Part shown: one piece after another, positions 1 to 64,000 of the stretch
Numbering within the stretch: position 1 is the first letter of the stretch
How the letters are laid out: each line of letters starts with the position of its first letter
DNA from: Acidocella aquatica
GTDB taxonomy: Bacteria > Pseudomonadota > Alphaproteobacteria > Acetobacterales > Acetobacteraceae
Direction of reading: 5' to 3'
NCBI RefSeq assembly: GCF_030160635.1
Contig: NZ_BSOS01000039.1
Span: forward strand, 1 to 64,000
Length of the DNA: 64,000 nt
Notes under the pieces: generated by a model
Databases searched by the model: none
Seen by the model: the letters and a program-made list of their open reading frames with translations, nothing else
What the model was told of the DNA's origin: nothing
Translations under genes and position numbers: made by a program

Positions 1-43
1 GCTCTTTGATTTGACTAATTCTTTTCAATTCAGCCAGTTATGC

Positions 44-130
44 TGGTGCGGGTGGGGGGACTCGAACCCCCACAGGACTATGTCCCAACGGATTTTAAGT
101 CCGGTGCGTCTACCATTCCGCCACACCCGC
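44..130 (-). tRNA. tRNA-Leu (anticodon TAA)
   Basis: Read on the minus strand this folds as a class II tRNA. The 7-bp acceptor stem GCGGGTG pairs with CACCCGC, the anticodon loop carries TAA, there is a long variable arm typical of tRNA-Leu, the T-loop is GTTCGAACC, and the CCA end is encoded (positions 44-46). It decodes UUA/UUG. It is transcribed away from the penicillin-binding protein gene on its other side. Confidence 0.95.
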
Positions 131-237
131 ACACCGTGCCGTCTATAAGGGCTCGCCGGAGCGAAGCCAAGAACCCGCGCACGCCCCCTCGCCAACCCCA
201 TTGACGCGGCGCGCCCGCTCTTGGCAGCAACAGCCCC

Positions 238-2076
238 ATGGCCCGCCCATCCCCTCCTCCCGCTAAACCATCCAGGGCGAAACGCGCAGCGCCGCCGCCG
301 CCGCCAGCGCGCGTCCCGGTTCCGGTGCGCGCGCGGCAGCATTTGCGTGTCGCCGCGTTCCTCATGCGCCATTTCACCATCATCGCCATCTGGGGCACGG
401 CCGCCCTCGGCCTCGCCGGTCTCTGGTTCACATGGGACATGCCAAACCCCGCCACCGCCGTCACCACCGCGCGCCGCCCGGCCATTATGCTGCTCGACCC
501 CGCGGGGCATCTGGTCGCCCGCTTCGGCGACGCCTCGGGCCGCGTCGTGCTGCCCGCCGAACTGCCGCCCTACGTCCCCGCCGCCTTCATCGCCATAGAA
601 GACAGGCGCTTCTACGCGCACGGCCCGTTTGACCTGCAAGGCGTCCTGCGCGCCGGCGTGTCCGACCTCTTCCACCGCCGCATCGTGCAGGGCGGCTCCA
701 CCCTCACGCAGCAGGTCGCCAAAACCCTGTTCCTCACCGACAAACGCACCATGCGCCGCAAGGTGCAGGAAGCCGTCCTCAGCCTCTGGCTAGCCAAACA
801 TTATTCGCAGGCCGACATCCTCGGCATCTATCTCAACCGCGTCTACCTGGGGGAGGGCGCCTACGGCGTTGACGCCGCGGCCAGACTCTATTTCGGCGTC
901 CCCGCCTCGCAGTTAACCCTCGCCCAGGCCGCCATTCTCGCCGGGTTGCCCAAAGCCCCCTCCAATCTCAACCCGCTGGCCAACCCGCAAGCCGCCGCCG
1001 CCCGCGCCACCCAGGTGCTGGACGCCATGGTTGCCACCCAGGCCATCACTTTGGACCAGGAGAACGCGGCCGAAGCCCAACTCGCCAACGCCGCGTCGCC
1101 CAGCTCGCGCACGTCCTGGTTCGCGCTGTGGCTCATGCAGAGCCAGGGCGCCGCGATCCCCGAGGGCGAGGATGTCACGCTCAAAACCACCCTCAACGCC
1201 GGGCTGCAAACCGTGGCTGAAGCAGCCCTCGACAACACCATAGCCCTCCAAGGCCCGGCCATGAACGTATCCCAGGGCGCGGTGGTGGTGCTCGATGCCC
1301 ACACCGGCGCCGTGCGCGCGCTGGTCGGCGGCGTGGGCGACCGCGAGGGCTATAACCGCGCTGTTCTCGCCCGCCGCCAGACCGGCTCGGCGATCAAGCC
1401 CATCGTCTGGCTCGCGGGCCTGCGCGCGGGCATGTCGCCATCGGACACCGTGTTCGACGGCCCGCTCTACCTGCATGGCTACCACCCGCATGACTATGAG
1501 GCGAGCTATCGCGGCAATGTCTCCATGACCGAGGCGCTGGCCGATTCCATGAACACCGCCGCGATCAGAATCCTGCTGCGCGCGGGCGGCGCGCGCCGCG
1601 TCATCGCCTTGGCGCGCGAGCTTGGCCTGAACGACAATTTCCCGGATGATGCCACCATGGCGCTGGGCTCCGGCGCCGTCGGCGTGCTGCAACTGGCCGG
1701 CGCCTACGCCACCTTCTTCAATGGCGGCAACCGCGTCACCCCTTACGGTGTCTCCGCCATCAACGGCGTTCCCGTCGCCAACCCCGGCCCCGTGCCGGTT
1801 GTCAGCGCCAGTCAGGCCCAGGCCGTCGCGGGCATGATGCGAGCGGTCGTCACCGGCGGCACCGGCACCGCCGCTTTCATCCCCACGGTCTTCACCGCGG
1901 GCAAAACCGGCACCACGCAGGATTACCGCGACGCCTGGTTCGCCGGCTACGCGGGCGGCGACATCATCGCCGTATGGCTGGGCAATGACGACAACTCGCC
2001 CACCAACAAGGTGCTGGGCGGCACGCTGCCCGCCCAGATATTCAAAACCATCGCGACGGGCCTGGGAGGCTCATAA
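238..2076 (+). CDS. Class A penicillin-binding protein (transglycosylase + transpeptidase)
   Basis: A 612-residue bifunctional peptidoglycan synthase that polymerises glycan strands from lipid II and cross-links the peptides in the periplasm. A Pro/Ala/Arg-rich cytosolic tail (about residues 1-42) leads into one membrane anchor (about 43-65). The GT51 domain carries the catalytic EDRRFY motif near residue 121. The transpeptidase domain shows the SxxK serine in TGSAIKP (about 384), SMN (about 436) and KTGT (about 556). It is shorter than E. coli PBP1A and seems to lack the extra OB-like insert, closer to the compact PBP1A/1C-like forms of alphaproteobacteria. ATG 238 lacks a clear Shine-Dalgarno; an internal ATG at 364, just before the membrane segment, is the alternative. 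Confidence 0.93.
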   Translation: MARPSPPPAKPSRAKRAAPPPPPARVPVPVRARQHLRVAAFLMRHFTIIAIWGTAALGLAGLWFTWDMPNPATAVTTARRPAIMLLDPAGHLVARFGDASGRVVLPAELPPYVPAAFIAIEDRRFYAHGPFDLQGVLRAGVSDLFHRRIVQGGSTLTQQVAKTLFLTDKRTMRRKVQEAVLSLWLAKHYSQADILGIYLNRVYLGEGAYGVDAAARLYFGVPASQLTLAQAAILAGLPKAPSNLNPLANPQAAAARATQVLDAMVATQAITLDQENAAEAQLANAASPSSRTSWFALWLMQSQGAAIPEGEDVTLKTTLNAGLQTVAEAALDNTIALQGPAMNVSQGAVVVLDAHTGAVRALVGGVGDREGYNRAVLARRQTGSAIKPIVWLAGLRAGMSPSDTVFDGPLYLHGYHPHDYEASYRGNVSMTEALADSMNTAAIRILLRAGGARRVIALARELGLNDNFPDDATMALGSGAVGVLQLAGAYATFFNGGNRVTPYGVSAINGVPVANPGPVPVVSASQAQAVAGMMRAVVTGGTGTAAFIPTVFTAGKTGTTQDYRDAWFAGYAGGDIIAVWLGNDDNSPTNKVLGGTLPAQIFKTIATGLGGS

Positions 2077-2086
2077 CCCGGCGGCT

Positions 2087-2533
2087 TCAGCCCTTCACCA
2101 TGGTTCCGGTGCCGTCCGTCACCGTGACCCGTGTTGGAATACCCCGCGCCACCGCCGCGCCCACCGTGCAGAACGACTCGAACTGTTCCAGCACGCGCGC
2201 CAGATGGCTGACGCTTGCGGCCTCCGCCGCGAAATGGATGGCGATTTCCAGTTGCTGCACGCGCAAATGGTTCGCCTCGTCGCGGCCCACGGTGGCGGTG
2301 GCGGTGGTGTTGATGGCGCCGGGCGCCTCGCGGAATTTCTTCATCGCGAAATTAAAGCTGGAGGACATGCACGACCCCACGGCCGAGAGCAGCAACTGCA
2401 CCGGACTAGGCCCCGCCGCGGCGCCCAGCGGCGGTGGCTCGTCGGAGATGAGTGTGGGCTTGCTCCCACCATAATCATGCGAGAACTGAAAATTCTCCAC
2501 CTGCCGCAAGGTGATGCTGTGGGTTTCCGTCAT
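2087..2533 (-). CDS. OsmC/Ohr family peroxide-detoxifying protein
   Basis: A 148-residue OsmC-fold protein. Members reduce organic hydroperoxides through two conserved cysteines, seen here in VGSCMSSS and in ESFCTV. The ATG at 2533 is chosen because GGAGG lies five bases upstream and because it overlaps the stop of the upstream glycosyltransferase gene as ATGA, a sign of translational coupling; an ATG four codons earlier has no spacing for that ribosome site. It is the last gene of a minus-strand run with a UbiH-type hydroxylase and a GT87 membrane protein. Substrate specificity within OsmC/Ohr cannot be read from the sequence. Confidence 0.88.
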   Translation of the reverse strand: MTETHSITLRQVENFQFSHDYGGSKPTLISDEPPPLGAAAGPSPVQLLLSAVGSCMSSSFNFAMKKFREAPGAINTTATATVGRDEANHLRVQQLEIAIHFAAEAASVSHLARVLEQFESFCTVGAAVARGIPTRVTVTDGTGTMVKG

Positions 2534-3738
2534 GTCATCCTCCATGTCCTGAAATTGTCAGCCAGCAGCGGGGCGCCCTTCAGCGCCAGCCGTGCGATGC
2601 TTAAAAACATCAACGCCTCCAGCACGATATAAATGAGACATATATCGGCGTTGCGGCTGATCGCCAGCGGAAACACATAAACCGCCAGGAACAGCGCCAG
2701 CAGCGGGGTGGAAATACGCATCCCCCGCGCGGCCATCCACTCGCCCGCCAGCAGCAGCGCCACTGGGAGGAATACCGTGTCATAAACATAGTCATGCGGC
2801 GCGGCGAGCGCGGTGCCTGCCAGCAGCGCCGCCACCGCCAGCCGGTAATCCGCCCGGCGGAAGCAGACCCACACAACAAGCGCAATCGCGATGCCGCCGA
2901 TAAGCTGCGCCGCCAGGGCAACGCCCGCGCCCGCATGCAGGTCCAGCGCCGCGGCGTTGAGGGTCGCCATGAAATGCGACAATTGCGCCGTGTTGCCCTC
3001 CATCACTTGTTGATAGCGCGGCAGCACCCGCAGCCAGGCCCGCCACAGGCTGAAGGGAAATACCAGCAGCGAGGCCCCTGCAAGTCCCAGCGCGGTCAAC
3101 CCGGCGGTAACGATCGCTCGCCAGTCGCCGCGCGCCAGCAGGGCAATGGGCACCAGCACGCCCAGTTGCGGCTTCAGCGTCAGCAGCCCAAAGGCAATGC
3201 CCGCCAGCACAGGGCGCGCGGGCAGCCACGCAAACCCGGCCATCAGCAGGGCGGTGCCAAAAAACGCGGTCTCCCCGATCGTGGCGTTCAGCAGCGAGGC
3301 CGGGGCCAGCGCGATCGCCAGCAGCGCGAACCCGCGCAGCGGCGGGCGGAACATCACCCAGCCAGCCCCTGTCAGCAGCGCCAGCCCCGCCACGGTCCAC
3401 AGGGATTTTGCCAGCCCGATCGGCAAATGCCCCAGCCAGGCGATCATCGCCAGAAAGCTCGGCGGGTAAGGGCAGGGGTAGAAGCCGGCGAAATCGGGCG
3501 CGGCTTCCTGTTGGAACGCCTGCAGCCGCGCGAAATCGTAAATCCCCGCCCCCGGATGCAGCACGCTGAACCGCGCGAACGACCAGATGCCGAAAAAATC
3601 CTCATGCAAATCGGGACCCAGCCAGCCGATCCAGGCCAGATCGTTCAGCCCCACTGCCGCGCAGCCCGCCAGCACCGCCAACAGGCACCACCGCAACGCC
3701 CGCCCGTTTATGTCCCAGCCGGACTCCTCGGGGGGCAA
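2530..3738 (-). CDS. GT87 (DUF2029) polytopic membrane glycosyltransferase
   Basis: A 402-residue protein made almost wholly of hydrophobic helices, matching the GT87/DUF2029 family of polyprenyl-phosphate-mannose-dependent mannosyltransferases. Family-like features are PYPPSFLA after an early loop, LKPQLGVLVP in the middle and APHDYVYDT in the C-terminal third. It begins only four bases after the ubiH-like stop and overlaps osmC by four, so the three genes form an operon. The longest frame starts at a TTG (3738) without a good ribosome site; a slightly later TTG or GTG is possible. The acceptor substrate is unknown. Two more GT87 proteins lie near 22 kb and 53 kb. Confidence 0.8.
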   Translation of the reverse strand: MPPEESGWDINGRALRWCLLAVLAGCAAVGLNDLAWIGWLGPDLHEDFFGIWSFARFSVLHPGAGIYDFARLQAFQQEAAPDFAGFYPCPYPPSFLAMIAWLGHLPIGLAKSLWTVAGLALLTGAGWVMFRPPLRGFALLAIALAPASLLNATIGETAFFGTALLMAGFAWLPARPVLAGIAFGLLTLKPQLGVLVPIALLARGDWRAIVTAGLTALGLAGASLLVFPFSLWRAWLRVLPRYQQVMEGNTAQLSHFMATLNAAALDLHAGAGVALAAQLIGGIAIALVVWVCFRRADYRLAVAALLAGTALAAPHDYVYDTVFLPVALLLAGEWMAARGMRISTPLLALFLAVYVFPLAISRNADICLIYIVLEALMFLSIARLALKGAPLLADNFRTWRMT

Positions 3739-3742
3739 ACGC

Positions 3743-4927
3743 CTATCGCCCCATTGCCGTCAGCATGAACCGCCGTTTCAGCCGCGGCATCCGCTCCACC
3801 GCCGCCAAACCGGCGTCCCGTGCCAGCCGCAGCAGCGGGTTGTTGGTGGAGAACAGCCGGTCCAGCGCATCGGTCGCCACCAGCATGAGCATATTCGCCG
3901 GCCGCCGCGCCGCCTGATACGCCGCCAGAAGCTCGGGCGCCCCGCAGTCGGCGGCTCCGGCCAGCAACTCCACCAGCGCGATCGCATCCAGCAGACCCAG
4001 GTTCAGCCCCTGACCCGCGATCGGGTGTATTCCATGTGCCGCATCGCCGATCAGCGCCAGGCGCGTGTCATAATATCGCGCCGCGTACATCGCCGAGAGC
4101 GGATACGTCCACCGCCGCCCCGCCAGCGTCACCTCGCCCAGGTGCTCCCCAAGCCGCTTGCGCACTTCGGGCAGGAAGCGCGCGTCATCCATCGCCGCCA
4201 GCCGCTTCACGGTCTCATGCCGGTCGGTGAACACAATCGCCGAGAGATGCGGATGCGCCAGCGTTCCGGTCATCGGCAGCTGCGCGAACGGCCCGCCGGG
4301 CAGAAAATGCTCCAGCGCCACGCCTTTATGCGGCTTCTCATGCGCGATGGCGCAGACCACGGCCGACTGCCCATAATTCAGCCGCGTCACCACTATTCCG
4401 GCCTGCCCGCGCAACTGCGAGCCCCGGCCATCCGCCGCCACCACCAGCCCGGCCGTGAAAACCTCCGCGCCCACGGTTATGCGTACGCCATGCGCATCGC
4501 GCGACACTGTTGCCTCCGCTGGCGCGCGCAACGTCACCCCCGGCGCTTCGTGCAGCCGCTGGTTGATGGCAACGCGTAGGCTGCGCGCCTCGATAATCCA
4601 GCCAAACGCACCATCGCCGACATCGCCCGAATCAAAATGCAGCTGCAGCTTTGAGGCCGGGCGCCCCACCTTGCCGTCCGTCACGTCGATCTTCTCGATA
4701 GGGCAGGGGGCAAAGGGCAGCGCCTCCCACAGCCCGGCCATATCCAGCAACCGCCTGCTTCCCGCCGCGATGGCATAGGCCCGCCCGTCAAAATCGGGGT
4801 GTTCCATCGGCGGCAGCGCCGCGCGGTCCACCAGCAACACCTTTTTCCCTTGCGCGGCCAGGGCGCAGGCCAAAGCGCCGCCAACCGGTCCGGCTCCGAT
4901 AATCGCAATGTCATGGCTGAATGTCAT
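3743..4927 (-). CDS. UbiH/UbiF/Coq6-type FAD-dependent ring hydroxylase
   Basis: A 394-residue flavoprotein monooxygenase for aerobic ubiquinone biosynthesis. It has the N-terminal dinucleotide-binding motif IGAGPVGGALA, the middle ADGRGSQLR motif (DG type), and the C-terminal GDAAHGIHPIAGQGLN motif that binds the FAD ribityl chain, all in family order. The ATG at 4927 places the Rossmann motif at residue 10, as usual; upstream in-frame sequence is not conserved-looking. It heads the minus-strand operon with the GT87 and OsmC genes. Which ring position it hydroxylates (UbiH, UbiI or UbiF role) cannot be assigned from sequence alone. Confidence 0.9.
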   Translation of the reverse strand: MTFSHDIAIIGAGPVGGALACALAAQGKKVLLVDRAALPPMEHPDFDGRAYAIAAGSRRLLDMAGLWEALPFAPCPIEKIDVTDGKVGRPASKLQLHFDSGDVGDGAFGWIIEARSLRVAINQRLHEAPGVTLRAPAEATVSRDAHGVRITVGAEVFTAGLVVAADGRGSQLRGQAGIVVTRLNYGQSAVVCAIAHEKPHKGVALEHFLPGGPFAQLPMTGTLAHPHLSAIVFTDRHETVKRLAAMDDARFLPEVRKRLGEHLGEVTLAGRRWTYPLSAMYAARYYDTRLALIGDAAHGIHPIAGQGLNLGLLDAIALVELLAGAADCGAPELLAAYQAARRPANMLMLVATDALDRLFSTNNPLLRLARDAGLAAVERMPRLKRRFMLTAMGR

Positions 4928-5173
4928 GGCGCATATGTGCCTGAGCTTTGGCGCGGCGCAACCCATTTCCACGGTTTCCAGCCCGGCGCGGCGCGTGTTT
5001 CCATAAAATGGCCAGGACGCCACGGATTGCATAAAATATAATCATATTTTGCCGTCCAGTTGAGCAAATGTGCGCTGTGCAACTCATCAGCTCCGTCCGG
5101 CGCCGCGAACCCGAGGCCGGTAAATAGGTGTACGCGGGATGCCGCATCTTTAATTTTCCTGCCGGGGCAGGAA

Positions 5174-5189
5174 CGGCACGGTCCTTGCT
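5174..5189 (+). promoter_or_regulatory. Sigma-54 (-24/-12) promoter of the first amtB
   Basis: CGGCACG, four bases, then TTGCT matches the RpoN consensus TGGCACG-N4-TTGCW with one change; the -24 GG and -12 GC have exact spacing. It lies about 100 bases before the amtB start. The rest of the 364-base region from 4928 to 5291 also serves as upstream DNA of the divergent ubiH-like gene. I see no glnK or other reading frame in it, and no convincing NtrC site. Confidence 0.75.
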
Positions 5190-5291
5190 TTCCTCTTGAG
5201 CGCTACCCTTAAGAGCTCTCCACAACGTGCTCTGCTGACCTGCCCAGGCTCCAGGTCTCTAAAAGCAGAGGAAAAGAGGAATAAACACTCG

Positions 5292-6608
5292 ATGAGTAAA
5301 CGATCGATATTGGCGGTCCCGGCAGGTTTAGGCTTGCTCGTCGCAGGCGCCGCGCCAGCCTTGGCGCAAACCGCAGCCCCCACGTTGAACTCCGGCGACA
5401 CCGCCTGGATGCTGACCTCATCGGTCCTGGTTCTGATGATGACGGTCCCCGGCCTGGCCCTTTATTATGGCGGGCTGCTGCGCCGTAAAAATATTCTCGC
5501 CATGTTGATGCAGTGCTTCTTCGCCACGGCGTTGATCTCGGTGCTCTGGGTCATCGTCGGCTACAGCCTTGCCTTTACGGCTGGCAGCGGCCCCAGCGCG
5601 CCCTTCATCGGCGGTTTCTCCCGCGTCATGCTCAACGGCACCGGCCTCAACGGGCTTTCCGGCACCATCCCGGAGACCGTGTTCGCCATGTTCCAGTGCA
5701 CCTTCGCGATCATCACCCCGGTGCTGATCCTGGGCGGCCCGGCTGACCGCCTGAAGTTCTCCTCCTCCATGGTGTTCCTCGGCATCTGGCTGCTGGCGGT
5801 CTATGCCCCCATCGCGCATATGGTCTGGGGCCCTGGCGGCTTCCTCGCCAACGCGGGCGTGCTGGATTTCGCAGGCGGCACGGTCGTGCATATCAACTCC
5901 GCCGTGGCTGGTTTGGTTGCCGCCATCATGGTGGGCAAGCGCACGGGCTATGGCCGTGACAACATGGCCCCGGCCGATCTGGGCTACACCATGCTCGGCG
6001 GCGCGCTGCTCTGGGTTGGCTGGTTCGGCTTTAACGCCGGTTCCGCCCTCACCTCCGGCGGTCAGGCTGGCATGGCGATGATCAACACCCATCTCGCCAC
6101 CTCGGCCGCCGTGGTCTCGTGGACCCTCACGGAATGGATGCTCAAAGGCAAACCCAGCCTGCTGGGTGCCGTCTCTGGCGCCGTCGCCGGCCTTGTCGCC
6201 ATCACCCCCGCCTGCGGCTTCGTGGGTGTCAGCGGCGCGCTGGTCATCGGCCTGGCCGCCGGCGTGGTCTGCTACTGGGGCGTCACCGGCTTCAAGGGCA
6301 TGTTCAAATATGACGACGCGCTCGACGTCTGGGGCGTTCACGGCCTGGGCGGCATCTGCGGCGCCATGCTGACCGGCGTGTTCGCGCTCACCGAAGTCGG
6401 CGGCCATGCCGGTCTCATCGAAGGCAATGCCCACCAGCTGCTGATCCAGGCTGAAGGCATCGTCGTCACCATTCTCTACAGCGGCATCGTCAGCTTCATC
6501 ATCCTCAAGCTGATCGACCTGACCATGGGCCTGCGGGTCAGCAAGGAAGAGGAAATCGAAGGACTGGATATTTCCCAGCACGGCGAGGTCCTGCAGCACC
6601 TCACCTAA
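5292..6608 (+). CDS. amtB: Ammonium transporter AmtB (copy 1)
   Basis: A 438-residue inner-membrane ammonium channel. A cleavable signal peptide ending at ALAQ precedes the usual eleven membrane helices. The twin pore histidines are in HINSAVAG (about 200) and in HGLGG (about 350). The C-terminal tail (VSKEEEIEGLD) is the segment that binds GlnK in known Amt proteins. ATG 5292 has an AGAGGAA ribosome site; the longer upstream frame is rejected because it would bury the signal peptide. A sigma-54 promoter precedes it, indicating nitrogen-limitation control by NtrC. Unlike most genomes, no glnK is adjacent. Confidence 0.96.
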   Translation: MSKRSILAVPAGLGLLVAGAAPALAQTAAPTLNSGDTAWMLTSSVLVLMMTVPGLALYYGGLLRRKNILAMLMQCFFATALISVLWVIVGYSLAFTAGSGPSAPFIGGFSRVMLNGTGLNGLSGTIPETVFAMFQCTFAIITPVLILGGPADRLKFSSSMVFLGIWLLAVYAPIAHMVWGPGGFLANAGVLDFAGGTVVHINSAVAGLVAAIMVGKRTGYGRDNMAPADLGYTMLGGALLWVGWFGFNAGSALTSGGQAGMAMINTHLATSAAVVSWTLTEWMLKGKPSLLGAVSGAVAGLVAITPACGFVGVSGALVIGLAAGVVCYWGVTGFKGMFKYDDALDVWGVHGLGGICGAMLTGVFALTEVGGHAGLIEGNAHQLLIQAEGIVVTILYSGIVSFIILKLIDLTMGLRVSKEEEIEGLDISQHGEVLQHLT

Positions 6609-6617
6609 TTCGTGACG

Positions 6618-6647
6618 CACCATCCGGCGCCTGCGTGCCGGATGGTG
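6618..6647 (+). terminator. Stem-loop downstream of amtB copy 1
   Basis: CACCATCCGGC pairs perfectly with GCCGGATGGTG over 11 bp with an 8-base loop, ten bases after the amtB stop. There is no strong T-run, so it may stabilise the 3' end rather than terminate on its own. Confidence 0.6.
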
Positions 6648-6659
6648 TCCCTCATTTGT

Positions 6660-6692
6660 CTGGGTTGAGGCACACCAGCTTCAACCCAGATT
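6660..6692 (+). terminator. Second stem-loop with short T-tract after amtB copy 1
   Basis: CTGGGTTGA pairs with TCAACCCAG over 9 bp around a 12-base loop and is followed by ATTTTGATT. It is the better terminator candidate of the hairpins behind amtB copy 1. Confidence 0.55.
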
Positions 6693-6996
6693 TTGATTCT
6701 CACCCCTCGACAAGACAAGGCTGACGCCGCCGCCGCGGCCAGGGCATAAATCCCTGGCTGTCTTTGTGCAGAAATCGGCATATTTCTGGCTATCGCTTGG
6801 GCAATGGCGCTTTTTTAACCTGCGGTGGCTTGTCTCCTCCCCCCGCGCGGCGCCGCCGCTTGCGTGAATCGCTCATACGCCGCGCGGCCGGATGCTTTGG
6901 TTTTGCTCCGCCCCGGCTCTCCCGGCCCAGAATTTGCGCCGGATTCCCCTCCCGCCGGAAATTGCCCGCCTAACACGCCATCGTTCGCCCAAGGGT

Positions 6997-7012
6997 TGGC
7001 ACGGAAGCTGCT
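6997..7012 (+). promoter_or_regulatory. Sigma-54 (-24/-12) promoter of the second amtB
   Basis: TGGCACG, four bases, then CTGCT fits the RpoN consensus with one mismatch and exact GG-to-GC spacing. It lies about 85 bases before the second amtB start, the same arrangement as the first copy. Confidence 0.75.
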
Positions 7013-7097
7013 TGTTAATCCGTGATGCGGCGTGGCCGTGCTGCCGCGAGGCATATTGGTGCAACACACACGGCTGGGATGTGAGGGAGTCGAGAGA

Positions 7098-8462
7098 ATG
7101 ACAATCGTGCAAGCATTGCCAGGAAACTGGCTTGATACAGGCGACAACGCCTGGCAGTTGACCGCCGCGACCTTCGTGGGGATCATGAGCATCCCCGGTC
7201 TGGCCTTGCTCTATGGCGGCGCCGTCAAAAAGAAATGGGCGGTCAACTCCGCGTTCATGGTCTTCTACGCCTTCTCGGCGGTTCTCATGGTCTGGGTACT
7301 GTGGGCCTATAACATGTCCTTCGGCAAACCATGGTTCCAGGTGCCCGGCGGCCTCGGCGCGTGGATCGGCCATCCATGCCCCACCACATCGGCCTATAAC
7401 ATGGAGAAGGAGGCCATCATCCCCTCCGCCGCCGCGGCCATGCCAGCTCTTGGCTACGGCCAGGCCACGATGGTCTACTTCCAGTTCGTTTTCGCCGCGA
7501 TCACGCCGATCATCCTGCTCGGCGCCATCCTCGGGCGTGTATCCTTCAAGGCATGGATGATCTTCGTCCCGCTTTGGACAACCTTCATCTACTCCGTTGG
7601 CGCCTATTCGCTGTGGGGCGGCGGCTGGCTCGGCTCCATGGGCGTGGTCGACTACTCCGGCGGTTACGTTATTCACTTGGCCTCGGCCTTCTCCGGCTTC
7701 ACCGCCGCCGCGGTCATCGGCCCGCGTATGCCGCGTGACCGCGAAAACTTCCAGCCGAACAACCTGCTTATCACCATGGCTGGCGCGGGCCTGCTCTGGC
7801 TCGGCTGGTCCGGCTTCAACGGCGGCGACCCTTTCACCGCGAACGCCGATGCCGGCGTGGGCGTGCTCAACACCCACACCGCCACCGCCGCCGCGCTGCT
7901 CACCTGGGTCGCGCTGGATGTCATGGCCTATGGCAAGCCCTCGATCCTGGGCGCGGTCAACGGCATGATCACCGGCCTCGTCGCCATCACCCCGGCTGCT
8001 GGTTATGTTAACGGCACCGGCGCCATCATCCTCGGCGTGGTTGCGGCAACCTTGCCCTGGATGACCTGGAACTGGCTCGGCAAGACCCGGCTCATGCGCA
8101 AGGTCGACGATGTGCTTGGCGTCATCCATACCCACGGCGTCGCCGCCCTGGTCGGCGGCATCGGCACGGGTGTCCTGGCCGACCCCAAGATGATCGAATG
8201 GTATGGCACCAACAACGACGCCGTCAGCATCACCGGCTGGTGGTACGGCAATTTCCACCAGGTCATCCTGCAGCTCTACGGCGCCGCCTTCATCATTGTC
8301 TTCAACGTGGTTGGCACCTTCATCCTGCTCAAGCTTATTGGCCTCTTCGTCTCGCTGCGCTTCGATGATGAAACCCTGCTGATCGGCGACGACGCGATCC
8401 ACGGCGAGGAAGCCTACGCGATCTATGCCGACGGCCAGAAGATCCCGGTCATGGGCGACTGA
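7098..8462 (+). CDS. amtB: Ammonium transporter AmtB (copy 2)
   Basis: A 454-residue Amt-family ammonium channel, clearly diverged from the neighbouring copy: no cleaved signal peptide, a longer extracytoplasmic loop after the second helix, and a longer C-terminal tail ending in VMGD. The two pore histidines are kept, in VIHLASAFSG (about 193) and in HTHGVAALVGG (about 346). ATG 7098 is chosen by the GGGAG upstream and by agreement with the family start. It has its own sigma-54 promoter and a clear terminator, so it is an independent unit. Two differently tailed Amt proteins suggest separate affinities or separate PII interaction. Confidence 0.95.
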   Translation: MTIVQALPGNWLDTGDNAWQLTAATFVGIMSIPGLALLYGGAVKKKWAVNSAFMVFYAFSAVLMVWVLWAYNMSFGKPWFQVPGGLGAWIGHPCPTTSAYNMEKEAIIPSAAAAMPALGYGQATMVYFQFVFAAITPIILLGAILGRVSFKAWMIFVPLWTTFIYSVGAYSLWGGGWLGSMGVVDYSGGYVIHLASAFSGFTAAAVIGPRMPRDRENFQPNNLLITMAGAGLLWLGWSGFNGGDPFTANADAGVGVLNTHTATAAALLTWVALDVMAYGKPSILGAVNGMITGLVAITPAAGYVNGTGAIILGVVAATLPWMTWNWLGKTRLMRKVDDVLGVIHTHGVAALVGGIGTGVLADPKMIEWYGTNNDAVSITGWWYGNFHQVILQLYGAAFIIVFNVVGTFILLKLIGLFVSLRFDDETLLIGDDAIHGEEAYAIYADGQKIPVMGD

Positions 8463-8490
8463 TCCACCCAGACCTGCCTGCCTGAAGGAG

Positions 8491-8520
8491 CCAGCGCCCG
8501 CGAAGGCGCTGGTTCTCTTT
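8491..8520 (+). terminator. Intrinsic terminator after amtB copy 2
   Basis: CCAGCGCC pairs with GGCGCTGG across a 6-base loop and is followed by TTCTCTTT, 28 bases after the amtB stop. Confidence 0.8.
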
Positions 8521-8587
8521 GCGTGCGGCCGCGCCCGCCGCACAAAATGACTTTGAGAATCAGCGGGCTCCCCCATATACTCAATCC

Positions 8588-10972
8588 ATGGCGGTAAATT
8601 TCGAGGCGCGGCGGTTCATATCCCCGGCACTGCGGGCGCAGTTGCGCCGGCGCGTGGCGGAGCTTGGCGCACTTGCCTGCGCCCTGGCCGGCCTGACCCT
8701 GCTGCTGGCGCTGGTCTCCTACAACCCCGCCGACCCCTCGTTTGACACCGCGACCGCGGCCCCGGCCGGCAACCTCGCGGGCATGCTGGGGGCCGGCTTT
8801 GCCGACCTCACGCTGCAAGGCTTCGGCATCGCCGGGTTCATCCCGCCGATGATTTTGCTGGCCTGGAGCTACAAGCTCGGCACGCGCGGCGCCATCGGCC
8901 GGGTCAAACTGCGCATCGTCCTGGGCGGGTTCTCCATGCCGCTGGTGGCGGCGGCGCTGGCCCTCGGCCTTGCCATCATCCCAGGCCCGCCAGCCTCCTG
9001 GCCCGTGCCCGCGGGTATCGGCGGCACCGCGGGCGCCATCCTTTCCAGCGCCTTCGCGTCAGCCAGCGCCTCTCTGCTGGGCCGGGTCGGCAGCGGTGTC
9101 ATGCTGTTGATTATCCTCATCCTCGCCATGTCAGCCTTTGGCTATGCGCTGGGCTTTACCCCCGGCGAATGGCGCTCGGGCGGCGCCAAGGCCGCGCGCG
9201 CGGCGGCTGCATCGGTTGCCCAGAGCCGCCGCGGCGCCGAGGCTGTCTCCTCCTGGATCACGCCATTGTTCGCGGGCGCGCCCGCCGCACCGGCCCGCGC
9301 CGTCATCGCGCCCCGGCCGCAACCCGCCGCGCCCGAGGATGAAACCGGCGGCGCCACCCCCATCCCCTTCCTGCCGCTGCGCGCCAAGCCGCTCATAAAG
9401 CCAGCGGCCCCGGCCAAAAAAGCCCCCGCCAAACAGGAGCGCCTGCCGCTGCTGGAAGTGGGCTGGAACTGCCCGCCGCTCGACCTGCTGCGCCCCGCCC
9501 CCGCGCGCGCCAGCACCGGCCCAAGCGCCGAATCCCTGGAATCCAACGCCCGCCTGCTGGAGACCGTGCTGCAGGACTACGGCGTGCAGGGTAAAATCGT
9601 GGAAATCCGGCCCGGCCCGGTGGTCACGCTCTACGAGCTGGAACCCGCCCCCGGCATCCGCTCCTCGCGCGTCATCGGCCTGGCGGACGATATCGCCCGC
9701 TCCCTCTCCGTCGTCGCCGTGCGCATCGCCACCGTCTCGGGCCGCAACGTCATCGGCATCGAAGTCCCCAACGCCAAGCGCGAGACGGTCTATCTCTCCG
9801 AGCTGCTGGGCTCGGAGATGTGGGATGGCCAATCAGGCAAGCTCTCCATCGCTCTGGGCAAGGACATCTCCGGCGCGCCCATCGTGGCTGACCTCGCGCG
9901 CATGCCGCATCTGCTCATCGCGGGCACCACCGGCTCGGGCAAATCAGTCGGCGTCAACGCCATGATCATGAGTTTGTTGTTCCGCCTCTCGCCCGAGCAG
10001 TGCCGGCTCATCCTCATCGACCCCAAGATGCTCGAACTCTCCGTCTATGACGGCATTCCCCATCTGCTCTCTCCGGTTGTCACCGAACCGGCCAAGGCGG
10101 TCGCCGCGCTCAAATGGGTGGTGCGCGAAATGGAGCGCCGCTACCGCTCCATGAGCCAGCTCGCGGTGCGCAATATCGCCGGCTACAACGAGCGGGTGGA
10201 AGAAGCCCGCTCGCGCGGCGAGGTTGTCACCCGGCGCGTGCAGACCGGGTTTGATTCCGAGACCGGCAAGCCCGTGTTCGAGGATCAGCCGCTCGCGCTG
10301 GAGCCGCTGCCCTTCATCGTCGTCTTCATCGATGAAATGGCGGACCTCATGATGGTCGCGGGCAAGGAGATCGAAATCGCGGTCCAGCGCCTGGCGCAAA
10401 TGGCGCGCGCCGCCGGTATCCACGTCATCATGGCCACCCAGCGCCCCTCGGTCGATGTCATCACCGGCACCATCAAGGCCAACTTCCCCACCCGCATCAG
10501 CTTCCAGGTCATCTCCAAGTTCGACAGCCGGACGATTCTGGGCGAGCAGGGGGCCGAGCAGCTCCTCGGCCAGGGCGACCTGCTCTACATGCAGGGCGGC
10601 GGGCGCATCACCCGTGTCCACGGCCCCTTCGTCTCCGACCAGGAGGTGGAGGCCGTGGTCGCCTATCTGCGCGAGCAGGGCGAACCTGCCTATCTCGATG
10701 AAGTCACCGAACCGGCTGACGATGAAGCCGCCAGCCTCTCGGGCGGCACCATTGGCGGCAACACCACGGGGGAGAACGCGCTGTATGATCAGGCAGTCTC
10801 CCTGGTCGCGCGCGAGGGCAAGGCCAGCACCTCCTTCATCCAGCGCCACCTGCAAATTGGCTATAACCGCGCCGCCAAGCTGATCGAGCAAATGGAAAAA
10901 GACGGCGTCGTCAGCCAGGCCAACCATGTCGGCAAGCGCGAAGTTTTGGTCCGCCGCGAAAAAGATGATTAG
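8588..10972 (+). CDS. ftsK: DNA translocase FtsK
   Basis: A 794-residue FtsK/SpoIIIE ATPase that pumps chromosomal DNA at the division septum and activates XerCD recombination at dif. Four membrane helices span about residues 20-190. A Pro/Ala-rich linker of only about 90 residues follows, much shorter than in E. coli. The motor has Walker A GTTGSGKS (about 449) and Walker B VVFIDEMADL (about 580). The C-terminal winged-helix gamma domain (about 725-794) reads KOPS-type DNA polarity. ATG 8588 is preferred over an upstream frame lacking a ribosome site. It follows the amtB terminator, so it has its own promoter. Confidence 0.95.
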   Translation: MAVNFEARRFISPALRAQLRRRVAELGALACALAGLTLLLALVSYNPADPSFDTATAAPAGNLAGMLGAGFADLTLQGFGIAGFIPPMILLAWSYKLGTRGAIGRVKLRIVLGGFSMPLVAAALALGLAIIPGPPASWPVPAGIGGTAGAILSSAFASASASLLGRVGSGVMLLIILILAMSAFGYALGFTPGEWRSGGAKAARAAAASVAQSRRGAEAVSSWITPLFAGAPAAPARAVIAPRPQPAAPEDETGGATPIPFLPLRAKPLIKPAAPAKKAPAKQERLPLLEVGWNCPPLDLLRPAPARASTGPSAESLESNARLLETVLQDYGVQGKIVEIRPGPVVTLYELEPAPGIRSSRVIGLADDIARSLSVVAVRIATVSGRNVIGIEVPNAKRETVYLSELLGSEMWDGQSGKLSIALGKDISGAPIVADLARMPHLLIAGTTGSGKSVGVNAMIMSLLFRLSPEQCRLILIDPKMLELSVYDGIPHLLSPVVTEPAKAVAALKWVVREMERRYRSMSQLAVRNIAGYNERVEEARSRGEVVTRRVQTGFDSETGKPVFEDQPLALEPLPFIVVFIDEMADLMMVAGKEIEIAVQRLAQMARAAGIHVIMATQRPSVDVITGTIKANFPTRISFQVISKFDSRTILGEQGAEQLLGQGDLLYMQGGGRITRVHGPFVSDQEVEAVVAYLREQGEPAYLDEVTEPADDEAASLSGGTIGGNTTGENALYDQAVSLVAREGKASTSFIQRHLQIGYNRAAKLIEQMEKDGVVSQANHVGKREVLVRREKDD

Positions 10973-10974
10973 AG

Positions 10975-11035
10975 GATGCTCGTTTAAGGCTCACTCAGGT
11001 GAACGAGCCGGAAACGTGACGCCTGCGGGAAAAAA
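10975..11035 (+). repeat. REP-like intergenic palindrome, copy A
   Basis: Immediately after the ftsK stop. It aligns with four other copies in the window: a GTTTAAGG left arm, an inner hairpin GGCTC...GAGCC, a GGAAACGTGA right arm, then GCGGGAAAAA. It is the most diverged copy, but the order of blocks and the trailing A-run are retained. Confidence 0.65.
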
Positions 11036-11117
11036 TAAATAGAGCACGATCGAACATAAATCGATAACCTAACATAATCTTACTGGTCTTGAATATTTTG
11101 ATAAAATTTTATTTTGG

Positions 11118-11846
11118 ATGAATAAATTGGACAAGTCTGCAAATATGAGTCCCCCCCTCATCGCCGTCCCTTTGCGTGCTGATAAAATAGGTATTTCGAA
11201 GCCGTTTCTCAGCGTTGAGGGCCGGCAAAAACTGGCCCTGATCGCCTCACTCAGCCATTATGACGCTGGCGACATCCTGTTTCACGAAGGCGATCGCGCA
11301 ACCTCCATCCTCAACATCGTGTCCGGCGTCGGCAAATCCTACAGTTTTTTGCCCGATGGCCGGGAGGTCATCCAGGCATTTTTATTCCCCAACGACCTGA
11401 TAGGTCCCCTGGATGGCGATTATTTCGTCAACACCGTCAAGGCGATCACCCCGCTGGTGGCCTACACCCTGCCGCTCACCGCGCTGGTTCAGTTGCTACA
11501 GTCAGACCCCAACCTGCAGTGGCAATTTCTCACCAAGGCGTGCCATGAGTTGCGTCTGGCGCAGCAGCACGCCATCGCCTTGTCGCAGAACAGCGCCAAG
11601 CAGCGTCTGCTGATGCTGCTCAACCTGCTACGGCTGCACAATGAGCCGCGCGGCGCGAATGCGAGCCAGATCCATCTGCCGATGAGCCGTGCGGATATCG
11701 CAGACTATACCGGGCTGGCGGTTGAGACCGTAAGCCGGGGGCTGCATCAGCTCCAACGTGAGGGGATTATCCGGCTTATCAACCAGCAATGTATTGAAAT
11801 TATTGACCAAAAAGTCTTCACGGCGGCGCTGGTCTCGGAAGCCTAG
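11118..11846 (+). CDS. Crp/Fnr-family transcriptional regulator, FixK-like
   Basis: A 242-residue regulator: a cyclic-nucleotide-binding-fold sensor domain (about 28-145), a dimerisation helix (about 145-175) and a winged-helix DNA-binding domain (about 185-225). The recognition helix reads ETVSR (203-207), the signature of the FNR/FixK subgroup that binds TTGAT-N4-ATCAA. The N-terminal cysteine cluster of FNR is absent (only C142 and about C225 occur), so it should not carry an oxygen-sensing Fe-S cluster and more likely acts like FixK, controlled by expression or another signal. Perfect boxes of this type occur elsewhere in the window (30025, 34018, 41490). The region before it is AT-rich and may hold its promoter. 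Confidence 0.87.
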   Translation: MNKLDKSANMSPPLIAVPLRADKIGISKPFLSVEGRQKLALIASLSHYDAGDILFHEGDRATSILNIVSGVGKSYSFLPDGREVIQAFLFPNDLIGPLDGDYFVNTVKAITPLVAYTLPLTALVQLLQSDPNLQWQFLTKACHELRLAQQHAIALSQNSAKQRLLMLLNLLRLHNEPRGANASQIHLPMSRADIADYTGLAVETVSRGLHQLQREGIIRLINQQCIEIIDQKVFTAALVSEA

Positions 11847-11876
11847 TACCCTGCGTCATTCATGACGCAGGGTACT
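11845..11876 (+). terminator. Perfect 14-bp stem-loop after the FixK-like gene
   Basis: AGTACCCTGCGTCA pairs without mismatch with TGACGCAGGGTACT around a TTCA loop, starting at the stop codon itself. No T-run follows, so it may act as a Rho-independent-like or mRNA-stabilising hairpin. It opens a 321-base gene-free region that ends at 12167. Confidence 0.6.
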
Positions 11877-11910
11877 GCGCGCGGGTTGGTGGGCGGCGCG
11901 CGCTAAATAT

Positions 11911-11957
11911 GACACTAGTGGGACACGGCATTTTCAATGACGTGTCCCACTAGTGTC
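11911..11957. repeat. Perfect 17-bp inverted repeat
   Basis: GACACTAGTGGGACACG at 11911-11927 is exactly inverted at 11941-11957, separated by 13 AT-rich bases. Function is unknown; it could be an operator or a cruciform. A further short hairpin (GATCGC/GCGATC) follows at about 11960-11979. Confidence 0.75.
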
Positions 11958-11986
11958 CCGATCGCTTTTAAGTGCGATCAGGCTTT

Positions 11987-12053
11987 GGCCATTTTTCTGA
12001 GGGCGATTCACGCTTTCGGCTCGCTTGGTTGAGCGAACCTCAAACGATCGCTC
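11987..12053 (-). repeat. REP-like intergenic palindrome, copy B (reverse orientation)
   Basis: Its reverse complement matches copy D at 50768 nearly base for base: GCGATCGTTTGAGGTTCGCTC, a short loop, GCGAGCCGAAAGCGTGAATC, CGCCCTCAG, then an A-run and TGGCCAAA. It forms an inner hairpin and an outer stem (GAGCGAT/ATCGCCC). Confidence 0.8.
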
Positions 12054-12167
12054 TTAAGCGCCTTGCCTCGTAAAATCATGATAAAAATGCTGCACTGCAA
12101 AATTTTCTCGCCGAACATCTGAATTTATGCCATAATTATCCTCTATTCCTTCGTGGAGGAGGTGCCG

Positions 12168-12611
12168 ATGCTCGATCAGCCGCCCGTGAACCTGTTTTCG
12201 CACAACAAACCAGATGACACACCCTGGCGTAGCGATGGCCTGCGCGATTTTTTCCTCTACCGCGATCTTGGCATAGCCGCCTCAACCGGCGGGCGCGTCA
12301 TCGCCCAGCTTGTCAAGGCCAATCCGGCGTGTCCTCCCCAACAAGGGACTGGCTGGCACAGGCACATAGCGGATTTTCATATTGTCATGATGACCAAGGG
12401 CTGGGCACGCTTCATGTACGGCGAGCAGGAACACCTCGTCGAAGCCGGTGACTGTGTGCATCAGCGGCCCGGCATCACGCATTATTTATTCGATTACTCC
12501 CCCGACATGGAATACCTGGAAATCGCCTCTCCCGCTGAATTCGGCACGGTCGAGGTAGAAGGCCCTTGCCCGGTTCCGCTCCCCACGCCATGGCCCGGCG
12601 GGAGCCGGTAA
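12168..12611 (+). CDS. Small cupin-domain protein
   Basis: A 147-residue single-domain cupin. The first motif is seen as WHRHIADFHIVMMTKG and the second as VHQRPGITHYLFDYS, supplying His residues for a likely metal site inside the beta barrel. ATG 12168 is chosen over a GTG five codons upstream because GGAGGAGGTG lies just before it. Cupins of this size include isomerases, dioxygenases and sugar-binding sensors; nothing here singles one out. It stands alone between a palindrome-rich region and a strong bidirectional terminator shared with the convergent GST gene. Confidence 0.8.
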   Translation: MLDQPPVNLFSHNKPDDTPWRSDGLRDFFLYRDLGIAASTGGRVIAQLVKANPACPPQQGTGWHRHIADFHIVMMTKGWARFMYGEQEHLVEAGDCVHQRPGITHYLFDYSPDMEYLEIASPAEFGTVEVEGPCPVPLPTPWPGGSR

Positions 12612-12637
12612 AAAGGGCCGGTTTAACCGGCCCTTTT
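12611..12637. terminator. Bidirectional terminator between cupin and GST genes
   Basis: AAAAGGGCCGG and CCGGCCCTTTT flank a TTTAA loop, giving an 11-bp perfect stem with A-run and T-run on the two sides. It can end both convergent genes. Confidence 0.88.
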
Positions 12638-12658
12638 AGAAAAGTCCTTATGAAGCCT

Positions 12659-13315
12659 TCAAAAATCCAGATCCAGTTCGATGATTTCCTGTGGCTCCTC
12701 GCGCGAATCCGCAACCCACTCCTTCATCGGTCCCCATTTCATGATCGTGTCGCAGTAATCCTGACAGACCGGACCAACCGCCACATCATAGCTCAAAAAC
12801 CGCGCCACCACTGGCGCATACATCGCATCCGCGATGGTGGGCCGCCGCCCGAACAGAAAAGGGCCTTTCCAGGTCGTCAGGCAGTCGGTCCATATCGTGG
12901 TGATCCGGTCGATATCGGCCTGCGCCGAGGACCATACGGTAAAGCCTGGCTTACGGAAGCGCAGGTTCATCGGCAACGAGGAGCGCAGCGCCGCGAAGCC
13001 GGAGTGCATTTCGCCCGAGATCGAGCGGCAGCGTGCCCGCGCCACTTTATCGGTTGGCAGCATCAGCGCTTCGGGGAACAACTCGTTCAAATACTCGGCA
13101 ATGGCCAGCGTATCCCAAACGGTCACGTCGCCATGAAGCAGGCAGGGCACCAGAATCGAGGACGTGCGCATCAGCAGTTCCTCCTTGGCGCGCGGGTCGT
13201 CGGGGGATACGCGTTCCTCCGCAAAGTCGATTCCGGAGAGTTTGGCGAGGAGATACCCCCGCAGCGACCAGGAGGAATAATTCTTGCTACTGATCAGCAG
13301 GGTCGCCTCGGTCAT
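12659..13315 (-). CDS. Glutathione S-transferase family protein
   Basis: A 218-residue soluble GST. The thioredoxin-like N-terminal domain contains SSKNYSSWSLRGYL with a Ser/Tyr-type catalytic region, and VWDTLAIAEYLNE, which forms the glutathione gamma-glutamyl site. The all-helical C-terminal domain follows with FGRRPTIADAMYAPV. The ATG at 13315 is preferred to the upstream GTG because AAGGAAAGGG lies five bases before it. Members of this subgroup act in detoxification of electrophiles or as maleylacetoacetate-isomerase-like enzymes; the substrate is not deducible. It is transcribed convergently with the cupin gene. Confidence 0.88.
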   Translation of the reverse strand: MTEATLLISSKNYSSWSLRGYLLAKLSGIDFAEERVSPDDPRAKEELLMRTSSILVPCLLHGDVTVWDTLAIAEYLNELFPEALMLPTDKVARARCRSISGEMHSGFAALRSSLPMNLRFRKPGFTVWSSAQADIDRITTIWTDCLTTWKGPFLFGRRPTIADAMYAPVVARFLSYDVAVGPVCQDYCDTIMKWGPMKEWVADSREEPQEIIELDLDF

Positions 13316-13435
13316 AATCACCCTTTCCTTTTCACAAAAATAGACACATTATTATCAAACGCGAGTCAACCGTACAATGACGTACTAGCCTATATCTGAA
13401 ACACACCGATAACTTCTTCGGTTTAGGATTGAACT

Positions 13436-14653
13436 ATGATCTACCAGATGTATCAGGCGCAAGCCGATATCATGGACCCGTTCCGCTTATTTGCCCGCAA
13501 CAGCAGCACCCTGCTGCGCAGCATCACGCCGGGCCAGCCCTACGGTATCGCACTGCGCCACATTACCGCGGCGCTGGATGTTTTCGGCTATTCCGGCACC
13601 ACCCATAAGCGGCCCGACTACGCCATTGACGATGTGCAAATCGGCAACAGCATCGTCAAGGTTGAAGACGAGGTTGTCTACGCCACGCCGTTCGCGAGTC
13701 TGGTACACTTCAAAAAAGATACCGGCCGCAAACAGCCGAAGGTCCTTCTTGTCGCGCCGTTGTCCGGCCATTTCGCCACATTGCTGCGCAACACCGCCGA
13801 GGTGCTGCTGCAGGACCATGATGTCTATATAACCGACTGGCATAACGCGCGTGATATCCCGGTTGATGCCGGGCGCTTCGGTTTTGATGAATATGTCGAG
13901 CATGTCATTAAATTTCTGGAATATCTCGGTCCGCGCAGCCATGTTGTCGGCGTCTGCCAGCCCACGGTGGCGGTGCTCACCGCGGTTTCCGTCATGGCGG
14001 AGGATAACAATCCGGCGACCCCGCGCAGCATGACGCTCATGGCCGGCCCGATCGACACGCGCCGCAACCCGACAAAAGTGAACATGCTCGCCAAGACCAA
14101 AGATATTTCCTGGTTCGAGAAAAAAATGACCGATGTGGTGCCGTGGCGCTACCGGGGTGCCGGGCGGCGCGTCTACCCGGGCTTCATGCAGCTAACCGCC
14201 TTCGTGTCGATGAATCTGGATAAGCATATCGGCGCGCATGTCCGCCAGTTCCGCTCCCTGGCCGCCGAGGATAAAGAGGCCGCCGCCAGCCACCGCGAAT
14301 TCTACGATGAATATCTCGCGGTCATGGATCTGCCGGCCGAATTCTATCTTGAGACCGTGCAGCGCATTTTCATGGATCATGAGCTCCCCAAGGGCGAGCT
14401 GAAATACAAAGGCCGTCAGGTTAACCCCGGCGCCATTAAAAAAACCTTTGTCTTCACCGTGGAAGGTGAGCGCGATGACATTTGCGGCCTTGGCCAGACC
14501 TCGGCGGCGTTAGACCTTTGCTCCAATCTGCGTCCATTGCTCAAGCGCCATCACATGCAAACCGGCGTCGGCCATTACGGCGTCTTCTCGGGCAAGCGCT
14601 GGCAGAACGAGATCTACCCCCTGGTTCGCGAGGTCATCGAGTTCAGCGCCTAA
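13436..14653 (+). CDS. phaZ: Intracellular poly(3-hydroxybutyrate) depolymerase
   Basis: A 405-residue alpha/beta hydrolase of the intracellular PHB depolymerase family, which mobilises amorphous storage granules in the cytoplasm. The nucleophile is a cysteine in the lipase-box-like GVCQPTV (about residue 173), a hallmark of this family rather than the serine of extracellular depolymerases. The conserved MAGPIDTRRNPTKVN segment follows. The C-terminal histidine is likely in GVGHYGVFSG. It has its own upstream region and no operon partners; phaA, phaB and phaC are not in the window. The encoded protein implies the cell stores polyhydroxyalkanoate. Confidence 0.93.
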   Translation: MIYQMYQAQADIMDPFRLFARNSSTLLRSITPGQPYGIALRHITAALDVFGYSGTTHKRPDYAIDDVQIGNSIVKVEDEVVYATPFASLVHFKKDTGRKQPKVLLVAPLSGHFATLLRNTAEVLLQDHDVYITDWHNARDIPVDAGRFGFDEYVEHVIKFLEYLGPRSHVVGVCQPTVAVLTAVSVMAEDNNPATPRSMTLMAGPIDTRRNPTKVNMLAKTKDISWFEKKMTDVVPWRYRGAGRRVYPGFMQLTAFVSMNLDKHIGAHVRQFRSLAAEDKEAAASHREFYDEYLAVMDLPAEFYLETVQRIFMDHELPKGELKYKGRQVNPGAIKKTFVFTVEGERDDICGLGQTSAALDLCSNLRPLLKRHHMQTGVGHYGVFSGKRWQNEIYPLVREVIEFSA

Positions 14654-14716
14654 AACGTTGCGCGCCTTGTTCAAAATGGCTGGCGCATGGCAGCGCTTAA
14701 AGCGATCCTGCTCCAG

Positions 14717-14769
14717 GAGCCGCATGGCCTGAGCGAATCGCGCCGCGATTCGCTCAGGCCATGCGGCTC
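14717..14769. repeat. 53-bp perfect palindrome
   Basis: Two 26-base arms (14717-14742 and 14744-14769) are exact reverse complements around a single central C. It lies between the convergent phaZ and a small minus-strand gene. There is no T-run on either side. In RNA it would be a very stable hairpin; in DNA it could extrude as a cruciform. Confidence 0.9.
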
Positions 14770-14792
14770 TCCAAAACGCCGTCTCTAAAAAC

Positions 14793-15071
14793 TCACACCC
14801 CGGCTTCGAGCGGGAAGTCGCGCGTGGGGTCAACCCCCGCGGCTTCCAGGAACTTGCGCATTTCCACGACCTCCTCCTTGGAGAGCGAATGCTGCGTGTC
14901 ATGAAACCCGTGTGTATGGCCGTTCAGCTTCACCTTCACATGGCCGCTGCCGCCATGGGTCACCTCACCGCCCAGCCCCTCGATCACGGCATATACCAGG
15001 CGCGGGTCGATATTGCTGCTGACCGGATGCGCGAACAGGGCGTGCAACGTGTTGCGATGCTTATGATTCAT
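14793..15071 (-). CDS. Small HicA-like/conserved hypothetical protein
   Basis: A 92-residue protein with a strong AGGAGG ribosome site before ATG 15071. It contains LNGHTHGFHDTQHSL after a GGSGHVKV strand, loosely resembling the dsRBD-like fold of HicA mRNA interferases, with His-rich loops. The last part, LEAAGVDP, is also seen in short alphaproteobacterial proteins often annotated as HicA-like. No hicB antitoxin gene is adjacent, so a toxin role is not supported by context. The protein is probably real given the ribosome site and length. Confidence 0.6.
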   Translation of the reverse strand: MNHKHRNTLHALFAHPVSSNIDPRLVYAVIEGLGGEVTHGGSGHVKVKLNGHTHGFHDTQHSLSKEEVVEMRKFLEAAGVDPTRDFPLEAGV

Positions 15072-15190
15072 TTAAATTCAGCCTCCTTGATAACCGGCAT
15101 TCCCAGGATAGGGCGATCTCGCGCCCCAATGGCGTCATGATAGACCTCTGCGGACCTGCTTGAAATCCCGCCGGGCGCGCACCGCCGCCT

Positions 15191-15439
15191 TTAATCCGCG
15201 GCGGCTTCCTTGAAATAGGCTTCCACCTTACCTTTTAAGCGCATTGTCAGCGGCTTGCCGTGGCGGTCCACGGTTTTGCCCACGGCAACGCGGACCCAGC
15301 TTTCAGAGATGCAATACTCCTCGACATTGTTCTTCTCGACTCCGTTGAAGCGGATGCCGATGCCGCGCTCCAGCGCCGGCTCGTTAAAGAACGGAGATTT
15401 CGGATCATTGCTCAGATGGTCGGGAGGGGTATCGCTCAT
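15191..15439 (-). CDS. DUF3297 family protein
   Basis: An 82-residue conserved alphaproteobacterial protein of unknown function. Recognisable parts are the opening SDTPPDHLSNDPKSP, then RGIGIRFNGVEKNNVEEYC, and the C-terminal TMRLKGKVEAYFK. Its ATG (15439) overlaps the stop of the upstream D,D-carboxypeptidase gene as ATGA, so the two are translationally coupled. No catalytic motif, signal peptide or membrane helix is visible. Confidence 0.85.
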   Translation of the reverse strand: MSDTPPDHLSNDPKSPFFNEPALERGIGIRFNGVEKNNVEEYCISESWVRVAVGKTVDRHGKPLTMRLKGKVEAYFKEAAAD

Positions 15440-16686
15440 AGATATTTGCTCAGCTTGCGTTTGAGTTTCGTGACAAAACTGGCGGGCGCTTCGTCCGCCA
15501 GGGCAATCGCCGGGGTGGTGGCAATCGTCTTGCCGTCCAGCGTGTAGGTAATCGTTCCCAGCGTTTCGCCCTTGGTGGCGCCGGGTGTCAAATCGGCGGT
15601 GTAGGCAATGCTGTGGGTAATCCGCCCGGCGGCATCGCTGGGCAGGGTGAGGGTGATATCCGCCCCTGGGCCAATCGCCACGCTGCCGGTGTTCAGCGCG
15701 TCGCTGGCCAGCGTGGCCAGTTGCTGCCCGGCGGTGGCAACTTTCTCGTCGGTGAAGAATTTCTGCCCATAATCGAGCAGCGCCTCGATCGCGGCGGTGC
15801 TCGCGGTCCAGGTCGGCCCGCCCATAACCACGGCGATGAGCCGCATGTTGCCGCGCAGGGCGGTGGCGTCGATGCAATGGCCGGAGGCGTCGGTCAGCCC
15901 GGTTTTCATCCCGTCCACGGTGGGGTCATGCGCCAGCACCGGGTTCCAGCTCGCCTGCGTTATGTTGTTGTAGGTGTAGCTCTGCTCCTTCGAGATATTC
16001 AGGAACTCCGGCTCATCGGCGATGATGTTGCGCGAGAGAATGGCGACATCCATGGCGCTGGTATGCTCAGCCGGGTCGGGCAGCCCGTCCACATTGGTAA
16101 AGACCGTATTGGTCATTCCCATCGCGGCGGCGTCCTTGTTCATGATCTGCACGAAGGCGCTCTGCGTGCCGGCAATCTGTTCGGCCAGGGCCACCGCGGC
16201 GTCATTGCCGGAGACGATGATCAACCCGTGCAGCAACTGGTCCACCGTGACCGTGCTGGTGGTATCGATAAACATGGTGGAGCCGCCGGCGTGCCACGCA
16301 TCAACACTGATCGGCACCACCTGGTCGGATTTCAACGAACCGCCGTGCAACGCCTGGAACGCGATATGCGCGGTCATCAGCTTGGTCAGGCTGGCCGGGG
16401 CCACCTGCAGGTCGGGCGCCGCCTCGGCCAGAATCGCGCCGGTCGCGGCGTCCATCAGCACATAGGCGGTGGCCTGGGGCAGGGTCGGCGGGGCAGGGGT
16501 GTTTTTGTCGGCGGTGGGGCTGTCAGGCACTGGCGCGGGGCCGGTGGGCGCGGCCGTGGCGGTGTCCTTGTTCTTGGCGCTGGGGGCTGCGGCATGCGCG
16601 CCGTGATGCGGCGTTTTGGCAAGCGCCGGGGCGGCGGCCATGGCAAGGCTCAGAACCATCAGGGAAATGCCGGTCGATTTCTTCAT
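15436..16686 (-). CDS. D-alanyl-D-alanine carboxypeptidase (PBP5/6 family)
   Basis: A 416-residue periplasmic low-molecular-weight PBP that trims the terminal D-Ala from peptidoglycan pentapeptides. A signal peptide (MKKSTGISLMVLSLAMAAAP start, ending at ALA) is followed by a long Ala/Pro-rich linker, unusual for PBP5. The active-site motifs are SLTK (serine about 97), SGN (about 158) and KTG (about 261). A C-terminal beta-sandwich domain (about 330-400) follows. The ATG at 16686 is chosen for the signal peptide and the GAAAGAG upstream. It is divergent from lepB and coupled to the DUF3297 gene. Confidence 0.92.
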   Translation of the reverse strand: MKKSTGISLMVLSLAMAAAPALAKTPHHGAHAAAPSAKNKDTATAAPTGPAPVPDSPTADKNTPAPPTLPQATAYVLMDAATGAILAEAAPDLQVAPASLTKLMTAHIAFQALHGGSLKSDQVVPISVDAWHAGGSTMFIDTTSTVTVDQLLHGLIIVSGNDAAVALAEQIAGTQSAFVQIMNKDAAAMGMTNTVFTNVDGLPDPAEHTSAMDVAILSRNIIADEPEFLNISKEQSYTYNNITQASWNPVLAHDPTVDGMKTGLTDASGHCIDATALRGNMRLIAVVMGGPTWTASTAAIEALLDYGQKFFTDEKVATAGQQLATLASDALNTGSVAIGPGADITLTLPSDAAGRITHSIAYTADLTPGATKGETLGTITYTLDGKTIATTPAIALADEAPASFVTKLKRKLSKYL

Positions 16687-16797
16687 GCACAGCTCTTTCT
16701 TCATGCGGGGCAGACGGGTGGGGGGCTTTCTGCACCGATTTCTTGACAAGCCGCAAGCGCCGGGCTTGATGCGCCAACTCAACCGACAGGCTTAAAC

Positions 16798-17544
16798 ATG
16801 GCACGGCACGAAAGCAAAACCGGCACGGCGGCAGAATTCTTCAAGACGATCTTCTATGCCGGGCTCATCGCGGTGGGCATTCATACCTTTCTTTATGAAC
16901 CATTTTTCATCCCATCGGGCAGCATGGTCCCCACTTTGCTGGTCGGCGACTATCTGTTCGTGAACAAATTCGCCTACGGCTATTCGCATTACTCCTTCCC
17001 CTTCGCGCCGGATATTTTCTCCGGCCGCATCATGGGCGAGCTGCCGCCGCGCGGCGCCGTCGTCGTCTTCCGCCCGCCCGGCCTGCCGAGTGAGGATTTC
17101 ATCAAGCGCGTCATCGGCCTGCCGGGTGACACCATCCAGGTCACCAACGGCCAGCTCTACATCAACGGCCAGATCGTGCCGCGCACGCCCGTCGGCACCT
17201 ATACCGACACCAGCTCCGGCGGCCCGGTGGTGGCGCAGGACTACACAGAGACCCTGCCCAACGGCAAAACCCATGCGATCCTGAAGGAAACGGACGGCGG
17301 TTTCGCCAACAACACCCCGCTTTACACCGTCCCCGCCGGTGATCTGTTCATGATGGGCGACAACCGCGACGACTCCGAGGATTCCCGTTTCATGGACGGC
17401 CCGGTCGGCTATGTCCCGATGGAGAATGTCATCGGCCCGGCGGGCTATATTTTCTTCTCCATCGACCTGCAGCATCCCTTCGCCGAATTCTGGTACTGGC
17501 CCTTTGAAATCCGGTGGGACCGGATGTTCCACAAAATCTCTTGA
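16798..17544 (+). CDS. lepB: Signal peptidase I
   Basis: A 248-residue inner-membrane serine protease that removes signal peptides from exported proteins. A single N-terminal membrane helix (about 12-30) precedes the catalytic serine in PSGSMVPTLLVGD (S41). The general-base lysine is in FIKRVIGLPGD (about K103), and the GDNRDDSEDSR signature lies near residue 187. It is the first gene of the alphaproteobacterial lepB-rnc-era operon; its stop overlaps the possible rnc start. Confidence 0.96.
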   Translation: MARHESKTGTAAEFFKTIFYAGLIAVGIHTFLYEPFFIPSGSMVPTLLVGDYLFVNKFAYGYSHYSFPFAPDIFSGRIMGELPPRGAVVVFRPPGLPSEDFIKRVIGLPGDTIQVTNGQLYINGQIVPRTPVGTYTDTSSGGPVVAQDYTETLPNGKTHAILKETDGGFANNTPLYTVPAGDLFMMGDNRDDSEDSRFMDGPVGYVPMENVIGPAGYIFFSIDLQHPFAEFWYWPFEIRWDRMFHKIS

Positions 17545-18212
17545 GCCGGCTGGACCATGCCCAGACGCTGCTGGGGCACCGCTTCACCCGGCCAGAGCTG
17601 CTGGCCGAGGCGCTGACGCACCGCTCCGCCGCCGGCGCCAAGGGGGTTGGCTCCAATGAGCGGTTGGAGTTCATCGGCGACCGTGTGCTGGGGCTGATTG
17701 TGGCGGAATGGCTGATCGAGCGCTTCCCCAACGAGCAGGAGGGCAAGCTAGGCCCGCGCATGGCGGCCCTTGTCTCCAAGCCGGCGCTGGCTGAAATCGC
17801 GCAAAATTACGGTCTGGCGCCGCTGCTCAACGTCGCGGCGGGCGAATCCAAGCGCGGTGTGCGCAACCAGGCCACCGTGCTGGCCGACGCGCTGGAGGCG
17901 GTCATCGGCGCCTTGTATCTTGATGCCGGATTGGACGCATCACGTAATTTTATCCGCCGCGTTATGGGTGATGTGGTGGACAAACAGTTCATTCCGCCGA
18001 AAGATCCAAAAACGGCCTTGCAGGAATGGGTGCTCAAGCGGGCCTTGCCGCTGCCGGTCTATGAGGTGGTGGAAATGTCCGGCCCTTCGCACGCGCCGCA
18101 TTTTGTTATCAAAGTAAGCGTGGGCGACGCGGCGGGACGAGGCGAGGCAGGCTCCAAACGCGCCGCGGAGCAGGCGGCGGCGCAGGCGTTATTGGGAGTT
18201 TTACCGGAATGA
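17514..18212 (+). CDS. rnc: Ribonuclease III
   Basis: An endonuclease of 223-232 residues that cleaves double-stranded RNA in rRNA maturation and mRNA decay. The catalytic domain carries the NERLEFIGDRVLGL signature (about residue 48) and a second acidic site in ADALEAVIGALYLD. A double-stranded-RNA-binding domain fills about 160-230, ending in KRAAEQAAAQALLG. The start is uncertain: GTG 17514 lies inside lepB, while TTG 17541 overlaps the lepB stop as TTGA and would be translationally coupled; neither has a good ribosome site. The stop overlaps the era start. Confidence 0.94.
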   Translation: MGPDVPQNLLSRLDHAQTLLGHRFTRPELLAEALTHRSAAGAKGVGSNERLEFIGDRVLGLIVAEWLIERFPNEQEGKLGPRMAALVSKPALAEIAQNYGLAPLLNVAAGESKRGVRNQATVLADALEAVIGALYLDAGLDASRNFIRRVMGDVVDKQFIPPKDPKTALQEWVLKRALPLPVYEVVEMSGPSHAPHFVIKVSVGDAAGRGEAGSKRAAEQAAAQALLGVLPE

Positions 18213-19105
18213 CGACAAGTAAATGCGGCTTCATCGCGCTCATCGGCGCGCCGAACGCGGGAAAATCCACCCTGCTCAACCGGCTGACCGGCGCCAAACT
18301 CTCGATCGTGACGCCCAAGGCCCAGACCACCCGCGCCCGCGTGCTGGGCATTTTGCCGCGCGGCGAGGCGCAGATTTTGTTCGTTGACACGCCAGGCATC
18401 TTCGCCCCCAAGCGAAGGCTGGACCGCGCGATGGTCGCCGCCGCCTGGGATGGCGCCACCGAGGCTGATTATGTGCTCCTGCTGGTGGACGCCAAACAGG
18501 GGCTTACCAATGCGGTGCGCGAAATTGTGAGCCAGATCGCCGCCACGGGGCGCAAACTCTCCCTGGTTCTCAATAAGGTCGACCTTATTGACCGCCACAA
18601 GCTCCTGCCGCTCACGCAGGACCTCGCCGCCCTGGCCGATTTCGAACAGGTCTTCATGATCTCGGCCGCCACCGGCGACGGGCTTGAGGTGCTGCTGGAT
18701 TTCTGCGTCGCCAAACTCCCCGAAGGCCCGCATCTCTACCCCGGCGACGAGCTGACCGACCTGCCGGACCGCCTGCTCGCGGCCGAGATTGTGCGCGAGC
18801 AGATCTTCCTGCAAACCCGCGACGAAGTACCCTACGGCACCACGGTCGAGACCGAGAGCTTCAAGGTGCAGAAATCGGGCGTGCGGATCGACGCGGTGAT
18901 CTACGTCACCAAGGCCAGTCACAAGGCCATCCTCATCGGCGCCAAGGGCGCACGGATCAAGGAGATCGGCATGCGCGCCCGCAAGGAGCTGACCAAAGTG
19001 CTGGAGACCAAGGTAGACCTCTTCCTGCGCGTGAATGAGCGCCCCGGCTGGGACGAAGAAGCCGCCCGCATCCGCGCCACGGGGCTGAATGACCCGAAGG
19101 TCTGA
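18209..19105 (+). CDS. era: GTPase Era
   Basis: A 298-residue GTPase needed for 16S rRNA 3'-end maturation and 30S assembly. G motifs are in order: GAPNAGKST (G1), TTR (G2 region), DTPG (G3), NKVD (G4) and SAA (G5). A C-terminal KH RNA-binding domain (about 205-285) has VTKASHKAILIGAKGARIK with the GxxG loop. The start overlaps the rnc stop (ATGA), completing lepB-rnc-era. recO, often next in alphaproteobacteria, is absent; a membrane protein gene overlaps the era end by 17 bases instead. Confidence 0.96.
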   Translation: MTTSKCGFIALIGAPNAGKSTLLNRLTGAKLSIVTPKAQTTRARVLGILPRGEAQILFVDTPGIFAPKRRLDRAMVAAAWDGATEADYVLLLVDAKQGLTNAVREIVSQIAATGRKLSLVLNKVDLIDRHKLLPLTQDLAALADFEQVFMISAATGDGLEVLLDFCVAKLPEGPHLYPGDELTDLPDRLLAAEIVREQIFLQTRDEVPYGTTVETESFKVQKSGVRIDAVIYVTKASHKAILIGAKGARIKEIGMRARKELTKVLETKVDLFLRVNERPGWDEEAARIRATGLNDPKV

Positions 19106-20402
19106 ACAACTCCTGTTCCGCTGGGCGCCCAGCTTGGCGGGGGCAGGGCTCTACCTGCTCTTCGCGGGGCTTTGGCTATATGCGCCCCAGGCTTATAGTC
19201 GGCTGCTTTTAGTCACCGGCGCCGCGCCGCTGGAGGCGCATCCATTCGGCGACTTCGCCGCCATCCTCCAGGCCGGGGCATGCTGGCGGGAGGGGGTGAA
19301 TGTCTATGCTCCCAGTGTCTGTATGCATGGCGGTGTTTATAATTACTCACCATTTTTGCTGCGCGCGGCTTATTTGCCGATAGGTTTGCAAGATCAGATG
19401 CCGGGCGGCATCATACTGGGCGTATTGTTCCTGGCGGCTCTCGCCTGGCTGCCCCCTGCTCAGTCTCGCGCCGAACTCTTGACCCGCATTTGCGCCACCT
19501 GCTCTGAAACGGTTATTTTCGCGCTTGAGCGAGCGAATTTTGATGTTGTAATCTTTTTGTTGGTAATGCTGAGCGTCATGTTGCTGCTCACAAATCGTTG
19601 GGCGGCTCTCGCGGGCTATGTGGTGTTGCTGTTCGCCGCCGCCATGAAGTTTTATCCCGCGGCCCTGCTGGCGCTTGTGCTGCGCGAACGGCGCCGGCAG
19701 ATTTTCATCGTCTCGGCCGCCATTTTTGTCTGCGCCGTTGGCTATATGCTGGCTTTCTCAAGGGGGACAGCCGCAGCAATTAGCATCCTGCCGGGTGGAA
19801 TGAGCTTCCGCGGTGTATTTGGCGCGCTCAATTTACCATTTGGTCTGGTCCTGGTGCATTTTTTGCCGGTTTTTACGCTGCACCCGAATTTAGCACAGTA
19901 TCTAAGCGTGGTGGATCGGCCTTATGCACTGGCGTATAAAACATTGGCCACCGGTATCCTAGCATTTGCAGCCATCATCGCGGCCGGCATGGCCGCACCC
20001 CGCTACACGCAAACATTCAAAAACCTTGGTCAAAAGCAGAGCCTCTTGCTACTGGCCGGAGCGATTACAATTACATTTTGTTTTTTTATAGCACAGAATA
20101 TCACTTACCGCGCCATATTTATGCTGCTGACCCTGCCTGGATTATGGGAAATGGCCAACCAATCAGGGGACTTCGCGCGCCACAGGATATTGCTGCTGAT
20201 CTGCGCAATCCTCTTTCTGTTATGGGTGGATTTCTTTGGCGATCTCGTTGGCGTGAGTGCGATCTTTCTGCTTAAGCCATCGCAACAGGCCTATCCAGAA
20301 TTTGCATTTTGGTTGTTTGCGCAATGTGTCTGGTGGTGGGTGGTTGTGCAATTTTGTGCAATTATTTGCTGTTTTTTTCGTGATTCAGCCGTCAGGGTGT
20401 AA
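19089..20402 (+). CDS. Polytopic membrane protein, GT-C/GT87-like (tandem paralogue 1)
   Basis: A 437-residue protein with about ten to twelve hydrophobic helices and an early loop containing GDFAAILQAGACW, then VYNYSPFLLRA. The overall layout is that of GT87/DUF2029-like GT-C glycosyltransferases, but the family motifs are weak, so the glycosyltransferase call is tentative. It shares long stretches with the next gene (AGACWRxGVNVY, AQNxxYRAIFxLLxLPGLW), so the two are a tandem duplication. It overlaps the end of era by 17 bases and is followed after four bases by its paralogue. Its base composition is lower in GC than the neighbouring housekeeping genes. Confidence 0.75.
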   Translation: MTRRSEQLLFRWAPSLAGAGLYLLFAGLWLYAPQAYSRLLLVTGAAPLEAHPFGDFAAILQAGACWREGVNVYAPSVCMHGGVYNYSPFLLRAAYLPIGLQDQMPGGIILGVLFLAALAWLPPAQSRAELLTRICATCSETVIFALERANFDVVIFLLVMLSVMLLLTNRWAALAGYVVLLFAAAMKFYPAALLALVLRERRRQIFIVSAAIFVCAVGYMLAFSRGTAAAISILPGGMSFRGVFGALNLPFGLVLVHFLPVFTLHPNLAQYLSVVDRPYALAYKTLATGILAFAAIIAAGMAAPRYTQTFKNLGQKQSLLLLAGAITITFCFFIAQNITYRAIFMLLTLPGLWEMANQSGDFARHRILLLICAILFLLWVDFFGDLVGVSAIFLLKPSQQAYPEFAFWLFAQCVWWWVVVQFCAIICCFFRDSAVRV

Positions 20403-20406
20403 CCAA

Positions 20407-21783
20407 ATGGATGAAAGCCAGACTGCAGCAATGCTTGTGCCTGAAGCGATTTACCGCAGGTTTTTTACCCGCTTTGGCGTAAGCTTCGTAGCGATGCTGC
20501 TATACTCTGCATTTATTGTATTTAGATTTTATGTCCCTGATTTATATGATTTTTTTCTGGGTGCGACCGATGTCACCCGCAAAAGTCAGTTGTTTGATGA
20601 TTTGCACTCAATTTTGCTGGCCGGTGCCTGCTGGCGCCATGGGGTGAATGTTTATATCCCGAACGCATGCATGGGGGGCGGTAACTATAATTATTCGCCA
20701 TTGCTGTTGAGGGCGGCACTACTCGGAGCTGGACCGGCTGAGTTGGATGTAATCGCGATTATCTCGGGACTTTTGTTTTGCTTGTCTCTTTCGATTTTGC
20801 CACCAGTGGAATCTGTGGTGGAGTTTGTGCTTCGTATCGTTGCGGTTTGTTCCGGCGCCGTCCTGCTTGCGCTTTCGACGGCAAATTTTGATATTGATAT
20901 TTTTGTAATGACGCTGATTGGAATCGCTTTTGTTCTAGCCAATCGGATGTTTTCACTCGCGGGATACGGCTTTTTTTTAATTGGAGCCGCATTGAAATTT
21001 TATCCGGTGATATTGCTCGCTTGTATTGTGCGAGAACGCTGGCAACGCATTTTCATGGTGATAACCGTTTCCGCTTTGCTGGTGGGTATTTATTGGGTGC
21101 ATTTTTCGGCAACCACGGTTGTGGCGGTTACGCATCTTCCCAAGGGGTTGCCATTTGACTTTTGGTTTGGCTCAGAGGATTTGGCTTATGGCCTGCTCGT
21201 GCTGCACTACCTCCCCGTCTTAACCATGCATCCCACATTAGCGCAATATGACATTGCGGTGGCCCGCCCCGTTACCGGACCGTTTATTGCTTTGACAACA
21301 GAAGCACTTATTGTTGTGGCACTCTTTATTGTCATCATCATCTCTCCCCGATATGCCAAGGCGTTGGCCAGGCTAGACCCTCAACGCGGTTTGTTTTTCT
21401 TTGCGGGGGCAATGATTGTGTCGTTTTGTTTTTTTGCGACACAAAATGTGGATTATCGAGCAATATTTCTATTGCTTGCCTTGCCGGGACTTTGGACAAT
21501 GGGAAATTGGTTCAAGGGCAATGGAGATCGTAGCATGCAGATATTGCTTGTGTCCGTTGTGTTGTTGCTGTGGGAGGCATATCTTCGTAACTTTATAGGG
21601 TTTCTTGGCGGCGTGGTTGTGGGGGCGCCACGTGCAGTGTATGTCGAAATCATTTTTTTTCTGTGCCGGGAGGTGTTGTGGTGGTGGGTCGCCATTCAGC
21701 TTGCGGCCTGCGTGCTGTGTTTTTTGCGTCAATCGATCGGACTTTTAGCGATTAGAAGCAATCTTTTTGCAAGAAAACAATAA
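20407..21783 (+). CDS. Polytopic membrane protein, GT-C/GT87-like (tandem paralogue 2)
   Basis: A 458-residue multi-spanning protein paralogous to the preceding one, sharing LLAGACWRHGVNVYIPNAC, NYNYSPLLLRAA and the C-terminal DYRAIFLLLALPGLW. ATG 20407 is used because an AGGGTGT ribosome-like site spans the preceding stop and because it aligns with the paralogue's start; longer upstream frames run through the paralogue. It is visibly AT-richer (many TTT, ATT and TTG codons) than anything around it, suggesting transfer or relaxed selection. Substrate unknown; a role in envelope polysaccharide or lipid-linked sugar transfer is inferred from the genes that follow. Confidence 0.75.
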   Translation: MDESQTAAMLVPEAIYRRFFTRFGVSFVAMLLYSAFIVFRFYVPDLYDFFLGATDVTRKSQLFDDLHSILLAGACWRHGVNVYIPNACMGGGNYNYSPLLLRAALLGAGPAELDVIAIISGLLFCLSLSILPPVESVVEFVLRIVAVCSGAVLLALSTANFDIDIFVMTLIGIAFVLANRMFSLAGYGFFLIGAALKFYPVILLACIVRERWQRIFMVITVSALLVGIYWVHFSATTVVAVTHLPKGLPFDFWFGSEDLAYGLLVLHYLPVLTMHPTLAQYDIAVARPVTGPFIALTTEALIVVALFIVIIISPRYAKALARLDPQRGLFFFAGAMIVSFCFFATQNVDYRAIFLLLALPGLWTMGNWFKGNGDRSMQILLVSVVLLLWEAYLRNFIGFLGGVVVGAPRAVYVEIIFFLCREVLWWWVAIQLAACVLCFLRQSIGLLAIRSNLFARKQ

Positions 21784-21837
21784 GCGGCGCCAAAATACGT
21801 TTTTTAAGCGATCATTTGATAGGGAAGTAGGCCTCAT

Positions 21838-22956
21838 ATGTTCTGGCTCATCATTCTGGTCGAATTGGTTGTGGTTATCATCGACACCAGAATTTTTAGT
21901 GGTCAGTTCGGAATAACGGGATTTACCCTGCCGCCGGATATGCAATGTTTCTGGGCCAATGGCGCGTTAGCTTTGCATCCCGGCATGGTTGCAAGCGCCA
22001 TAGCTGCGCGAATCTGCCCCTTTATGTACCCTCCTCCGTTTTTGATGCTTGCGGCCCCGTTGTCCTGGCTGCATCCGCTTGCGGCCTTTGCCGCGTGGAC
22101 AAGCCTGACAGCCCTCAGTCTTGTTCTGGCGGGCCGGGCCTTAAGCCTGCCCTGGCGCGTTATTGGCATCGGCGTTCTGTCGCCACCTGGTCTGCTTTGC
22201 GCCACGGTCGGACAGACCGGAATGATTGTTTCAGCGTTGCTGCTCATTGGTTTAGGGCTGGCCGATACCAGCCCGCTGCTGGCGGGCATTGCGGCGGGTT
22301 GTTTGGTTATTAAACCACAGTTTGCAATTTTATTTCCGATTTTTTTTCTCGCGTCGCGGAATTGGCGCGCTTTGGGTGCCTCGGCGGCAAGCGCCATTAT
22401 TGGCTGTTTGGTGTCTCTGTTGTTCTTTGGCCCTGGTGTCTGGCAACAATTTTTTCATAACCAGATTGGCTTGGCCGGAGCAGTCCTGGCCCGCCCCTGG
22501 CCACAACCGTTTCAGCATATCATGATCTCCAGCTTCATCTTGCTACGCAGTCTCGGCGCCGGGTTGCCCATGGCCTACGCCGTGCAATTTGCCGTAACCG
22601 CCGGCGCCGTTTTTGTTGCCTGGATGTTGTGGTCCTCTCGCATATGGCGCATGGCCCCTCTGGGGCGTCTGGTTGCTTCTCTTCTCCTGGTTATGCTGGC
22701 AACACCCTATGCTTATGTTTATGATTTGCCTGCGCTGGCCTTGGCATTAACCGGCTACGCGTTACAGGAAAAGCCGTTTACCTTATTACCGCTCGCGATA
22801 TTTTTTCTGGTTACGGGCTTATACTTCTGGCTGGCCGCGTTCGGGTGGCCCCCGGCCGGAGCCTTTTTTCTGTTGCTGTTACTAGTTTTTGTTTTGTCAC
22901 ACCCTATAAAAATTCAAGGTGCTACTGATCTGAAGTGGGGCATTCCCCATGCCTGA
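21838..22956 (+). CDS. GT87 (DUF2029) membrane glycosyltransferase
   Basis: A 372-residue polytopic protein with clear GT87 features: CPFMYPPPFLMLAAPLSWL after the first extracytoplasmic loop, VIKPQFAILFPIFF in the middle and ATPYAYVYDLPALAL near the C-terminus. The same three landmarks appear in the GT87 proteins at 2.5-3.7 kb and 52.9-54.1 kb. GT87 enzymes transfer mannose or a related sugar from a polyprenyl-phosphate donor on the periplasmic side; the donor could be made by the GT2 enzyme downstream. Start ATG 21838 follows GGAAG. Its end overlaps the next gene by eight bases. Confidence 0.82.
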   Translation: MFWLIILVELVVVIIDTRIFSGQFGITGFTLPPDMQCFWANGALALHPGMVASAIAARICPFMYPPPFLMLAAPLSWLHPLAAFAAWTSLTALSLVLAGRALSLPWRVIGIGVLSPPGLLCATVGQTGMIVSALLLIGLGLADTSPLLAGIAAGCLVIKPQFAILFPIFFLASRNWRALGASAASAIIGCLVSLLFFGPGVWQQFFHNQIGLAGAVLARPWPQPFQHIMISSFILLRSLGAGLPMAYAVQFAVTAGAVFVAWMLWSSRIWRMAPLGRLVASLLLVMLATPYAYVYDLPALALALTGYALQEKPFTLLPLAIFFLVTGLYFWLAAFGWPPAGAFFLLLLLVFVLSHPIKIQGATDLKWGIPHA

Positions 22957-24595
22957 CCCTGTCTGGAAAAATGCATGGAAATGGCACATTTTCGCTCTGG
23001 CGCTCTACACTGCGCTCGCAGCTGTCTTCATCGGCCTGGGCGCCTCCATCACAAAAACCATTTACGGGCATAGCAATGACCCATTCATTTTTATCTGGTT
23101 TTTCAGCTGGTGGCCCTGGGCGCTGGCGCATCATCTCAATCCGTTTTTCACGCAGTTGATATGGCAGCCCACCGGCCTCAATCTTGCCTGGACCACCAAT
23201 GTGCCCTTTCTCGCCTTGCTGGCGGCGCCCCTGACATTCCTTTCCGGCCCGGTATTCGCCTATAATGTTCTCACTCTCGCCGCTCCCGCCCTCGCCGCCT
23301 GGGCGGCTTATTTTCTCTGCCTATATGTCAGTCGTGTTCCCGGCGCCGCCCTGCTCGGTGGCTATTTATTCGGCTTTTCCAGCTACCAGATGGCCCATAC
23401 CGGCTTACACCTCAACCTTACCTTCACAGCGCTTATCCCCTGCCTGCTGTTGCTCGCCCTGCTCCGGCTGGACGGCCGCATTTCCCGCTGGCCGGCCATC
23501 CTCGGCGCAGCCTTCCTGGTGGCCGGTCAGTTCGCCATTTCGGCTGAATTATTGGCCACCACCCTGATGTTCGGTGCCATTACCTGGGCGCTGGCATACT
23601 GGCATTTCCCGGTGCGGCGTTTGCCCCTCCAGCATCTGGCGGGTGAAGGCGTTCTCGCCGGGCTGTTCGCGGCGATGCTCGTATCGCCGCTCCTATGGGG
23701 CATGTTCAGCCGCCCGCGGGGTATCCAACTGCCCCCGCACTGGCCGTTGGTCTTCGTCACAGACCCACTCAATCTCATAGTCCCCACCATTGTCACCGCG
23801 CTCGGCGGGAGTTGGGCGCTGCCGCTTACCCGTCATTTCTCAGGCTTGCTTGACGAACAGGGCGCCTATCTCGGCCTGCCGCTGCTGTTCATCCTCTGGG
23901 GTTATTGCCGCGCGCATTCGCGTTTTTTTGGTCTGCTGCTGGGCGTCATCATTTTGCTCAGCTGCGGTCCCCAGCTCCGGCTCGCTGGGGTTGTCACCCA
24001 TATTCCGCTGCCCTGGGCTTTGCTGCGGCACCTGCCGTTCATCGGCATGGCGCTGCCGGCCCGCTTCATGCTCTACGCCTCCCTGGCCGGCGCGCTCATC
24101 GCGGCGCTCTGGATCGCCGAATCCCCTTCCGGCCAGCCCCGGCGTTTGCGCCTTCTCGCCGGGCTGCTCGCCAGTGTGATTCTACTTCCCGCCCCGCATG
24201 GCGGCCAGCCGGTTCCCAGTTCAAGCTTCTTTGCCCCTGGGCATGTCCAGGGGGCGCTGGGCAACAACAAGCGCCTGTTAATCCTACCCTTTGGCATCAT
24301 GGGGCCCTCCTCCTTCTGGCAGCAGGAAAGCCGTTTCAGCTTCGCACAAACCGGCGGTTATCTGGGCTTCCCACCCGCCGCCATTCAATCCGACAAGCCC
24401 ATCCTGTGGTTCTATTTCGGGCTGGACTACCCCGGGTTCACGCCTGATTTCATCCGTTTCTGCCAATCCACCCATACGGATTTCGTGGTTGCCGGCCCCG
24501 GCACCAGCGCCCACGCCATGGCGCAGATGCAGGCACTTGACTGGCGCGCGCAAAAAATCGACGACGTAACCGTGTTCACCGTACCCGCGCCATGA
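22949..24595 (+). CDS. Large polytopic membrane protein, GT-C-like
   Basis: A 548-residue protein with many membrane helices and an early acidic loop (GHSNDPFIFIWFFSWWPWAL) reminiscent of GT-C glycosyltransferases, where a DP or DD pair in the first periplasmic loop binds the donor. A C-terminal soluble region of about 120 residues follows. It sits between a GT87 protein and a GtrB-like GT2 enzyme with overlapping ends (8 and 4 bases), so it belongs to the same operon. I cannot name the family; a periplasmic sugar transferase using a lipid-linked donor is the inference. Confidence 0.7.
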   Translation: MPDPVWKNAWKWHIFALALYTALAAVFIGLGASITKTIYGHSNDPFIFIWFFSWWPWALAHHLNPFFTQLIWQPTGLNLAWTTNVPFLALLAAPLTFLSGPVFAYNVLTLAAPALAAWAAYFLCLYVSRVPGAALLGGYLFGFSSYQMAHTGLHLNLTFTALIPCLLLLALLRLDGRISRWPAILGAAFLVAGQFAISAELLATTLMFGAITWALAYWHFPVRRLPLQHLAGEGVLAGLFAAMLVSPLLWGMFSRPRGIQLPPHWPLVFVTDPLNLIVPTIVTALGGSWALPLTRHFSGLLDEQGAYLGLPLLFILWGYCRAHSRFFGLLLGVIILLSCGPQLRLAGVVTHIPLPWALLRHLPFIGMALPARFMLYASLAGALIAALWIAESPSGQPRRLRLLAGLLASVILLPAPHGGQPVPSSSFFAPGHVQGALGNNKRLLILPFGIMGPSSFWQQESRFSFAQTGGYLGFPPAAIQSDKPILWFYFGLDYPGFTPDFIRFCQSTHTDFVVAGPGTSAHAMAQMQALDWRAQKIDDVTVFTVPAP

Positions 24596-25536
24596 CCGAT
24601 CTGATCTCCCTCGTCGTCCCGTTTTATAATGAGGCCGAGGCGATCCCGTATTTTTGCGCCACGCTGCTGCCCGCGCTGGAAGCCATTGCCGGAACGGACT
24701 GGGAAATCATCTGCGTCGACGATGGCAGTACCGACACCACCCTGTTGCAGCTCGTCGCGCTGTCCCAGGCCGACCCTCGCTTCCGCGTCATCGAATTCTC
24801 GCGCAATTTCGGCAAGGAGGCCGCGCTGACAGCGGGGATTGACGCAGCCCGGGGGGCGGCGGTCATCCCCATTGATGCCGATCTGCAAGACCCCCCGGAG
24901 CTGATCGCCCAGATGCTTGCCGCCTGGCGGGCAGGGGCCGAGGTCGTGCTGGCGCGCCGCACCGACCGCGCCAGCGATGGCATGCTCAAGCGCAAGACCG
25001 CCGCCTGGTTCTACCGTTTGCACAACCACATGTCGCACACGAAAATTCCCGAAAATGTGGGGGATTTCCGGCTTATGGACCGCGTGGTGGTCAACGCGTT
25101 AAAACAACTGCCCGAGCGCCAGCGCTTCATGAAGGGCCTGTTCGCCTGGGTCGGCTTCCGCACCGTCACAATCGACTACGCCCGTCCCCCGCGCGCTGCC
25201 GGGGCCACCAAATTCTCCGGTTTCGCGCTGTGGAATTTTGCCCTGGAGGGTTTCACCAGCTTCTCCACCGCGCCGCTGAAAATCTGGACATATCTCGGCG
25301 CGCTCACCGCGCTGGGCACTGTCCTCTATGCGCTCTACATCGTCATCTACACAGTGGTATTCGGCAACAAAGTTCCAGGCTATGCCTCGCTCTTCGTTGC
25401 CATCACCTTTTTTGGCAGCGTGCAGCTCATCAGCATCGGCCTGCTCGGTGAGTACATCGGCCGCATCTATGTTGAGACCAAACAGCGGCCGAGCTACCTC
25501 ATCCGCAAAACCCATGGGCGTTTTGATGGAACCTGA
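24592..25536 (+). CDS. GT2 polyprenyl-phosphate sugar transferase (GtrB/ArnC/DPM1-like)
   Basis: A 314-residue enzyme that would load a sugar from a nucleotide donor onto undecaprenyl phosphate on the cytoplasmic face. The GT-A domain has VVPFYNEAEAIPYF, CVDDGSTDTT and the metal-binding DADLQDPPEL (about 85-95). The FSRNFGKEAALTAGID motif is typical of GtrB/DPM1-like enzymes. Two C-terminal membrane helices (about 225-290) and the LLGEYIGRIYVETKQRP segment complete the family pattern. The lipid-linked sugar is the likely donor for the upstream GT-C-type membrane proteins. Ends overlap both neighbours. Confidence 0.9.
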   Translation: MTDLISLVVPFYNEAEAIPYFCATLLPALEAIAGTDWEIICVDDGSTDTTLLQLVALSQADPRFRVIEFSRNFGKEAALTAGIDAARGAAVIPIDADLQDPPELIAQMLAAWRAGAEVVLARRTDRASDGMLKRKTAAWFYRLHNHMSHTKIPENVGDFRLMDRVVVNALKQLPERQRFMKGLFAWVGFRTVTIDYARPPRAAGATKFSGFALWNFALEGFTSFSTAPLKIWTYLGALTALGTVLYALYIVIYTVVFGNKVPGYASLFVAITFFGSVQLISIGLLGEYIGRIYVETKQRPSYLIRKTHGRFDGT

Positions 25537-26260
25537 AGCCTATCTCGACATGGCGGCGGTCGAGGCGCGGCACTGGTGGTTCGCTGGGCGGCGGCGCATC
25601 CTGGCTGCGCTCATCGGCAGCCTGAAGCTCCCCGCCGATGCGCGAATCCTTGAACTCGGCTCAGGCACCGGCGGCAATTTCGCGTTGCTGACTCAATTTG
25701 GCAGCGTCACCGCGGTTGAGATGAACGAGACCGCGCGCGAGATTTCCAAGGCCAGGGGAGGGGAGGCGGCCGTCCACCACGGCATGCTGCCTGGCAACCT
25801 GCCGTTCGAAGGCCATGAATTCGATCTCGTATGCCTGTTAGATGTGCTGGAGCATGTCGAGGCGGACGAAGCGGCCTTGCGTGAAATCCGTGGCCTGCTG
25901 GCGCCGGGGGGGCGCGCGCTCATCACTGTCCCGGCGCATCCCTCGCTGTTTGGCCCGCATGACATCGCCCTGCACCACAAGCGCCGCTACACCAGCGCAG
26001 AACTGGCGGCCAAGCTGCGCGCCGCCGGCCTGCAGGTGCAAAAACTCAGCTTCATGAACATGGCCCTGGCCCCGCTCGCCTTTGCGCTGCGCTGGCTGGA
26101 CCGGCTGCGCGGTGCGAAGCAGGCCAGCGGCGCCAGCATTCCGCCCGGGGGGGTGAACACCTTGTTCACCTGGATGTTCGGCGCCGAGGCCTGGGTTTTG
26201 CCGCGGGCCAATCTCCCCTTCGGCCTCTCGCTCCTGGCCGTGGTCAGCGCCGCCGAATAA
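25526..26260 (+). CDS. SAM-dependent methyltransferase (class I)
   Basis: A 244-residue methyltransferase. Motif I is ILELGSGTGGNFALL (about 37-50), the acidic residue closing beta 2 is in VEMNETAR, and the following LLDVLEHVEADEAAL and LLAPGGRALITVPAH are typical of methyltransferase type 11/12 proteins acting on small molecules or lipid-linked substrates. The opening VEARHWWFAGRRRI is common in versions sited beside GT2 genes. ATG 25526 is chosen (25514 is an alternative four codons upstream); both overlap the GT2 gene. It closes the glycosylation operon. Confidence 0.85.
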   Translation: MEPEAYLDMAAVEARHWWFAGRRRILAALIGSLKLPADARILELGSGTGGNFALLTQFGSVTAVEMNETAREISKARGGEAAVHHGMLPGNLPFEGHEFDLVCLLDVLEHVEADEAALREIRGLLAPGGRALITVPAHPSLFGPHDIALHHKRRYTSAELAAKLRAAGLQVQKLSFMNMALAPLAFALRWLDRLRGAKQASGASIPPGGVNTLFTWMFGAEAWVLPRANLPFGLSLLAVVSAAE

Positions 26261-26296
26261 AGCTATGTTGCGTGCAGATTGAAGGAGAGCGGACAT

Positions 26297-27127
26297 ATGC
26301 GCATGAGCGTGATTCAAATGTCCCCTGGGGCGGACAAGGCGCAGAACATCGCCCAGGCCCGCGCCCTCATTGAGGGCGCGATCGCGGCGGACAAGCCGGA
26401 CCTCATCGCCCTGCCGGAAATGTGGGCCTGTCTGGGCGGCAGCCGCGAGCAGAAATTCGCCGCCGCCGAGACGCTGCCCGCCTCCGGTGAAATGGGCGGC
26501 CCCGCCTACGAGTTTCTGCGCCAGATGGCCGAGACCAACGGCATCCATATTCACGGCGGCTCCATCGGCGAGCTTGCGGGTGACCGGCTTTATAACACCA
26601 GCCTGGTGTTCAGCCCCGTCGGCGTTGAGCTCGCCCGCTACCGCAAAATCCATTTGTTTGACATCACCACGCCCGACGGCCAGGGCTACCGTGAAAGTGC
26701 AACCTACGGCGCCGGGGAGGATGTGGTCACCTGCCACGCCGGCGGCACGCATATCGGCCTCGCCATCTGCTACGATCTGCGCTTCCCCGAGCTTTTCCTC
26801 GCCCTGCGCCGCAAAAACGTCGACCTTATCGTGCTGCCCGCCGCCTTCACCCTGCAAACCGGCAAGGACCATTGGGAGGTGTTGCTGCGCGCCCGCGCGA
26901 TCGAGACCCAATGCTGGCTGGCCGCCCCCGCCTGCACCGGCATCCACCATGATGCCGACGGCGAGGCCCGCGTCACCTACGGTCATTCGATGATTGTCGA
27001 CCCCTGGGGCCATGTCGTCGCCAAAGCCTCTGACGGCATCGGCTGGGCCACCGCCCGTATTGATAAAGCCTTCACCGCCCGCGTTCGCGCCAACATGCCG
27101 GTGCTTGAACACCGGAAGCTGGCATGA
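26297..27127 (+). CDS. Carbon-nitrogen hydrolase (nitrilase superfamily, Nit1/NIT2-like amidase)
   Basis: A 276-residue amidase with the Glu-Lys-Cys triad: Glu in ALPEMW (about 41), Lys in YRKIHLFD (about 116) and Cys in [12 protein letters not shown] (C158). The segment [16 protein letters not shown] is characteristic of the deaminated-glutathione amidase/omega-amidase-like branch, which repairs or recycles damaged metabolites in the cytoplasm. ATG 26297 has GAAGGAGAG seven bases upstream and removes a six-residue non-homologous extension. It is followed at 40 bases by nadK on the same strand. Confidence 0.9.
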
Positions 27128-27167
27128 GCGCGCATGGGACCGGCGGAGCGGCCGCGCACCATACGCC

Positions 27168-27926
27168 ATGAAAATTGCCTTCATCGCGGCCCGCACGGAA
27201 ATCGCCTCGGCAGCCCAGGCGCGCCTCACCGCCAGCTACGGCAATTGCGATGCGCGTGAGTCAGATGTCATCGTCGCGCTGGGCGGTGACGGCCTCATGC
27301 TCGAATGCCTGCATAAAGTGCTGGGCACCAGCCAACCCGTTTACGGCATGAATTGCGGCTCCGTCGGCTTCATGATGAATGAATTTCATGAGCCGGGGCT
27401 GCTGGAGCGTATTGCCCGCGCGCACCCCAGCGTTCTGCACCCGCTGCGCATGCACGCCATCACCGCCTCGGGCGTGGTGGAGGAGGCGATGGCGCTCAAC
27501 GAAGTCTCCTTGCTCCGCCAACTCCGCCAGGCCGCCAAAATCCGCATCCATGTTGACCATACCGTGCGCCTGGAGGAACTGATCTGCGACGGCGTGCTCA
27601 TCTCCACCCCCGCCGGCTCCACCGCCTACAACCTCTCCGCCCATGGCCCGATCATTCCGCTCAGCGCCAACCTCCTGCCGCTCACCCCCATCTCCGCCTT
27701 CCGCCCCCGCCGCTGGCGCGGCGCCCTGCTGCCCTCCACGGTGGACGTGTTGTTCGAAATCCTGGAACCCGACAAACGCCCCGTCGCCGCGGTGGCGGAT
27801 TTCACCGAGGTCCGCAACGTCGTCTCCGTCGCGGTGAGCGAAGACCGCAGCATCGGCGCCACGGTGCTTTTTGATCCCGACCGCGCGCTGTCGGAGCGAA
27901 TCATCACCGAACAATTCACCGTCTAG
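27168..27926 (+). CDS. nadK: NAD kinase
   Basis: A 252-residue ATP-NAD kinase making NADP. The catalytic GGDG motif is at about residue 39 ([10 protein letters not shown]). The NE motif (ALNEVSLLR) and the Gly-rich substrate loop [17 protein letters not shown] follow in family order. Length is typical of the short alphaproteobacterial form, without the N-terminal extension of E. coli NadK. ATG 27168 aligns with family starts. A REP-like palindrome lies immediately downstream. Confidence 0.94.
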
Positions 27927-27939
27927 GTATTTCTCGCAA

Positions 27940-27991
27940 GGCGGCTTACGTTTGCGGCTCGCCTGGATGAGCGAACCTCAGACGATCGCCC
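27940..27991 (-). repeat. REP-like intergenic palindrome, copy C
   Basis: Lies between the convergent nadK and a minus-strand orphan gene, touching the orphan's stop codon. Reverse-complemented it reads GGGCGATCGTCTGAGGTTCG, CTC, loop, GGCGAGCCGCAAACGTAA, GCCGCC, matching copies B and D over most of the length. Confidence 0.78.
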
Positions 27992-28515
27992 TAATCCGCG
28001 ACAAATCTGGTTGTCACGCCGCCGGGCGTAATGGTGTCCACCTCATCTCCCTGTCCATCCAATCGCGGCGTTACCACCACGACCGTACCGTTGATCTGCG
28101 AAATCTCCCGGTTCTCGCTGCATGAGCCAAAAGGCTTGGAGAGTATTGCGGTGTCATTCAGGATCAGCGCCCGGAATTTAAGCGGGCAACCGCTGCCCGG
28201 CGCGGCCTGCGCGATCAACACAACGCCATAGCTTTCCCCGGAGCCGCTGCTGGAACTCGAGGAGACAAAATTGCCCGAAGCATCGGAGGATACAAAGCTG
28301 GAGGTCGACCCACCCGCGCCAAAAGCATAGGTCCCCGCCACCGATACGGATTGATCGCCGGTGTCATGAAGGACGACGCGGCCATCGGCTATGAGCGTAA
28401 AATTCCCGCTCTCGCCGCTCAGCGCAAAGCGATGACCATTGATACGCCCGGAGGTCTCGCCATACGCCACACCCGCCATGAGCATGGCGACGATAAAAAC
28501 CATGAATTTTGACAT
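27991..28515 (-). CDS. Secreted protein of unknown function
   Basis: A 174-residue protein with a clear signal peptide (about residues 1-19, cleavage after VAYG) and a mature part rich in Ser, Gly and Val. It contains a Ser-only stretch (residues about 84-91) flanked by Gly, and two cysteines (in GSGCPLKF and FGSCSEN) that could pair in the periplasm. I do not recognise a family. It is convergent with nadK, with a palindrome at its 3' end and short tandem repeats upstream. It is probably real because of the signal peptide and composition, but its function is unknown. Confidence 0.65.
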   Translation of the reverse strand: MSKFMVFIVAMLMAGVAYGETSGRINGHRFALSGESGNFTLIADGRVVLHDTGDQSVSVAGTYAFGAGGSTSSFVSSDASGNFVSSSSSSGSGESYGVVLIAQAAPGSGCPLKFRALILNDTAILSKPFGSCSENREISQINGTVVVVTPRLDGQGDEVDTITPGGVTTRFVAD

Positions 28516-28609
28516 TTTATGCCTACGTTCGCTGTGGCCTCAAAACGTCTTATAGCGCCAAACCTTCCACTTTATTTTATAAAGATTTGTTTAGATCAAT
28601 CGCGCCGCG

Positions 28610-28688
28610 CCCGATCACCCCGTCATGCCAGCGAATCACCTCGTCATGCCGCGAATCACCCCGTCATGCCAGCGCAAGCTGGCATCCC
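28610..28688. repeat. Tandem CGTCATGCC repeats with a terminal palindrome
   Basis: Three imperfect units of about 20-30 bases (GAATCACC, C or T, CGTCATGCC with small variations) are followed by ATGCCAGCGCAAGCTGGCAT at 28666-28685, an 8-bp hairpin with a GCAA tetraloop. The CGTCATGCCAGCGCAAGCTG type of palindrome is widely scattered between genes in alphaproteobacteria. It lies upstream of the secreted orphan gene and downstream of the oxygenase pair. Confidence 0.75.
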
Positions 28689-28694
28689 GGCCCC

Positions 28695-29351
28695 TCACGC
28701 CACAGGCGTTTGCGCAAACGCCAGCTCGTGCCGCGCGCGCCATTCCGGCGTCACATAATTCACGATCAGCGACCGCCTGACCCCGGTGATCCTGCGCTTG
28801 CGGAACCCGTGCCAGGTATCCTTGCCCGGCACAAAAATCAGCCCGGCATTCGGGTGAAACGGCGCGGTGCCCACATATTCGCCGGGCGCGGCATAAACAT
28901 CGGTGCCCCATTCCTCATCAGCGGGCGGTTCATTCAGATACACCAGCATGGTGAAAAACTTCGCGCCAATGTCTGTATGCGGCTCCAGCCAAAAGCCATC
29001 CGTATCCAGGCAATACTCAATCCGCAGCGAGCTTCCGCCCAGCTCCACGCCGCACACCTGCTCCAGCCGCCCTGTCACCTCCGGGCTTTGCAGCGCCTGC
29101 GCCAGCGCCGCGCACACCGGGTAGCGCGCCTGTTCCTCAACGCCAAAAAACAGCCGCGTGCTGTTATGCGTCTCGCGCCGGCCCAGCGTATCCTCAATTT
29201 GCGGCGGCGCCATCGGCAATGCCGCCACCGCGCCGCACATGCCCTCCGGCAGCACATCCTTCAGCAGCCAATGCCGGTAGGGCACCTCCTCGCGGCGGCT
29301 GGCGCCCAAACTCTCCAGAAACCGCGCCGCGGTGGCCGCCGCGTCAGACAT
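28695..29351 (-). CDS. 2-oxoglutarate/Fe(II)-dependent oxygenase (second of a pair)
   Basis: A 218-residue jelly-roll dioxygenase. Iron ligands are in FWLEPHTDIGAKFF (HxD) and a distal His in GKDTWHGFRKR, with the 2-oxoglutarate-binding Arg in RRSLIVNYV. The layout matches the prolyl-4-hydroxylase-like superfamily (PF13640 type). ATG 29351 overlaps the end of the upstream homologous gene by eight bases, so the pair is co-translated. The target is unknown; such pairs modify proteins or envelope sugars and need O2, which makes the FNR-type box upstream notable. Confidence 0.85.
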   Translation of the reverse strand: MSDAAATAARFLESLGASRREEVPYRHWLLKDVLPEGMCGAVAALPMAPPQIEDTLGRRETHNSTRLFFGVEEQARYPVCAALAQALQSPEVTGRLEQVCGVELGGSSLRIEYCLDTDGFWLEPHTDIGAKFFTMLVYLNEPPADEEWGTDVYAAPGEYVGTAPFHPNAGLIFVPGKDTWHGFRKRRITGVRRSLIVNYVTPEWRARHELAFAQTPVA

Positions 29352-29967
29352 AATTGAGCACTTTCTTTGCCTGCGCCGAGATTTTATGCCGCATGATCTC
29401 GCGTTGCGCGGCAAAGCCGTTGGCCATCCAGTTGATCATCACATAGCGCCGCACCCCCACATAAGGCTCATGCCCATGGAAGGATTTGTCCGACCGGCGG
29501 AACGCCACCAGCGTGCCCATGTCGGGCGGCACCTCGGCGATGATGTCGTTCAGATCATCGGGTCCGCGCAGCAGCCGCAGCCGCCCCCCGTCGGCTTCCC
29601 AATCCTCGTTGAAATATAGCAGCGCGGTCACCAGCTTGGCCTCGCTATCGGTATGGATCCGCCCGTCCTTCTCCTGGCAGCGCCCGCGCAGCGTCACCAT
29701 GGTCGGCTGGCCGATCAGGTCCAGGCCGAATTTCTCGCCAAAAGCCTTCGCCACCGCAGGGCTGGTCAGCTCCTCGATCAGCGCCCGGAAGTTCGGGCCG
29801 AACTGCGTGGCCTCCACCGGCAGCAGCCCCGGATACGCGATATCGGGGAAATCGCGCATAATTTCGGGCGCGGCCTCATGGCGTATGAAATTTTTCGCCA
29901 CCAGATATTTAAATGGTTCGTTCGTCAGCGCGGCCGCGCGAAAAGCCTCAAGATCAAGCAGTGCCAT
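29344..29967 (-). CDS. 2-oxoglutarate/Fe(II)-dependent oxygenase (first of a pair)
   Basis: A 207-residue dioxygenase with HxD in GRIHTDSEAKLVTALLYFN, a Gly-rich GGRLRLL strand, the distal His in SFHGHEPYVG and the 2-oxoglutarate Arg in RRYVMINW. ATG 29967 is chosen because GGTGGTAAC precedes it and the predicted protein then starts with MALLDLEAF; the upstream frame has no ribosome site. It shares the fold with the next gene but little sequence outside the active site. An FNR/FixK box lies about 60 bases upstream, between it and the divergent PilZ gene. Confidence 0.86.
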   Translation of the reverse strand: MALLDLEAFRAAALTNEPFKYLVAKNFIRHEAAPEIMRDFPDIAYPGLLPVEATQFGPNFRALIEELTSPAVAKAFGEKFGLDLIGQPTMVTLRGRCQEKDGRIHTDSEAKLVTALLYFNEDWEADGGRLRLLRGPDDLNDIIAEVPPDMGTLVAFRRSDKSFHGHEPYVGVRRYVMINWMANGFAAQREIMRHKISAQAKKVLNYV

Positions 29968-30024
29968 ATTGTTACCACCGGGGTTGTATCCCGCCCCGGA
30001 TAGCAAATCGCCCGCCCCGCGCAA

Positions 30025-30038
30025 TTGATGTGGATCAA
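30025..30038. promoter_or_regulatory. FNR/FixK box between the oxygenase pair and the PilZ gene
   Basis: TTGAT-GTGG-ATCAA is a perfect FNR/FixK palindrome. It sits 58 bases before the oxygenase start (minus) and 87 bases before the PilZ start (plus). No -10 hexamer is at the ideal 32-base distance on either side, so which gene it serves, and whether it activates or represses, is open. Confidence 0.7.
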
Positions 30039-30124
30039 GCCCGCCCCACCCCCGCCTGTTCGGCGGATATTAACGTATGCGCGTCATAACGGGGCATCCA
30101 ACAATATGCGGAAGGCCAACTTAC

Positions 30125-30625
30125 ATGTTGCAGCAGGAGATGACCGCCGATTCAGGCACGAGCGACGAAGCGGCCTTGCCCGAGCGGCGCGGCGGCTCGC
30201 GCCGGCCGGTCATCAGAAGTGCCAAAATATTTACCGGCGTCAACGGCGGAGACTGTGTGTTCAACTGCCTGATTCTCGACCAATCAACCGCCGGCGTCCT
30301 GGTTGACATGGGGACTCTGGCCGATCTGCCGGATGAGGTCACGCTGCAAATGGGCGGCGGCGCCAGCTATCTGGCCCGGCGCTGCTGGGCGGCGGGGACC
30401 AAGGCGGGGCTGGAATTCATCGGCGGCCAGATCATCACCGAGGAGACCTCCCAGCGCATGGCCCGCATCGCCGATGTGCTGCAACGCCAGGGGGTCGCAG
30501 CCGCGGTCGCCACATTGCGGACCGCGCGTTTTCTTGACCATCAGGAGCTGCGCAACATCGCCGAGGCCGCCGAGGCCGCCGTGCAACAGCTGGAAGCCGT
30601 GCTGACCGGCCAGAAATCCCTCTGA
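30125..30625 (+). CDS. PilZ-domain protein (candidate c-di-GMP effector)
   Basis: A 166-residue protein with a PilZ-like beta barrel: the Arg-rich RRGGSRRPVI (RxxxR-type motif, about 24-30) precedes CLILDQSTAGVLVDM, which carries the D/NxSxxG motif. These two motifs bind cyclic di-GMP in known PilZ proteins. A helical C-terminal tail (about 100-166) could be a dimer or partner interface. ATG 30125 has GGAAGG upstream; an ATG 16 codons earlier is possible. It is divergent from the oxygenase pair and convergent with a GT39-type gene. Confidence 0.78.
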   Translation: MLQQEMTADSGTSDEAALPERRGGSRRPVIRSAKIFTGVNGGDCVFNCLILDQSTAGVLVDMGTLADLPDEVTLQMGGGASYLARRCWAAGTKAGLEFIGGQIITEETSQRMARIADVLQRQGVAAAVATLRTARFLDHQELRNIAEAAEAAVQQLEAVLTGQKSL

Positions 30626-30633
30626 TCAGGAGC

Positions 30634-32058
30634 CTATCTGAGCTTGTAAACCACAACCCCCGGATAGGTCCGCCACAGCCGGTAGCGCGCGGCAAGCGCC
30701 TGTTGCAGTTGCGCATACACCGCCGGGTTCACCACCGCCGGGTTGGCGGGCGCGGGGGCGCGGCAGACGATGAATTGCGGATTCCCGGCCAAAATCCGCG
30801 CCACCTCCGCCCCGGCATCCACCCCCGCCACTCGCGGCAGGCTGCGCCCCACCAGTTCTGAGGGCAGCACATAGCGCGTCGGCGGCGTCTGCCCGCTCAG
30901 CGCGTAGAGAATCGGCTGCGAATCAAACACATACAGGCTCGCCGGGTGTTGTGCCGCCAGATCAGCCCCCACCTGCGCGATCACATCCGGCACCATGGCG
31001 TCATGCAAGGCAATCTTCGCCGCCCAGGCGGGCAGCGCCAGCGCGGCTACCACAAACCCCGCCCGCACCACCCGCCCGCGCGGCAACAGGCTGAACCAAA
31101 ACCCCAGGCTCACGCACAACACCGGCAGAACCTGCAAAAAATAATGGTCATAGAACGATTTCGCCACCGCCACCCCGGCCAGCCCAGCCAGCAGCCAGGC
31201 CGCCAGAAACCGCGCCTCACGCCGCCAGATGGCCAGCGGCAACATGGCAAACCCCGCCAGATATAGTGGCCCCCAGCGCCAAAGCTCGGTGCGCAGCGCA
31301 TAATCCAGCGCCCCCGCGCTGAGCGGCACATCCACCCGGCGGAAGTTGGAAGCGATAGAACAATCCCACCACAACCCCAGCCGCCCCGCCGCCGCGTAGA
31401 GTGCCACCACCGCCAGCAGCGGCAGCGCCGCCCCCAAAATCACGCCAACCCCCGCCCCAATCCGCCGTTGGCGCAGCATGAACAACAAAAACACCACCGG
31501 CGCCTCGAACACCGCGACATATTTCACCATGAACGCCGCCCCCAGCAGCGCCCCCACCAGCCAGCCCGGCCGCCCCGCCAGCACCGCCCAAACCGAAAGC
31601 GCCGTGAACGCCGCCATGAACAGCTCGGTATTCGCCGAAAGCCCATCATTGCTCAGCGCGCACAGCACCAGCGCGCCACCGGCCACCCAGGCCGCCGCGC
31701 GGTCCCGGGCAAGCTGTTCGGTGATTTTGAACACGCTGAAGCCCAGCAGGCTCACACAGGCCACGCTGGCCAGGCGCATCGCCAGCACCTGGCCGCCGAA
31801 CACCGCCTGAAAAGCCGCGAAAATAACGTAGATGCCGAGCGGCTTGTTGTCCCAGATGGTGGTGTAGGGCAGGTGGCCATGCAGCCACGCCCGCGCCATC
31901 AAAAAATACAGGCTCTCATCCCAGTCCAGCACCGAGCGGCCAAGCACCGGCACCCGGCTGGCCAGCGTGGCCATGGTGAGCAGCAGCGCCACGGCGGCGG
32001 CGGGCAGGGGAGCACGTTTCACCCCATGGTGATTGCAGCCGGCCCCGGCTTTGTCCAT
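30634..32058 (-). CDS. GT39/ArnT-like membrane glycosyltransferase
   Basis: A 474-residue GT-C protein. The first periplasmic loop has LDWDESLYFLMARAWLHG, the DxDE-type metal/donor site of the PMT/ArnT family, followed by WDNKPLGIYV, also conserved in that family. About ten to twelve membrane helices are present, with a small soluble C-terminal domain (about 380-474). It should transfer a sugar from undecaprenyl phosphate to an envelope acceptor. Start ATG 32058 has GGGGT upstream. It is single, divergent from the DUF192 gene and convergent with the PilZ gene. Confidence 0.85.
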   Translation of the reverse strand: MDKAGAGCNHHGVKRAPLPAAAVALLLTMATLASRVPVLGRSVLDWDESLYFLMARAWLHGHLPYTTIWDNKPLGIYVIFAAFQAVFGGQVLAMRLASVACVSLLGFSVFKITEQLARDRAAAWVAGGALVLCALSNDGLSANTELFMAAFTALSVWAVLAGRPGWLVGALLGAAFMVKYVAVFEAPVVFLLFMLRQRRIGAGVGVILGAALPLLAVVALYAAAGRLGLWWDCSIASNFRRVDVPLSAGALDYALRTELWRWGPLYLAGFAMLPLAIWRREARFLAAWLLAGLAGVAVAKSFYDHYFLQVLPVLCVSLGFWFSLLPRGRVVRAGFVVAALALPAWAAKIALHDAMVPDVIAQVGADLAAQHPASLYVFDSQPILYALSGQTPPTRYVLPSELVGRSLPRVAGVDAGAEVARILAGNPQFIVCRAPAPANPAVVNPAVYAQLQQALAARYRLWRTYPGVVVYKLR

Positions 32059-32087
32059 GATTACCCCATGCAGACGATGAGGGATTC

Positions 32088-32567
32088 ATGAAAATTTTAG
32101 CGTATACCATGGCGGCGGTGCTTCTGGCGGCGGGCGCCGCGCGCGCGCAGAGCGACGATCCCACCGGCCCGCAGCCCAAACTGCCCACCGAATCTCTCAC
32201 CATCATCGGGGCGGATGGCAAGCAGCATGTCTTCACGGTTGAGCTACCCGTCACCCAGCAACAGCAGGACACGGGCGAGATGTTCCGCACCTCCATCCCC
32301 GCCGGTTCCGGCATGCTCTTCATGTGGCCACAGCCCGAAACCCAGGCAATGTGGATGAAAAACTGCCCCGTGCCGGAGGACATGGTCTTCATCGGCGCTG
32401 ACGGCATTATCAAATCCATCGCCGAGATGACCGTCCCCTACAGCCTCACCCCCATCTCCCCGGGTGTGCCGGTGCTGGCCACGCTGGAGCTGCAAGGCGG
32501 CATCACCGCGGCGCTGAATATCAATGTTGGCGATAGGGTCATTGCCAAGCAGTTTGGCGGCGGCTAA
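32088..32567 (+). CDS. Exported DUF192 protein
   Basis: A 159-residue protein with a signal peptide (about 1-20, cleavage after AARA) and one DUF192 domain, recognisable from DTGEMFRTSIPAGSGMLFMW, MWMKNCPVPEDMVFIGADG and the C-terminal ALNINVGDRV. The family is of unknown function, usually periplasmic and often single copy in alphaproteobacteria. It is followed by a clear terminator and then tRNA-Pro. Confidence 0.88.
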   Translation: MKILAYTMAAVLLAAGAARAQSDDPTGPQPKLPTESLTIIGADGKQHVFTVELPVTQQQQDTGEMFRTSIPAGSGMLFMWPQPETQAMWMKNCPVPEDMVFIGADGIIKSIAEMTVPYSLTPISPGVPVLATLELQGGITAALNINVGDRVIAKQFGGG

Positions 32568-32587
32568 GCCAGCCCCGCAACCGTGAC

Positions 32588-32612
32588 GCCCGGGGCTTTA
32601 ACCGGGCTTTAT
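32588..32612 (+). terminator. Intrinsic terminator after the DUF192 gene
   Basis: GCCCGG pairs with CCGGGC across GGCTTTAA and is followed by TTTATT. Confidence 0.72.
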
Positions 32613-32631
32613 TGGTGGCGGGACTATGGTT

Positions 32632-32708
32632 CGGGGCGTGGCGCAGCCTGGTAGCGCGCTTGTTTTGGGTACAAGAGGCCCCCGGTTCGAATCCGGGCGC
32701 CCCGACCA
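32632..32708 (+). tRNA. tRNA-Pro (anticodon TGG)
   Basis: The acceptor stem CGGGGCG pairs with CGCCCCG, the D-arm is GCGCAGCCTGGTAGCGC, the anticodon stem-loop CTTGT-TTTGGGT-ACAAG carries TGG, the T-loop is GTTCGAATC, and CCA is encoded. Confidence 0.97.
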
Positions 32709-32761
32709 GTTGTTTTGGTTCAAGTTGTTTGGGTTCAAGTTTAAGCAGGAGCTAAGGTTTC

Positions 32762-33067
32762 ATGCGGGCACGTATCTTCCTTCCCCCCAAATCCGCCATG
32801 CAGTCCGGCACCGCCAAGACTCACCGCTGGATGCTGGAATATGAACCCGAGACCGCCAAAATCCGCGACCCGCTGATGGGCTGGACCGGCTCGGACGATA
32901 TGCGCAGCCAGATTCGCCTCAGCTTCGCCACCCGCGAGGAGGCCATCGCCTACGCCAAGGCAAACGAAATCCCCTACGACCTGGAAATCCCCACCCCCCG
33001 GGTCCGCAAGCCAAAGCTCTACGCCGATAATTTCCGCGCTGACCGCAAGGAAAACTGGACGCATTGA
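32762..33067 (+). CDS. NDUFS4-like accessory subunit of NADH dehydrogenase (complex I)
   Basis: A 101-residue protein of the ETC complex I conserved-region family, the bacterial counterpart of the 18-kDa NDUFS4/NUYM subunit found in alphaproteobacteria. Landmarks are ARIFLPPKSAMQSGTAKT at the start, WRLEYEPETA-like HRWMLEYEPETAKIRDPLMG, the ATREEAIAYAKANEIPYD helix and the C-terminal YADNFRADRKENWTH. It stabilises the NADH-binding module next to the NuoE/F subunits. The nuo operon is not in the window, which is usual, since this gene is typically solitary. It lies between two tRNA genes. Confidence 0.93.
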   Translation: MRARIFLPPKSAMQSGTAKTHRWMLEYEPETAKIRDPLMGWTGSDDMRSQIRLSFATREEAIAYAKANEIPYDLEIPTPRVRKPKLYADNFRADRKENWTH

Positions 33068-33094
33068 AAGCGGCGGTTTACCACACGCCGGCAC

Positions 33095-33171
33095 GCGCCC
33101 TTAGCTCAGCTGGATAGAGCACGAGACTTCTAATCTTGAGGCCGATGGTTCGACTCCATCAGGGCGCGCCA
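33095..33171 (+). tRNA. tRNA-Arg (anticodon TCT)
   Basis: The acceptor stem GCGCCCT pairs with AGGGCGC, the D-arm is TAGCTCAGCTGGATAGAGC, the anticodon loop CTTCTAA carries TCT, the T-loop is GTTCGACTC, and CCA is encoded. Confidence 0.96.
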
Positions 33172-33309
33172 AAATACAATTCCTCGTATGGCCGGGCCAA
33201 CGCCCCGGCCACCCCATGGCTCATGAGCCGCACAACCCACTCCCAGGCGGGCGGGTGACACACCCTCCTCCCGCCATATGCCAGATATTAACCCGCCAGA
33301 CCGCCTGGC

Positions 33310-33834
33310 CTATCCGGCTTTAACTTCAATCTTCTTGCTGTTGCTTTGCGCGGCAGGGGTTTTGGGCAGCGTAACGGTTAGTACACCCTTGGCGATATGC
33401 GCCGAGATCTTGTCGCGGTCCACGCCATCGGGCAAATACAAGCTCCGCGCGAAAGCGCCGTATGAACGCTCCGAGAGGTAGTAATTCTTCTCCTTCCGCT
33501 CGGTTTCCTGCTGCTTCTCTCCTTTAATGTTGAGGATCGAGCCGTCGACGGACACATCTACATCTTTGTCTTCCAGTCCGGGCAGTTCCGCGGTGATCGT
33601 ATAGGCGCTGCCGTCTTCGATAACGTCCATCGAGGGCGCCAAAGTGCCCGTGGAGGAGAAGAACGGCGCGAAAACCCCTGTGTCCGCGCTTGGAAAAAAC
33701 GAAAACCTGCCGAAACCGGGCGAAAAACGATCGAATAGATGATCGACCTCGTTCCGCAAAGCCGTCCACACATCCGTGCGGCCAGATTTTGCCGCCTCGG
33801 TGGATTTCTTTACCTCGACTTGCTTGTTAGCCAT
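33310..33834 (-). CDS. Small heat-shock protein (Hsp20/alpha-crystallin)
   Basis: A 174-residue ATP-independent holdase. The alpha-crystallin domain (about 68-165) runs from SMDVIEDGSAYTITAELPG to the C-terminal GVLTVTLPK, with the conserved NIKGEKQQE and the A-x-x-x-n-G-V-L motif (AHIAKGVLTVTLP). A charged C-terminal tail follows. ATG 33834 is six bases from GGAGGA; an ATG two codons earlier is too close to it. A long leader (about 150 bases) and a perfect FNR/FixK box centred near -41.5 of a TAATTA hexamer suggest expression under low oxygen. It is divergent from the arginine operon. Confidence 0.93.
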   Translation of the reverse strand: MANKQVEVKKSTEAAKSGRTDVWTALRNEVDHLFDRFSPGFGRFSFFPSADTGVFAPFFSSTGTLAPSMDVIEDGSAYTITAELPGLEDKDVDVSVDGSILNIKGEKQQETERKEKNYYLSERSYGAFARSLYLPDGVDRDKISAHIAKGVLTVTLPKTPAAQSNSKKIEVKAG

Positions 33835-33997
33835 GATCATTCCTCCATTCCATGAAATAAAAATCAGAAATCACGACACTTTCCAGCGGGCGCGCAAAGC
33901 GCAACGCCGCCACCACACCTGACTGATTTGAACACTTAAAGGAAAAATCCACGGACATTCGTTCCGCCGGACCCCGTTCATGCGGGGGGTAATTAGC

Positions 33998-34051
33998 AGC
34001 CGCCTTTAGCCGTTGCATTGATTTCGATCAAATCATCGAGAGCAGGCGGCT
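33998..34051. promoter_or_regulatory. Symmetric FNR/FixK control region between hsp20 and the arginine operon
   Basis: The perfect box TTGAT-TTCG-ATCAA (34018-34031) is centred at 34024.5. Flanking arms AGCCGCCT (33998-34005) and AGGCGGCT (34044-34051) are inverted around exactly the same centre. On the minus strand a TAATTA hexamer (33990-33995) lies 32 bases from the box centre, the geometry of a class II FNR promoter, reading toward hsp20. On the plus strand TAATCA (34051-34056) is at 29 bases. The 410-base gap 33835-34244 holds no gene. Confidence 0.72.
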
Positions 34052-34155
34052 AATCAAGCCGAATCACCCTGTAAATACCGCGCCGCAGCATGAAAATTTC
34101 TTCCTGCATGTTCGTTGCGGTGATATGAATTATTTTCGCATGATTTCGTTTTTTT

Positions 34156-34195
34156 ATGATCGATATCAATGCCAAATGTATTTTTTTATTAAAAT
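34156..34195 (+). promoter_or_regulatory. Probable FNR/FixK-dependent promoter of the arginine operon
   Basis: ATGAT-CGAT-ATCAA (34156-34169) differs from the perfect box only in its first base. A TAAAAT hexamer at 34190-34195 lies 30 bases from its centre, close to class II spacing, giving a predicted start near 34202 and a leader of about 43 bases before GTG 34245. Confidence 0.62.
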
Positions 34196-34244
34196 ATAAA
34201 ACCACGAGGAGATTAACGAGAGCAACGAAACAAGGAGGCCAATC

Positions 34245-35741
34245 GTGAGCCAGTCTTTTTCCAGTCAGACTTTTCCCAAATCGAGTCAGGGAGCGGAAAA
34301 CGCTGCCAGCCAGCCAGAAAGCCGGAAACTCGGGGTCATTTTGCTCAGCGGCGTTGTCGTTGGTTCGATGATCGGCGGCGGCGCATTCAACCTCCCCGCG
34401 AACATGGCCAGCGGCGCCGGGTTGGTGGCCATTGGCATCGCCTGGATTATCACATTTGCCGGAATGTATTTTCTTTCTAACAGCTTCCGGATTTTGGCTG
34501 ACCAGCGCCCAGATCTGAAGGCCGGCATCTACTCCTATGCGCAAGCCGGATTCGGCCCCTTCGCCGGCTTCCAAATGGCGTGGGGTTACTGGCTCAGCTC
34601 GGTATCCGGCAATGTCGCCTTTGCCGTTCTGGTCATGCAAATTCTCGGTTATTTTTTTCCTGTGTTCGGAAATGGCCAGAACTGGCCTTCCATTATCGGC
34701 GCATCGGCGCTGATCTGGGTCATGTGCGCGATCGTGCTCTCGGGTGTAAAACGCACGGCCATGCTCAATGTGATGGCAAGTTTCCTTAACATCATCACGA
34801 TCAGTTTCGCATTGCTGGTCATGGCATTCTACGCAACCGGGGGGCATTTCAGCTTTGACATCTGGGGGCAGCAGAATCATCTCGGCAGCCTGTTCACGCA
34901 GGTTAAAAGCACCATGCTGGTCACACTCTGGGTATTTATCGGCATCGAGGCCGCGGTTGTGGTCTCCGACCGTGCGCGCAAAATGTCTGATGTCGGGCCA
35001 GCGACGTTTATCGGCCTGGGGGTTTGCACATTGCTCTATGCGATGTTGTCCATCCTCCCCTTCGGCATCCTGCATCAGGGCGATCTTGCCGGGTTGGCCA
35101 ATCCCTCCGCGGCCTATGTGCTCGCCGCCGCCGTGGGCAAATGGGGCGCGGTGTTCGTAAACATGGCGCTGCTGGTCTCCGTGCTCAGCTGCTGGCTCGC
35201 CTGGACCATTCTGATCGCGGAACTGCCGCATGAAGGCGCCAAAGGTGGCGTATTCCCAAAATTTCTGGCACGTGAAAATCATTTTCACGCGGCGGCGCCC
35301 TCGCTGGTTATTTCAAGCCTGATGATGCAGGCAACGTTATTCATCGTTCTGTTCGCGCATAATGCGTGGATTTGGCTGATCTCCGTGACAGGTGTGATGA
35401 TTCTGCCACCCTACTACGCCAGCGCGCTGTTCCTGCTGTTATACGCCTCACACCCTGAATATGTGGCGACGCATTCGCAAAGCCGCATGACCGCGCAGAT
35501 CACCGGGTTGCTGGGCGCTATCTATGCCGCCTGGCTGCTCTATGCCGCCGGACCACAGTTTTTGCTTCTCTCCACCATTGTCTTTGCTGTGGGCGTGCCG
35601 GTGTTCTGGTACGCCAGACGCGAACATACGCCGCAAGAACCGGTGTTTTCCAAAATGGAGACGGTCGCGGTTACCGTACTTCTGGTAGCGGCCGTGGCCG
35701 CGGTTGCATTGTTCGCCAATGGTGTGGTGGGCATTGCATGA
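34245..35741 (+). CDS. arcD: Arginine/ornithine antiporter (ArcD-type, APC superfamily)
   Basis: A 498-residue transporter with about twelve helices. It has GSMIGGGAFNLPANMASGAG at the first helix, the APC substrate-binding Gly-rich loop, then YSYAQAGFGPFAGFQMAWGY and VFIGIEAAVVVSDRAR, all typical of the ArcD/basic amino acid antiporter branch. It should import arginine in exchange for ornithine, or for putrescine, given the decarboxylase downstream. It starts at GTG 34245 with AAGGAGG seven bases upstream. It is the first gene of the arginine operon. Confidence 0.88.
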   Translation: MSQSFSSQTFPKSSQGAENAASQPESRKLGVILLSGVVVGSMIGGGAFNLPANMASGAGLVAIGIAWIITFAGMYFLSNSFRILADQRPDLKAGIYSYAQAGFGPFAGFQMAWGYWLSSVSGNVAFAVLVMQILGYFFPVFGNGQNWPSIIGASALIWVMCAIVLSGVKRTAMLNVMASFLNIITISFALLVMAFYATGGHFSFDIWGQQNHLGSLFTQVKSTMLVTLWVFIGIEAAVVVSDRARKMSDVGPATFIGLGVCTLLYAMLSILPFGILHQGDLAGLANPSAAYVLAAAVGKWGAVFVNMALLVSVLSCWLAWTILIAELPHEGAKGGVFPKFLARENHFHAAAPSLVISSLMMQATLFIVLFAHNAWIWLISVTGVMILPPYYASALFLLLYASHPEYVATHSQSRMTAQITGLLGAIYAAWLLYAAGPQFLLLSTIVFAVGVPVFWYARREHTPQEPVFSKMETVAVTVLLVAAVAAVALFANGVVGIA

Positions 35742-35776
35742 AATTTTTAATGAGGCTTGCGACCTGGAGGTTCTGA

Positions 35777-38155
35777 ATGTCCTTTGAAACGCGCCTGCGC
35801 ATACTTGTCTGCAGCCGGATTCTAAAAACCGAATTCCAGGAAGCGGTGCATCTGAGGGAAATTTTAGGAGAGCTAAAAAAACTTGGTTATGCGGTGGTGG
35901 AGACATACTCGATTGCAGATGCCTCCACCGCGATCTATGCCGATGCCGCGCTAGGCTGTCTCCTGCTCGAATGGGGCGAGGGTGACTGGCGCAAGGAAAT
36001 GGACGCGCTTATCAGGCTCGCACAGGCGCGTGGCCTTGAGGCGCCAGTGTTTTTGCTGGTCGGCCGGCAGTTGCTGGAGGATGTGCCGATTGATGTCATG
36101 AACCATGTGAACGGATGCATATACCCGACTGAGGACATCCCCGATTTCGTGGCCAAAAATCTTAGCAGCCATGTAAAGATTTATGCAGAAACACTGAAGA
36201 CACCATTTTTTGGCGCCATGCTCGAATATGCCGATGCGGGGAATCACATGTGGACCTGCCCGGGACATAATGGCGGGATCTTCCATTGGAAGAGTTCCAT
36301 CGGCCGGTTGTTCGCCGAGCATATGGGGGAAGCAGTTTTCCGCAGCGATCTTGATAATTCATCGGTGGAGCTTGGAGATCTGCTGATTCCCGAAGGTCCG
36401 GCAGCGGTCGCGCAGAAAGAGGCCGCAAAGATATTTGGCGCCGAGCGAACTTATTTTGTGTTGAACGGCACATCGGCTTCCAATAAAATTGCCCTCGGCG
36501 CCATTGTCGCACAAGGCGATCTTGTACTGTTTGATCGTAACAATCATAAATCAGCCCATCATGGTGCGCTGGTCCTTGCGGGCGGCATCCCTGTTTATCT
36601 GGAGACGGAACGCAATCATCATGGTCTGATGGGACCTATCGACTACAACGCGCTGGACGAAACGGTGATCCGTGAAAAGATTAAAACGCATCCTCTGATT
36701 ACCGATGAACTGGCATGGCTACGCAAAAAACCCTTCCGCGCCGCAATTATAAACCAATGCACGTATGACGGAACAATCTACAATGTGCACGCAATTTATG
36801 AGAAATTGAGTCCGCTGTGCGATTACATCCTGTTCGATGAGGCCTGGGGTGGATTCATGAAGTTTCACCCCCTGTTCCAGGGGCGTTTTGCCATGGGATT
36901 AAAAAACATGGGCCCGGAGGATGCCGCGGTCATTGCCACACAATCCACGCATAAGCAGCTTGCCGGTTTCTCCCAGGCATCGCAGATTCATGTCAGAGAC
37001 TCCCACGCGAAAACGCAGAAGCGTCATGTACCGCACCAGCGCTTTAATGATTCATTTATGATGCATTCTTCAACATCTCCATTTTATCCATTGTTTGCCT
37101 CGCTTGACGTTGGGGCACAAATGATGAAGGGCCGCGCGGGAGAGGTGCTCTGGGATGACTGCATCCGCATGGGTATCAAACTACGCAAAAAAATCCGCGC
37201 GCTCGCGCATGAGTTTGCCGCAACGGCGACGGTTGATGAATTCAAATGGTTTTTTGATCCGTTTGTGCCGGATTTTGTCGAATTTGAAGATAAACATGGC
37301 ACGCGCCAGTTGCTGCGGTGGGAGAGTGTGCCGACGGACCGTCTGGCAATTGATTCACAATGCTGGGATATGACGCCGCGGGCGGCATGGCACGGTTTTC
37401 CGCATATGGTCTCCGGTTATGTGATGACCGATCCAAACAAGCTGACGTTGCTGACACCTGGAATTTCATCGGTGACCGGCGAATACGAGGCGCACGGCGT
37501 TCCCGCCGCCATCGTTGCGCAATATTTGCGGGCAAATAAAATCGTGGCTGAGAAGCATGATTTTAACAGTCTTCTTTTTCTGTTGACCCCCGGCATGGAA
37601 GCGGGAAAAGCTGGGACCTTACTAAGTGCGCTCGTCAGTTTTAAAAAATTGCATGATACAAACGCTGATATGTTCAAAGTTATCCCAGAATTCGCGGCGC
37701 GTTATGGTGCGCGGTACGCAGGTATCGGGCTTTATGATTTTTGCCAGGAGATGCATGATTTTTACCGGGAGCATAATGTTGCCACGTTGCAAAAGGCAAA
37801 ATTCAGGCTCGAGCATCTTCCTGCCATCGCCATGAGTCCACAAGCCGCATCACAAAAATTCATCCGTAACGAGGTTGAATATCTCCCGATTTCCGGGATC
37901 AAGGGTCGCATCGCGGCAACCCTGGCCGTGGCTTACCCGCCGGGCGTCGGCATGATTGTTCCAGGCGAACGCTACGATGAACGTGCGCAACCGGTGCTGG
38001 ATTATCTGGCAATGCTTGAAAAAGCTGCGAATCTGTTTCCAGGATTCGAAAATGAAATTCAAGGATTCTACCGCGAGATAGGTGAGGACGGACAAATTTG
38101 TTACTACACCTATGTCGTTGACGAAACGCAGAGCGATCAGGACCATGGCACATGA
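35777..38155 (+). CDS. Ornithine decarboxylase (SpeC/SpeF-type, PLP fold type I)
   Basis: A 792-residue Orn/Lys/Arg decarboxylase with an N-terminal wing domain (about 1-130), a PLP core and a C-terminal domain. [14 protein letters not shown] and [19 protein letters not shown] match ornithine decarboxylases better than AdiA, whose equivalent segment reads differently. The PLP-binding lysine is in [15 protein letters not shown] (about K393). It would convert ornithine to putrescine and CO2, consuming a proton. A GGAGG site precedes ATG 35777, and its stop overlaps the arcA start as ATGA. Lysine or arginine as substrate cannot be fully excluded. The codon usage is AT-richer than in the housekeeping genes. 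Confidence 0.85.
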
Positions 38156-39378
38156 ACCCAACATTGGGCGTATATTCTGAAGTAGGTATTCTGCGCGAGG
38201 TTCTGGTACATCGCCCAGATTTAAGCCTGACCCGGCTGACACCAGGCAACTGCCATGAATTGTTGTTCGATGATGTTATATGGGTAAAAAAAGCCAGGCA
38301 GGAGCATGATGCTTTTGTCGATACACTGCGTGATCGTAATGTTGTGGTGCATGAATTCGGCGCGCTTTTAACGGAAACACTGGCCGATGTAGCCGCCCGC
38401 GCCTGGCTGCTGGATCGCCGGGTAGACGTAACAAATCTGGGCTATGGCACCTCGGGAGAGGTGCGTGCGTGGCTGGATGAACTTCCAGCGGCGCAACTCG
38501 CCGCATATTTGGTCGGCGGCATAGCACGTGGAGAACTTCCCTTCACGCCAAAAGGCCTTTTCGCTCTCACACGCGCGGAGCATGAATTCATCTTGCCGCC
38601 CTTGCCCAATCAGTTGTTCACGCGTGACAGTTCCTGCTGGGTAGGCAAGGGCGTGTTCATCAACCCCATGTACTGGCCGGCGCGGCGGCTTGAGGCCGTC
38701 AATCTGGCGGCGGTGTACCGCTTCCATCCACGCTTTGCGGGGAAGGATTTCCATCGCTACGTGGATGCCTCTGAGGAATATCTTGGTAGCATGAGCGTGG
38801 AGGGTGGCGATGTGATGCCGCTTGGCAATGGCGTTGTGCTGATCGGCATGGGTGAGCGCAGCACGCCGCAGGCGGTAACTGAATATGCCAGCCGGCTGTT
38901 CAGCCATGGTGGCGCCTCCCGCGTTGTGGCGGGGCTCATGCCGCGTGAGCGCGGCAGCATGCATCTGGATACAGTGTTCTCCTTCTGCGACCGCGACCTG
39001 GTAACGATCTTTCCTGATGTGGTTGACCATATGAGGGCATTTTCACTCTACCCAGACACAACGTCCACAGGGCTGCGCGCGGTGCCGGAGACCGCGAATT
39101 TTGTTGATGTCGTGGCTGAGGCGATCGGCGTTAAAAATCTGCGCCGCATCCCGACCGGCGGAGATTCTTTCGAGGCGGAAAGAGAACAATGGGATGACGG
39201 CAATAACGTGCTGGCTGTGGCGCCCGGCGTGGTGATCGGTTACGATCGTAATGTTTATACCAATACCGTTCTACGTAAAGCGGGAATTGAGGTGATTACC
39301 ATCGAAGGCTCTGAGCTTGGCCGGGGGCGTGGCGGCGGGCATTGCATGAGCTGCCCGCTCAGCCGTGATGCAATATAG
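38152..39378 (+). CDS. arcA: Arginine deiminase
   Basis: A 408-residue enzyme that hydrolyses arginine to citrulline and ammonia. The expected landmarks are present: [23 protein letters not shown] (with the catalytic His), [20 protein letters not shown], and the nucleophile C398 in [13 protein letters not shown]. Full length suggests an active enzyme. It is translationally coupled to the decarboxylase. It supplies citrulline for ArcB and ammonia that buffers the cytoplasm in acid. In ordinary ADI operons arcA directly follows arcD; here the decarboxylase lies in between. Confidence 0.96.
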
Positions 39379-39488
39379 CCCGCGTGGATTTTGTATGGAT
39401 TTGTTGTGTTGACTGAAGAGCGGTTCAGTGGCTGGGCGGTCGGTTGGGTGGTTCAACCTCACGTCTGTTTCTGGTGGAGGTGATGAAA

Positions 39489-40487
39489 ATGGCAATCAAT
39501 TTACATGGGCGAAGCATTCTGGCGCTGGAGGATTTCACGTCTGCGGAGATGCGTTTTTTGTTGGACATGGCAAAGGAGTTGAAATCCGCCAAGCGCGGTG
39601 GATTTGAGCGCCAGCGGCTGTCGGGAAAAAATATCGTCCTGATTTTTGAGAAGGATTCCACCCGCACGCGCAGCGGGTTTGAAGTGGCGGCCTACGACCA
39701 GGGTGCGCATGTTACCTACATGGGGCCAAGCGGCAGCCATATCGGCCAATCTGAAACCGTGAAGGACACCGCGCGGGTTTTGGGCCGGATGTATGATGCC
39801 ATCGAGTTTCGCGGATTTGCGCAGGCCGATGTTGAGAGCCTCGCGCGTCACGCCGGTGTTCCAGTCTACAACGGGTTGACCGATGAGTCGCATCCGACAC
39901 AGGTTCTGGCTGATTTCATGACAATGCGCGAGTTTACGCACAAGCATCTCTCCGATATCAGTTTTGCCTTCATGGGCGATGGGCGCAATAACATGGCCCG
40001 TTCGCTGGCGGTTGGCGCTGCGAAAATGGGCATGCAATTTACCATTGGCGCACCAAGGGTACTGTGGCCCGGCGCGGGGTTTCAGGAACATGTTTCTAAG
40101 ATCGCCAAAACAACAGGCGCCAGCATAAAGTATGATGATAACGCCGTTGCCGCCGTGGCAGGAGCGGATTTCGTCTATACCGATGTCTGGCTCTCGATGG
40201 GAGAAGATCCGGCGCAATGGGGTGAGCGTATCAAGCTCCTGCTCCCCTACCAGGTGAATGCCGCGCTGATGCGCGCGGCAGGCAATCCATTTGTGAAGTT
40301 CATGCATTGCCTTCCATCCTTCCATAATGCCGATACAAAAATGGGCAAGGATATTGAAATCCGTTACGGTGTACCCGCGATGGAAGTCAGCGACGAGGTA
40401 TTTGAATCGGCGGCCTCCATTGTTTTTGACCAGGCGGAAAACCGGATGCACTCAATTAAAGCGATACTGATCGCAACCTTGGGGTAG
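39489..40487 (+). CDS. arcB: Catabolic ornithine carbamoyltransferase
   Basis: A 332-residue carbamoyltransferase run in the phosphorolytic direction, splitting citrulline into ornithine and carbamoyl phosphate. The carbamoyl-phosphate site is [16 protein letters not shown] (about 57), with [12 protein letters not shown] in the middle and HCLPSFHN near 273. The FHN after HCLP and the YDQG segment are those of catabolic OTCases and differ from the ArgF copy at 55.3 kb. ATG 39489 is eight bases from GGAGG; an ATG two codons earlier is too near it. It follows arcA after 110 bases and precedes arcC by four. Confidence 0.94.
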
Positions 40488-40491
40488 AAAA

Positions 40492-41493
40492 ATGAGAATT
40501 GTCGTGGCGCTTGGCGGTAATGCTTTGCTCCCCAGGGGTGAAGTTTTATCTATGGAAAATCAGCAGAAAGCCATTTTGAGTGCCGCGCGCGCTTTGGCTG
40601 ATGCGGTTTATGCGGGGCATCATCTGGTGATAACCCATGGCAATGGTCCGCAGGTGGGGTTGCTGGCGTTGCAGTCCCAGGCAGGCCCCGCGGGAGGCGC
40701 CATGCCGCTGGATGTTTTGGGCGCGCAAAGCGAGGGGTGGATCGGCTATGTGCTGGAGCTGGCGTTAAGCAACGCTTTTCCGGAAGGGGCCGCGGTGGTG
40801 ACTGTGCTGACGCAGACCTTGGTGGATGGGAATGATCCGGCGTTTGCCAGGCCGGTGAAGCCGATCGGCCCGGTCTATGAGGAGGAGGCCGCGCAGCGCC
40901 TGCAAGCCCTGCAAAAATGGCCAATGGTGAAGGACGGTAAAGGCTGGCGGCGGGTTGTGGCCTCTCCCAAACCGCTCGGGATCGTGGAAATTCTTTCCAT
41001 CAAGAGGCTGATCAACAGTGGCGTGACGGTGATTTGCGCTGGCGGCGGGGGCATTCCGGTCCGCGCCGGGGCTGATGGTAAACTTGTGGGGGTGGAGGCT
41101 GTGGTCGACAAGGATTTGACCGGCGCGTTGCTGGCGCGCCAGGCCGAAGCGGATTTTTTCGTGATGCTGACCGATGTGCCCGGGGTTTATCTGGATTACG
41201 GCGGCAAGGAGCAACGGATTATCGCCAGCGGCGGCCCGAAGGCCATGCTGGCGCATGCCGCGGCGTTTCAGGCCGGATCGATGGGGCCGAAGGTTGAGGC
41301 GGCGTGTGCGTTTGTGCAGGAGACGGGTCAACCGGCCGCGATCGGCGCGCTGGCGGATTTGACGGAAATTATCGCCGGGCGGCGCGGCACGCAGATCTCG
41401 CCCCAGGGCGGCAAGATCAGCTTCCATTATCCAGACGCCGTGGAACCGCGCTCCACCAACGCGGCGGGAGGTTTTGCGAAGCTATATTTTTGA
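40492..41493 (+). CDS. arcC: Carbamate kinase
   Basis: A 333-residue amino-acid-kinase-family enzyme that makes ATP from carbamoyl phosphate and ADP, releasing ammonia and CO2. Landmarks are VVALGGNALLPRGE at the start, THGNGPQVGLLALQ, ICAGGGGIPVRAG and VDKDLTGALLARQ, and LTDVPGVYLDYG. It is about 20 residues longer than typical ArcC because of a C-terminal tail after HYPDAVEPRS. Its last codons overlap a perfect FNR/FixK box that seems to drive the next genes. Confidence 0.95.
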   Translation: MRIVVALGGNALLPRGEVLSMENQQKAILSAARALADAVYAGHHLVITHGNGPQVGLLALQSQAGPAGGAMPLDVLGAQSEGWIGYVLELALSNAFPEGAAVVTVLTQTLVDGNDPAFARPVKPIGPVYEEEAAQRLQALQKWPMVKDGKGWRRVVASPKPLGIVEILSIKRLINSGVTVICAGGGGIPVRAGADGKLVGVEAVVDKDLTGALLARQAEADFFVMLTDVPGVYLDYGGKEQRIIASGGPKAMLAHAAAFQAGSMGPKVEAACAFVQETGQPAAIGALADLTEIIAGRRGTQISPQGGKISFHYPDAVEPRSTNAAGGFAKLYF

Positions 41494-41503
41494 TCGAAAT
41501 CAA
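41490..41503 (+). promoter_or_regulatory. FNR/FixK box before the CBS-FtsH-kinase genes
   Basis: TTGAT-CGAA-ATCAA is a perfect palindrome overlapping the arcC stop. A GATTTT hexamer at 41526-41531 lies 32 bases from its centre, as in a class II FNR promoter. The predicted start near 41538 leaves a leader of about 19 bases to GTG 41557. Confidence 0.75.
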
Positions 41504-41556
41504 TGCACTTGCGCCGTGATGACGCGATTTTGCCTCCCTTAAGTGGAGGATCAGAC

Positions 41557-42033
41557 GTGACGCGGAAAATAACATTGGCGGATACGGCAGCCGAGATCAT
41601 GACCCGCGATGTGATTACCGCCAGCCCGGCTGACACGGCTGCGGGAATTGCGGCAAAGTTGAGTGAGCATGGCATAAGCGCCGTGCCGGTGGTGGATGCC
41701 GAGGGCAGGCTGGCGGGGATTGTGAGCGAGGGGGATCTGATGCGCTCCTTTGGCCTGCGAAACGCTATGCACCGTGCCTGGTGGCTGGATATTCTGGCCG
41801 AAGGGGAGGAGCTTGCGCCGGAATTTCTGGACTACATAAGGGTGGATAACCGCCGGGTGAAAGACCTGATGACCCGTGATGTTATCACCGTGGCGGAGAC
41901 CACCGGCATCGATGATATCGCTGATCTGCTGACGCGGCGCGGGATTAAGCGCGTGCCGGTGCTGCGTGGCGGGCGGGTGGTCGGCATTGTAAGCCGGGCG
42001 GATATTGTTCGCGTGCTGGCTGGCGGGGGATGA
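41557..42033 (+). CDS. CBS-domain-pair protein
   Basis: A 158-residue protein made of two CBS repeats: MTRDVITASPADTAAGIA...GIVSEGDLMR (about 10-65) and MTRDVITVAETTGIDDIA...GIVSRADIVR (about 103-156). A tandem CBS pair binds adenine nucleotides and senses energy state. GTG 41557 is used because GGAGGA lies six bases upstream. It opens a segment with FtsH and a kinase fusion, behind its own FNR/FixK box. The layout resembles stand-alone hypoxia-induced CBS proteins such as mycobacterial Hrp1; this is an analogy of architecture, not proof of shared function. Confidence 0.9.
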   Translation: MTRKITLADTAAEIMTRDVITASPADTAAGIAAKLSEHGISAVPVVDAEGRLAGIVSEGDLMRSFGLRNAMHRAWWLDILAEGEELAPEFLDYIRVDNRRVKDLMTRDVITVAETTGIDDIADLLTRRGIKRVPVLRGGRVVGIVSRADIVRVLAGGG

Positions 42034-42118
42034 TCGGGCGCGGGCTGTTTGCTAAACAGGCTCGGCGGCATAGAGTTGCGGCGGTAAGGTTTACATACCG
42101 GAAGCCGGGAGGGCCGTG

Positions 42119-43960
42119 ATGGCAAAAAAGCGTGAATCATTGTGGACTTCCGGGCTTATATGGCTTGTGTTGTTTGTGCCGCTGCTGATCCTGTCGATAT
42201 TTAACCAGGAAAATCTGCCAAAGGTACAAACCATTCCCTACAGCCAGTTTGAAACGCTGTTGCAGGCGGGGCAGGTGGATAATCTTGTGGTGGGAACCAA
42301 CGAGATCACCGGCACGTTGAAAAATGTTGCAGCCGGGCAACCCGCGCAATTCACGACTGACCGCGTGGACCCAGCGCTGGCGCAGGATCTGGCGAAAGCC
42401 AAGGTGACCTTTGCCGGGGAGCCGGCGCCAGGGTGGTTTGCCTCGCTCCTGGGGTGGGTGGCGCCGATGCTGTTGTTCGGGGTGCTTTGGTTCGTGCTGC
42501 TGGGCAGCCGCATGGGCGGGGCGGGCGGGGGGATGCTCGCTGTCGGCAAAAGCCGGGCGCGGGTTTATGCGGAAAGCGCCGTGCCGGTGCGCTTCAAGGA
42601 TGTTGCCGGGGTGGACGAGGCCAAGGCGGAGTTGAAGGAGGTTGTGGATTTTCTGAAAGACCCTGGAGCCTACGGGCGGCTGGGGGCGCATGTGCCCAAA
42701 GGTGTGTTGCTGGTGGGGCCGCCGGGGACGGGCAAGACATTGCTGGCGCGGGCCGTGGCGGGGGAGGCGGGGGTGGCGTTTTTTTCCATCTCCGGCTCTG
42801 AATTCGTGGAATTGTTCGTGGGCGTGGGGGCGGCGCGGGTGCGCGATTTATTCGTGCAGGCGCGCCAGCAGGCACCTGCGATTATTTTTATTGATGAGCT
42901 GGATTCATTGGGGCGCGCGCGCAACGGCATGTTGCCCGGTGGCAGCAATGACGAGAAGGAGCAAACGCTTAACCAGCTCTTGGCGGAGATGGACGGATTC
43001 GACCCTTCGAGCGGCGTGGTGCTGCTGGCGGCGACCAACCGGCCGGAAATTCTGGACCCGGCGCTGCTGCGCGCGGGCCGGTTTGACCGGCAGGTGCTGG
43101 TGGACCGGCCAGACCGTAAGGGGCGGGTGGATATCCTGAAGCTGCATATCCAGAAGGTGAAGCTGGAGGCTGATGTTTCCATTGAGGAGATCGCCGCGAT
43201 GACGCCGGGGTTCACCGGTGCTGATTTGGCGAATCTGGTGAATGAGGCAGCACTTTTGGCGACGCGGCGCAATGCCGCGGCGGTGACGCTGGAGGATTTC
43301 AACCAGGCGGTGGAACGGATCATCGCGGGGCTGGAGAAGCATAACCGGCTGCTGGCGCCAAAGGAGCGCGCGGTGGTGGCGCATCATGAAATGGGCCACG
43401 CGCTGGTTGCGATGGCGTTGCCCGATGTCGACAAGGTGCAGAAAATTTCGATTATTCCGCATGGCATCGCGGCACTTGGCTACACCATGCAGCGCCCGGT
43501 GGAGGACAGGTTTCTGATGGGGCGCCTGGAACTGATCAACCGCATGACCGTGCTGATGGGCGGGCGGGCGGCGGAGACGCTGCTGTTTCCCGATGTTTCA
43601 ACCGGGGCGGCGGATGATTTGATGCGCGCGACGGAGATTGCGCGCTCCATGGTGGTGCGCTTTGGCATGGATGAGAAGCTGGGGCAGGTGACGTTTGAGC
43701 CTGAGCAGTCGCGCCTGCTGGGCGGCGGCGGGGTGGATTGGCGGCCGCGCCAGTATAGCGAGACGACGGCGGCGGCGATTGATGCGGCGATCCGTGGGTT
43801 GGTGGAGACGGCGTTTGCGCGGGCCAAGGTGATATTGCAGGAAAACATGGCGTTGTTGCGTGAATCGGCGGCCGGGCTGCTGGAGGCGGAGAGTTTTTCC
43901 GGTGGGAAGCTCGATGAACTGGCCAGGCGGGTGAAGCCGTGGCGCGAAGAGAATGGCTGA
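42119..43960 (+). CDS. ftsH: ATP-dependent zinc metalloprotease FtsH
   Basis: A 613-residue membrane AAA+ protease. Two membrane helices (about 9-27 and 100-123) flank a short periplasmic domain. The ATPase has Walker A GPPGTGKT (about 199), the pore loop [14 protein letters not shown] and the arginine-finger RAGRFDRQ. The protease domain has the zinc motif HEMGH (423-427) and [10 protein letters not shown] with the third ligand. ATG 42119 follows GGGAGGG. The canonical ftsH neighbours of alphaproteobacteria (tilS, folP, glmM) are absent, so this is probably an accessory FtsH tied to the stress operon. Confidence 0.94.
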
Positions 43961-45503
43961 GGCGCAGGCTGAGGTTATCGCGTTTCTGAGCGATGGGGCC
44001 GGTTATGGTGCGCCGGGGGGTCCGGTTGAACGGATCGAGACTCATATATCGATTGTGTTTCTGGTAGGTGAGCGCGCCTACAAGCTCAAGCGGGCGGTGA
44101 GGTTTTCGTATGTGGATTACTCCACATTGGCGTTGCGGGAGACATATTGCAGGCGTGAGCTGGAGCTGAATCGGCGGAGTGCGCCGGAACTTTATTTGCG
44201 GGTCAGGGCGATTACGCATGTGCCTGGTGGCGGGCTGGAATTTGACGGCACCGGACAGGCAGTGGATTTTGTTTTGGAAATGCGCAGGTTTGCACAAGAG
44301 AGTTTGCTGGACCGGCTGGCGGACTGCGGCGGGCTGACGCCCGGGTTGATGCGCGATGTGACCGATACGATTGCCGCGTTTCATGAGGCGGCGGCGGCGG
44401 TGCCGGGGTTTGGCGGCGCGGCGGTGATGCGGGCGGTGATTGCCGGGAACGCGGAAAATCTGTCGCGGGCGGCGCCGTTGTTGGACGGGGCCGCTGCGCG
44501 CGAGGTGAGCGAGGCGGCGCTGGTTGTGTTGGAGACCATGGCGCCGCTGCTGGAGGCGCGCAAGGCGGCGGGGAAGGTGAGGCGCTGCCATGGGGATTTG
44601 CACCTGCGCAATATCTGCCTGCTGGAGGGCAAACCACTTTTGTTTGATTGCATTGAATTCAACGAGGCGTTTTCCTGCATCGATGTGTTGTATGATCTGG
44701 CGTTTTTGTTGATGGATTTGTTGCACCGGGGATTTTCCGCGCAGGCCAATGCGGTGTGCAACCGGTATCTGGATCGCACCGGGGACTGGGGAGGGGTGGC
44801 GCTGTTGCCGCTGTTTATTTCCATGCGGGCGGCGGTAAGGGCGCATGTTTTGGTGGCGCAATATTGCAACATTTTGGCGGCGCAGACACTGGCGGCGGCG
44901 CGGGCGTATCTGGCGTTGGCGGGGCGGGCGCTGGTGGGGCGGACGCCGTTTTTGGTGGCGATCGGCGGGTTGAGCGGGACAGGGAAATCAACCGTTGCGG
45001 CGGCGTTGGCGGGGCGCTTTGGGCCGGTGCCGGGGGCGCGGGTGATCCGCAGCGATGTGGTGCGCAAGATGCTGTCCGGCGTGGCGCCGGAGGTTAAGTT
45101 GCCTGCAACGGCCTATGATGTTGAGACCAGTGCGCGGGTTTACGCGGCGATGTGGGCGCAGGCGCGGGCGGTGTTGGCGGCGGGGTGTCCGGTGATTTTG
45201 GATGCGGCGTTTTTGGCGGCGGGGATGCGGGCCGAGGCGCGGGCGCTGGCGGCGCGGGCTGGCGTGGGGTTTTGCGGGGTGTGGCTTCAGGCGCCGGTGG
45301 CGGTGTTGGAGGCGCGGTTGGCGGAGCGGCGGGGGGATGCGTCGGATGCGGATGTTTTGGTGATGCGCGGGCAGGCGGTGGAAGGGGTGGTGGATTGGCT
45401 GGTGGTGGATGCGGCGGCAGGGGTTGAGGCGCAGGTGGAGCGGATTTTGGATGCGCCGCTTTGGGGTGCTTCACGTGAAGCAGTTGTGAGGAAGATGTTA
45501 TAA
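43953..45503 (+). CDS. APH-fold/P-loop kinase fusion protein
   Basis: A 516-residue two-domain protein. The N-terminal half (about 1-320) is aminoglycoside-phosphotransferase-like, with the catalytic HGDLHLRNI (about 213) and the metal-binding FDCIEFNE. The C-terminal half (about 330-516) is a small P-loop kinase of AAA_33/zeta-toxin-like type, with Walker [11 protein letters not shown] (about 337-346). The start overlaps ftsH by eight bases. Similar fusions are known, for instance mycobacterial Rv2004c of the DosR hypoxia regulon. The substrate is unknown; antibiotic resistance is not implied. Confidence 0.85.
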
Positions 45504-45597
45504 CATACTGTTGGTAAATTAAAAGATTTTGCTTGCACCCCAATTTGTGCGGGTTTGGTACGAAAAAACAATGAAAATGTGGTTTGCGGGGGGCGCT

Positions 45598-46341
45598 TTA
45601 GTCGAGCCAGGTGAGGCGGCGGTAGTCAAAATGGCTGGGGGTTTCGGGCTTGATGATTTCAAAGAAGGGGGAGACGTCGAAATCGCGCGGGACGAAGAGT
45701 TCGGAGCCGTGGATGTGGAAAATTTCCATGGCGCGGCGGCGGGTGGCGGGGTGGGCCAGGGTTTCCTCGGTGATTTCGGGCAGGATGGGGTAGCCGATGC
45801 TCTTGAAGGCCTGGGCGATGAGGGTGGAGCAGATGGCGCGCGTGGGGTCGGCGGAGAGGAAGCCGATGGCGCGCCGCCGGAGACGCTGCGGCACGGGGAT
45901 GGGGAAGAGGTAGCGCGCGAGGTCGATGATGTAGCGCAGGTCGTATTTTGTGCCGAGCCTGCTGGTGGCGTAGTCGATGACGGTCTGGCGGTCGGCGGGG
46001 CTGAGGCCGATGGGGCGGCAGATGCGCACATGGTAGGGCAGCAGGTCTTCCAGGTTGAAGCGGCGCACGCCGGCGATGATGTCAGCCTCGATGCAGTCTG
46101 GCCCGGTGCCCGCGCCGGGGATGGCATCGCCGGCATAGAGCGCGGAATGCGACCAGGTGGACTGGGTGAGGTATTTGATCATGGAACTGATGCGCAGGCG
46201 GCCTTCGACGAGAATGACGTCGGCGGGTTGCAGCAGGGCGCGGAATTGTTGGAGGTCGAGCGGAAAAACGGGCGGGGCGTCCACCGGGACGGTGAGGAAT
46301 TTGGCGATGGCGTGGCCGATGGCCTGTTGGATGCGGCGCAT
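45598..46341 (-). CDS. YiiX/YebB-like permuted papain-like cysteine hydrolase
   Basis: A 247-residue protein with the order of a circularly permuted NlpC/P60-type (C92) enzyme: the His in STWSHSALYAG (about 64) comes before the catalytic Cys in RAICSTLIAQAF (about 171). DVILVEGRLRISSMIKYLTQ precedes the His, as in YiiX proteins. No signal peptide is seen, so a cytoplasmic role is likely; family substrates are amide or thioester bonds in lipids or peptides. It is four bases from the next minus-strand gene. Confidence 0.8.
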   Translation of the reverse strand: MRRIQQAIGHAIAKFLTVPVDAPPVFPLDLQQFRALLQPADVILVEGRLRISSMIKYLTQSTWSHSALYAGDAIPGAGTGPDCIEADIIAGVRRFNLEDLLPYHVRICRPIGLSPADRQTVIDYATSRLGTKYDLRYIIDLARYLFPIPVPQRLRRRAIGFLSADPTRAICSTLIAQAFKSIGYPILPEITEETLAHPATRRRAMEIFHIHGSELFVPRDFDVSPFFEIIKPETPSHFDYRRLTWLD

Positions 46342-46345
46342 GGGG

Positions 46346-46897
46346 TTAGACTCGCAGGTGGCGCGCGGCGGCGGCGACGCAGAGTTCGAAGATATCCAGT
46401 GAGTCGAAGGGGCGGGAGATGTTGTCAGGCGGGAGGGTGACGGGCAGGCCGCCGCCGTATTCGACGGCGCCGGGGACCATGAGATTGTCGGGCAGGTTGA
46501 AGGTCTCGATGGCCAGGTTGGGGAGCGGGTCGGCCATGGCGGCGGTTTGCGCGGCGCTGCGCGCGGCGAAGGGGGCGGCGGTGTTGGAATAGCCGAACAC
46601 CGGGCGGGCGCGCCCGAGAAACCAGCCGACTTCTACCAGGGTGCCGGCATCGGCGGAGGCGCCGCGGAAGGGGGTGAGGTTGGCGATGATGAGGTCGCTC
46701 GCCTGCATCATGGCGATGTCGTCAAGGTAGATCTGGCGCCAGAGGGTTTCGGGGGGCTGGGTGTAGTCAATGTTCGGGTTGAAGGGGGCGAGGCCGGTGA
46801 GGCCGTGGCGGGCGCAGATGGCGATTTTGGCCGCCGCGTTGGCTGAGGCGCGGGGCAGAAATACGTCCGGTCCGGCGAGGTAGGCGGTGAGCGGCAT
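46346..46897 (-). CDS. Nucleoside 2-deoxyribosyltransferase-like protein
   Basis: A 183-residue enzyme with the family opening YLAGPDVFLPRA, the ASDLIIANLTPFRG segment and DAGTLVEVGWFLGRARPV, whose Glu is the catalytic nucleophile in characterised members. The family exchanges bases between deoxynucleosides or hydrolyses deoxynucleotides, in purine salvage. The extra Pro/Ala-rich middle part (about 100-135) is longer than in lactobacillal enzymes. It is co-oriented with the papain-like gene downstream and an XRE-kinase fusion upstream. Confidence 0.87.
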   Translation of the reverse strand: MPLTAYLAGPDVFLPRASANAAAKIAICARHGLTGLAPFNPNIDYTQPPETLWRQIYLDDIAMMQASDLIIANLTPFRGASADAGTLVEVGWFLGRARPVFGYSNTAAPFAARSAAQTAAMADPLPNLAIETFNLPDNLMVPGAVEYGGGLPVTLPPDNISRPFDSLDIFELCVAAAARHLRV

Positions 46898-46906
46898 GGG
46901 TGGGGG

Positions 46907-47830
46907 TCAGGCCGGTTTGAGCTGATGCGCGGCCAGCGCGGCCATTAGCCCGGCGAAGGCTTCATCGACGGTTTTGCCGCTGGTGTTATAGGCGAAGTCG
47001 GCCTTGGCGTAGAAGGCGGCGCGGCTTTCCAGGGTGACGCGAAGGTCGTCGATGGCTTTGCGGCTGTCGGCCATCTGGCGCTGCTCGCCCTGGGCGATGA
47101 CGCGGTTCATGTGGTCCTCGGGGTCGGCCTGGAGCCAGATGGTGAGGCAGTTGGTGAGCAGCAGGTCAAACGTTGAGGGGTCGCCGACGAGGCCGCCGGC
47201 GGTGGCGATGACGCAGTTGGGGTGGGTTTGCAGGGCCTCCTCCAGCGCCTGGCGCTGGTAGCGGCGGTAGGCGTTGGAGCCGTAGAGGGCCTGGATTTCA
47301 ACGGGGCTGCAGCCGGCGAGGCGGGTGATCTCGGCCCGCAGCTCGACGAAGGGCCAGCCGAGCTGGGCGGCGGCCATGCGCCCCAGGGTCGATTTGCCGG
47401 CGCCGCGCAGGCCGACGAGGGCGATGTGGTTGCGCCGCTGGCCGGGGGTGGCGGCGCCGAAGAGTTCGGCCAGGGCCTTATGGGCGCGCTGCAGCTCCTC
47501 CGGCCCGCGGCCATGCAGGAGCTTGCGGATCATCAGGCCTTCGGGGGTGCTGGTGGTCTCATCGCCCAGCAGCTCGGCCAGGGAGGAGCCAAGCGCCATC
47601 GCCACCTGCTGGAGCACCAGCACGGAGACATTGCCGATGCCCGATTCGAGGTTGGCGAGATGGCGCTCGGACACGCCGGCCTCCTCGGCCAGCATGCGCC
47701 GGGACATGCCGCCGCGCGCGCGCAGCAGTTTGACGCGCTGGCCGAGGCCGGCCAGGAGGGGGTCTTTGTCGGGGCCGCTGGGGTCCATTGCTTTAAAGAG
47801 GGATTGCGGGCTCATACGCCTGTGTATCAT
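46907..47830 (-). CDS. XRE-family regulator fused to a shikimate-kinase-like domain (BzdR/BoxR type)
   Basis: A 307-residue transcriptional regulator. An N-terminal XRE helix-turn-helix (about 28-88) contains GGMSRRMLAEEAGVSERHLA and is linked to a shikimate-kinase-like domain (about 135-300) with Walker A GLRGAGKSTLG. The kinase DxD motif is replaced (ELRAEITRLAG), as in BzdR/BoxR, where this domain binds benzoyl-CoA rather than phosphorylating shikimate. No benzoate or box genes are nearby, so the ligand may be another aromatic or acyl-CoA. The start could be the ATG at 47815 instead of 47830. It is divergent from hslV. Confidence 0.87.
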   Translation of the reverse strand: MIHRRMSPQSLFKAMDPSGPDKDPLLAGLGQRVKLLRARGGMSRRMLAEEAGVSERHLANLESGIGNVSVLVLQQVAMALGSSLAELLGDETTSTPEGLMIRKLLHGRGPEELQRAHKALAELFGAATPGQRRNHIALVGLRGAGKSTLGRMAAAQLGWPFVELRAEITRLAGCSPVEIQALYGSNAYRRYQRQALEEALQTHPNCVIATAGGLVGDPSTFDLLLTNCLTIWLQADPEDHMNRVIAQGEQRQMADSRKAIDDLRVTLESRAAFYAKADFAYNTSGKTVDEAFAGLMAALAAHQLKPA

Positions 47831-47886
47831 CGCCTTTCAGCCGCCAAAAGGGTTTTTACGAAATATATTGCAGGGGCGGGGGCTCC

Positions 47887-47915
47887 CTTGTCTGCGCGCG
47901 GTTGAGGTGCCATTT
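47887..47915 (+). promoter_or_regulatory. Candidate heat-shock (sigma-32) promoter of hslVU
   Basis: CTTGTCT and GCCATTT, 15 bases apart, resemble the sigma-32 consensus CTTGAAA / CCCCATNT. The predicted start site would fall only a few bases before ATG 47924, giving an almost leaderless transcript, so the call is uncertain. Confidence 0.4.
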
Positions 47916-47923
47916 CTGCGGGT

Positions 47924-48475
47924 ATGACAAATCCAAATGATCCGGTCGGCTGGCATGGCACGACGATTTTATGTGTGCGGCGCGATGGCGCGGTGGCGAT
48001 GGCCGGGGATGGCCAGGTGAGCCTGGGCAACACGGTGGTTAAAGGCAACGCGCGAAAGGTGCGGCGCATCGGCAATGGGGCGGTGATTGCCGGGTTCGCC
48101 GGGGCGACGGCGGATGCCTTCACGCTGCTGGAGCGGCTGGAGGCGAAGCTGGAGCGCTTCCCCAACCAGCTGGAGCGGGCCTGCGTGGAGCTCGCCAAGG
48201 ATTGGCGGATGGACCGTTATTTGCGGCGGCTGGAGGCGATGTTGATTGTCGCCGACAAGGAACGCGGCTTTACCATTACTGGGAACGGCGATGTGCTGGA
48301 GCCGTCGGACGGGATTATCGCGATTGGCTCGGGCGGGAATTATGCGCTCTCGGCGGCGCGGGCGCTGATGACGGTGCCGGACCTGGCGGCCGAGGAGATT
48401 GCCCGGCGCGCGATGAAGATTGCCGCGGATATTTGTATCTACACCAATGAAAACCTGATTGTTGAAACACTGTAA
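47924..48475 (+). CDS. hslV: ATP-dependent protease subunit HslV
   Basis: A 183-residue proteasome-like peptidase. The catalytic threonine is T13 in [12 protein letters not shown]; the preceding 12 residues would be removed as a propeptide. [11 protein letters not shown] and the C-terminal [12 protein letters not shown], which docks onto HslU, are typical. There is little ribosome site before the ATG, in line with a very short leader. The stop overlaps the hslU start (TAATG). HslVU degrades misfolded and regulatory proteins after heat stress. Confidence 0.97.
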
Positions 48476-49782
48476 TGGACACACCCGTTTATTCGCCGCG
48501 CGAAATCGTGAGCGAGCTTGACCGTTTTATCATTGGCCAGAACGACGCCAAGCGCGCGGTGGCGATTGCGCTGCGCAACCGCTGGCGGCGGCTGCAGCTG
48601 CCCGAGGATATGCGCGATGAGGTGGTGCCGAAGAATATTCTGATGATCGGGCCGACGGGGTGCGGCAAGACCGAGATCGCGCGGCGGCTGGCGAAGCTGG
48701 CGCAGGCGCCGTTTATCAAGGTGGAGGCGACGAAGTTCACCGAGGTTGGCTATGTGGGGCGCGATGTGGAGAGCATTGTGCGCGACCTGGTGGAGGCGAG
48801 CATCACCATGCTGCGCGAGCAGAACCGCAAGGGCGTGGAAGCCAAGGCGGAGCTGGCGGCGGAGGAGCGGTTGATTACCGCGCTGGTGGGCGAGGGGGCT
48901 TCGGCCGACACGCGGGTAAAATTCCGCCGGATGCTGCGCGCGGGCGAGCTTGAGGACAAGGAGATCGAGATTTCGCTCAGCGAGGGCGGGGGCGCGCAGA
49001 TCGGCATGATGGATATGCCGCAGAACGGCGCGATCAACCTTGGGGATATGATGAAGGGAATGTTCGGGCGCCAGGCCAGCAAGCGCAAGATGCTGGTGCC
49101 CGATGCGCGCCGGGCGTTGGAGCGCGAGGAGGCTGACCGGCTGCTGGATACCGAGGCGCTGACCAAGGATGCGTTGCGCCATGCGGAGAGCAACGGCATC
49201 GTGTTTCTCGACGAGATCGACAAGATATGCGCCAAGACCGAGGGCGGGTTTAGGGGCGGGGATGTCTCGCGCGAGGGCGTGCAGCGCGATTTGTTGCCGT
49301 TGATCGAGGGGACCACGGTTTCGACCAAATATGGGCCGATCAAGACCGATTATATTCTCTTCATTGCCTCGGGGGCTTTTCATGTCGCCAAGCCGGCTGA
49401 TTTGTTGCCGGAGTTGCAGGGGCGGTTGCCGATACGGGTGGAGCTATCATCGCTCTCGCGCGAGGATTTCAAGCGGATTCTCACCGAGCCGGAGCATTCG
49501 CTGCTGAAGCAGTATACCGCGTTGCTGAACACCGAGGGCGTGAATTTGACGTTTGCCGATGACGCGGTGGATGCGCTGGCCTCGCTGGCGTTTGATATTA
49601 ACGACCGGGTGGAGAATATCGGCGCGCGGCGGCTGGCTACGGTGATTGAGAAATTGCTGGAGGAGATCAGCTTCTCGGCGACTGACCGCGCGGGGGAGAG
49701 CGTGGTGGTGGATGCGGCCTATGTGAACGAGAAGGTCGCGCCGCTGGCCGCCAAGGGCGATTTGAGCCGGTTTATTCTGTGA
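48475..49782 (+). CDS. hslU: ATP-dependent protease ATPase subunit HslU
   Basis: A 435-residue AAA+ unfoldase that feeds HslV. Walker A is [15 protein letters not shown] (about 60), followed by the pore motif [14 protein letters not shown]. The I-domain (about 110-230) is present, then Walker [13 protein letters not shown] and the C-terminal sensor-2 [15 protein letters not shown]. The conserved SRFIL-type end (LSRFIL) inserts into HslV. It is coupled to hslV and followed by dsbB. Confidence 0.97.
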
Positions 49783-49789
49783 GCGTTTG

Positions 49790-50260
49790 ATGAGGCATCG
49801 TATCGCCGGCGCGCTGACTGCTGTTGTGGCCCTGGGCGCGCTGGGGCTCGCGTATTTCGCGCAATATGTGTTGCTGCTGACGCCGTGCGAGCTGTGTTTG
49901 TGGGAGCGCTGGCCGTATCGGGTTGTCGCGGTGCTGGGGCTGGTGGCGGTGTTGTTGCGCCGGAGCAGCGCGCGGGTGGTGCTGGGGCTGGCCGGGCTGG
50001 TGATGTTGGGCGATGTGTTGATCGCCGGGCTGCATGTGGGGGTGGAGTTTGGCTGGTGGGCCTCGCCGCTGCCCGAATGCAACGGGATGCTGACACCCGG
50101 CGCGGCGTTGCCGATGGTGCCCGCCACACCTTGTGACAAGCCGGTGTATCTGATCGCGCATTTGCCTGTCTCGATGGCGATGATGGATTTTTGCGGGGCG
50201 CTGCTGTTCGCCACGGCGCTGCTGGTTTATGTGCTGAAAAAGCCGAGGAAATTTAAATGA
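49790..50260 (+). CDS. dsbB: Disulfide bond formation protein B (DsbB family)
   Basis: A 156-residue quinone reductase of the inner membrane that reoxidises DsbA. It has four predicted helices. The first periplasmic loop carries the CELC pair (C33/C36), and the second loop holds two cysteines (in PECNGML and ATPCDKP) that would relay electrons to DsbA. It is the short alphaproteobacterial type. ATG 49790 is used rather than the TTG one codon upstream. It overlaps the following coq7 gene by four bases; electron flow into ubiquinone links the two. Confidence 0.88.
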   Translation: MRHRIAGALTAVVALGALGLAYFAQYVLLLTPCELCLWERWPYRVVAVLGLVAVLLRRSSARVVLGLAGLVMLGDVLIAGLHVGVEFGWWASPLPECNGMLTPGAALPMVPATPCDKPVYLIAHLPVSMAMMDFCGALLFATALLVYVLKKPRKFK

Positions 50261-50766
50261 GCGCGCAGGTGAAACGGTTTATCCGGGTGGACCATGCGGG
50301 GGAATATGGCGCGGCGCGGATTTATGCCGGGCAGATGGCGGTGCTGGGGCGCGGGGCGCAGGGGCCGGTGATAGGGCAGATGCAGGCGCAGGAGCAGGAG
50401 CATCTGGAGCGTTTCGCCGGGATGATCGCCGCGCGCCGGGTAAGGCCGACGGCGCTGCTGCCGTTTTGGCATATCGCGGGATTTGCGCTGGGGGCGGCCA
50501 CGGCGGCGCTGGGGGAAAAGGCGGCGATGGCCTGCACCGTGGCGGTGGAAGAAGTGATAGACGCGCATTATGCGGCGCAGGAGGCGGCGCTGGGCGAGGG
50601 GGAGGCGGCGTTGCGCGAGACCATTGCCACGTTCCGCGCCGAGGAGCTGGAGCATCGCGATATCGGCCTGGCGAACGGGGCGGAGCAGGCGCCGGGATAC
50701 CGGCTGCTGACGGCGCTCATTAAAACCGGCTGCCGCGCGGCGATAAAGCTTAGCGAACGGATTTAG
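50257..50766 (+). CDS. coq7: Demethoxyubiquinone hydroxylase (Coq7/UbiF-equivalent)
   Basis: A 169-residue di-iron hydroxylase that adds the last ring hydroxyl in ubiquinone synthesis. Iron ligands are in DHAGEYGAARIYAGQM, the EQEHLERF pair, TVAVEEVIDAHYAAQ and the C-terminal EELEHRDIG (ExxH motifs in two repeats). It needs O2, like the UbiH-type enzyme at 3.7 kb. It is coupled to dsbB by an ATGA overlap. A REP-like palindrome begins just after its stop. Confidence 0.94.
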   Translation: MSAQVKRFIRVDHAGEYGAARIYAGQMAVLGRGAQGPVIGQMQAQEQEHLERFAGMIAARRVRPTALLPFWHIAGFALGAATAALGEKAAMACTVAVEEVIDAHYAAQEAALGEGEAALRETIATFRAEELEHRDIGLANGAEQAPGYRLLTALIKTGCRAAIKLSERI

Positions 50767-50767
50767 G

Positions 50768-50838
50768 GGGCGATCGTTTGAGGTTCGCTCGCCTGAGCGA
50801 GCCGAAAGCGTGAATCGCCCTCAGCAAAAATGGCCAAA
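50768..50838 (+). repeat. REP-like intergenic palindrome, copy D
   Basis: The most regular copy: outer stem GGGCGAT/ATCGCCC, inner hairpin GGTTCGCTC-GCCT-GAGCGAGCC, then CTCAGCAAAAATGGCCAAA. It is almost identical, as a reverse complement, to copy B at 11987. It lies between the convergent coq7 and dnaQ genes; the following 60 bases to dnaQ hold nothing recognisable. Confidence 0.82.
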
Positions 50839-50900
50839 TGGAATTTCGGCCTGAACCCGGCGGCCATGCCGCGGCGTGAGGGGCGGCCAATGATCAGATG

Positions 50901-51572
50901 TTATTGATTCCAGACGGGGTCTTTGAGCTTGGCGACGAACGCGGCGTGTGTGGCGCGTGTATCATCGTCCACGGCGATCAGCCGGGGGGTGCGGGTGCCT
51001 GAGCGTTCGTATTGCGCGAAGGAGAGGGCTTGCTCTGTCTCCAGGGTGAGGCCGCGCTGGCGGCCGCCGGTGAGTTCGACATAAACGTCGGCCAGCAATT
51101 TGCAGTCCAGCAGCGCATTATGGGTGGTGCGGGCTGAGAGGTCGACGTTGAACCGGCGGCAAAGCGCATCCAGGCTGTTGGGCATGCCGGGGAAGCGGGC
51201 CTTGGCCATCACCAGCGTGTCGACCATGCGGGCGCGCTCCAGCTTGGCGCGGCCGATGCGGGTGAGTTCGAAGTCTATGAAGGCGAAGTCGAAGGGGGCG
51301 TTGTGCGCGACGAGGGGGGAGTCGCCGAAGAATTTCAGCATCGCCTCGGCCACGTCGGCGAATTTTGGTTTGCCTTCGACATGCGCGTTGGTGATGCCGT
51401 GGACGCGGGTGCTCTCGGTGGGGATGTCGCGCTCAGGGTCAAGCAGGGCGTGGAACTGTTCGCCGGTGGGCAGGTCGTTGATGAGTTCGATGGCGGCGAT
51501 TTCGATCACGCGGTCGCCGGTTAAAGGCTCGAAGCCGGTGGTTTCAGTGTCGAACAAGACGCTCCGGCTCAT
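50901..51572 (-). CDS. dnaQ: DNA polymerase III epsilon subunit (3'-5' proofreading exonuclease)
   Basis: A 223-residue DEDDh exonuclease. Exo I is LFDTETTGFEPLTGDRVIEI (with D7 and E9), Exo II is VAHNAPFDFAFIDFE, and Exo III is THNALLDCKLLADVYVEL with the catalytic His and Asp. The C-terminus carries the short segment that binds the polymerase alpha subunit. It overlaps coaE by four bases. The order aroE-coaE-dnaQ is a conserved alphaproteobacterial cluster. Confidence 0.95.
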   Translation of the reverse strand: MSRSVLFDTETTGFEPLTGDRVIEIAAIELINDLPTGEQFHALLDPERDIPTESTRVHGITNAHVEGKPKFADVAEAMLKFFGDSPLVAHNAPFDFAFIDFELTRIGRAKLERARMVDTLVMAKARFPGMPNSLDALCRRFNVDLSARTTHNALLDCKLLADVYVELTGGRQRGLTLETEQALSFAQYERSGTRTPRLIAVDDDTRATHAAFVAKLKDPVWNQ

Positions 51573-52153
51573 TTGCGTAAATCCTCGATGATGTGGCGCA
51601 CGGCGCGCTGGGCGTGGAATTTGGAGAGGCCGGTGGGGATGACGTGGCCGGCGCGGCGGCGCTTTTCAGCATCGGGCATCTGCCGGGCGATGATGGCTTC
51701 AATCTGTGCCAGCGGGAGGCCGCGCTTGAGCACGCGGGCGATCTGCACATCGCGCGGGCAGGAGACGGTGATGGTGCGGTGAACGCGGCGGTAGCCGCCA
51801 GCCTCGAAGAGCAGCGGAATATCCAGCAGCACGGCGCGGCGATGGGCGCGAAAGGCCGCGGTGCGGAATTTTTCCTCCTCGCGGTAGACCATCGGGTGCA
51901 TGATGGCTTCCAGCCGGCGCATGGCGGCGTTGTCGCGCAGCACGAGGGCGCGGAGTTTGCTGCGGTCAAGGACGCCGTTGTTCACCGTGCCGGGAAAAGC
52001 GCGGGCCAATGCGGGGATGGCGCGGCCGCCGGGGGCTTGCAACTGGTGTACGGCGGCATCGGCGTTGAAGCAGGGAATGCCGTGGGCGGCGAACATTTTT
52101 GCCACCGTGGACTTGCCCATGCCGATGCCGCCGGTGAGGCCGAGAACGATCAT
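51569..52153 (-). CDS. coaE: Dephospho-CoA kinase
   Basis: A 194-residue P-loop kinase for the last step of coenzyme A synthesis. The Walker A motif GLTGGIGMGKSTVAKMF is at the N-terminus, with CFNADAAVHQL (catalytic Asp) and LLDIPLLFEAGGYR in the expected places. It is overlapped at both ends by aroE (upstream) and dnaQ (downstream), so all three genes are translated as a unit. Confidence 0.95.
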   Translation of the reverse strand: MIVLGLTGGIGMGKSTVAKMFAAHGIPCFNADAAVHQLQAPGGRAIPALARAFPGTVNNGVLDRSKLRALVLRDNAAMRRLEAIMHPMVYREEEKFRTAAFRAHRRAVLLDIPLLFEAGGYRRVHRTITVSCPRDVQIARVLKRGLPLAQIEAIIARQMPDAEKRRRAGHVIPTGLSKFHAQRAVRHIIEDLRK

Positions 52154-52977
52154 CCGCCGGAGACGATGCGGTAGAGCTCGTCATCGACCTCGGGGGTGAC
52201 GCCGAACCAGGCTTTGAACCCTGGAACGGCCTGGTGCAGGAGCATGCCGAGACCCTCCACGGCTGCAAGGCCAAGCGCGCGGGCGGTTTTAAGGAGTTCG
52301 GTCTCCAGTGGGGCGTAGACGATGTCAGCCACCGCGAGCGCCGCTGTGGCGGCTTCGAGCGAGATATCCAGCGGCTCGTGGTGGACCATGCCGAGCGAGG
52401 TGGTGTTCACCAGCAGGGCGTAGTCGCCCAGGGCGGCGCTGCGATATTCCCAGGGCAGGACATTCCCCGGCGGCAGGGCGGCGGCCAGGGCGATCGCGTT
52501 GCGCTCCGTGCGGTTGCAGAAGGTGACGGGGGTGCCTTCGTCCTGCAAGGCGGCGGCGACGGCGCGGGCGGCGCCGCCCGCGCCCAGGATGAGGGCGGGG
52601 CCGGCGGCGGGGTTGACGCCATGGGCGCGCAGGTTGGCGATGAAACCGTAGCCATCGGTGTTGAAACCCTCGATGCCGGTCTCGGTGAAGACCAGGGTGT
52701 TGACCGCGCCGATTCGCGCGGCGCCGGGGTCGATACGGTCACACAGCGCCATGACGGAGATTTTGTGCGGGATGGTGACGTTGAGCCCGGCGAAACCGGT
52801 CTTGGCCAGGGCGGGGACGAGCTGCGCCAGATCCGCCGGGCCGACGGGCAGGGGTAGATAGGCGCCGTCAATATCATGGCGGTTTAGCCAGGTGCCGTGG
52901 AGCCTGGGGGAGCGGGAGTGGGACACTGGCCAGCCGATGACGCCGGCGAGACGGGCGGAGCCTGAGAGGAGTCGCAT
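52150..52977 (-). CDS. aroE: Shikimate dehydrogenase (NADP+)
   Basis: A 275-residue enzyme of the shikimate pathway. The shikimate site is GWPVSHSRSPRLHG; the catalytic Lys is in NVTIPHKISVM; NTDGYGFIANL and the NADP-binding GAGGAARAVAAAL and CNRTERN follow, with the C-terminal HQAVPGFKAWFG. The ATG at 52977 is chosen because family members begin near MRLLSGSARLAGVIGWP; a TTG/ATG further upstream lies inside the previous gene. The preceding GT87 gene runs 94 bases into it on the same strand. maf, usually next to aroE in alphaproteobacteria, is absent here. Confidence 0.94.
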   Translation of the reverse strand: MRLLSGSARLAGVIGWPVSHSRSPRLHGTWLNRHDIDGAYLPLPVGPADLAQLVPALAKTGFAGLNVTIPHKISVMALCDRIDPGAARIGAVNTLVFTETGIEGFNTDGYGFIANLRAHGVNPAAGPALILGAGGAARAVAAALQDEGTPVTFCNRTERNAIALAAALPPGNVLPWEYRSAALGDYALLVNTTSLGMVHHEPLDISLEAATAALAVADIVYAPLETELLKTARALGLAAVEGLGMLLHQAVPGFKAWFGVTPEVDDELYRIVSGG

Positions 52978-54098
52978 GGCGCGACACCACCACGGCGCCA
53001 TGCGCTTGCCAAGAGCAGCAGCAGCACGAGCGGTGCGCCGTGGGCATATTGCGGCGCCCAGGGCAGCAGGCCGGGGCCGAACCAGGCGAGGAAGAGGAGA
53101 ACGGGCTCAAAAGGGGCGAAGCCGGTGGCCATGCGTGTTTCCACGATCAGCGCCACGGCCAGGGCGGCGGCCAGCAGGTCGTAGTCATGCAGATAGGGGC
53201 TGGCGAGCGCGGAGAGGATGAGCAGCGCCGGGATGGAGCGGGTTTGCGTGGCGGCGGCGATGGCGGCCAGGGTAACGGCGGCCTGGATGAGCAGGGCCGG
53301 GTGCAGGCCGAGCGGGCGGGCCAGGGCGAATACGCTGATCAGCCCGCCGGAGAATTCGTGCGGCTGGCCGGTGAGCAGCACGTTGCTCATGGCCGGGCTG
53401 GTGAAGTGGATGAAGCCGTTCCAGGCGGCGGGGCCGAAGGCGTAGAGCGAGGCGGCGGCGAGCAGCGTGGCGGCCAGGGCGGCGTAGGCGAAGGCGGCGG
53501 GCGCGCGGCGCAGCAAATAGAGCGGCAAAACGAGGCCAAGCTGGGGTTTGACGGTGGCCAGGCCGATGAGGATGCCGCCCAGGCGCGGGCGGGTCTGCGT
53601 GAGCAACAGGCCGCCGCCGATGAGTGCCGTGAGCAGGGCGGCGTTTTGGTGTTCCAGCACACTTTCCAGACTGGCCGGGGCGAGCAGGACGGCGGCGGTG
53701 AACCACCAGGATTTTTTCGCGAGGCGCAGCGCCAGGGCAAGGAGAATGAGCGAGGACGCATCAAAGGCGAACACGGCGTGCCAGGGGGAGAGCCAGTCAA
53801 ACGCGGCGGCGAGCAGCAGATAGTTGGGGGGGTAGCTCCAAAGGTGATAGGGCAGATGGCCGTAGATGCCTTCGAGAAAACTCTGATAGGCGGTGTGGTC
53901 AAAAAGGATGGGGAGCTGGTGGTTGAGGGCGAGGAAGCCGCCGGCCCAGAAATCCAGACCATCGCGCAGGGCCTTGCCGGCGAGGCCGTGGCGCTGGCCC
54001 CAGAGGATGGCAAATGCCTCAAAACAGGAGGGGAGCGCGCAAAGCGCAACCACCAGGCCGAGTTTGAGGCGGGGCGATGTTTGACTATTCTGGTTCAT
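52884..54098 (-). CDS. GT87 (DUF2029) membrane glycosyltransferase
   Basis: A 404-residue polytopic protein with the same landmarks as the other GT87 proteins here: LWSYPPNYLLLAAAFDW, VKPQLGLVLPLYLLRRAP and SPYLHDYDLLAAAL. The ATG at 54098 follows the divergent argD promoter region; the longer frame to 54137 lacks support. The last 30 or so residues (a Pro/Ser/Ala-rich tail after WRRGGV) are translated from DNA shared with the start of aroE, so this end may be a run-on extension. The sugar acceptor is unknown. Confidence 0.8.
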   Translation of the reverse strand: MNQNSQTSPRLKLGLVVALCALPSCFEAFAILWGQRHGLAGKALRDGLDFWAGGFLALNHQLPILFDHTAYQSFLEGIYGHLPYHLWSYPPNYLLLAAAFDWLSPWHAVFAFDASSLILLALALRLAKKSWWFTAAVLLAPASLESVLEHQNAALLTALIGGGLLLTQTRPRLGGILIGLATVKPQLGLVLPLYLLRRAPAAFAYAALAATLLAAASLYAFGPAAWNGFIHFTSPAMSNVLLTGQPHEFSGGLISVFALARPLGLHPALLIQAAVTLAAIAAATQTRSIPALLILSALASPYLHDYDLLAAALAVALIVETRMATGFAPFEPVLLFLAWFGPGLLPWAPQYAHGAPLVLLLLLASAWRRGGVAPCDSSQAPPVSPASSAGQCPTPAPPGSTAPG

Positions 54099-54139
54099 TT
54101 GCGCAGTATTCCGTGCTTTCCCGTCTAGAAAGCACAATC

Positions 54140-55333
54140 ATGATCGCCGCGCTAATGCCGAACTATAACCGTGCCAACATTGCCTTTTCCTATGGCGAGG
54201 GGGCTTGGTTGTTTGATGAGCGTGGCCGCAAATTTCTCGATTTTGGGGCGGGAATCGCCACTTCCTCGCTGGGGCACGGGCATCCGCATCTGGTGAACGC
54301 GATCGCTGAACAGGCCGCGAAGGTGATCCATGTCTCCAACCTGTACCTGGTGCCGGGGGCGGAATTGCTGGCGAACCGGCTGGTGGCGGCGAGTTTCGCC
54401 GATTCGGTATTTTTCTGTAACTCCGGCGCCGAGGCCAATGAGGGGCTGGTGAAGGCCATGCGCAAAACCTGCGCCGATGCCGGGCAGCCGGAACGCTACC
54501 GGGTGATCTGTTTTGAGGGCGCGTTCCACGGACGCACGCTGGCGATGATCGCGGCGACCGGGAATGCGAAATATCTGGCCGGATTCGGGCCGCTGGTGGA
54601 CGGGTTTGACCATGTTCCCTTCGGCGACATCGCGGCGGTGCGCGCCGCCATCGGCCCGCAAACTGCGGGGGTGTTGATCGAGCCGGTGCAGGGCGAGGGC
54701 GGGGTGCGGCCGGCTTCGGTGGAATTTTTGCGGGCGTTGCGGGCGCTGTGCGATGAGCATGGCATTTTGCTCGGGCTGGACGAGGTGCAGTGCGGCATGG
54801 GGCGGACGGGGAGGCTCTTCGCGCATGAATGGGCGGGGATTGAGCCGGATGTGATGTCGGCGGCCAAGGGGATCGGCGGCGGGTTCCCGATGGGGGCGGT
54901 GCTGGCCAAGGAGCATGTCGCCAGGGCGCTGGTGCCCGGCAGCCACGGTACGACATTCGGCGGCAGCCCGCTGGCGGCGGCGGCGGGCAATGCGGTGCTG
55001 GATGTTGTTTTGGCGCCGGGGTTTCTGGAGGGGGTGGAGGCAACCGGGCGGTATTTGGGCGGGGAGCTGAGCGGATTGTGCGCGCGCTTCCCCGGCGTGT
55101 TTGAGGATGTGCGCGGGGTGGGGCTGCTGCGCGGGCTGAAATGCGTGGTGGCGAACACGGATGTGCAGGCGGCGGCGATGGAGGAGGGCTTGCTCACCGT
55201 GGCGGCTGGCGAGAATGTGTTGCGGCTGATCCCGCCGTTGATTGTGGGAACGGCGGAATGCGATGCGGCGGTGGCGCTGCTGGAGCGGACGGCGCTGCGG
55301 TGTTCGGCTGGGGTGGAGGTTGGCGTGAAATGA
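54140..55333 (+). CDS. argD: Acetylornithine aminotransferase
   Basis: A 397-residue class III PLP aminotransferase of arginine synthesis. FLDFGAGIATSSLGHGHP opens the core, FFCNSGAEANEGLVKAMRK and CFEGAFHGRTLAMIAATG follow, and DEVQCGMGRTGRLFAHE precedes the PLP lysine in SAAKGIGGGFPMG (about K242). ATG 54140 matches family starts; 54155 is an alternative. It overlaps argF by four bases, forming the argD-argF pair found across alphaproteobacteria. N-succinyldiaminopimelate transaminase activity is also possible. Confidence 0.93.
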   Translation: MIAALMPNYNRANIAFSYGEGAWLFDERGRKFLDFGAGIATSSLGHGHPHLVNAIAEQAAKVIHVSNLYLVPGAELLANRLVAASFADSVFFCNSGAEANEGLVKAMRKTCADAGQPERYRVICFEGAFHGRTLAMIAATGNAKYLAGFGPLVDGFDHVPFGDIAAVRAAIGPQTAGVLIEPVQGEGGVRPASVEFLRALRALCDEHGILLGLDEVQCGMGRTGRLFAHEWAGIEPDVMSAAKGIGGGFPMGAVLAKEHVARALVPGSHGTTFGGSPLAAAAGNAVLDVVLAPGFLEGVEATGRYLGGELSGLCARFPGVFEDVRGVGLLRGLKCVVANTDVQAAAMEEGLLTVAAGENVLRLIPPLIVGTAECDAAVALLERTALRCSAGVEVGVK

Positions 55334-56265
55334 GTGCGCTTTTGGAGTTAAGGGCGAACGGCCCGCGGCATTTTTTGGATTTGAAGGATTTTTCCGGGGC
55401 GGAGCTGCGTGCCCTGCTGGACTCGGCGGCGCGGCTCAAGAGCACACGGCGCAACGGCAAGAAGCCGCTGGCGGGCAAGACGCTGGCGCTGATTTTTGAG
55501 AAACCCTCGACGCGGACGCGGGTTTCCTTCGAGGTGGCGATGCGCGAGCTGGGCGGGGATGTTATTGTGCTGTCCTCGCGCGATATGCAGATCGGCCGGG
55601 GCGAGACGATTGCCGATACCGCGCATGTGCTCTCGCGTTATGTGGACGGGGTGATGCTGCGCACCGACCGCGCGGCCAAGCTGCATGAGTTTGCCCGGCA
55701 TGCCAGCGTGCCCATTATCAACGGGCTGACCGAGCTTTCGCACCCGTGCCAGATCATGGCGGATATCATGACCTTCGAGGAGCATCGCGGGCCGATTGCC
55801 GGGCAGGTGGTGGCCTGGGTGGGCGATGGGAATAATGTCGCGGTTTCGATGATCGAGGCGGCGGCGCGTTTTGGCTTCACGCTGCGGCTGGCCTGCCCGG
55901 CGGGGTATTGGCCCAACCCGGACGTGATGGACTGGGCGCGCGACGAGAAGGCGGATGTGCGCGTGAGCATCGACCCGGAGGACGCGGTGGAGGGGGCTGC
56001 CTGCGTGGTGACGGATACCTGGCTGAGCATGGCCGATTCCGAGGACGAGGCGGCGGCCCGCGCGGCGGCGTTCGCGCCGTATCAGGTGACGGCGGAGCTG
56101 ATGGAGCAGGCGGCGGAGGGGGCGATTTTCATGCATTGCCTGCCCGCTCACCGCAACGAGGAAGTGTCGGCGGCGGTGATCGACGGGCCATGGTCGGTGG
56201 TGTTTGACGAGGCGGAGAACCGGCTGCATGCGCAGAAGGCGATTTTGGCGTGGTGCATGGGCTAG
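55330..56265 (+). CDS. argF: Anabolic ornithine carbamoyltransferase
   Basis: A 311-residue OTCase that makes citrulline for arginine synthesis. The carbamoyl-phosphate loop is STRTRVSFEVAM (about 60), then HPCQIMADIMTFEEH, and the ornithine/catalytic HCLPAHRNEE (Cys about 270). HCLPAHRNEEV is the anabolic form and contrasts with HCLPSFHN in the catabolic ArcB at 39.5 kb. ATG 55330 overlaps the argD stop. Long upstream frames reach into argD and are not used. Confidence 0.96.
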   Translation: MSALLELRANGPRHFLDLKDFSGAELRALLDSAARLKSTRRNGKKPLAGKTLALIFEKPSTRTRVSFEVAMRELGGDVIVLSSRDMQIGRGETIADTAHVLSRYVDGVMLRTDRAAKLHEFARHASVPIINGLTELSHPCQIMADIMTFEEHRGPIAGQVVAWVGDGNNVAVSMIEAAARFGFTLRLACPAGYWPNPDVMDWARDEKADVRVSIDPEDAVEGAACVVTDTWLSMADSEDEAAARAAAFAPYQVTAELMEQAAEGAIFMHCLPAHRNEEVSAAVIDGPWSVVFDEAENRLHAQKAILAWCMG

Positions 56266-56347
56266 CCGGCCGGGGATTTATGGTCGGCCACCTTGCGGGC
56301 TGGGCGGGAGCGCCTAATTCAAGGGAACACCATGAAAGGTGATTGCC

Positions 56348-56635
56348 ATGAAACTGCTCAAGGTTGAGGATTTGAACACCCTGCCCGGGAAATGGGCGCT
56401 GGCGAAGGATGGAAAATCGATCCATCAATCGTTCAAGTTCAACTCGTTCGCGGAGGCGTGGTCGTTCATGTCGCATGTGGCGCTGCTGGCGGAGAAGATG
56501 GATCATCATCCCGACTGGTCGAATTCGTATAACAAGGTGGCGATCACGCTGACCACGCATGACGCGGGCGGGGTGACGCGCAAGGACCTGGCGCTGGCGC
56601 AGGCGATTACGGATTTTGTCTGGGTGCCTGGGTAG
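56348..56635 (+). CDS. Pterin-4a-carbinolamine dehydratase
   Basis: A 95-residue enzyme recycling tetrahydrobiopterin-type cofactors after aromatic-amino-acid hydroxylation. The family signature is complete: [19 protein letters not shown], then [14 protein letters not shown] (the active-site His pair) and [20 protein letters not shown] 56348 lies six bases after AAGGTG. No phenylalanine hydroxylase gene is in the window. It is separate from argF (82 bases) and lies before the dnaK leader. Confidence 0.92.
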
Positions 56636-56705
56636 GCGCTCTGGGGCGGGATGGGCCGGGAGGTTACGGTTTCCGCCGCGGCATGGCCGGGTGGAGAAAA
56701 AATCT

Positions 56706-56734
56706 CTTGTGCCCGGGTTGTGGTTTGAATACAT
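56706..56734 (+). promoter_or_regulatory. Candidate heat-shock promoter of dnaK
   Basis: CTTGTG and ATACAT, 17 bases apart, about 72 bases before the dnaK start, resemble alphaproteobacterial RpoH promoters (CTTG...TAT). The -10 fit is moderate and no CIRCE element is seen. Confidence 0.35.
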
Positions 56735-56805
56735 GAGACGCGTTGTTCAAAGGGGTTTTTTCGGTGCTTCGGGCCGGGGAAATCCGCTGCAAAGGAGCTA
56801 TTTAT

Positions 56806-58716
56806 ATGAGTAAAGTGATCGGTATCGACCTCGGTACCACCAATTCCTGCGTTGCGGTCATGGAAGGCAAAGATGTCCGCGTTATCGAAAATTCGGAAGG
56901 TGCGCGTACCACCCCCTCGATGGTGGCGTTCTCTGATTCGGGCGAGCGGCTGGTTGGCCAGTCGGCCAAGCGCCAGGCGGTCACCAACCCGTCCAACACG
57001 CTTTATGCGGTCAAGCGCCTGATCGGCCGCCGCTACGAAGACCCCACCGTGACCAAGGATAAGGGGCTGGTGCCGTATGGCATCGTGAAGGGCGACAATG
57101 GCGATGCCTGGGTTGAGGCCAAGGGCGAGAAATATTCCCCCTCGCAGGTCAGCTCTTATATTCTGACCAAGATGAAGGAGACCGCCGAGGCGTATCTCGG
57201 CGAGACCGTGACGCAGGCGGTGATCACCGTTCCCGCGTATTTCAACGACGCGCAGCGCCAGGCGACCAAGGATGCCGGCAAGATCGCGGGGCTGGAAGTG
57301 TTACGGATCATCAACGAGCCGACGGCCGCGGCCCTTGCCTATGGCATGGACAAGCGCAACGCCGGGACCATCGCGGTGTATGACCTTGGCGGCGGCACGT
57401 TTGACGTCTCAGTGCTCGAACTCGGCGATGGCGTGTTCGAGGTGAAGTCGACCAATGGTGATACCTTCCTGGGCGGCGAGGATTTCGACCAGCGCGTGAT
57501 TGATTATCTGGCCGAGGAGTTCAAGAAGGACCAGGGGATCGACCTGCGTAAGGACAAGCTGGCGCTGCAGCGGCTGAAGGAAGCCGCCGAGAAGGCGAAG
57601 ATCGAGCTGTCGTCCTCGAAGGAGACCGAGATCAACCTGCCGTTCATCACCGCTGACGCCTCCGGGCCGAAGCATCTGGTGCTGAAGCTGACCCGCGCCA
57701 AGCTGGAATCGCTGGTGGAAGACCTGATCGAGCGCACGCTCGGGCCGTGCCGTGCCGCGCTGAAGGATGCCGGCGTGACTGCGGGCGAGATCAACGAGGT
57801 GATCCTGGTCGGCGGTATGACCCGCATGCCCAAGGTCATCGAGCTGGTGAAGAACTTCTTCGGCAAGGAGCCGGCGCGCAACGTGAATCCCGACGAGGTC
57901 GTGGCGATTGGTGCCGCGATTCAGGGCGCGGTGCTGCGCGGCGATGTGAAGGACGTGCTGCTGCTGGACGTGACCCCGCTGTCGCTGGGCATCGAGACGC
58001 TGGGCGGCGTGTTCACCCGGCTGATCGACCGCAATACGACCATTCCGACGAAGAAGAGCCAGACCTTCTCGACCGCCGATGACGGGCAGACGGCTGTGAC
58101 CATTAAAGTGTTCCAGGGTGAGCGCGAGATGGCCGCGGATAATAAGCTGCTGGGCAATTTCGACCTCACGGGGATTCCCTCGGCGCCGCGCGGGGTGCCG
58201 CAGATTGAGGTGACGTTCGATATTGACGCGAACGGCATTGTCTCGGTGCAGGCGAAGGATAAGGCGACCGGCAAGGAGACGCAGATCCGTATTCAGGCCT
58301 CCGGTGGTTTGTCGGATGCCGATATCGAGCGGATGGTGCGCGATGCGGAGGAAAACGCGGCGGCCGATAAGCTGCGGCGCGAGGCGGTGGAAACCCGCAA
58401 CCAGACGGAAGCCATGATCAACCAGGTTGAGAAGACGCTGAAGGAAGCTGGCGACAAGGTTTCAGCCCAGGACAAGGGCGAGGCCGAGGCGGCGGTGGCG
58501 GCGGCGAAGTCGGCCATGGAAGGCAGCGATGTGGAGGCGCTGAAGGCGGCGGGCGAACGGCTCACGCAGTCGGCGATGAAGCTTGGCGAGGCGATGTACA
58601 AGGCGACAGCCGAGGCGGATGCCGCGCAGGCGGCGCCGGGTGCGCAGGCCGGGCCGGATGGCGAGAAGATTGTTGATGCGGATTTCGAGGAAGTTGACGA
58701 CAAGAAGAAATCCTAA
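56806..58716 (+). CDS. dnaK: Chaperone DnaK (Hsp70)
   Basis: A 636-residue Hsp70. The nucleotide-binding domain has [34 protein letters not shown] and [15 protein letters not shown]. The interdomain linker [18 protein letters not shown] leads into the substrate-binding domain. A short helical lid ends in an acidic DADFEEVDD tail for co-chaperone binding. ATG 56806 has AAAGGAG eight bases upstream; the frame further upstream is not conserved. It is followed by a strong terminator and then dnaJ; grpE is not here. Confidence 0.98.
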
Positions 58717-58742
58717 TCGCGCACGTAACGAAAGTTGAATTG

Positions 58743-58770
58743 ATCCCGGGGCGGCGCTCCGGGATTTTTT
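58743..58770 (+). terminator. Intrinsic terminator between dnaK and dnaJ
   Basis: ATCCCGG pairs with CCGGGAT across a 9-base loop and is followed by a run of six T. Part of the transcription may stop here, which would keep DnaJ below DnaK. Confidence 0.85.
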
Positions 58771-58806
58771 CAGTTATAGAGTTGAGACAAGGAAACCATC
58801 GCCGTT

Positions 58807-59934
58807 ATGGCCAAACAGGATTATTACGCCACTCTGGGTGTGGAGCGCGGCGCCAGCGCCGAAGAGATGAAAAAAGCCTATCGCCGTCTGGCGATGCAGT
58901 ATCATCCGGACCGCAACCCCGGTGATGCGAAGGCGGAGGCGAAGTTCAAGGAGCTGAACGAAGCCTATGATGTGTTGAAGGACGACCAGAAGCGGGGCGC
59001 CTATGACCGTTATGGCCATGCGGCGTTTGAGAATGGCGGCAACGGCGCGGGCGCCGGGGGCTTTGGCTTCGAGGGCGGGCTCGGCGATATTTTTGAGCAG
59101 ATGTTCGGCGGCGGGCGCCGTGGCGGCGGGGCGCAGCAGCAGACCGGGGCGGATATCAAGACCCAGGTCGAGATTGATATGGTGGAAGCCTTTACGGGCG
59201 TGAAGACCAATGTGCGCGTGCCGACACGCATGACCTGCGATGCCTGTAGCGGCAGCGGTTCGGCGGATAAGAATGCCAGCGCGGAGACCTGCGGCACCTG
59301 TGGCGGCGCCGGACGGGTGCGCGCGCAGCAGGGATTTTTTGTGGTTGAGCGGACCTGCCCGAGCTGTGGCGGCTCCGGGCGGATGGTGCGCAACCCGTGC
59401 CGGGTATGCTCGGGGGTGGGTACTGTGCCGCGGGAGAAGACGCTCTCCGTGCAGATTCCGGCCGGGGTGGAGGATGGCACGCGCATCCGGCTTTCCGGCG
59501 AGGGCGAAGCTGGCGGGCGCGGTGCGGCGCCGGGCGATTTATATGTGCATATCTCGGTGCGCCCGCATGCGATTTTCCAGCGCGATGGCGCGAATATTTT
59601 TTGCCGTGTGCCGCTGCGCATGACGCAGGCGGCGCTGGGCGGCGAGATCGAGGTGCCGGCGATCGACGGTACGGCGGCGAAGGTGAAAATTCCGGCGGGT
59701 ACGCAGACGGGCGACCAGTTCCGGCTGCGCGGCAAGGGGTTCTCGGTGCTGCGCAGCGCGCAACGGGGGGATATGTATATCCAGGTTGCGGTGGAGACGC
59801 CGCAGAAGCTGACACGCCGCCAGCGCGAGTTGCTGGAGGAGTTTGAGCATGAGTCCAAGAGCTATGGCGCCGGTAGCCCGGAGCATGAAGGATTTTTTGC
59901 CAAGGTGAAGGATTTTTTCGAGGGGCGGGGGTAG
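58807..59934 (+). CDS. dnaJ: Co-chaperone DnaJ (Hsp40)
   Basis: A 375-residue class A J-protein that stimulates DnaK ATP hydrolysis and delivers substrates. The J domain carries HPD (about 33-35 in YHPDRNPGD). A Gly/Phe-rich region (about 75-110) follows, then four zinc-binding CxxCxGxG repeats ([32 protein letters not shown]) and the C-terminal substrate domain. Length and order are standard. A weak AAGGAA lies upstream of ATG 58807. Confidence 0.97.
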
Positions 59935-59992
59935 GCTGATCGTTTGAGGTTGCCCGCGCGAGCGGGGCGGCCGAGTGCGTGAAGCAGCCGCT
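59934..59992 (+). repeat. REP-like intergenic palindrome, copy E
   Basis: Begins at the dnaJ stop. GATCGTTTGAGGTTG and GTGCGTGAA match the other copies, the inner hairpin is changed to GCCCGCGCGAGCGGGGC, and the outer stem is GGCTG/CAGCC. The outer stem differs from copy D on both sides yet still pairs, which supports selection for the fold. Confidence 0.75.
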
Positions 59993-60147
59993 TATCGATG
60001 ATTCCTTCCGCTTTTTTGCCGCAATCGGGGGATAGGTATCATTGCGATACGGATTGTAAAACGCCGGGAAGTTGCGTTGCGAGGCGCGGCCCTGGTGCTT
60101 ACATAGGCGCTATGAAAATCGCACGGGATTTTGTGCAGGAGCTGAAA

Positions 60148-60678
60148 ATGTCGCCCACGAGGAAAATAGCCAATTTTGGACTGGCGCTGCTGCCGGTTAT
60201 CGCGCTGGGCGCCTGCACCGTGGCGCCGCCCACCGGGCCTTCGGTGGTCGCGATGCCGGGGGAGGGGAAATCCTTCCCGCAATTCCAGCAGGATGATTAT
60301 AACTGCCGTGGCTATGCGCAGTCGCGCATGGGCAACCCCGGGCAGGATGCCGCCAATGCACAGAACAACTCGACGGCGACAGCCGTGGCGGGGACGCTGA
60401 TCGGCGCCGCGGCCGGTGCGGCGCTGGGCTCGCTGAGCGGTAACGTCGGGGCGGGTGCCGCGATCGGCGCCGGGGCCGGGCTGCTGGGCGGCTCGTCGGT
60501 TGCGGGAAATAATACTCAGGCTGCTGCGGATTCTCTCCAACGCCGCTATGACATCGCGTATGCCCAATGCATGGTCGGAAATGGTGAGACGATTCAAGGT
60601 GACCCTGCGCCCTCTCCTTATGGCTACGCCGCACCGCCCCCGCCTCCGGGCTATTACCCGGGACCAGGCCCTTACTGA
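60148..60678 (+). CDS. Glycine-zipper outer-membrane lipoprotein
   Basis: A 176-residue lipoprotein. The signal peptide ends in the lipobox VIALGAC with acylated Cys 23. A Gly/Ala-rich segment (about 76-112, AGTLIGAAAGAALGSLSG and on) is a glycine-zipper of the kind found in SlyB/17-kDa-antigen-like proteins. A Pro/Tyr/Gly tail follows. ATG 60148 has AGGAG seven bases upstream and gives the right signal-peptide length; an ATG twelve codons earlier is less likely. The function is probably envelope integrity. It overlaps the next gene by 59 bases. Confidence 0.82.
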   Translation: MSPTRKIANFGLALLPVIALGACTVAPPTGPSVVAMPGEGKSFPQFQQDDYNCRGYAQSRMGNPGQDAANAQNNSTATAVAGTLIGAAAGAALGSLSGNVGAGAAIGAGAGLLGGSSVAGNNTQAAADSLQRRYDIAYAQCMVGNGETIQGDPAPSPYGYAAPPPPPGYYPGPGPY

Positions 60679-61543
60679 GCCAAACTACCCCATTAACCTG
60701 ATTGAACTGGCGGCCGGCGAGCCTCTCGCCGCGCCCCTGCCCAAGCAACGCTGGCGCCCATGGTATTGGGCGGCGGCGGTGGCTTTGCATGTTCTGGTGA
60801 TTGCGTTTTTCCTGTTGTTCGCATGGCGGCATCAGCCCCAGGAAGATAACCAAAGCCCGCCGGGAATCTCGGTGGTGTTCGACAATGGCGGCGCGCAGCA
60901 GACCACCGCGCCGCAAGCCCCGGTGCATGGGCCGATCAGCCAGGCGCAGGCGCCGCCGCCAGCGGCCCCGCCGCCCCCGCCGCAGACACAACAGCCACAG
61001 GCTGAGGTGAACCTGAACATGCCCGATATGCCGCAGGCCACCGTGCAGAGCGCGCCGCAGAGCCAGCCGCGCCCGCAGCCCAGGCCCACGCCGCGGCCAG
61101 CGCCACCGGCGCCGCGCAAATATGTGGTGATGAACAATATGTCCTACGGCACCCCGTCGCCGCCGATGCCGCATGCGCCGCAGGCGTTGAATTTGAGCCT
61201 GCCGATGTCTGACGCGCAGGCGGTGAACGCGCCGGAGCTTACGATTAAGGGCAATGTCGGCGCGGATTGGAATGCCGCGCTGAGCAAATGGGTGAACGAC
61301 CACAAATACTACCCCGAGGCGGCGGCCGAGCAGGGCCAGCAGGGCAGCGTGCAGGTGGAGTTCACCGTGGACCGGAAAGGCAATGTCACGGGGCTGCATA
61401 TGCTGAGCAGCTCCGGCTCGCCGTTTTTGGACCAGGCGTGGATGGGCATGTTCGCTGATAACCAGTTGCCGCCCTTTCCGCCGGGAACGAAGGACAGCCA
61501 CATAACCGTGGATGCCACCATGCATTACGAGATTGTTCCGTAA
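60620..61543 (+). CDS. TonB-family energy transducer
   Basis: A 307-residue protein with one N-terminal membrane helix (around AAVALHVLVIAFFLLFAW, about 52-70), a long Pro/Gln-rich periplasmic stretch (about 95-180) and a C-terminal TonB-type domain (about 215-305) with KYYPEAAAEQGQQGSVQVEF and VDRKGNVTGLHMLSSSG. It would couple the proton-motive force to TonB-dependent uptake. ExbB/ExbD are not nearby. The only in-frame ATG before the membrane helix is 60620, inside the lipoprotein gene; a non-ATG start closer to 60680 cannot be excluded. Confidence 0.82.
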   Translation: MATPHRPRLRAITRDQALTEPNYPINLIELAAGEPLAAPLPKQRWRPWYWAAAVALHVLVIAFFLLFAWRHQPQEDNQSPPGISVVFDNGGAQQTTAPQAPVHGPISQAQAPPPAAPPPPPQTQQPQAEVNLNMPDMPQATVQSAPQSQPRPQPRPTPRPAPPAPRKYVVMNNMSYGTPSPPMPHAPQALNLSLPMSDAQAVNAPELTIKGNVGADWNAALSKWVNDHKYYPEAAAEQGQQGSVQVEFTVDRKGNVTGLHMLSSSGSPFLDQAWMGMFADNQLPPFPPGTKDSHITVDATMHYEIVP

Positions 61544-61590
61544 ACAGCTTATCGCTTGCGTCGACTCGGTTTTCACGATTCAAGCGAGGG

Positions 61591-63363
61591 ATGATTGATG
61601 AGCATGCGCTGGGCGTAAGAGAAAGCCTGACCGGGCGGCGCTGGGTTTGGCGCGCCGGAGTTGCCGAGCGGGTGGGGCAGGGGCTGGCGCAAACGCTGGG
61701 GCTGCCTGAGCTGATGGGCCGCATGCTGGCGGCGCGCGGGGTGAGCGTGGGGGAGGCGCCCGATTATCTCGACCCGACATTGCGCGCGATGCTGCCTGAC
61801 CCTTCGAGCATTGTGGATATGGACATCGCCGCGGCGCGGATGGCCGATGCTGTGGTGCATGGCGAATGCGTGGGCGTGTTCGGCGATTACGACGTGGACG
61901 GGGCTTGCAGCGCCGCCATGATGGTGACGCTGCTGCGCCAACTGGGGTGCGAGGTGGTGTATCATGTGCCGGACCGCATTTTGGAAGGCTACGGGCCTAA
62001 CAGCAACGCGCTGCGCGGGATGGCCGAACGCGGCGCGCGATTGTTGATCTGCGTGGATTGCGGCACCGGCGCGCATGCCGCTTTTGCGCCGCTGCATAAC
62101 ATGGCCGATGTGCTGGTGTTTGACCACCATAAGGCGGAGGGACCACAGGCGCCGATCCGCGCCACGGTGAACCCGAACCGGCTGGATTGCAGCTCGGGCC
62201 TAACGACGCTGTGCGCGACCGCGGTGGCGTTTATTGGGTGCATCGCGCTGGTGCGTGAATTGCGCCGGCGCGGGTTTTTCAACGGGCGGGCCGAGCCGGA
62301 CCTGCGCGAAATGCTGGACCTCGTGGCGCTGGCGACGGTGTGCGATGTGATGCCGCTGACCGGGCTGAACCGCGCGTTTGTGACGCAGGGGCTGCGCGTG
62401 ATGGCCAGACGCGAGAGGCCGGGAATAGCGGCCTTGCTGGATGTGGCCAAGCTGACCGAGGCGCCGACGCCGATGAATTGCGGCTTTGCGCTGGGGCCGC
62501 GGATTAATGCCTCGGGCCGGATCGCGGAACCTGACATGGGGTTGCGGCTGCTGCTGACCCAGGACCCAGATGCCGCCGCGGCGATTGCCCAGACGTTGGA
62601 TGAGGTTAACCGCCAGCGCCAGGCCGTGGAAGCAGCAATTATCGGCGAGGCGATGGCGCAGGCGCAGGCGCAGGTGGAGGCCGGATACCCGGTGATTTTG
62701 CTGGCGCAGGAAGGCTGGCACCCCGGCGTTGTGGGGATTGTGGCTGGCCGCGTGAAAGAGAAATTCAACCGCCCGGCGCTGGTGGCGGGAATAACCGATG
62801 GGCTGGCAAAGGGCTCGGGGCGCTCGGTGCCGGGGATAGACCTTGGGGCCGCAGTGATAGAAGCGCGCCAGAATGGGCTGCTGACCACCGGCGGCGGCCA
62901 TGCGATGGCGGCGGGCTTCTCGGCCCCTCAAGGCGCGTTGGAGGCATTACACGGGTTTTTGAACGAGCGGCTGGCGAGCGCGGCCGGCATGCCAGGCGCC
63001 GAGGCGCTGACGCTGGAAGGCGTATTGGCGGTGGGGGCTGCGGATGCCAAGCTGGCGCAGATGGTGGCGCGGCTGGGGCCGTTTGGCACCGGCAATAACG
63101 AGCCGTTGTTCGTGCTGCCACGTGCGCGGGTGGTGAAGGCCGACCGGATTGGCAAGGATGGCGGCACGATCCGCGCCATGGTGGAAGGCGAGGGCGGAGG
63201 GCGGTTGAAAGTGCTTCTGTTCCGCGCCAAGGAAGGCCCGCTGGCCGAGGCTTTATCGCGCGCCGGGGCGGCGCCTTTGCATTTGGCTGGGTATTTGCGC
63301 GCGGAAACCTGGCAAGGACGTGTCTCCGCAGGATTTTTCGTCACCGACGCCGCCCCCGCTTGA
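61591..63363 (+). CDS. recJ: Single-stranded-DNA-specific exonuclease RecJ
   Basis: A 590-residue DHH-family 5'-3' exonuclease for recombination and mismatch repair. The DHH domain has VFGDYDVDGACSAAMM, LICVDCGTG and VFDHHKAEGP. The DHHA1 domain has LAQEGWHPGVVGIVAGRVKE and TTGGGHAMAAGFS, and a C-terminal OB-like domain completes the protein. ATG 61591 lies directly after GCGAGGG, an unusually tight spacing. It is followed by tRNA-Glu. Confidence 0.95.
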   Translation: MIDEHALGVRESLTGRRWVWRAGVAERVGQGLAQTLGLPELMGRMLAARGVSVGEAPDYLDPTLRAMLPDPSSIVDMDIAAARMADAVVHGECVGVFGDYDVDGACSAAMMVTLLRQLGCEVVYHVPDRILEGYGPNSNALRGMAERGARLLICVDCGTGAHAAFAPLHNMADVLVFDHHKAEGPQAPIRATVNPNRLDCSSGLTTLCATAVAFIGCIALVRELRRRGFFNGRAEPDLREMLDLVALATVCDVMPLTGLNRAFVTQGLRVMARRERPGIAALLDVAKLTEAPTPMNCGFALGPRINASGRIAEPDMGLRLLLTQDPDAAAAIAQTLDEVNRQRQAVEAAIIGEAMAQAQAQVEAGYPVILLAQEGWHPGVVGIVAGRVKEKFNRPALVAGITDGLAKGSGRSVPGIDLGAAVIEARQNGLLTTGGGHAMAAGFSAPQGALEALHGFLNERLASAAGMPGAEALTLEGVLAVGAADAKLAQMVARLGPFGTGNNEPLFVLPRARVVKADRIGKDGGTIRAMVEGEGGGRLKVLLFRAKEGPLAEALSRAGAAPLHLAGYLRAETWQGRVSAGFFVTDAAPA

Positions 63364-63399
63364 CCCGGCAGGGCGGGCGGGCTAGGTGCAGCGTGCCTC

Positions 63400-63475
63400 G
63401 TCCCGTTCGTCTAGAGGCCTAGGACGCTGCCCTCTCACGGCGGTAACAGGGGTTCGAATCCCCTACGGGACGCCA
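63400..63475 (+). tRNA. tRNA-Glu (anticodon CTC)
   Basis: The acceptor stem GTCCCGT pairs with ACGGGAC, the D-arm is TCGTCTAGAGGCCTAGGA, the anticodon arm CTGCC-CTCTCAC-GGCGG carries CTC, the T-loop is GTTCGAATC, and CCA is encoded. Its 3' half is the probable attachment site of the element whose integrase begins 73 bases downstream. Confidence 0.96.
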
Positions 63476-63548
63476 AGGCTCACAACCAATTGAAATAACA
63501 CGTTTTATTTTGCGTCGTCCCGTGCTTGTGCCACAGATGGGAAGCCAA

Positions 63549-64000
63549 ATGGCGTGTTGTTCGTTCGTCGAGAGAAGACGGAATCGGTATTATTTCCGTG
63601 CCAGAATACCTGGTGATCTCTGCCTTGCGGTGGGTCGGACACATGTTGTGGCCTCACTTGGCACAACCGATTTGCGCGTCGCGAAAATAAACTCTGCAAG
63701 ATTGTTTTTCTTACTTGCAAGTTTTTTTGAGACAATTCGTCTTAGAATGACGCACCCGCTCAACATTGATGGAGGAGATCAAAGGCAAGCAGAGATGCTG
63801 GCGTTGGGGGCGTTTGAGCTTGGTCGTCAGTTTCAGGTGTCTGTGGATCAGTTGAAGCAAGAATTCGATCTCAAGCTTAAGGAATTAGTCCGGGCGGTTC
63901 GCACGCCACCAAGTGCTGATGATAAGATATGGGAGATCCCGACCTTACCATTGAGTCCTTGGCCTGCGGGGCAACCGCAACATGCCGCACCGATGCCCTT
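63549..64000 (+). CDS. Site-specific integrase (tyrosine recombinase), 5' part only
   Basis: The frame is open from ATG 63549 to the window edge (150 codons, no stop). The first 66 residues, with RRRNRYYFRARIPGDLC, VASLGTTDLRVAK and FFETIRLRM, fit the DUF6538-type N-terminal domain of phage-like tyrosine recombinases (pattern YYFRxRIPxDL...SLGTxDLxxAK). The catalytic domain lies beyond the window. ATG 63549 follows GGGAAG; an ATG four codons earlier is possible. The DNA is clearly lower in GC than recJ. Location straight after tRNA-Glu on the same strand is the classic layout of an integrated island or prophage. Confidence 0.78.
   Translation, partial: MACCSFVERRRNRYYFRARIPGDLCLAVGRTHVVASLGTTDLRVAKINSARLFFLLASFFETIRLRMTHPLNIDGGDQRQAEMLALGAFELGRQFQVSVDQLKQEFDLKLKELVRAVRTPPSADDKIWEIPTLPLSPWPAGQPQHAAPMP

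Follow-up and report, generated by a model that had tools for sequence, protein, structure and literature searches.

A candidate operon for arginine catabolism to putrescine in Acidocella aquatica, combining arcABC with an ornithine-type decarboxylase and an antiporter of a distinct clade

Described arginine and ornithine systems and the Acidocella locus

In the arginine deiminase pathway arginine is converted to citrulline and ammonia, citrulline then gives ornithine and carbamoyl phosphate, and carbamoyl phosphate yields ATP, CO2 and a second ammonia; in ornithine/putrescine exchange, one positive charge enters the cell and two leave it. Lactic acid bacteria take arginine to putrescine through separate gene sets, and in Lactobacillus rossiae D87, where the succession arginine, ornithine, putrescine is the one considered here and has been tied to acid stress, odc and potE make up a two-gene cluster between putative terminators of its own and outside any arc operon, unlike the arrangement described below (PMC5838238). 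On S. meliloti pSymA and in the related genome G612, genes for an ornithine-type decarboxylase and for basic amino acid antiporters lie no more than ~10 kb from arcABC. In S. meliloti, arcABC and the adiC gene SMa0684 are listed as symbiosis genes, and OdcA and OdcB, not necessarily the products of the pSymA arcABC region, have been assayed (PMC7268258). On pSymA, however, the decarboxylase genes are encoded on the opposite strand, their products are more divergent (48% and 34%), and the region includes a second decarboxylase as well as a PotE-like gene. On a plasmid of Lichenicola cladoniae, the set antiporter-PvlArgDC-AguB-AguA is headed by an antiporter of the same clade as ours (72%) and also has putrescine as its end product, but it goes via agmatine and N-carbamoylputrescine and has no ATP step. 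The E. coli SpeF-PotE pair likewise sets an AAT-fold ornithine-type decarboxylase gene beside an APC antiporter gene, whereas in our locus the ornithine would come from ArcA and ArcB within the cell and the antiporter is ArcD-like, not PotE. With plain arcDABC operons the locus shares the order arcA-arcB-arcC, the antiporter gene in first place and an FNR-type box upstream; it differs in the decarboxylase gene inserted between the antiporter gene and arcA, and in an antiporter of another clade that scores below the ArcD cut-off. In the open literature searched we found no description of antiporter-odc-arcABC as a single operon, and the word 'decarboxylase' is absent from the main text of a survey of 124 arc clusters (PMC5300872). 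While each half, arginine deiminase and ornithine decarboxylation, is already known, the merged operon appears to be new, no paper on it having been found.

The window studied here is a stretch of 64,000 nt of the Acidocella aquatica contig NZ_BSOS01000039.1, from a genome of 4.03 Mb in 137 contigs. Its ORF list contains five ORFs on the plus strand, at 34245-41493, whose product families were all assigned by Pfam and NCBIfam scans (Table 1); PF02274, OTCace domains and AA_kinase support the last three, and on these assignments ArcA, ArcB and ArcC are encoded together. An earlier note on this DNA had described the five genes as running in one direction with short gaps or overlaps. The common direction holds, and the spacing is 35 nt between antiporter and decarboxylase and 4 nt between ArcB and ArcC, but ArcA and ArcB are 104 nt apart, the only sizeable gap in the run (ArcB may start at ATG 39483 or at ATG 39489). 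The decarboxylase gene does lie, as had been claimed, between the antiporter gene and arcA, the start of ArcA falling on the decarboxylase stop in a 4-nt ATGA overlap, and the SpeC/SpeF-like motif of 14 residues is present in its translation. The five genes are presumably co-transcribed; scans of the region gave 3 predicted promoters vs 6.4 in shuffles and 11 terminators vs 10.3 in shuffles (sd 3.1), no excess in either case.

Table 1. Genes and FNR-type boxes of the putative operon, in window coordinates
Feature	Position	Strand	Basis or remark
FNR-type box TTGATTTCGATCAA	34018..34031		exact match; between divergent hsp20 gene and antiporter gene
FNR-type box ATGATCGATATCAA	34156..34169		one mismatch; centre ~82 nt before antiporter start
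Antiporter (APC superfamily, basic amino acid/polyamine)	34245..35741	+	above TIGR00905 cut-off, below TIGR03810 cut-off; trees
AAT-fold (OKR_DC) decarboxylase, ornithine type by sequence, 792 aa	35777..38155	+	domains, PDB matches, tree, diagnostic columns
ArcA, arginine deiminase	38152..39378	+	NF002381 over cut-off; TIGR01078 just under (487.2 vs 489.1)
ArcB, ornithine carbamoyltransferase, catabolic by context	39483..40487	+	TIGR00658 over cut-off; NF003286 (best score) just under (506.6 vs 515)
ArcC, carbamate kinase	40492..41493	+	TIGR00746 and NF009008 over cut-off
FNR-type box TTGATCGAAATCAA	41490..41503		overlaps ArcC stop; precedes CBS-domain gene

We favour, with moderate confidence, the reading that these genes constitute one low-oxygen catabolic operon taking arginine to ornithine, with a gain of ATP, and on to putrescine, which would leave via the antiporter. 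The antiporter would import arginine; ArcA, ArcB and ArcC would convert it to ornithine, with release of two ammonia and CO2 and formation of one ATP; the decarboxylase would turn ornithine and a proton into putrescine and CO2; and the most likely exit for putrescine would be the operon's own antiporter. Arginine (+1) entering against putrescine (+2) would carry a net charge of +1 out of the cell and add to the proton motive force, a gain that arginine/ornithine exchange would not bring; for an acidophile with an inside-positive potential the benefit of such charge movement is not obvious. The merged pathway, proposed in the earlier note, finds sequence-level support in the decarboxylase tree and diagnostic columns, the recurrent linkage to one antiporter clade, the multiple ArcA lineages and the FNR-type boxes. 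The locus would represent a recurring variant of a pathway that usually ends at ornithine: plain arginine deiminase operons pass ornithine to neighbours, whereas this one would pass on putrescine and would extract more energy and alkali per arginine, suiting low-oxygen, acidic habitats. If the exchange is indeed electrogenic, a single operon would conserve energy twice, as substrate-level ATP and as charge export, with removal of a proton and release of two ammonia per arginine alongside the energy gain.

Antiporter clade, recurrence and origin of the two gene blocks

The label 'ArcD-type' given to the antiporter in the earlier note stands at the level of the subfamily TIGR00905 (481.4 bits, cut-off 409.05) and fails at that of the ArcD equivalog TIGR03810 (458.5 bits, cut-off 591); the protein, a distant relative of AdiC, also scores below the NCBIfam models for AdiC, CadB and PotE. 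In a 43-row tree, from which the AdiC-like genes of L178 and L201 are absent (their rows duplicated PotE-like rows and were removed), it belongs to a 20-row clade with support 100/98, and the 13 antiporters of plain arcDABC operons form a separate single clade without it. The affinity of L. lactis ArcD1 for putrescine is only mM (PMC5300872), and a putrescine-exporting variant would therefore need another antiporter. A changed antiporter is what putrescine export would lead one to expect, and a distinct clade is what was found.

An ODC gene adjoins 13 of the 20 clade members; four have arcA without ODC, one heads PvlArgDC-AguB-AguA, and two (L156 and L202) have no related neighbour gene that could be recognised. 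Arc genes also accompany 12 of the 13 ODC-adjacent copies, with the contig of L003 stopping after ArcB and the set of G1092 split across two contigs; the thirteenth, in G096, has arcABC on a separate contig. At L165 and L166 the arc genes directly follow the antiporter, and at L198 and L199 more distant members (55%) precede ArcA and ArcC with no ODC between. Given that L165 and L166 are each sister to an ODC-bearing copy in the antiporter tree, the absence of ODC there looks like loss; G1139, the genome of L166, encodes a 46% decarboxylase elsewhere, and G1050 only a 39% one. In G068 antiporter and arcABC are on different contigs, the decarboxylases reach only 38-41%, and the suspected putrescine-utilisation oxidoreductase next to the lone antiporter gave no family match. 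The window antiporter is a probable arginine/putrescine or broad arginine/ornithine/putrescine exchanger. Since Lichenicola has an AdiA-side decarboxylase gene on the opposite strand, at a distance of ~2 kb from its antiporter gene, and an AdiA-type gene lies directly upstream in G1123, additional to the ornithine-type gene, agmatine is a candidate substrate too. More tentatively, the clade as a whole may consist of antiporters that exchange arginine (+1) for putrescine (+2) electrogenically, move with ODC or with an agmatine route, and became linked to arcABC on two or more occasions. It defines in any case a testable group of antiporters with a likely new substrate pair.

A synteny survey of the kind that the earlier note had suggested shows the antiporter-odc-arc order recurring in other genomes of two families, and this recurrence rules out chance adjacency of the five genes. 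Family f1, the window's own, is taken as an Acetobacterales family (NCBI puts Acidocella in Acidocellaceae, Acetobacterales), and f216 is taken as Burkholderiaceae, since each of the three trees places Caballeronia SBC2 among the f216 rows. In f216, 34 of 249 genomes gave an ArcA match; among the 30 loci examined, seven have ODC directly upstream of arcA and 23 an antiporter, and one further locus with ODC directly upstream of arcA was reached via its antiporter. The f1 search matched 56 of 200 genomes, only eight with full-length ArcA and the rest weakly and partially; ODC is directly upstream in two of the eight (G000 and G153), three have classical antiporters, one lies between two other antiporters and two have neither. 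Plasmid pSBC2-4 of Caballeronia sp. SBC2 is an annotated example of the arrangement, and the only named close relative found via the decarboxylase is an Acidocella MAG with antiporter-decarboxylase-ArcA-ArcB, its contig stopping after ArcB; none of the three other sampled genomes of the window's genus has the operon.

Close relatives of the decarboxylase are not all arc-linked, most of their loci having no arcA in the flank. Among 30 loci with at least 55% identity in the 200 f1 genomes (L010-L039, window included; flanks of ~1.5 kb, or less near the end of a contig; the partial match of G105 not counted), arcA is adjacent in two and the antiporter in three. Of 11 loci at or above 55% in 385 genomes sampled from the class (L040-L050, L050 partial), not one is flanked by arcA or a clade antiporter, L041 having a 26% permease in its flank, and the same absence holds for the nine new loci (L069-L077) of the phylum sample of 398 genomes. 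L004 (62% over 430 residues, at a contig end) has no antiporter in the 3.9 kb upstream.

Had the five genes never been apart, one would expect a single ArcA clade for these operons, in parallel with the antiporters. For a test group fixed before the tree was seen, comprising the operons with a clade antiporter and the separate arcABC of G096 and G068 (16 of 43 rows), this constraint was rejected with p-AU 0.00009, and again on retest with L152 (17 of 43 rows, p-AU 0.0005) and without it (16 of 42, p-AU 0.0001). The ArcA copies of the f1 operons have as neighbours in the tree those from two of f1's three plain arcD operons. Vertical inheritance of one five-gene operon is rejected because the ArcA partners are not one clade; since the antiporters are, arcABC probably became linked to the antiporter-decarboxylase block on two or more occasions, or else was swapped beside it. 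The locus would then exemplify a pathway that arose, probably more than once, from one pair of gene blocks; of the indirect evidence for cooperation between the two halves, this repeated assembly is the strongest.

The most serious alternative, which we nonetheless consider unlikely, is that the antiporter still swaps arginine for ornithine and the decarboxylase merely taps part of the ornithine for polyamine under low oxygen. The shared subfamily with ArcD speaks for it, as do the four of 20 clade members that sit directly before arcA with no decarboxylase between, on account of which arginine/ornithine exchange has to be kept in consideration. At 27 positions picked from work on AdiC, the commonest residue is the same in the clade and in classical ArcD at 18, which favours this alternative, and different at 9, which speaks against it; taken alone, these positions do not discriminate between putrescine and ornithine exchange. 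It fits less well that the ArcA partners change but the antiporter clade stays with the decarboxylase, and that in Lichenicola a clade member heads a putrescine-ending set which produces no ornithine. Moreover, the genome encodes a separate AR-fold decarboxylase, below every NCBIfam cut-off shown, whose closest PDB relatives are lysine/ornithine decarboxylases (5GJM, E 2.6e-59), and argD and argF lie within the window at 54077-56265. The operon therefore need not be the source of biosynthetic putrescine or of a biosynthetic ornithine carbamoyltransferase, and a purely biosynthetic role is the less likely one.

Substrate type of the decarboxylase

Our preferred reading, with putrescine as the end product, requires an enzyme acting on ornithine. 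All three OKR_DC domains, PF03709 (N-terminal), PF01276 (major) and PF03711 (C-terminal), are over their Pfam cut-offs in the decarboxylase, and its nearest solved relative in a PDB search is the ornithine decarboxylase 1ORD (559.6 bits, E 1e-166), followed by the variant 1C4K, then by 6Q6I and AdiA chains (arginine decarboxylases) and then by further ornithine decarboxylase chains. Chains named arginine decarboxylase, at 517.5 and 444-455 bits, outscore this second ornithine decarboxylase set (388-393). Phylogeny places the protein with the SpeC/SpeF type: in an 86-row tree, obtained by a quick method with SH-aLRT support only and with long-branch warnings, a 56-row group of the window, arc-linked and 45 stand-alone proteins (those with no arcA and no clade antiporter within the flank covered) is joined to 19 rows with SpeC, SpeF and an S. 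meliloti relative, and AdiA, CadA and LdcC fall outside. This tree left out L169, L008, L013, L034, L042, L050 and L055 by a length/no-stop filter, and is also without L004, L011 and L012, the last two being the genes of L163 and L167.

We then compared 135 diagnostic columns, at which 15 SpeC/SpeF-type rows share a single residue found in neither AdiA nor CadA/LdcC. The window protein has the ornithine-type residue at 64, that of AdiA at 21 and that of CadA/LdcC at 21 (14 being common to AdiA and CadA/LdcC), and matches none of the types at 43. Its pocket stretch reads EKHDFNS, to be compared with EKCDLNS in SpeC/SpeF, TRTTDFQ in AdiA and EKTGPYN in CadA/LdcC; E592, as counted in the alignment, corresponds to 1ORD E532, which we take to be the ligand of the substrate side-chain amine and which is Thr in AdiA. 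The PLP lysine, K393 by alignment, is kept in 86 of 86 rows. The protein deviates at 3 of 123 highly conserved columns, and P205 is unique to it, with His in the other 84 of 85 rows, so that impaired activity is conceivable. Among the NCBIfam matches listed, no ornithine decarboxylase model reaches its cut-off (NF010092 748.9 vs 794; TIGR04301 737 vs 1310). As far as comparison of residues and tree position can tell, the enzyme lies on the ornithine side and would be specific for ornithine, in agreement with its identification in the earlier note.

An AdiA-like arginine decarboxylase is judged unlikely from the diagnostic columns and the pocket stretch. A broader alternative, in which the decarboxylase acts on arginine or lysine and two parallel acid-stress systems (AdiA/AdiC-like and ADI) share one antiporter, strikes us as improbable. 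The superfamily covers all three activities (PMC8503589), the antiporter is distantly related to AdiC and arginine decarboxylase chains are among the better PDB matches, but the grouping with SpeC/SpeF, the ornithine-type columns and Glu in place of the Thr of AdiA point the other way; the AdiA-type gene upstream in G1123, which might be invoked in its favour, is an extra one that does not replace the ornithine type. To two exchange cycles, with either an unlinked putrescine exporter or the operon antiporter alternating between arginine/ornithine and ornithine/putrescine, we give very little credence, since the window operon has one antiporter gene only, even if S. meliloti and G612 have a PotE-like gene beside ODC and a separate AdiC-like gene, near arcABC.

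Low-oxygen control

Arginine fermentation in Pseudomonas is under ANR control (PMC3759415). A regulator of the FNR/FixK type probably activates transcription of the Acidocella operon, as the boxes in Table 1 suggest. A fourth FNR-type box in the window, at 30025, is outside the operon; shuffles of the window gave a mean of 1.16 boxes with at most one mismatch vs the four found, and 5 of 100 reached four. In the whole genome there are 24 exact FNR-type boxes vs one for the reversed control, and three of them fall in the window. A candidate regulator, the FNR-like protein L206, is encoded in the genome and by eye has the cysteines expected of such a protein, three of them near the N terminus and one farther along the chain; it scores below the NCBIfam cut-offs for FnrL, FixK and Fnr.

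Across the genomes compared, a box with at most one mismatch lies upstream of nine of the 13 antiporter-ODC copies, six of these boxes being exact, and is absent upstream of L003, L169, L203 and L204; among random pieces, taken as background, 8 of 300 and 18 of 420 have one, and some of these may be true boxes. Downstream of ArcC, the CBS-domain gene that follows the last box in Table 1 has its likely start at GTG 41557, as judged by eye. Boxes are also present upstream of three of five other clade antiporters and of all three plain arcD operons examined.

Decarboxylases related to that of the operon

In the window decarboxylase, residue 205 is Pro; of the 85 aligned rows, all 84 besides this one carry His at the position, AdiA and CadA among them. 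The decarboxylase tree placed 45 stand-alone rows, i.e. relatives whose examined flanks hold neither arcA nor the clade antiporter, in a clade separate from the arc-linked rows; at two stand-alone loci (L005 and L006) a GNAT acetyltransferase gene adjoins the decarboxylase. For the second AAT-fold enzyme of the A. aquatica genome (Table), the lysine and arginine models scored similarly, both under cut-off, and the ORFs upstream of its gene resemble, by eye, an amino acid ABC importer.

Candidate regulation and genes flanking the operon

The FixK-like protein encoded in the window lacks the N-terminal cysteine cluster and might, as a second regulator, recognise the FNR-type boxes, of which a further exact copy was found next to an oxygenase gene (Table). 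The operon itself is bordered by Hsp20 on one side and by a CBS-domain protein and FtsH on the other. Since CBS proteins also occur near the arc genes in loci L175 and L176, these three flanking genes and the operon could possibly form a shared stress island. At two comparison loci (L165 and L173) the antiporter gene is directly preceded by divergent ORFs for putative ATP synthase epsilon and gamma subunits, as judged by eye.

Features located in the window and in comparison loci
Feature	Location	Strand	Remarks
FixK-like Crp/FNR regulator	window 11118-11846		best model FixK, score under FixK cut-off
2OG-Fe(II) oxygenase gene	window 29344-30024	-	adjoins box 30025-30038
FNR-type box	window 30025-30038		exact match; between oxygenase gene and ORF at 30077
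Hsp20	window 33310-33840
CBS-domain protein, FtsH	window 41503-43960
Second AAT-fold basic amino acid decarboxylase	L205 6757-8973 (G000:C65)		model scores
Antiporter, pyruvoyl-dependent arginine decarboxylase, N-carbamoylputrescine amidase, agmatine deiminase	L155 4047-13140 (Lichenicola plasmid)		consecutive
Putative ATP synthase epsilon and gamma ORFs	L165 7095-8422; L173 3412-4784		divergent

Other ornithine and arginine neighbourhoods

On the Lichenicola cladoniae plasmid, a decarboxylase of the AdiA side, accompanied by a GNAT gene and a porin-like one, is encoded on the strand opposite to the antiporter and agmatine genes (Table). An AdiA-type gene also directly precedes the antiporter-ODC-arcABC array of genome G1123 (L203), all on the same strand. 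Another ornithine-handling neighbourhood is that of genome G673 (L200), in which a SpeF-PotE pair adjoins an ArcB gene.
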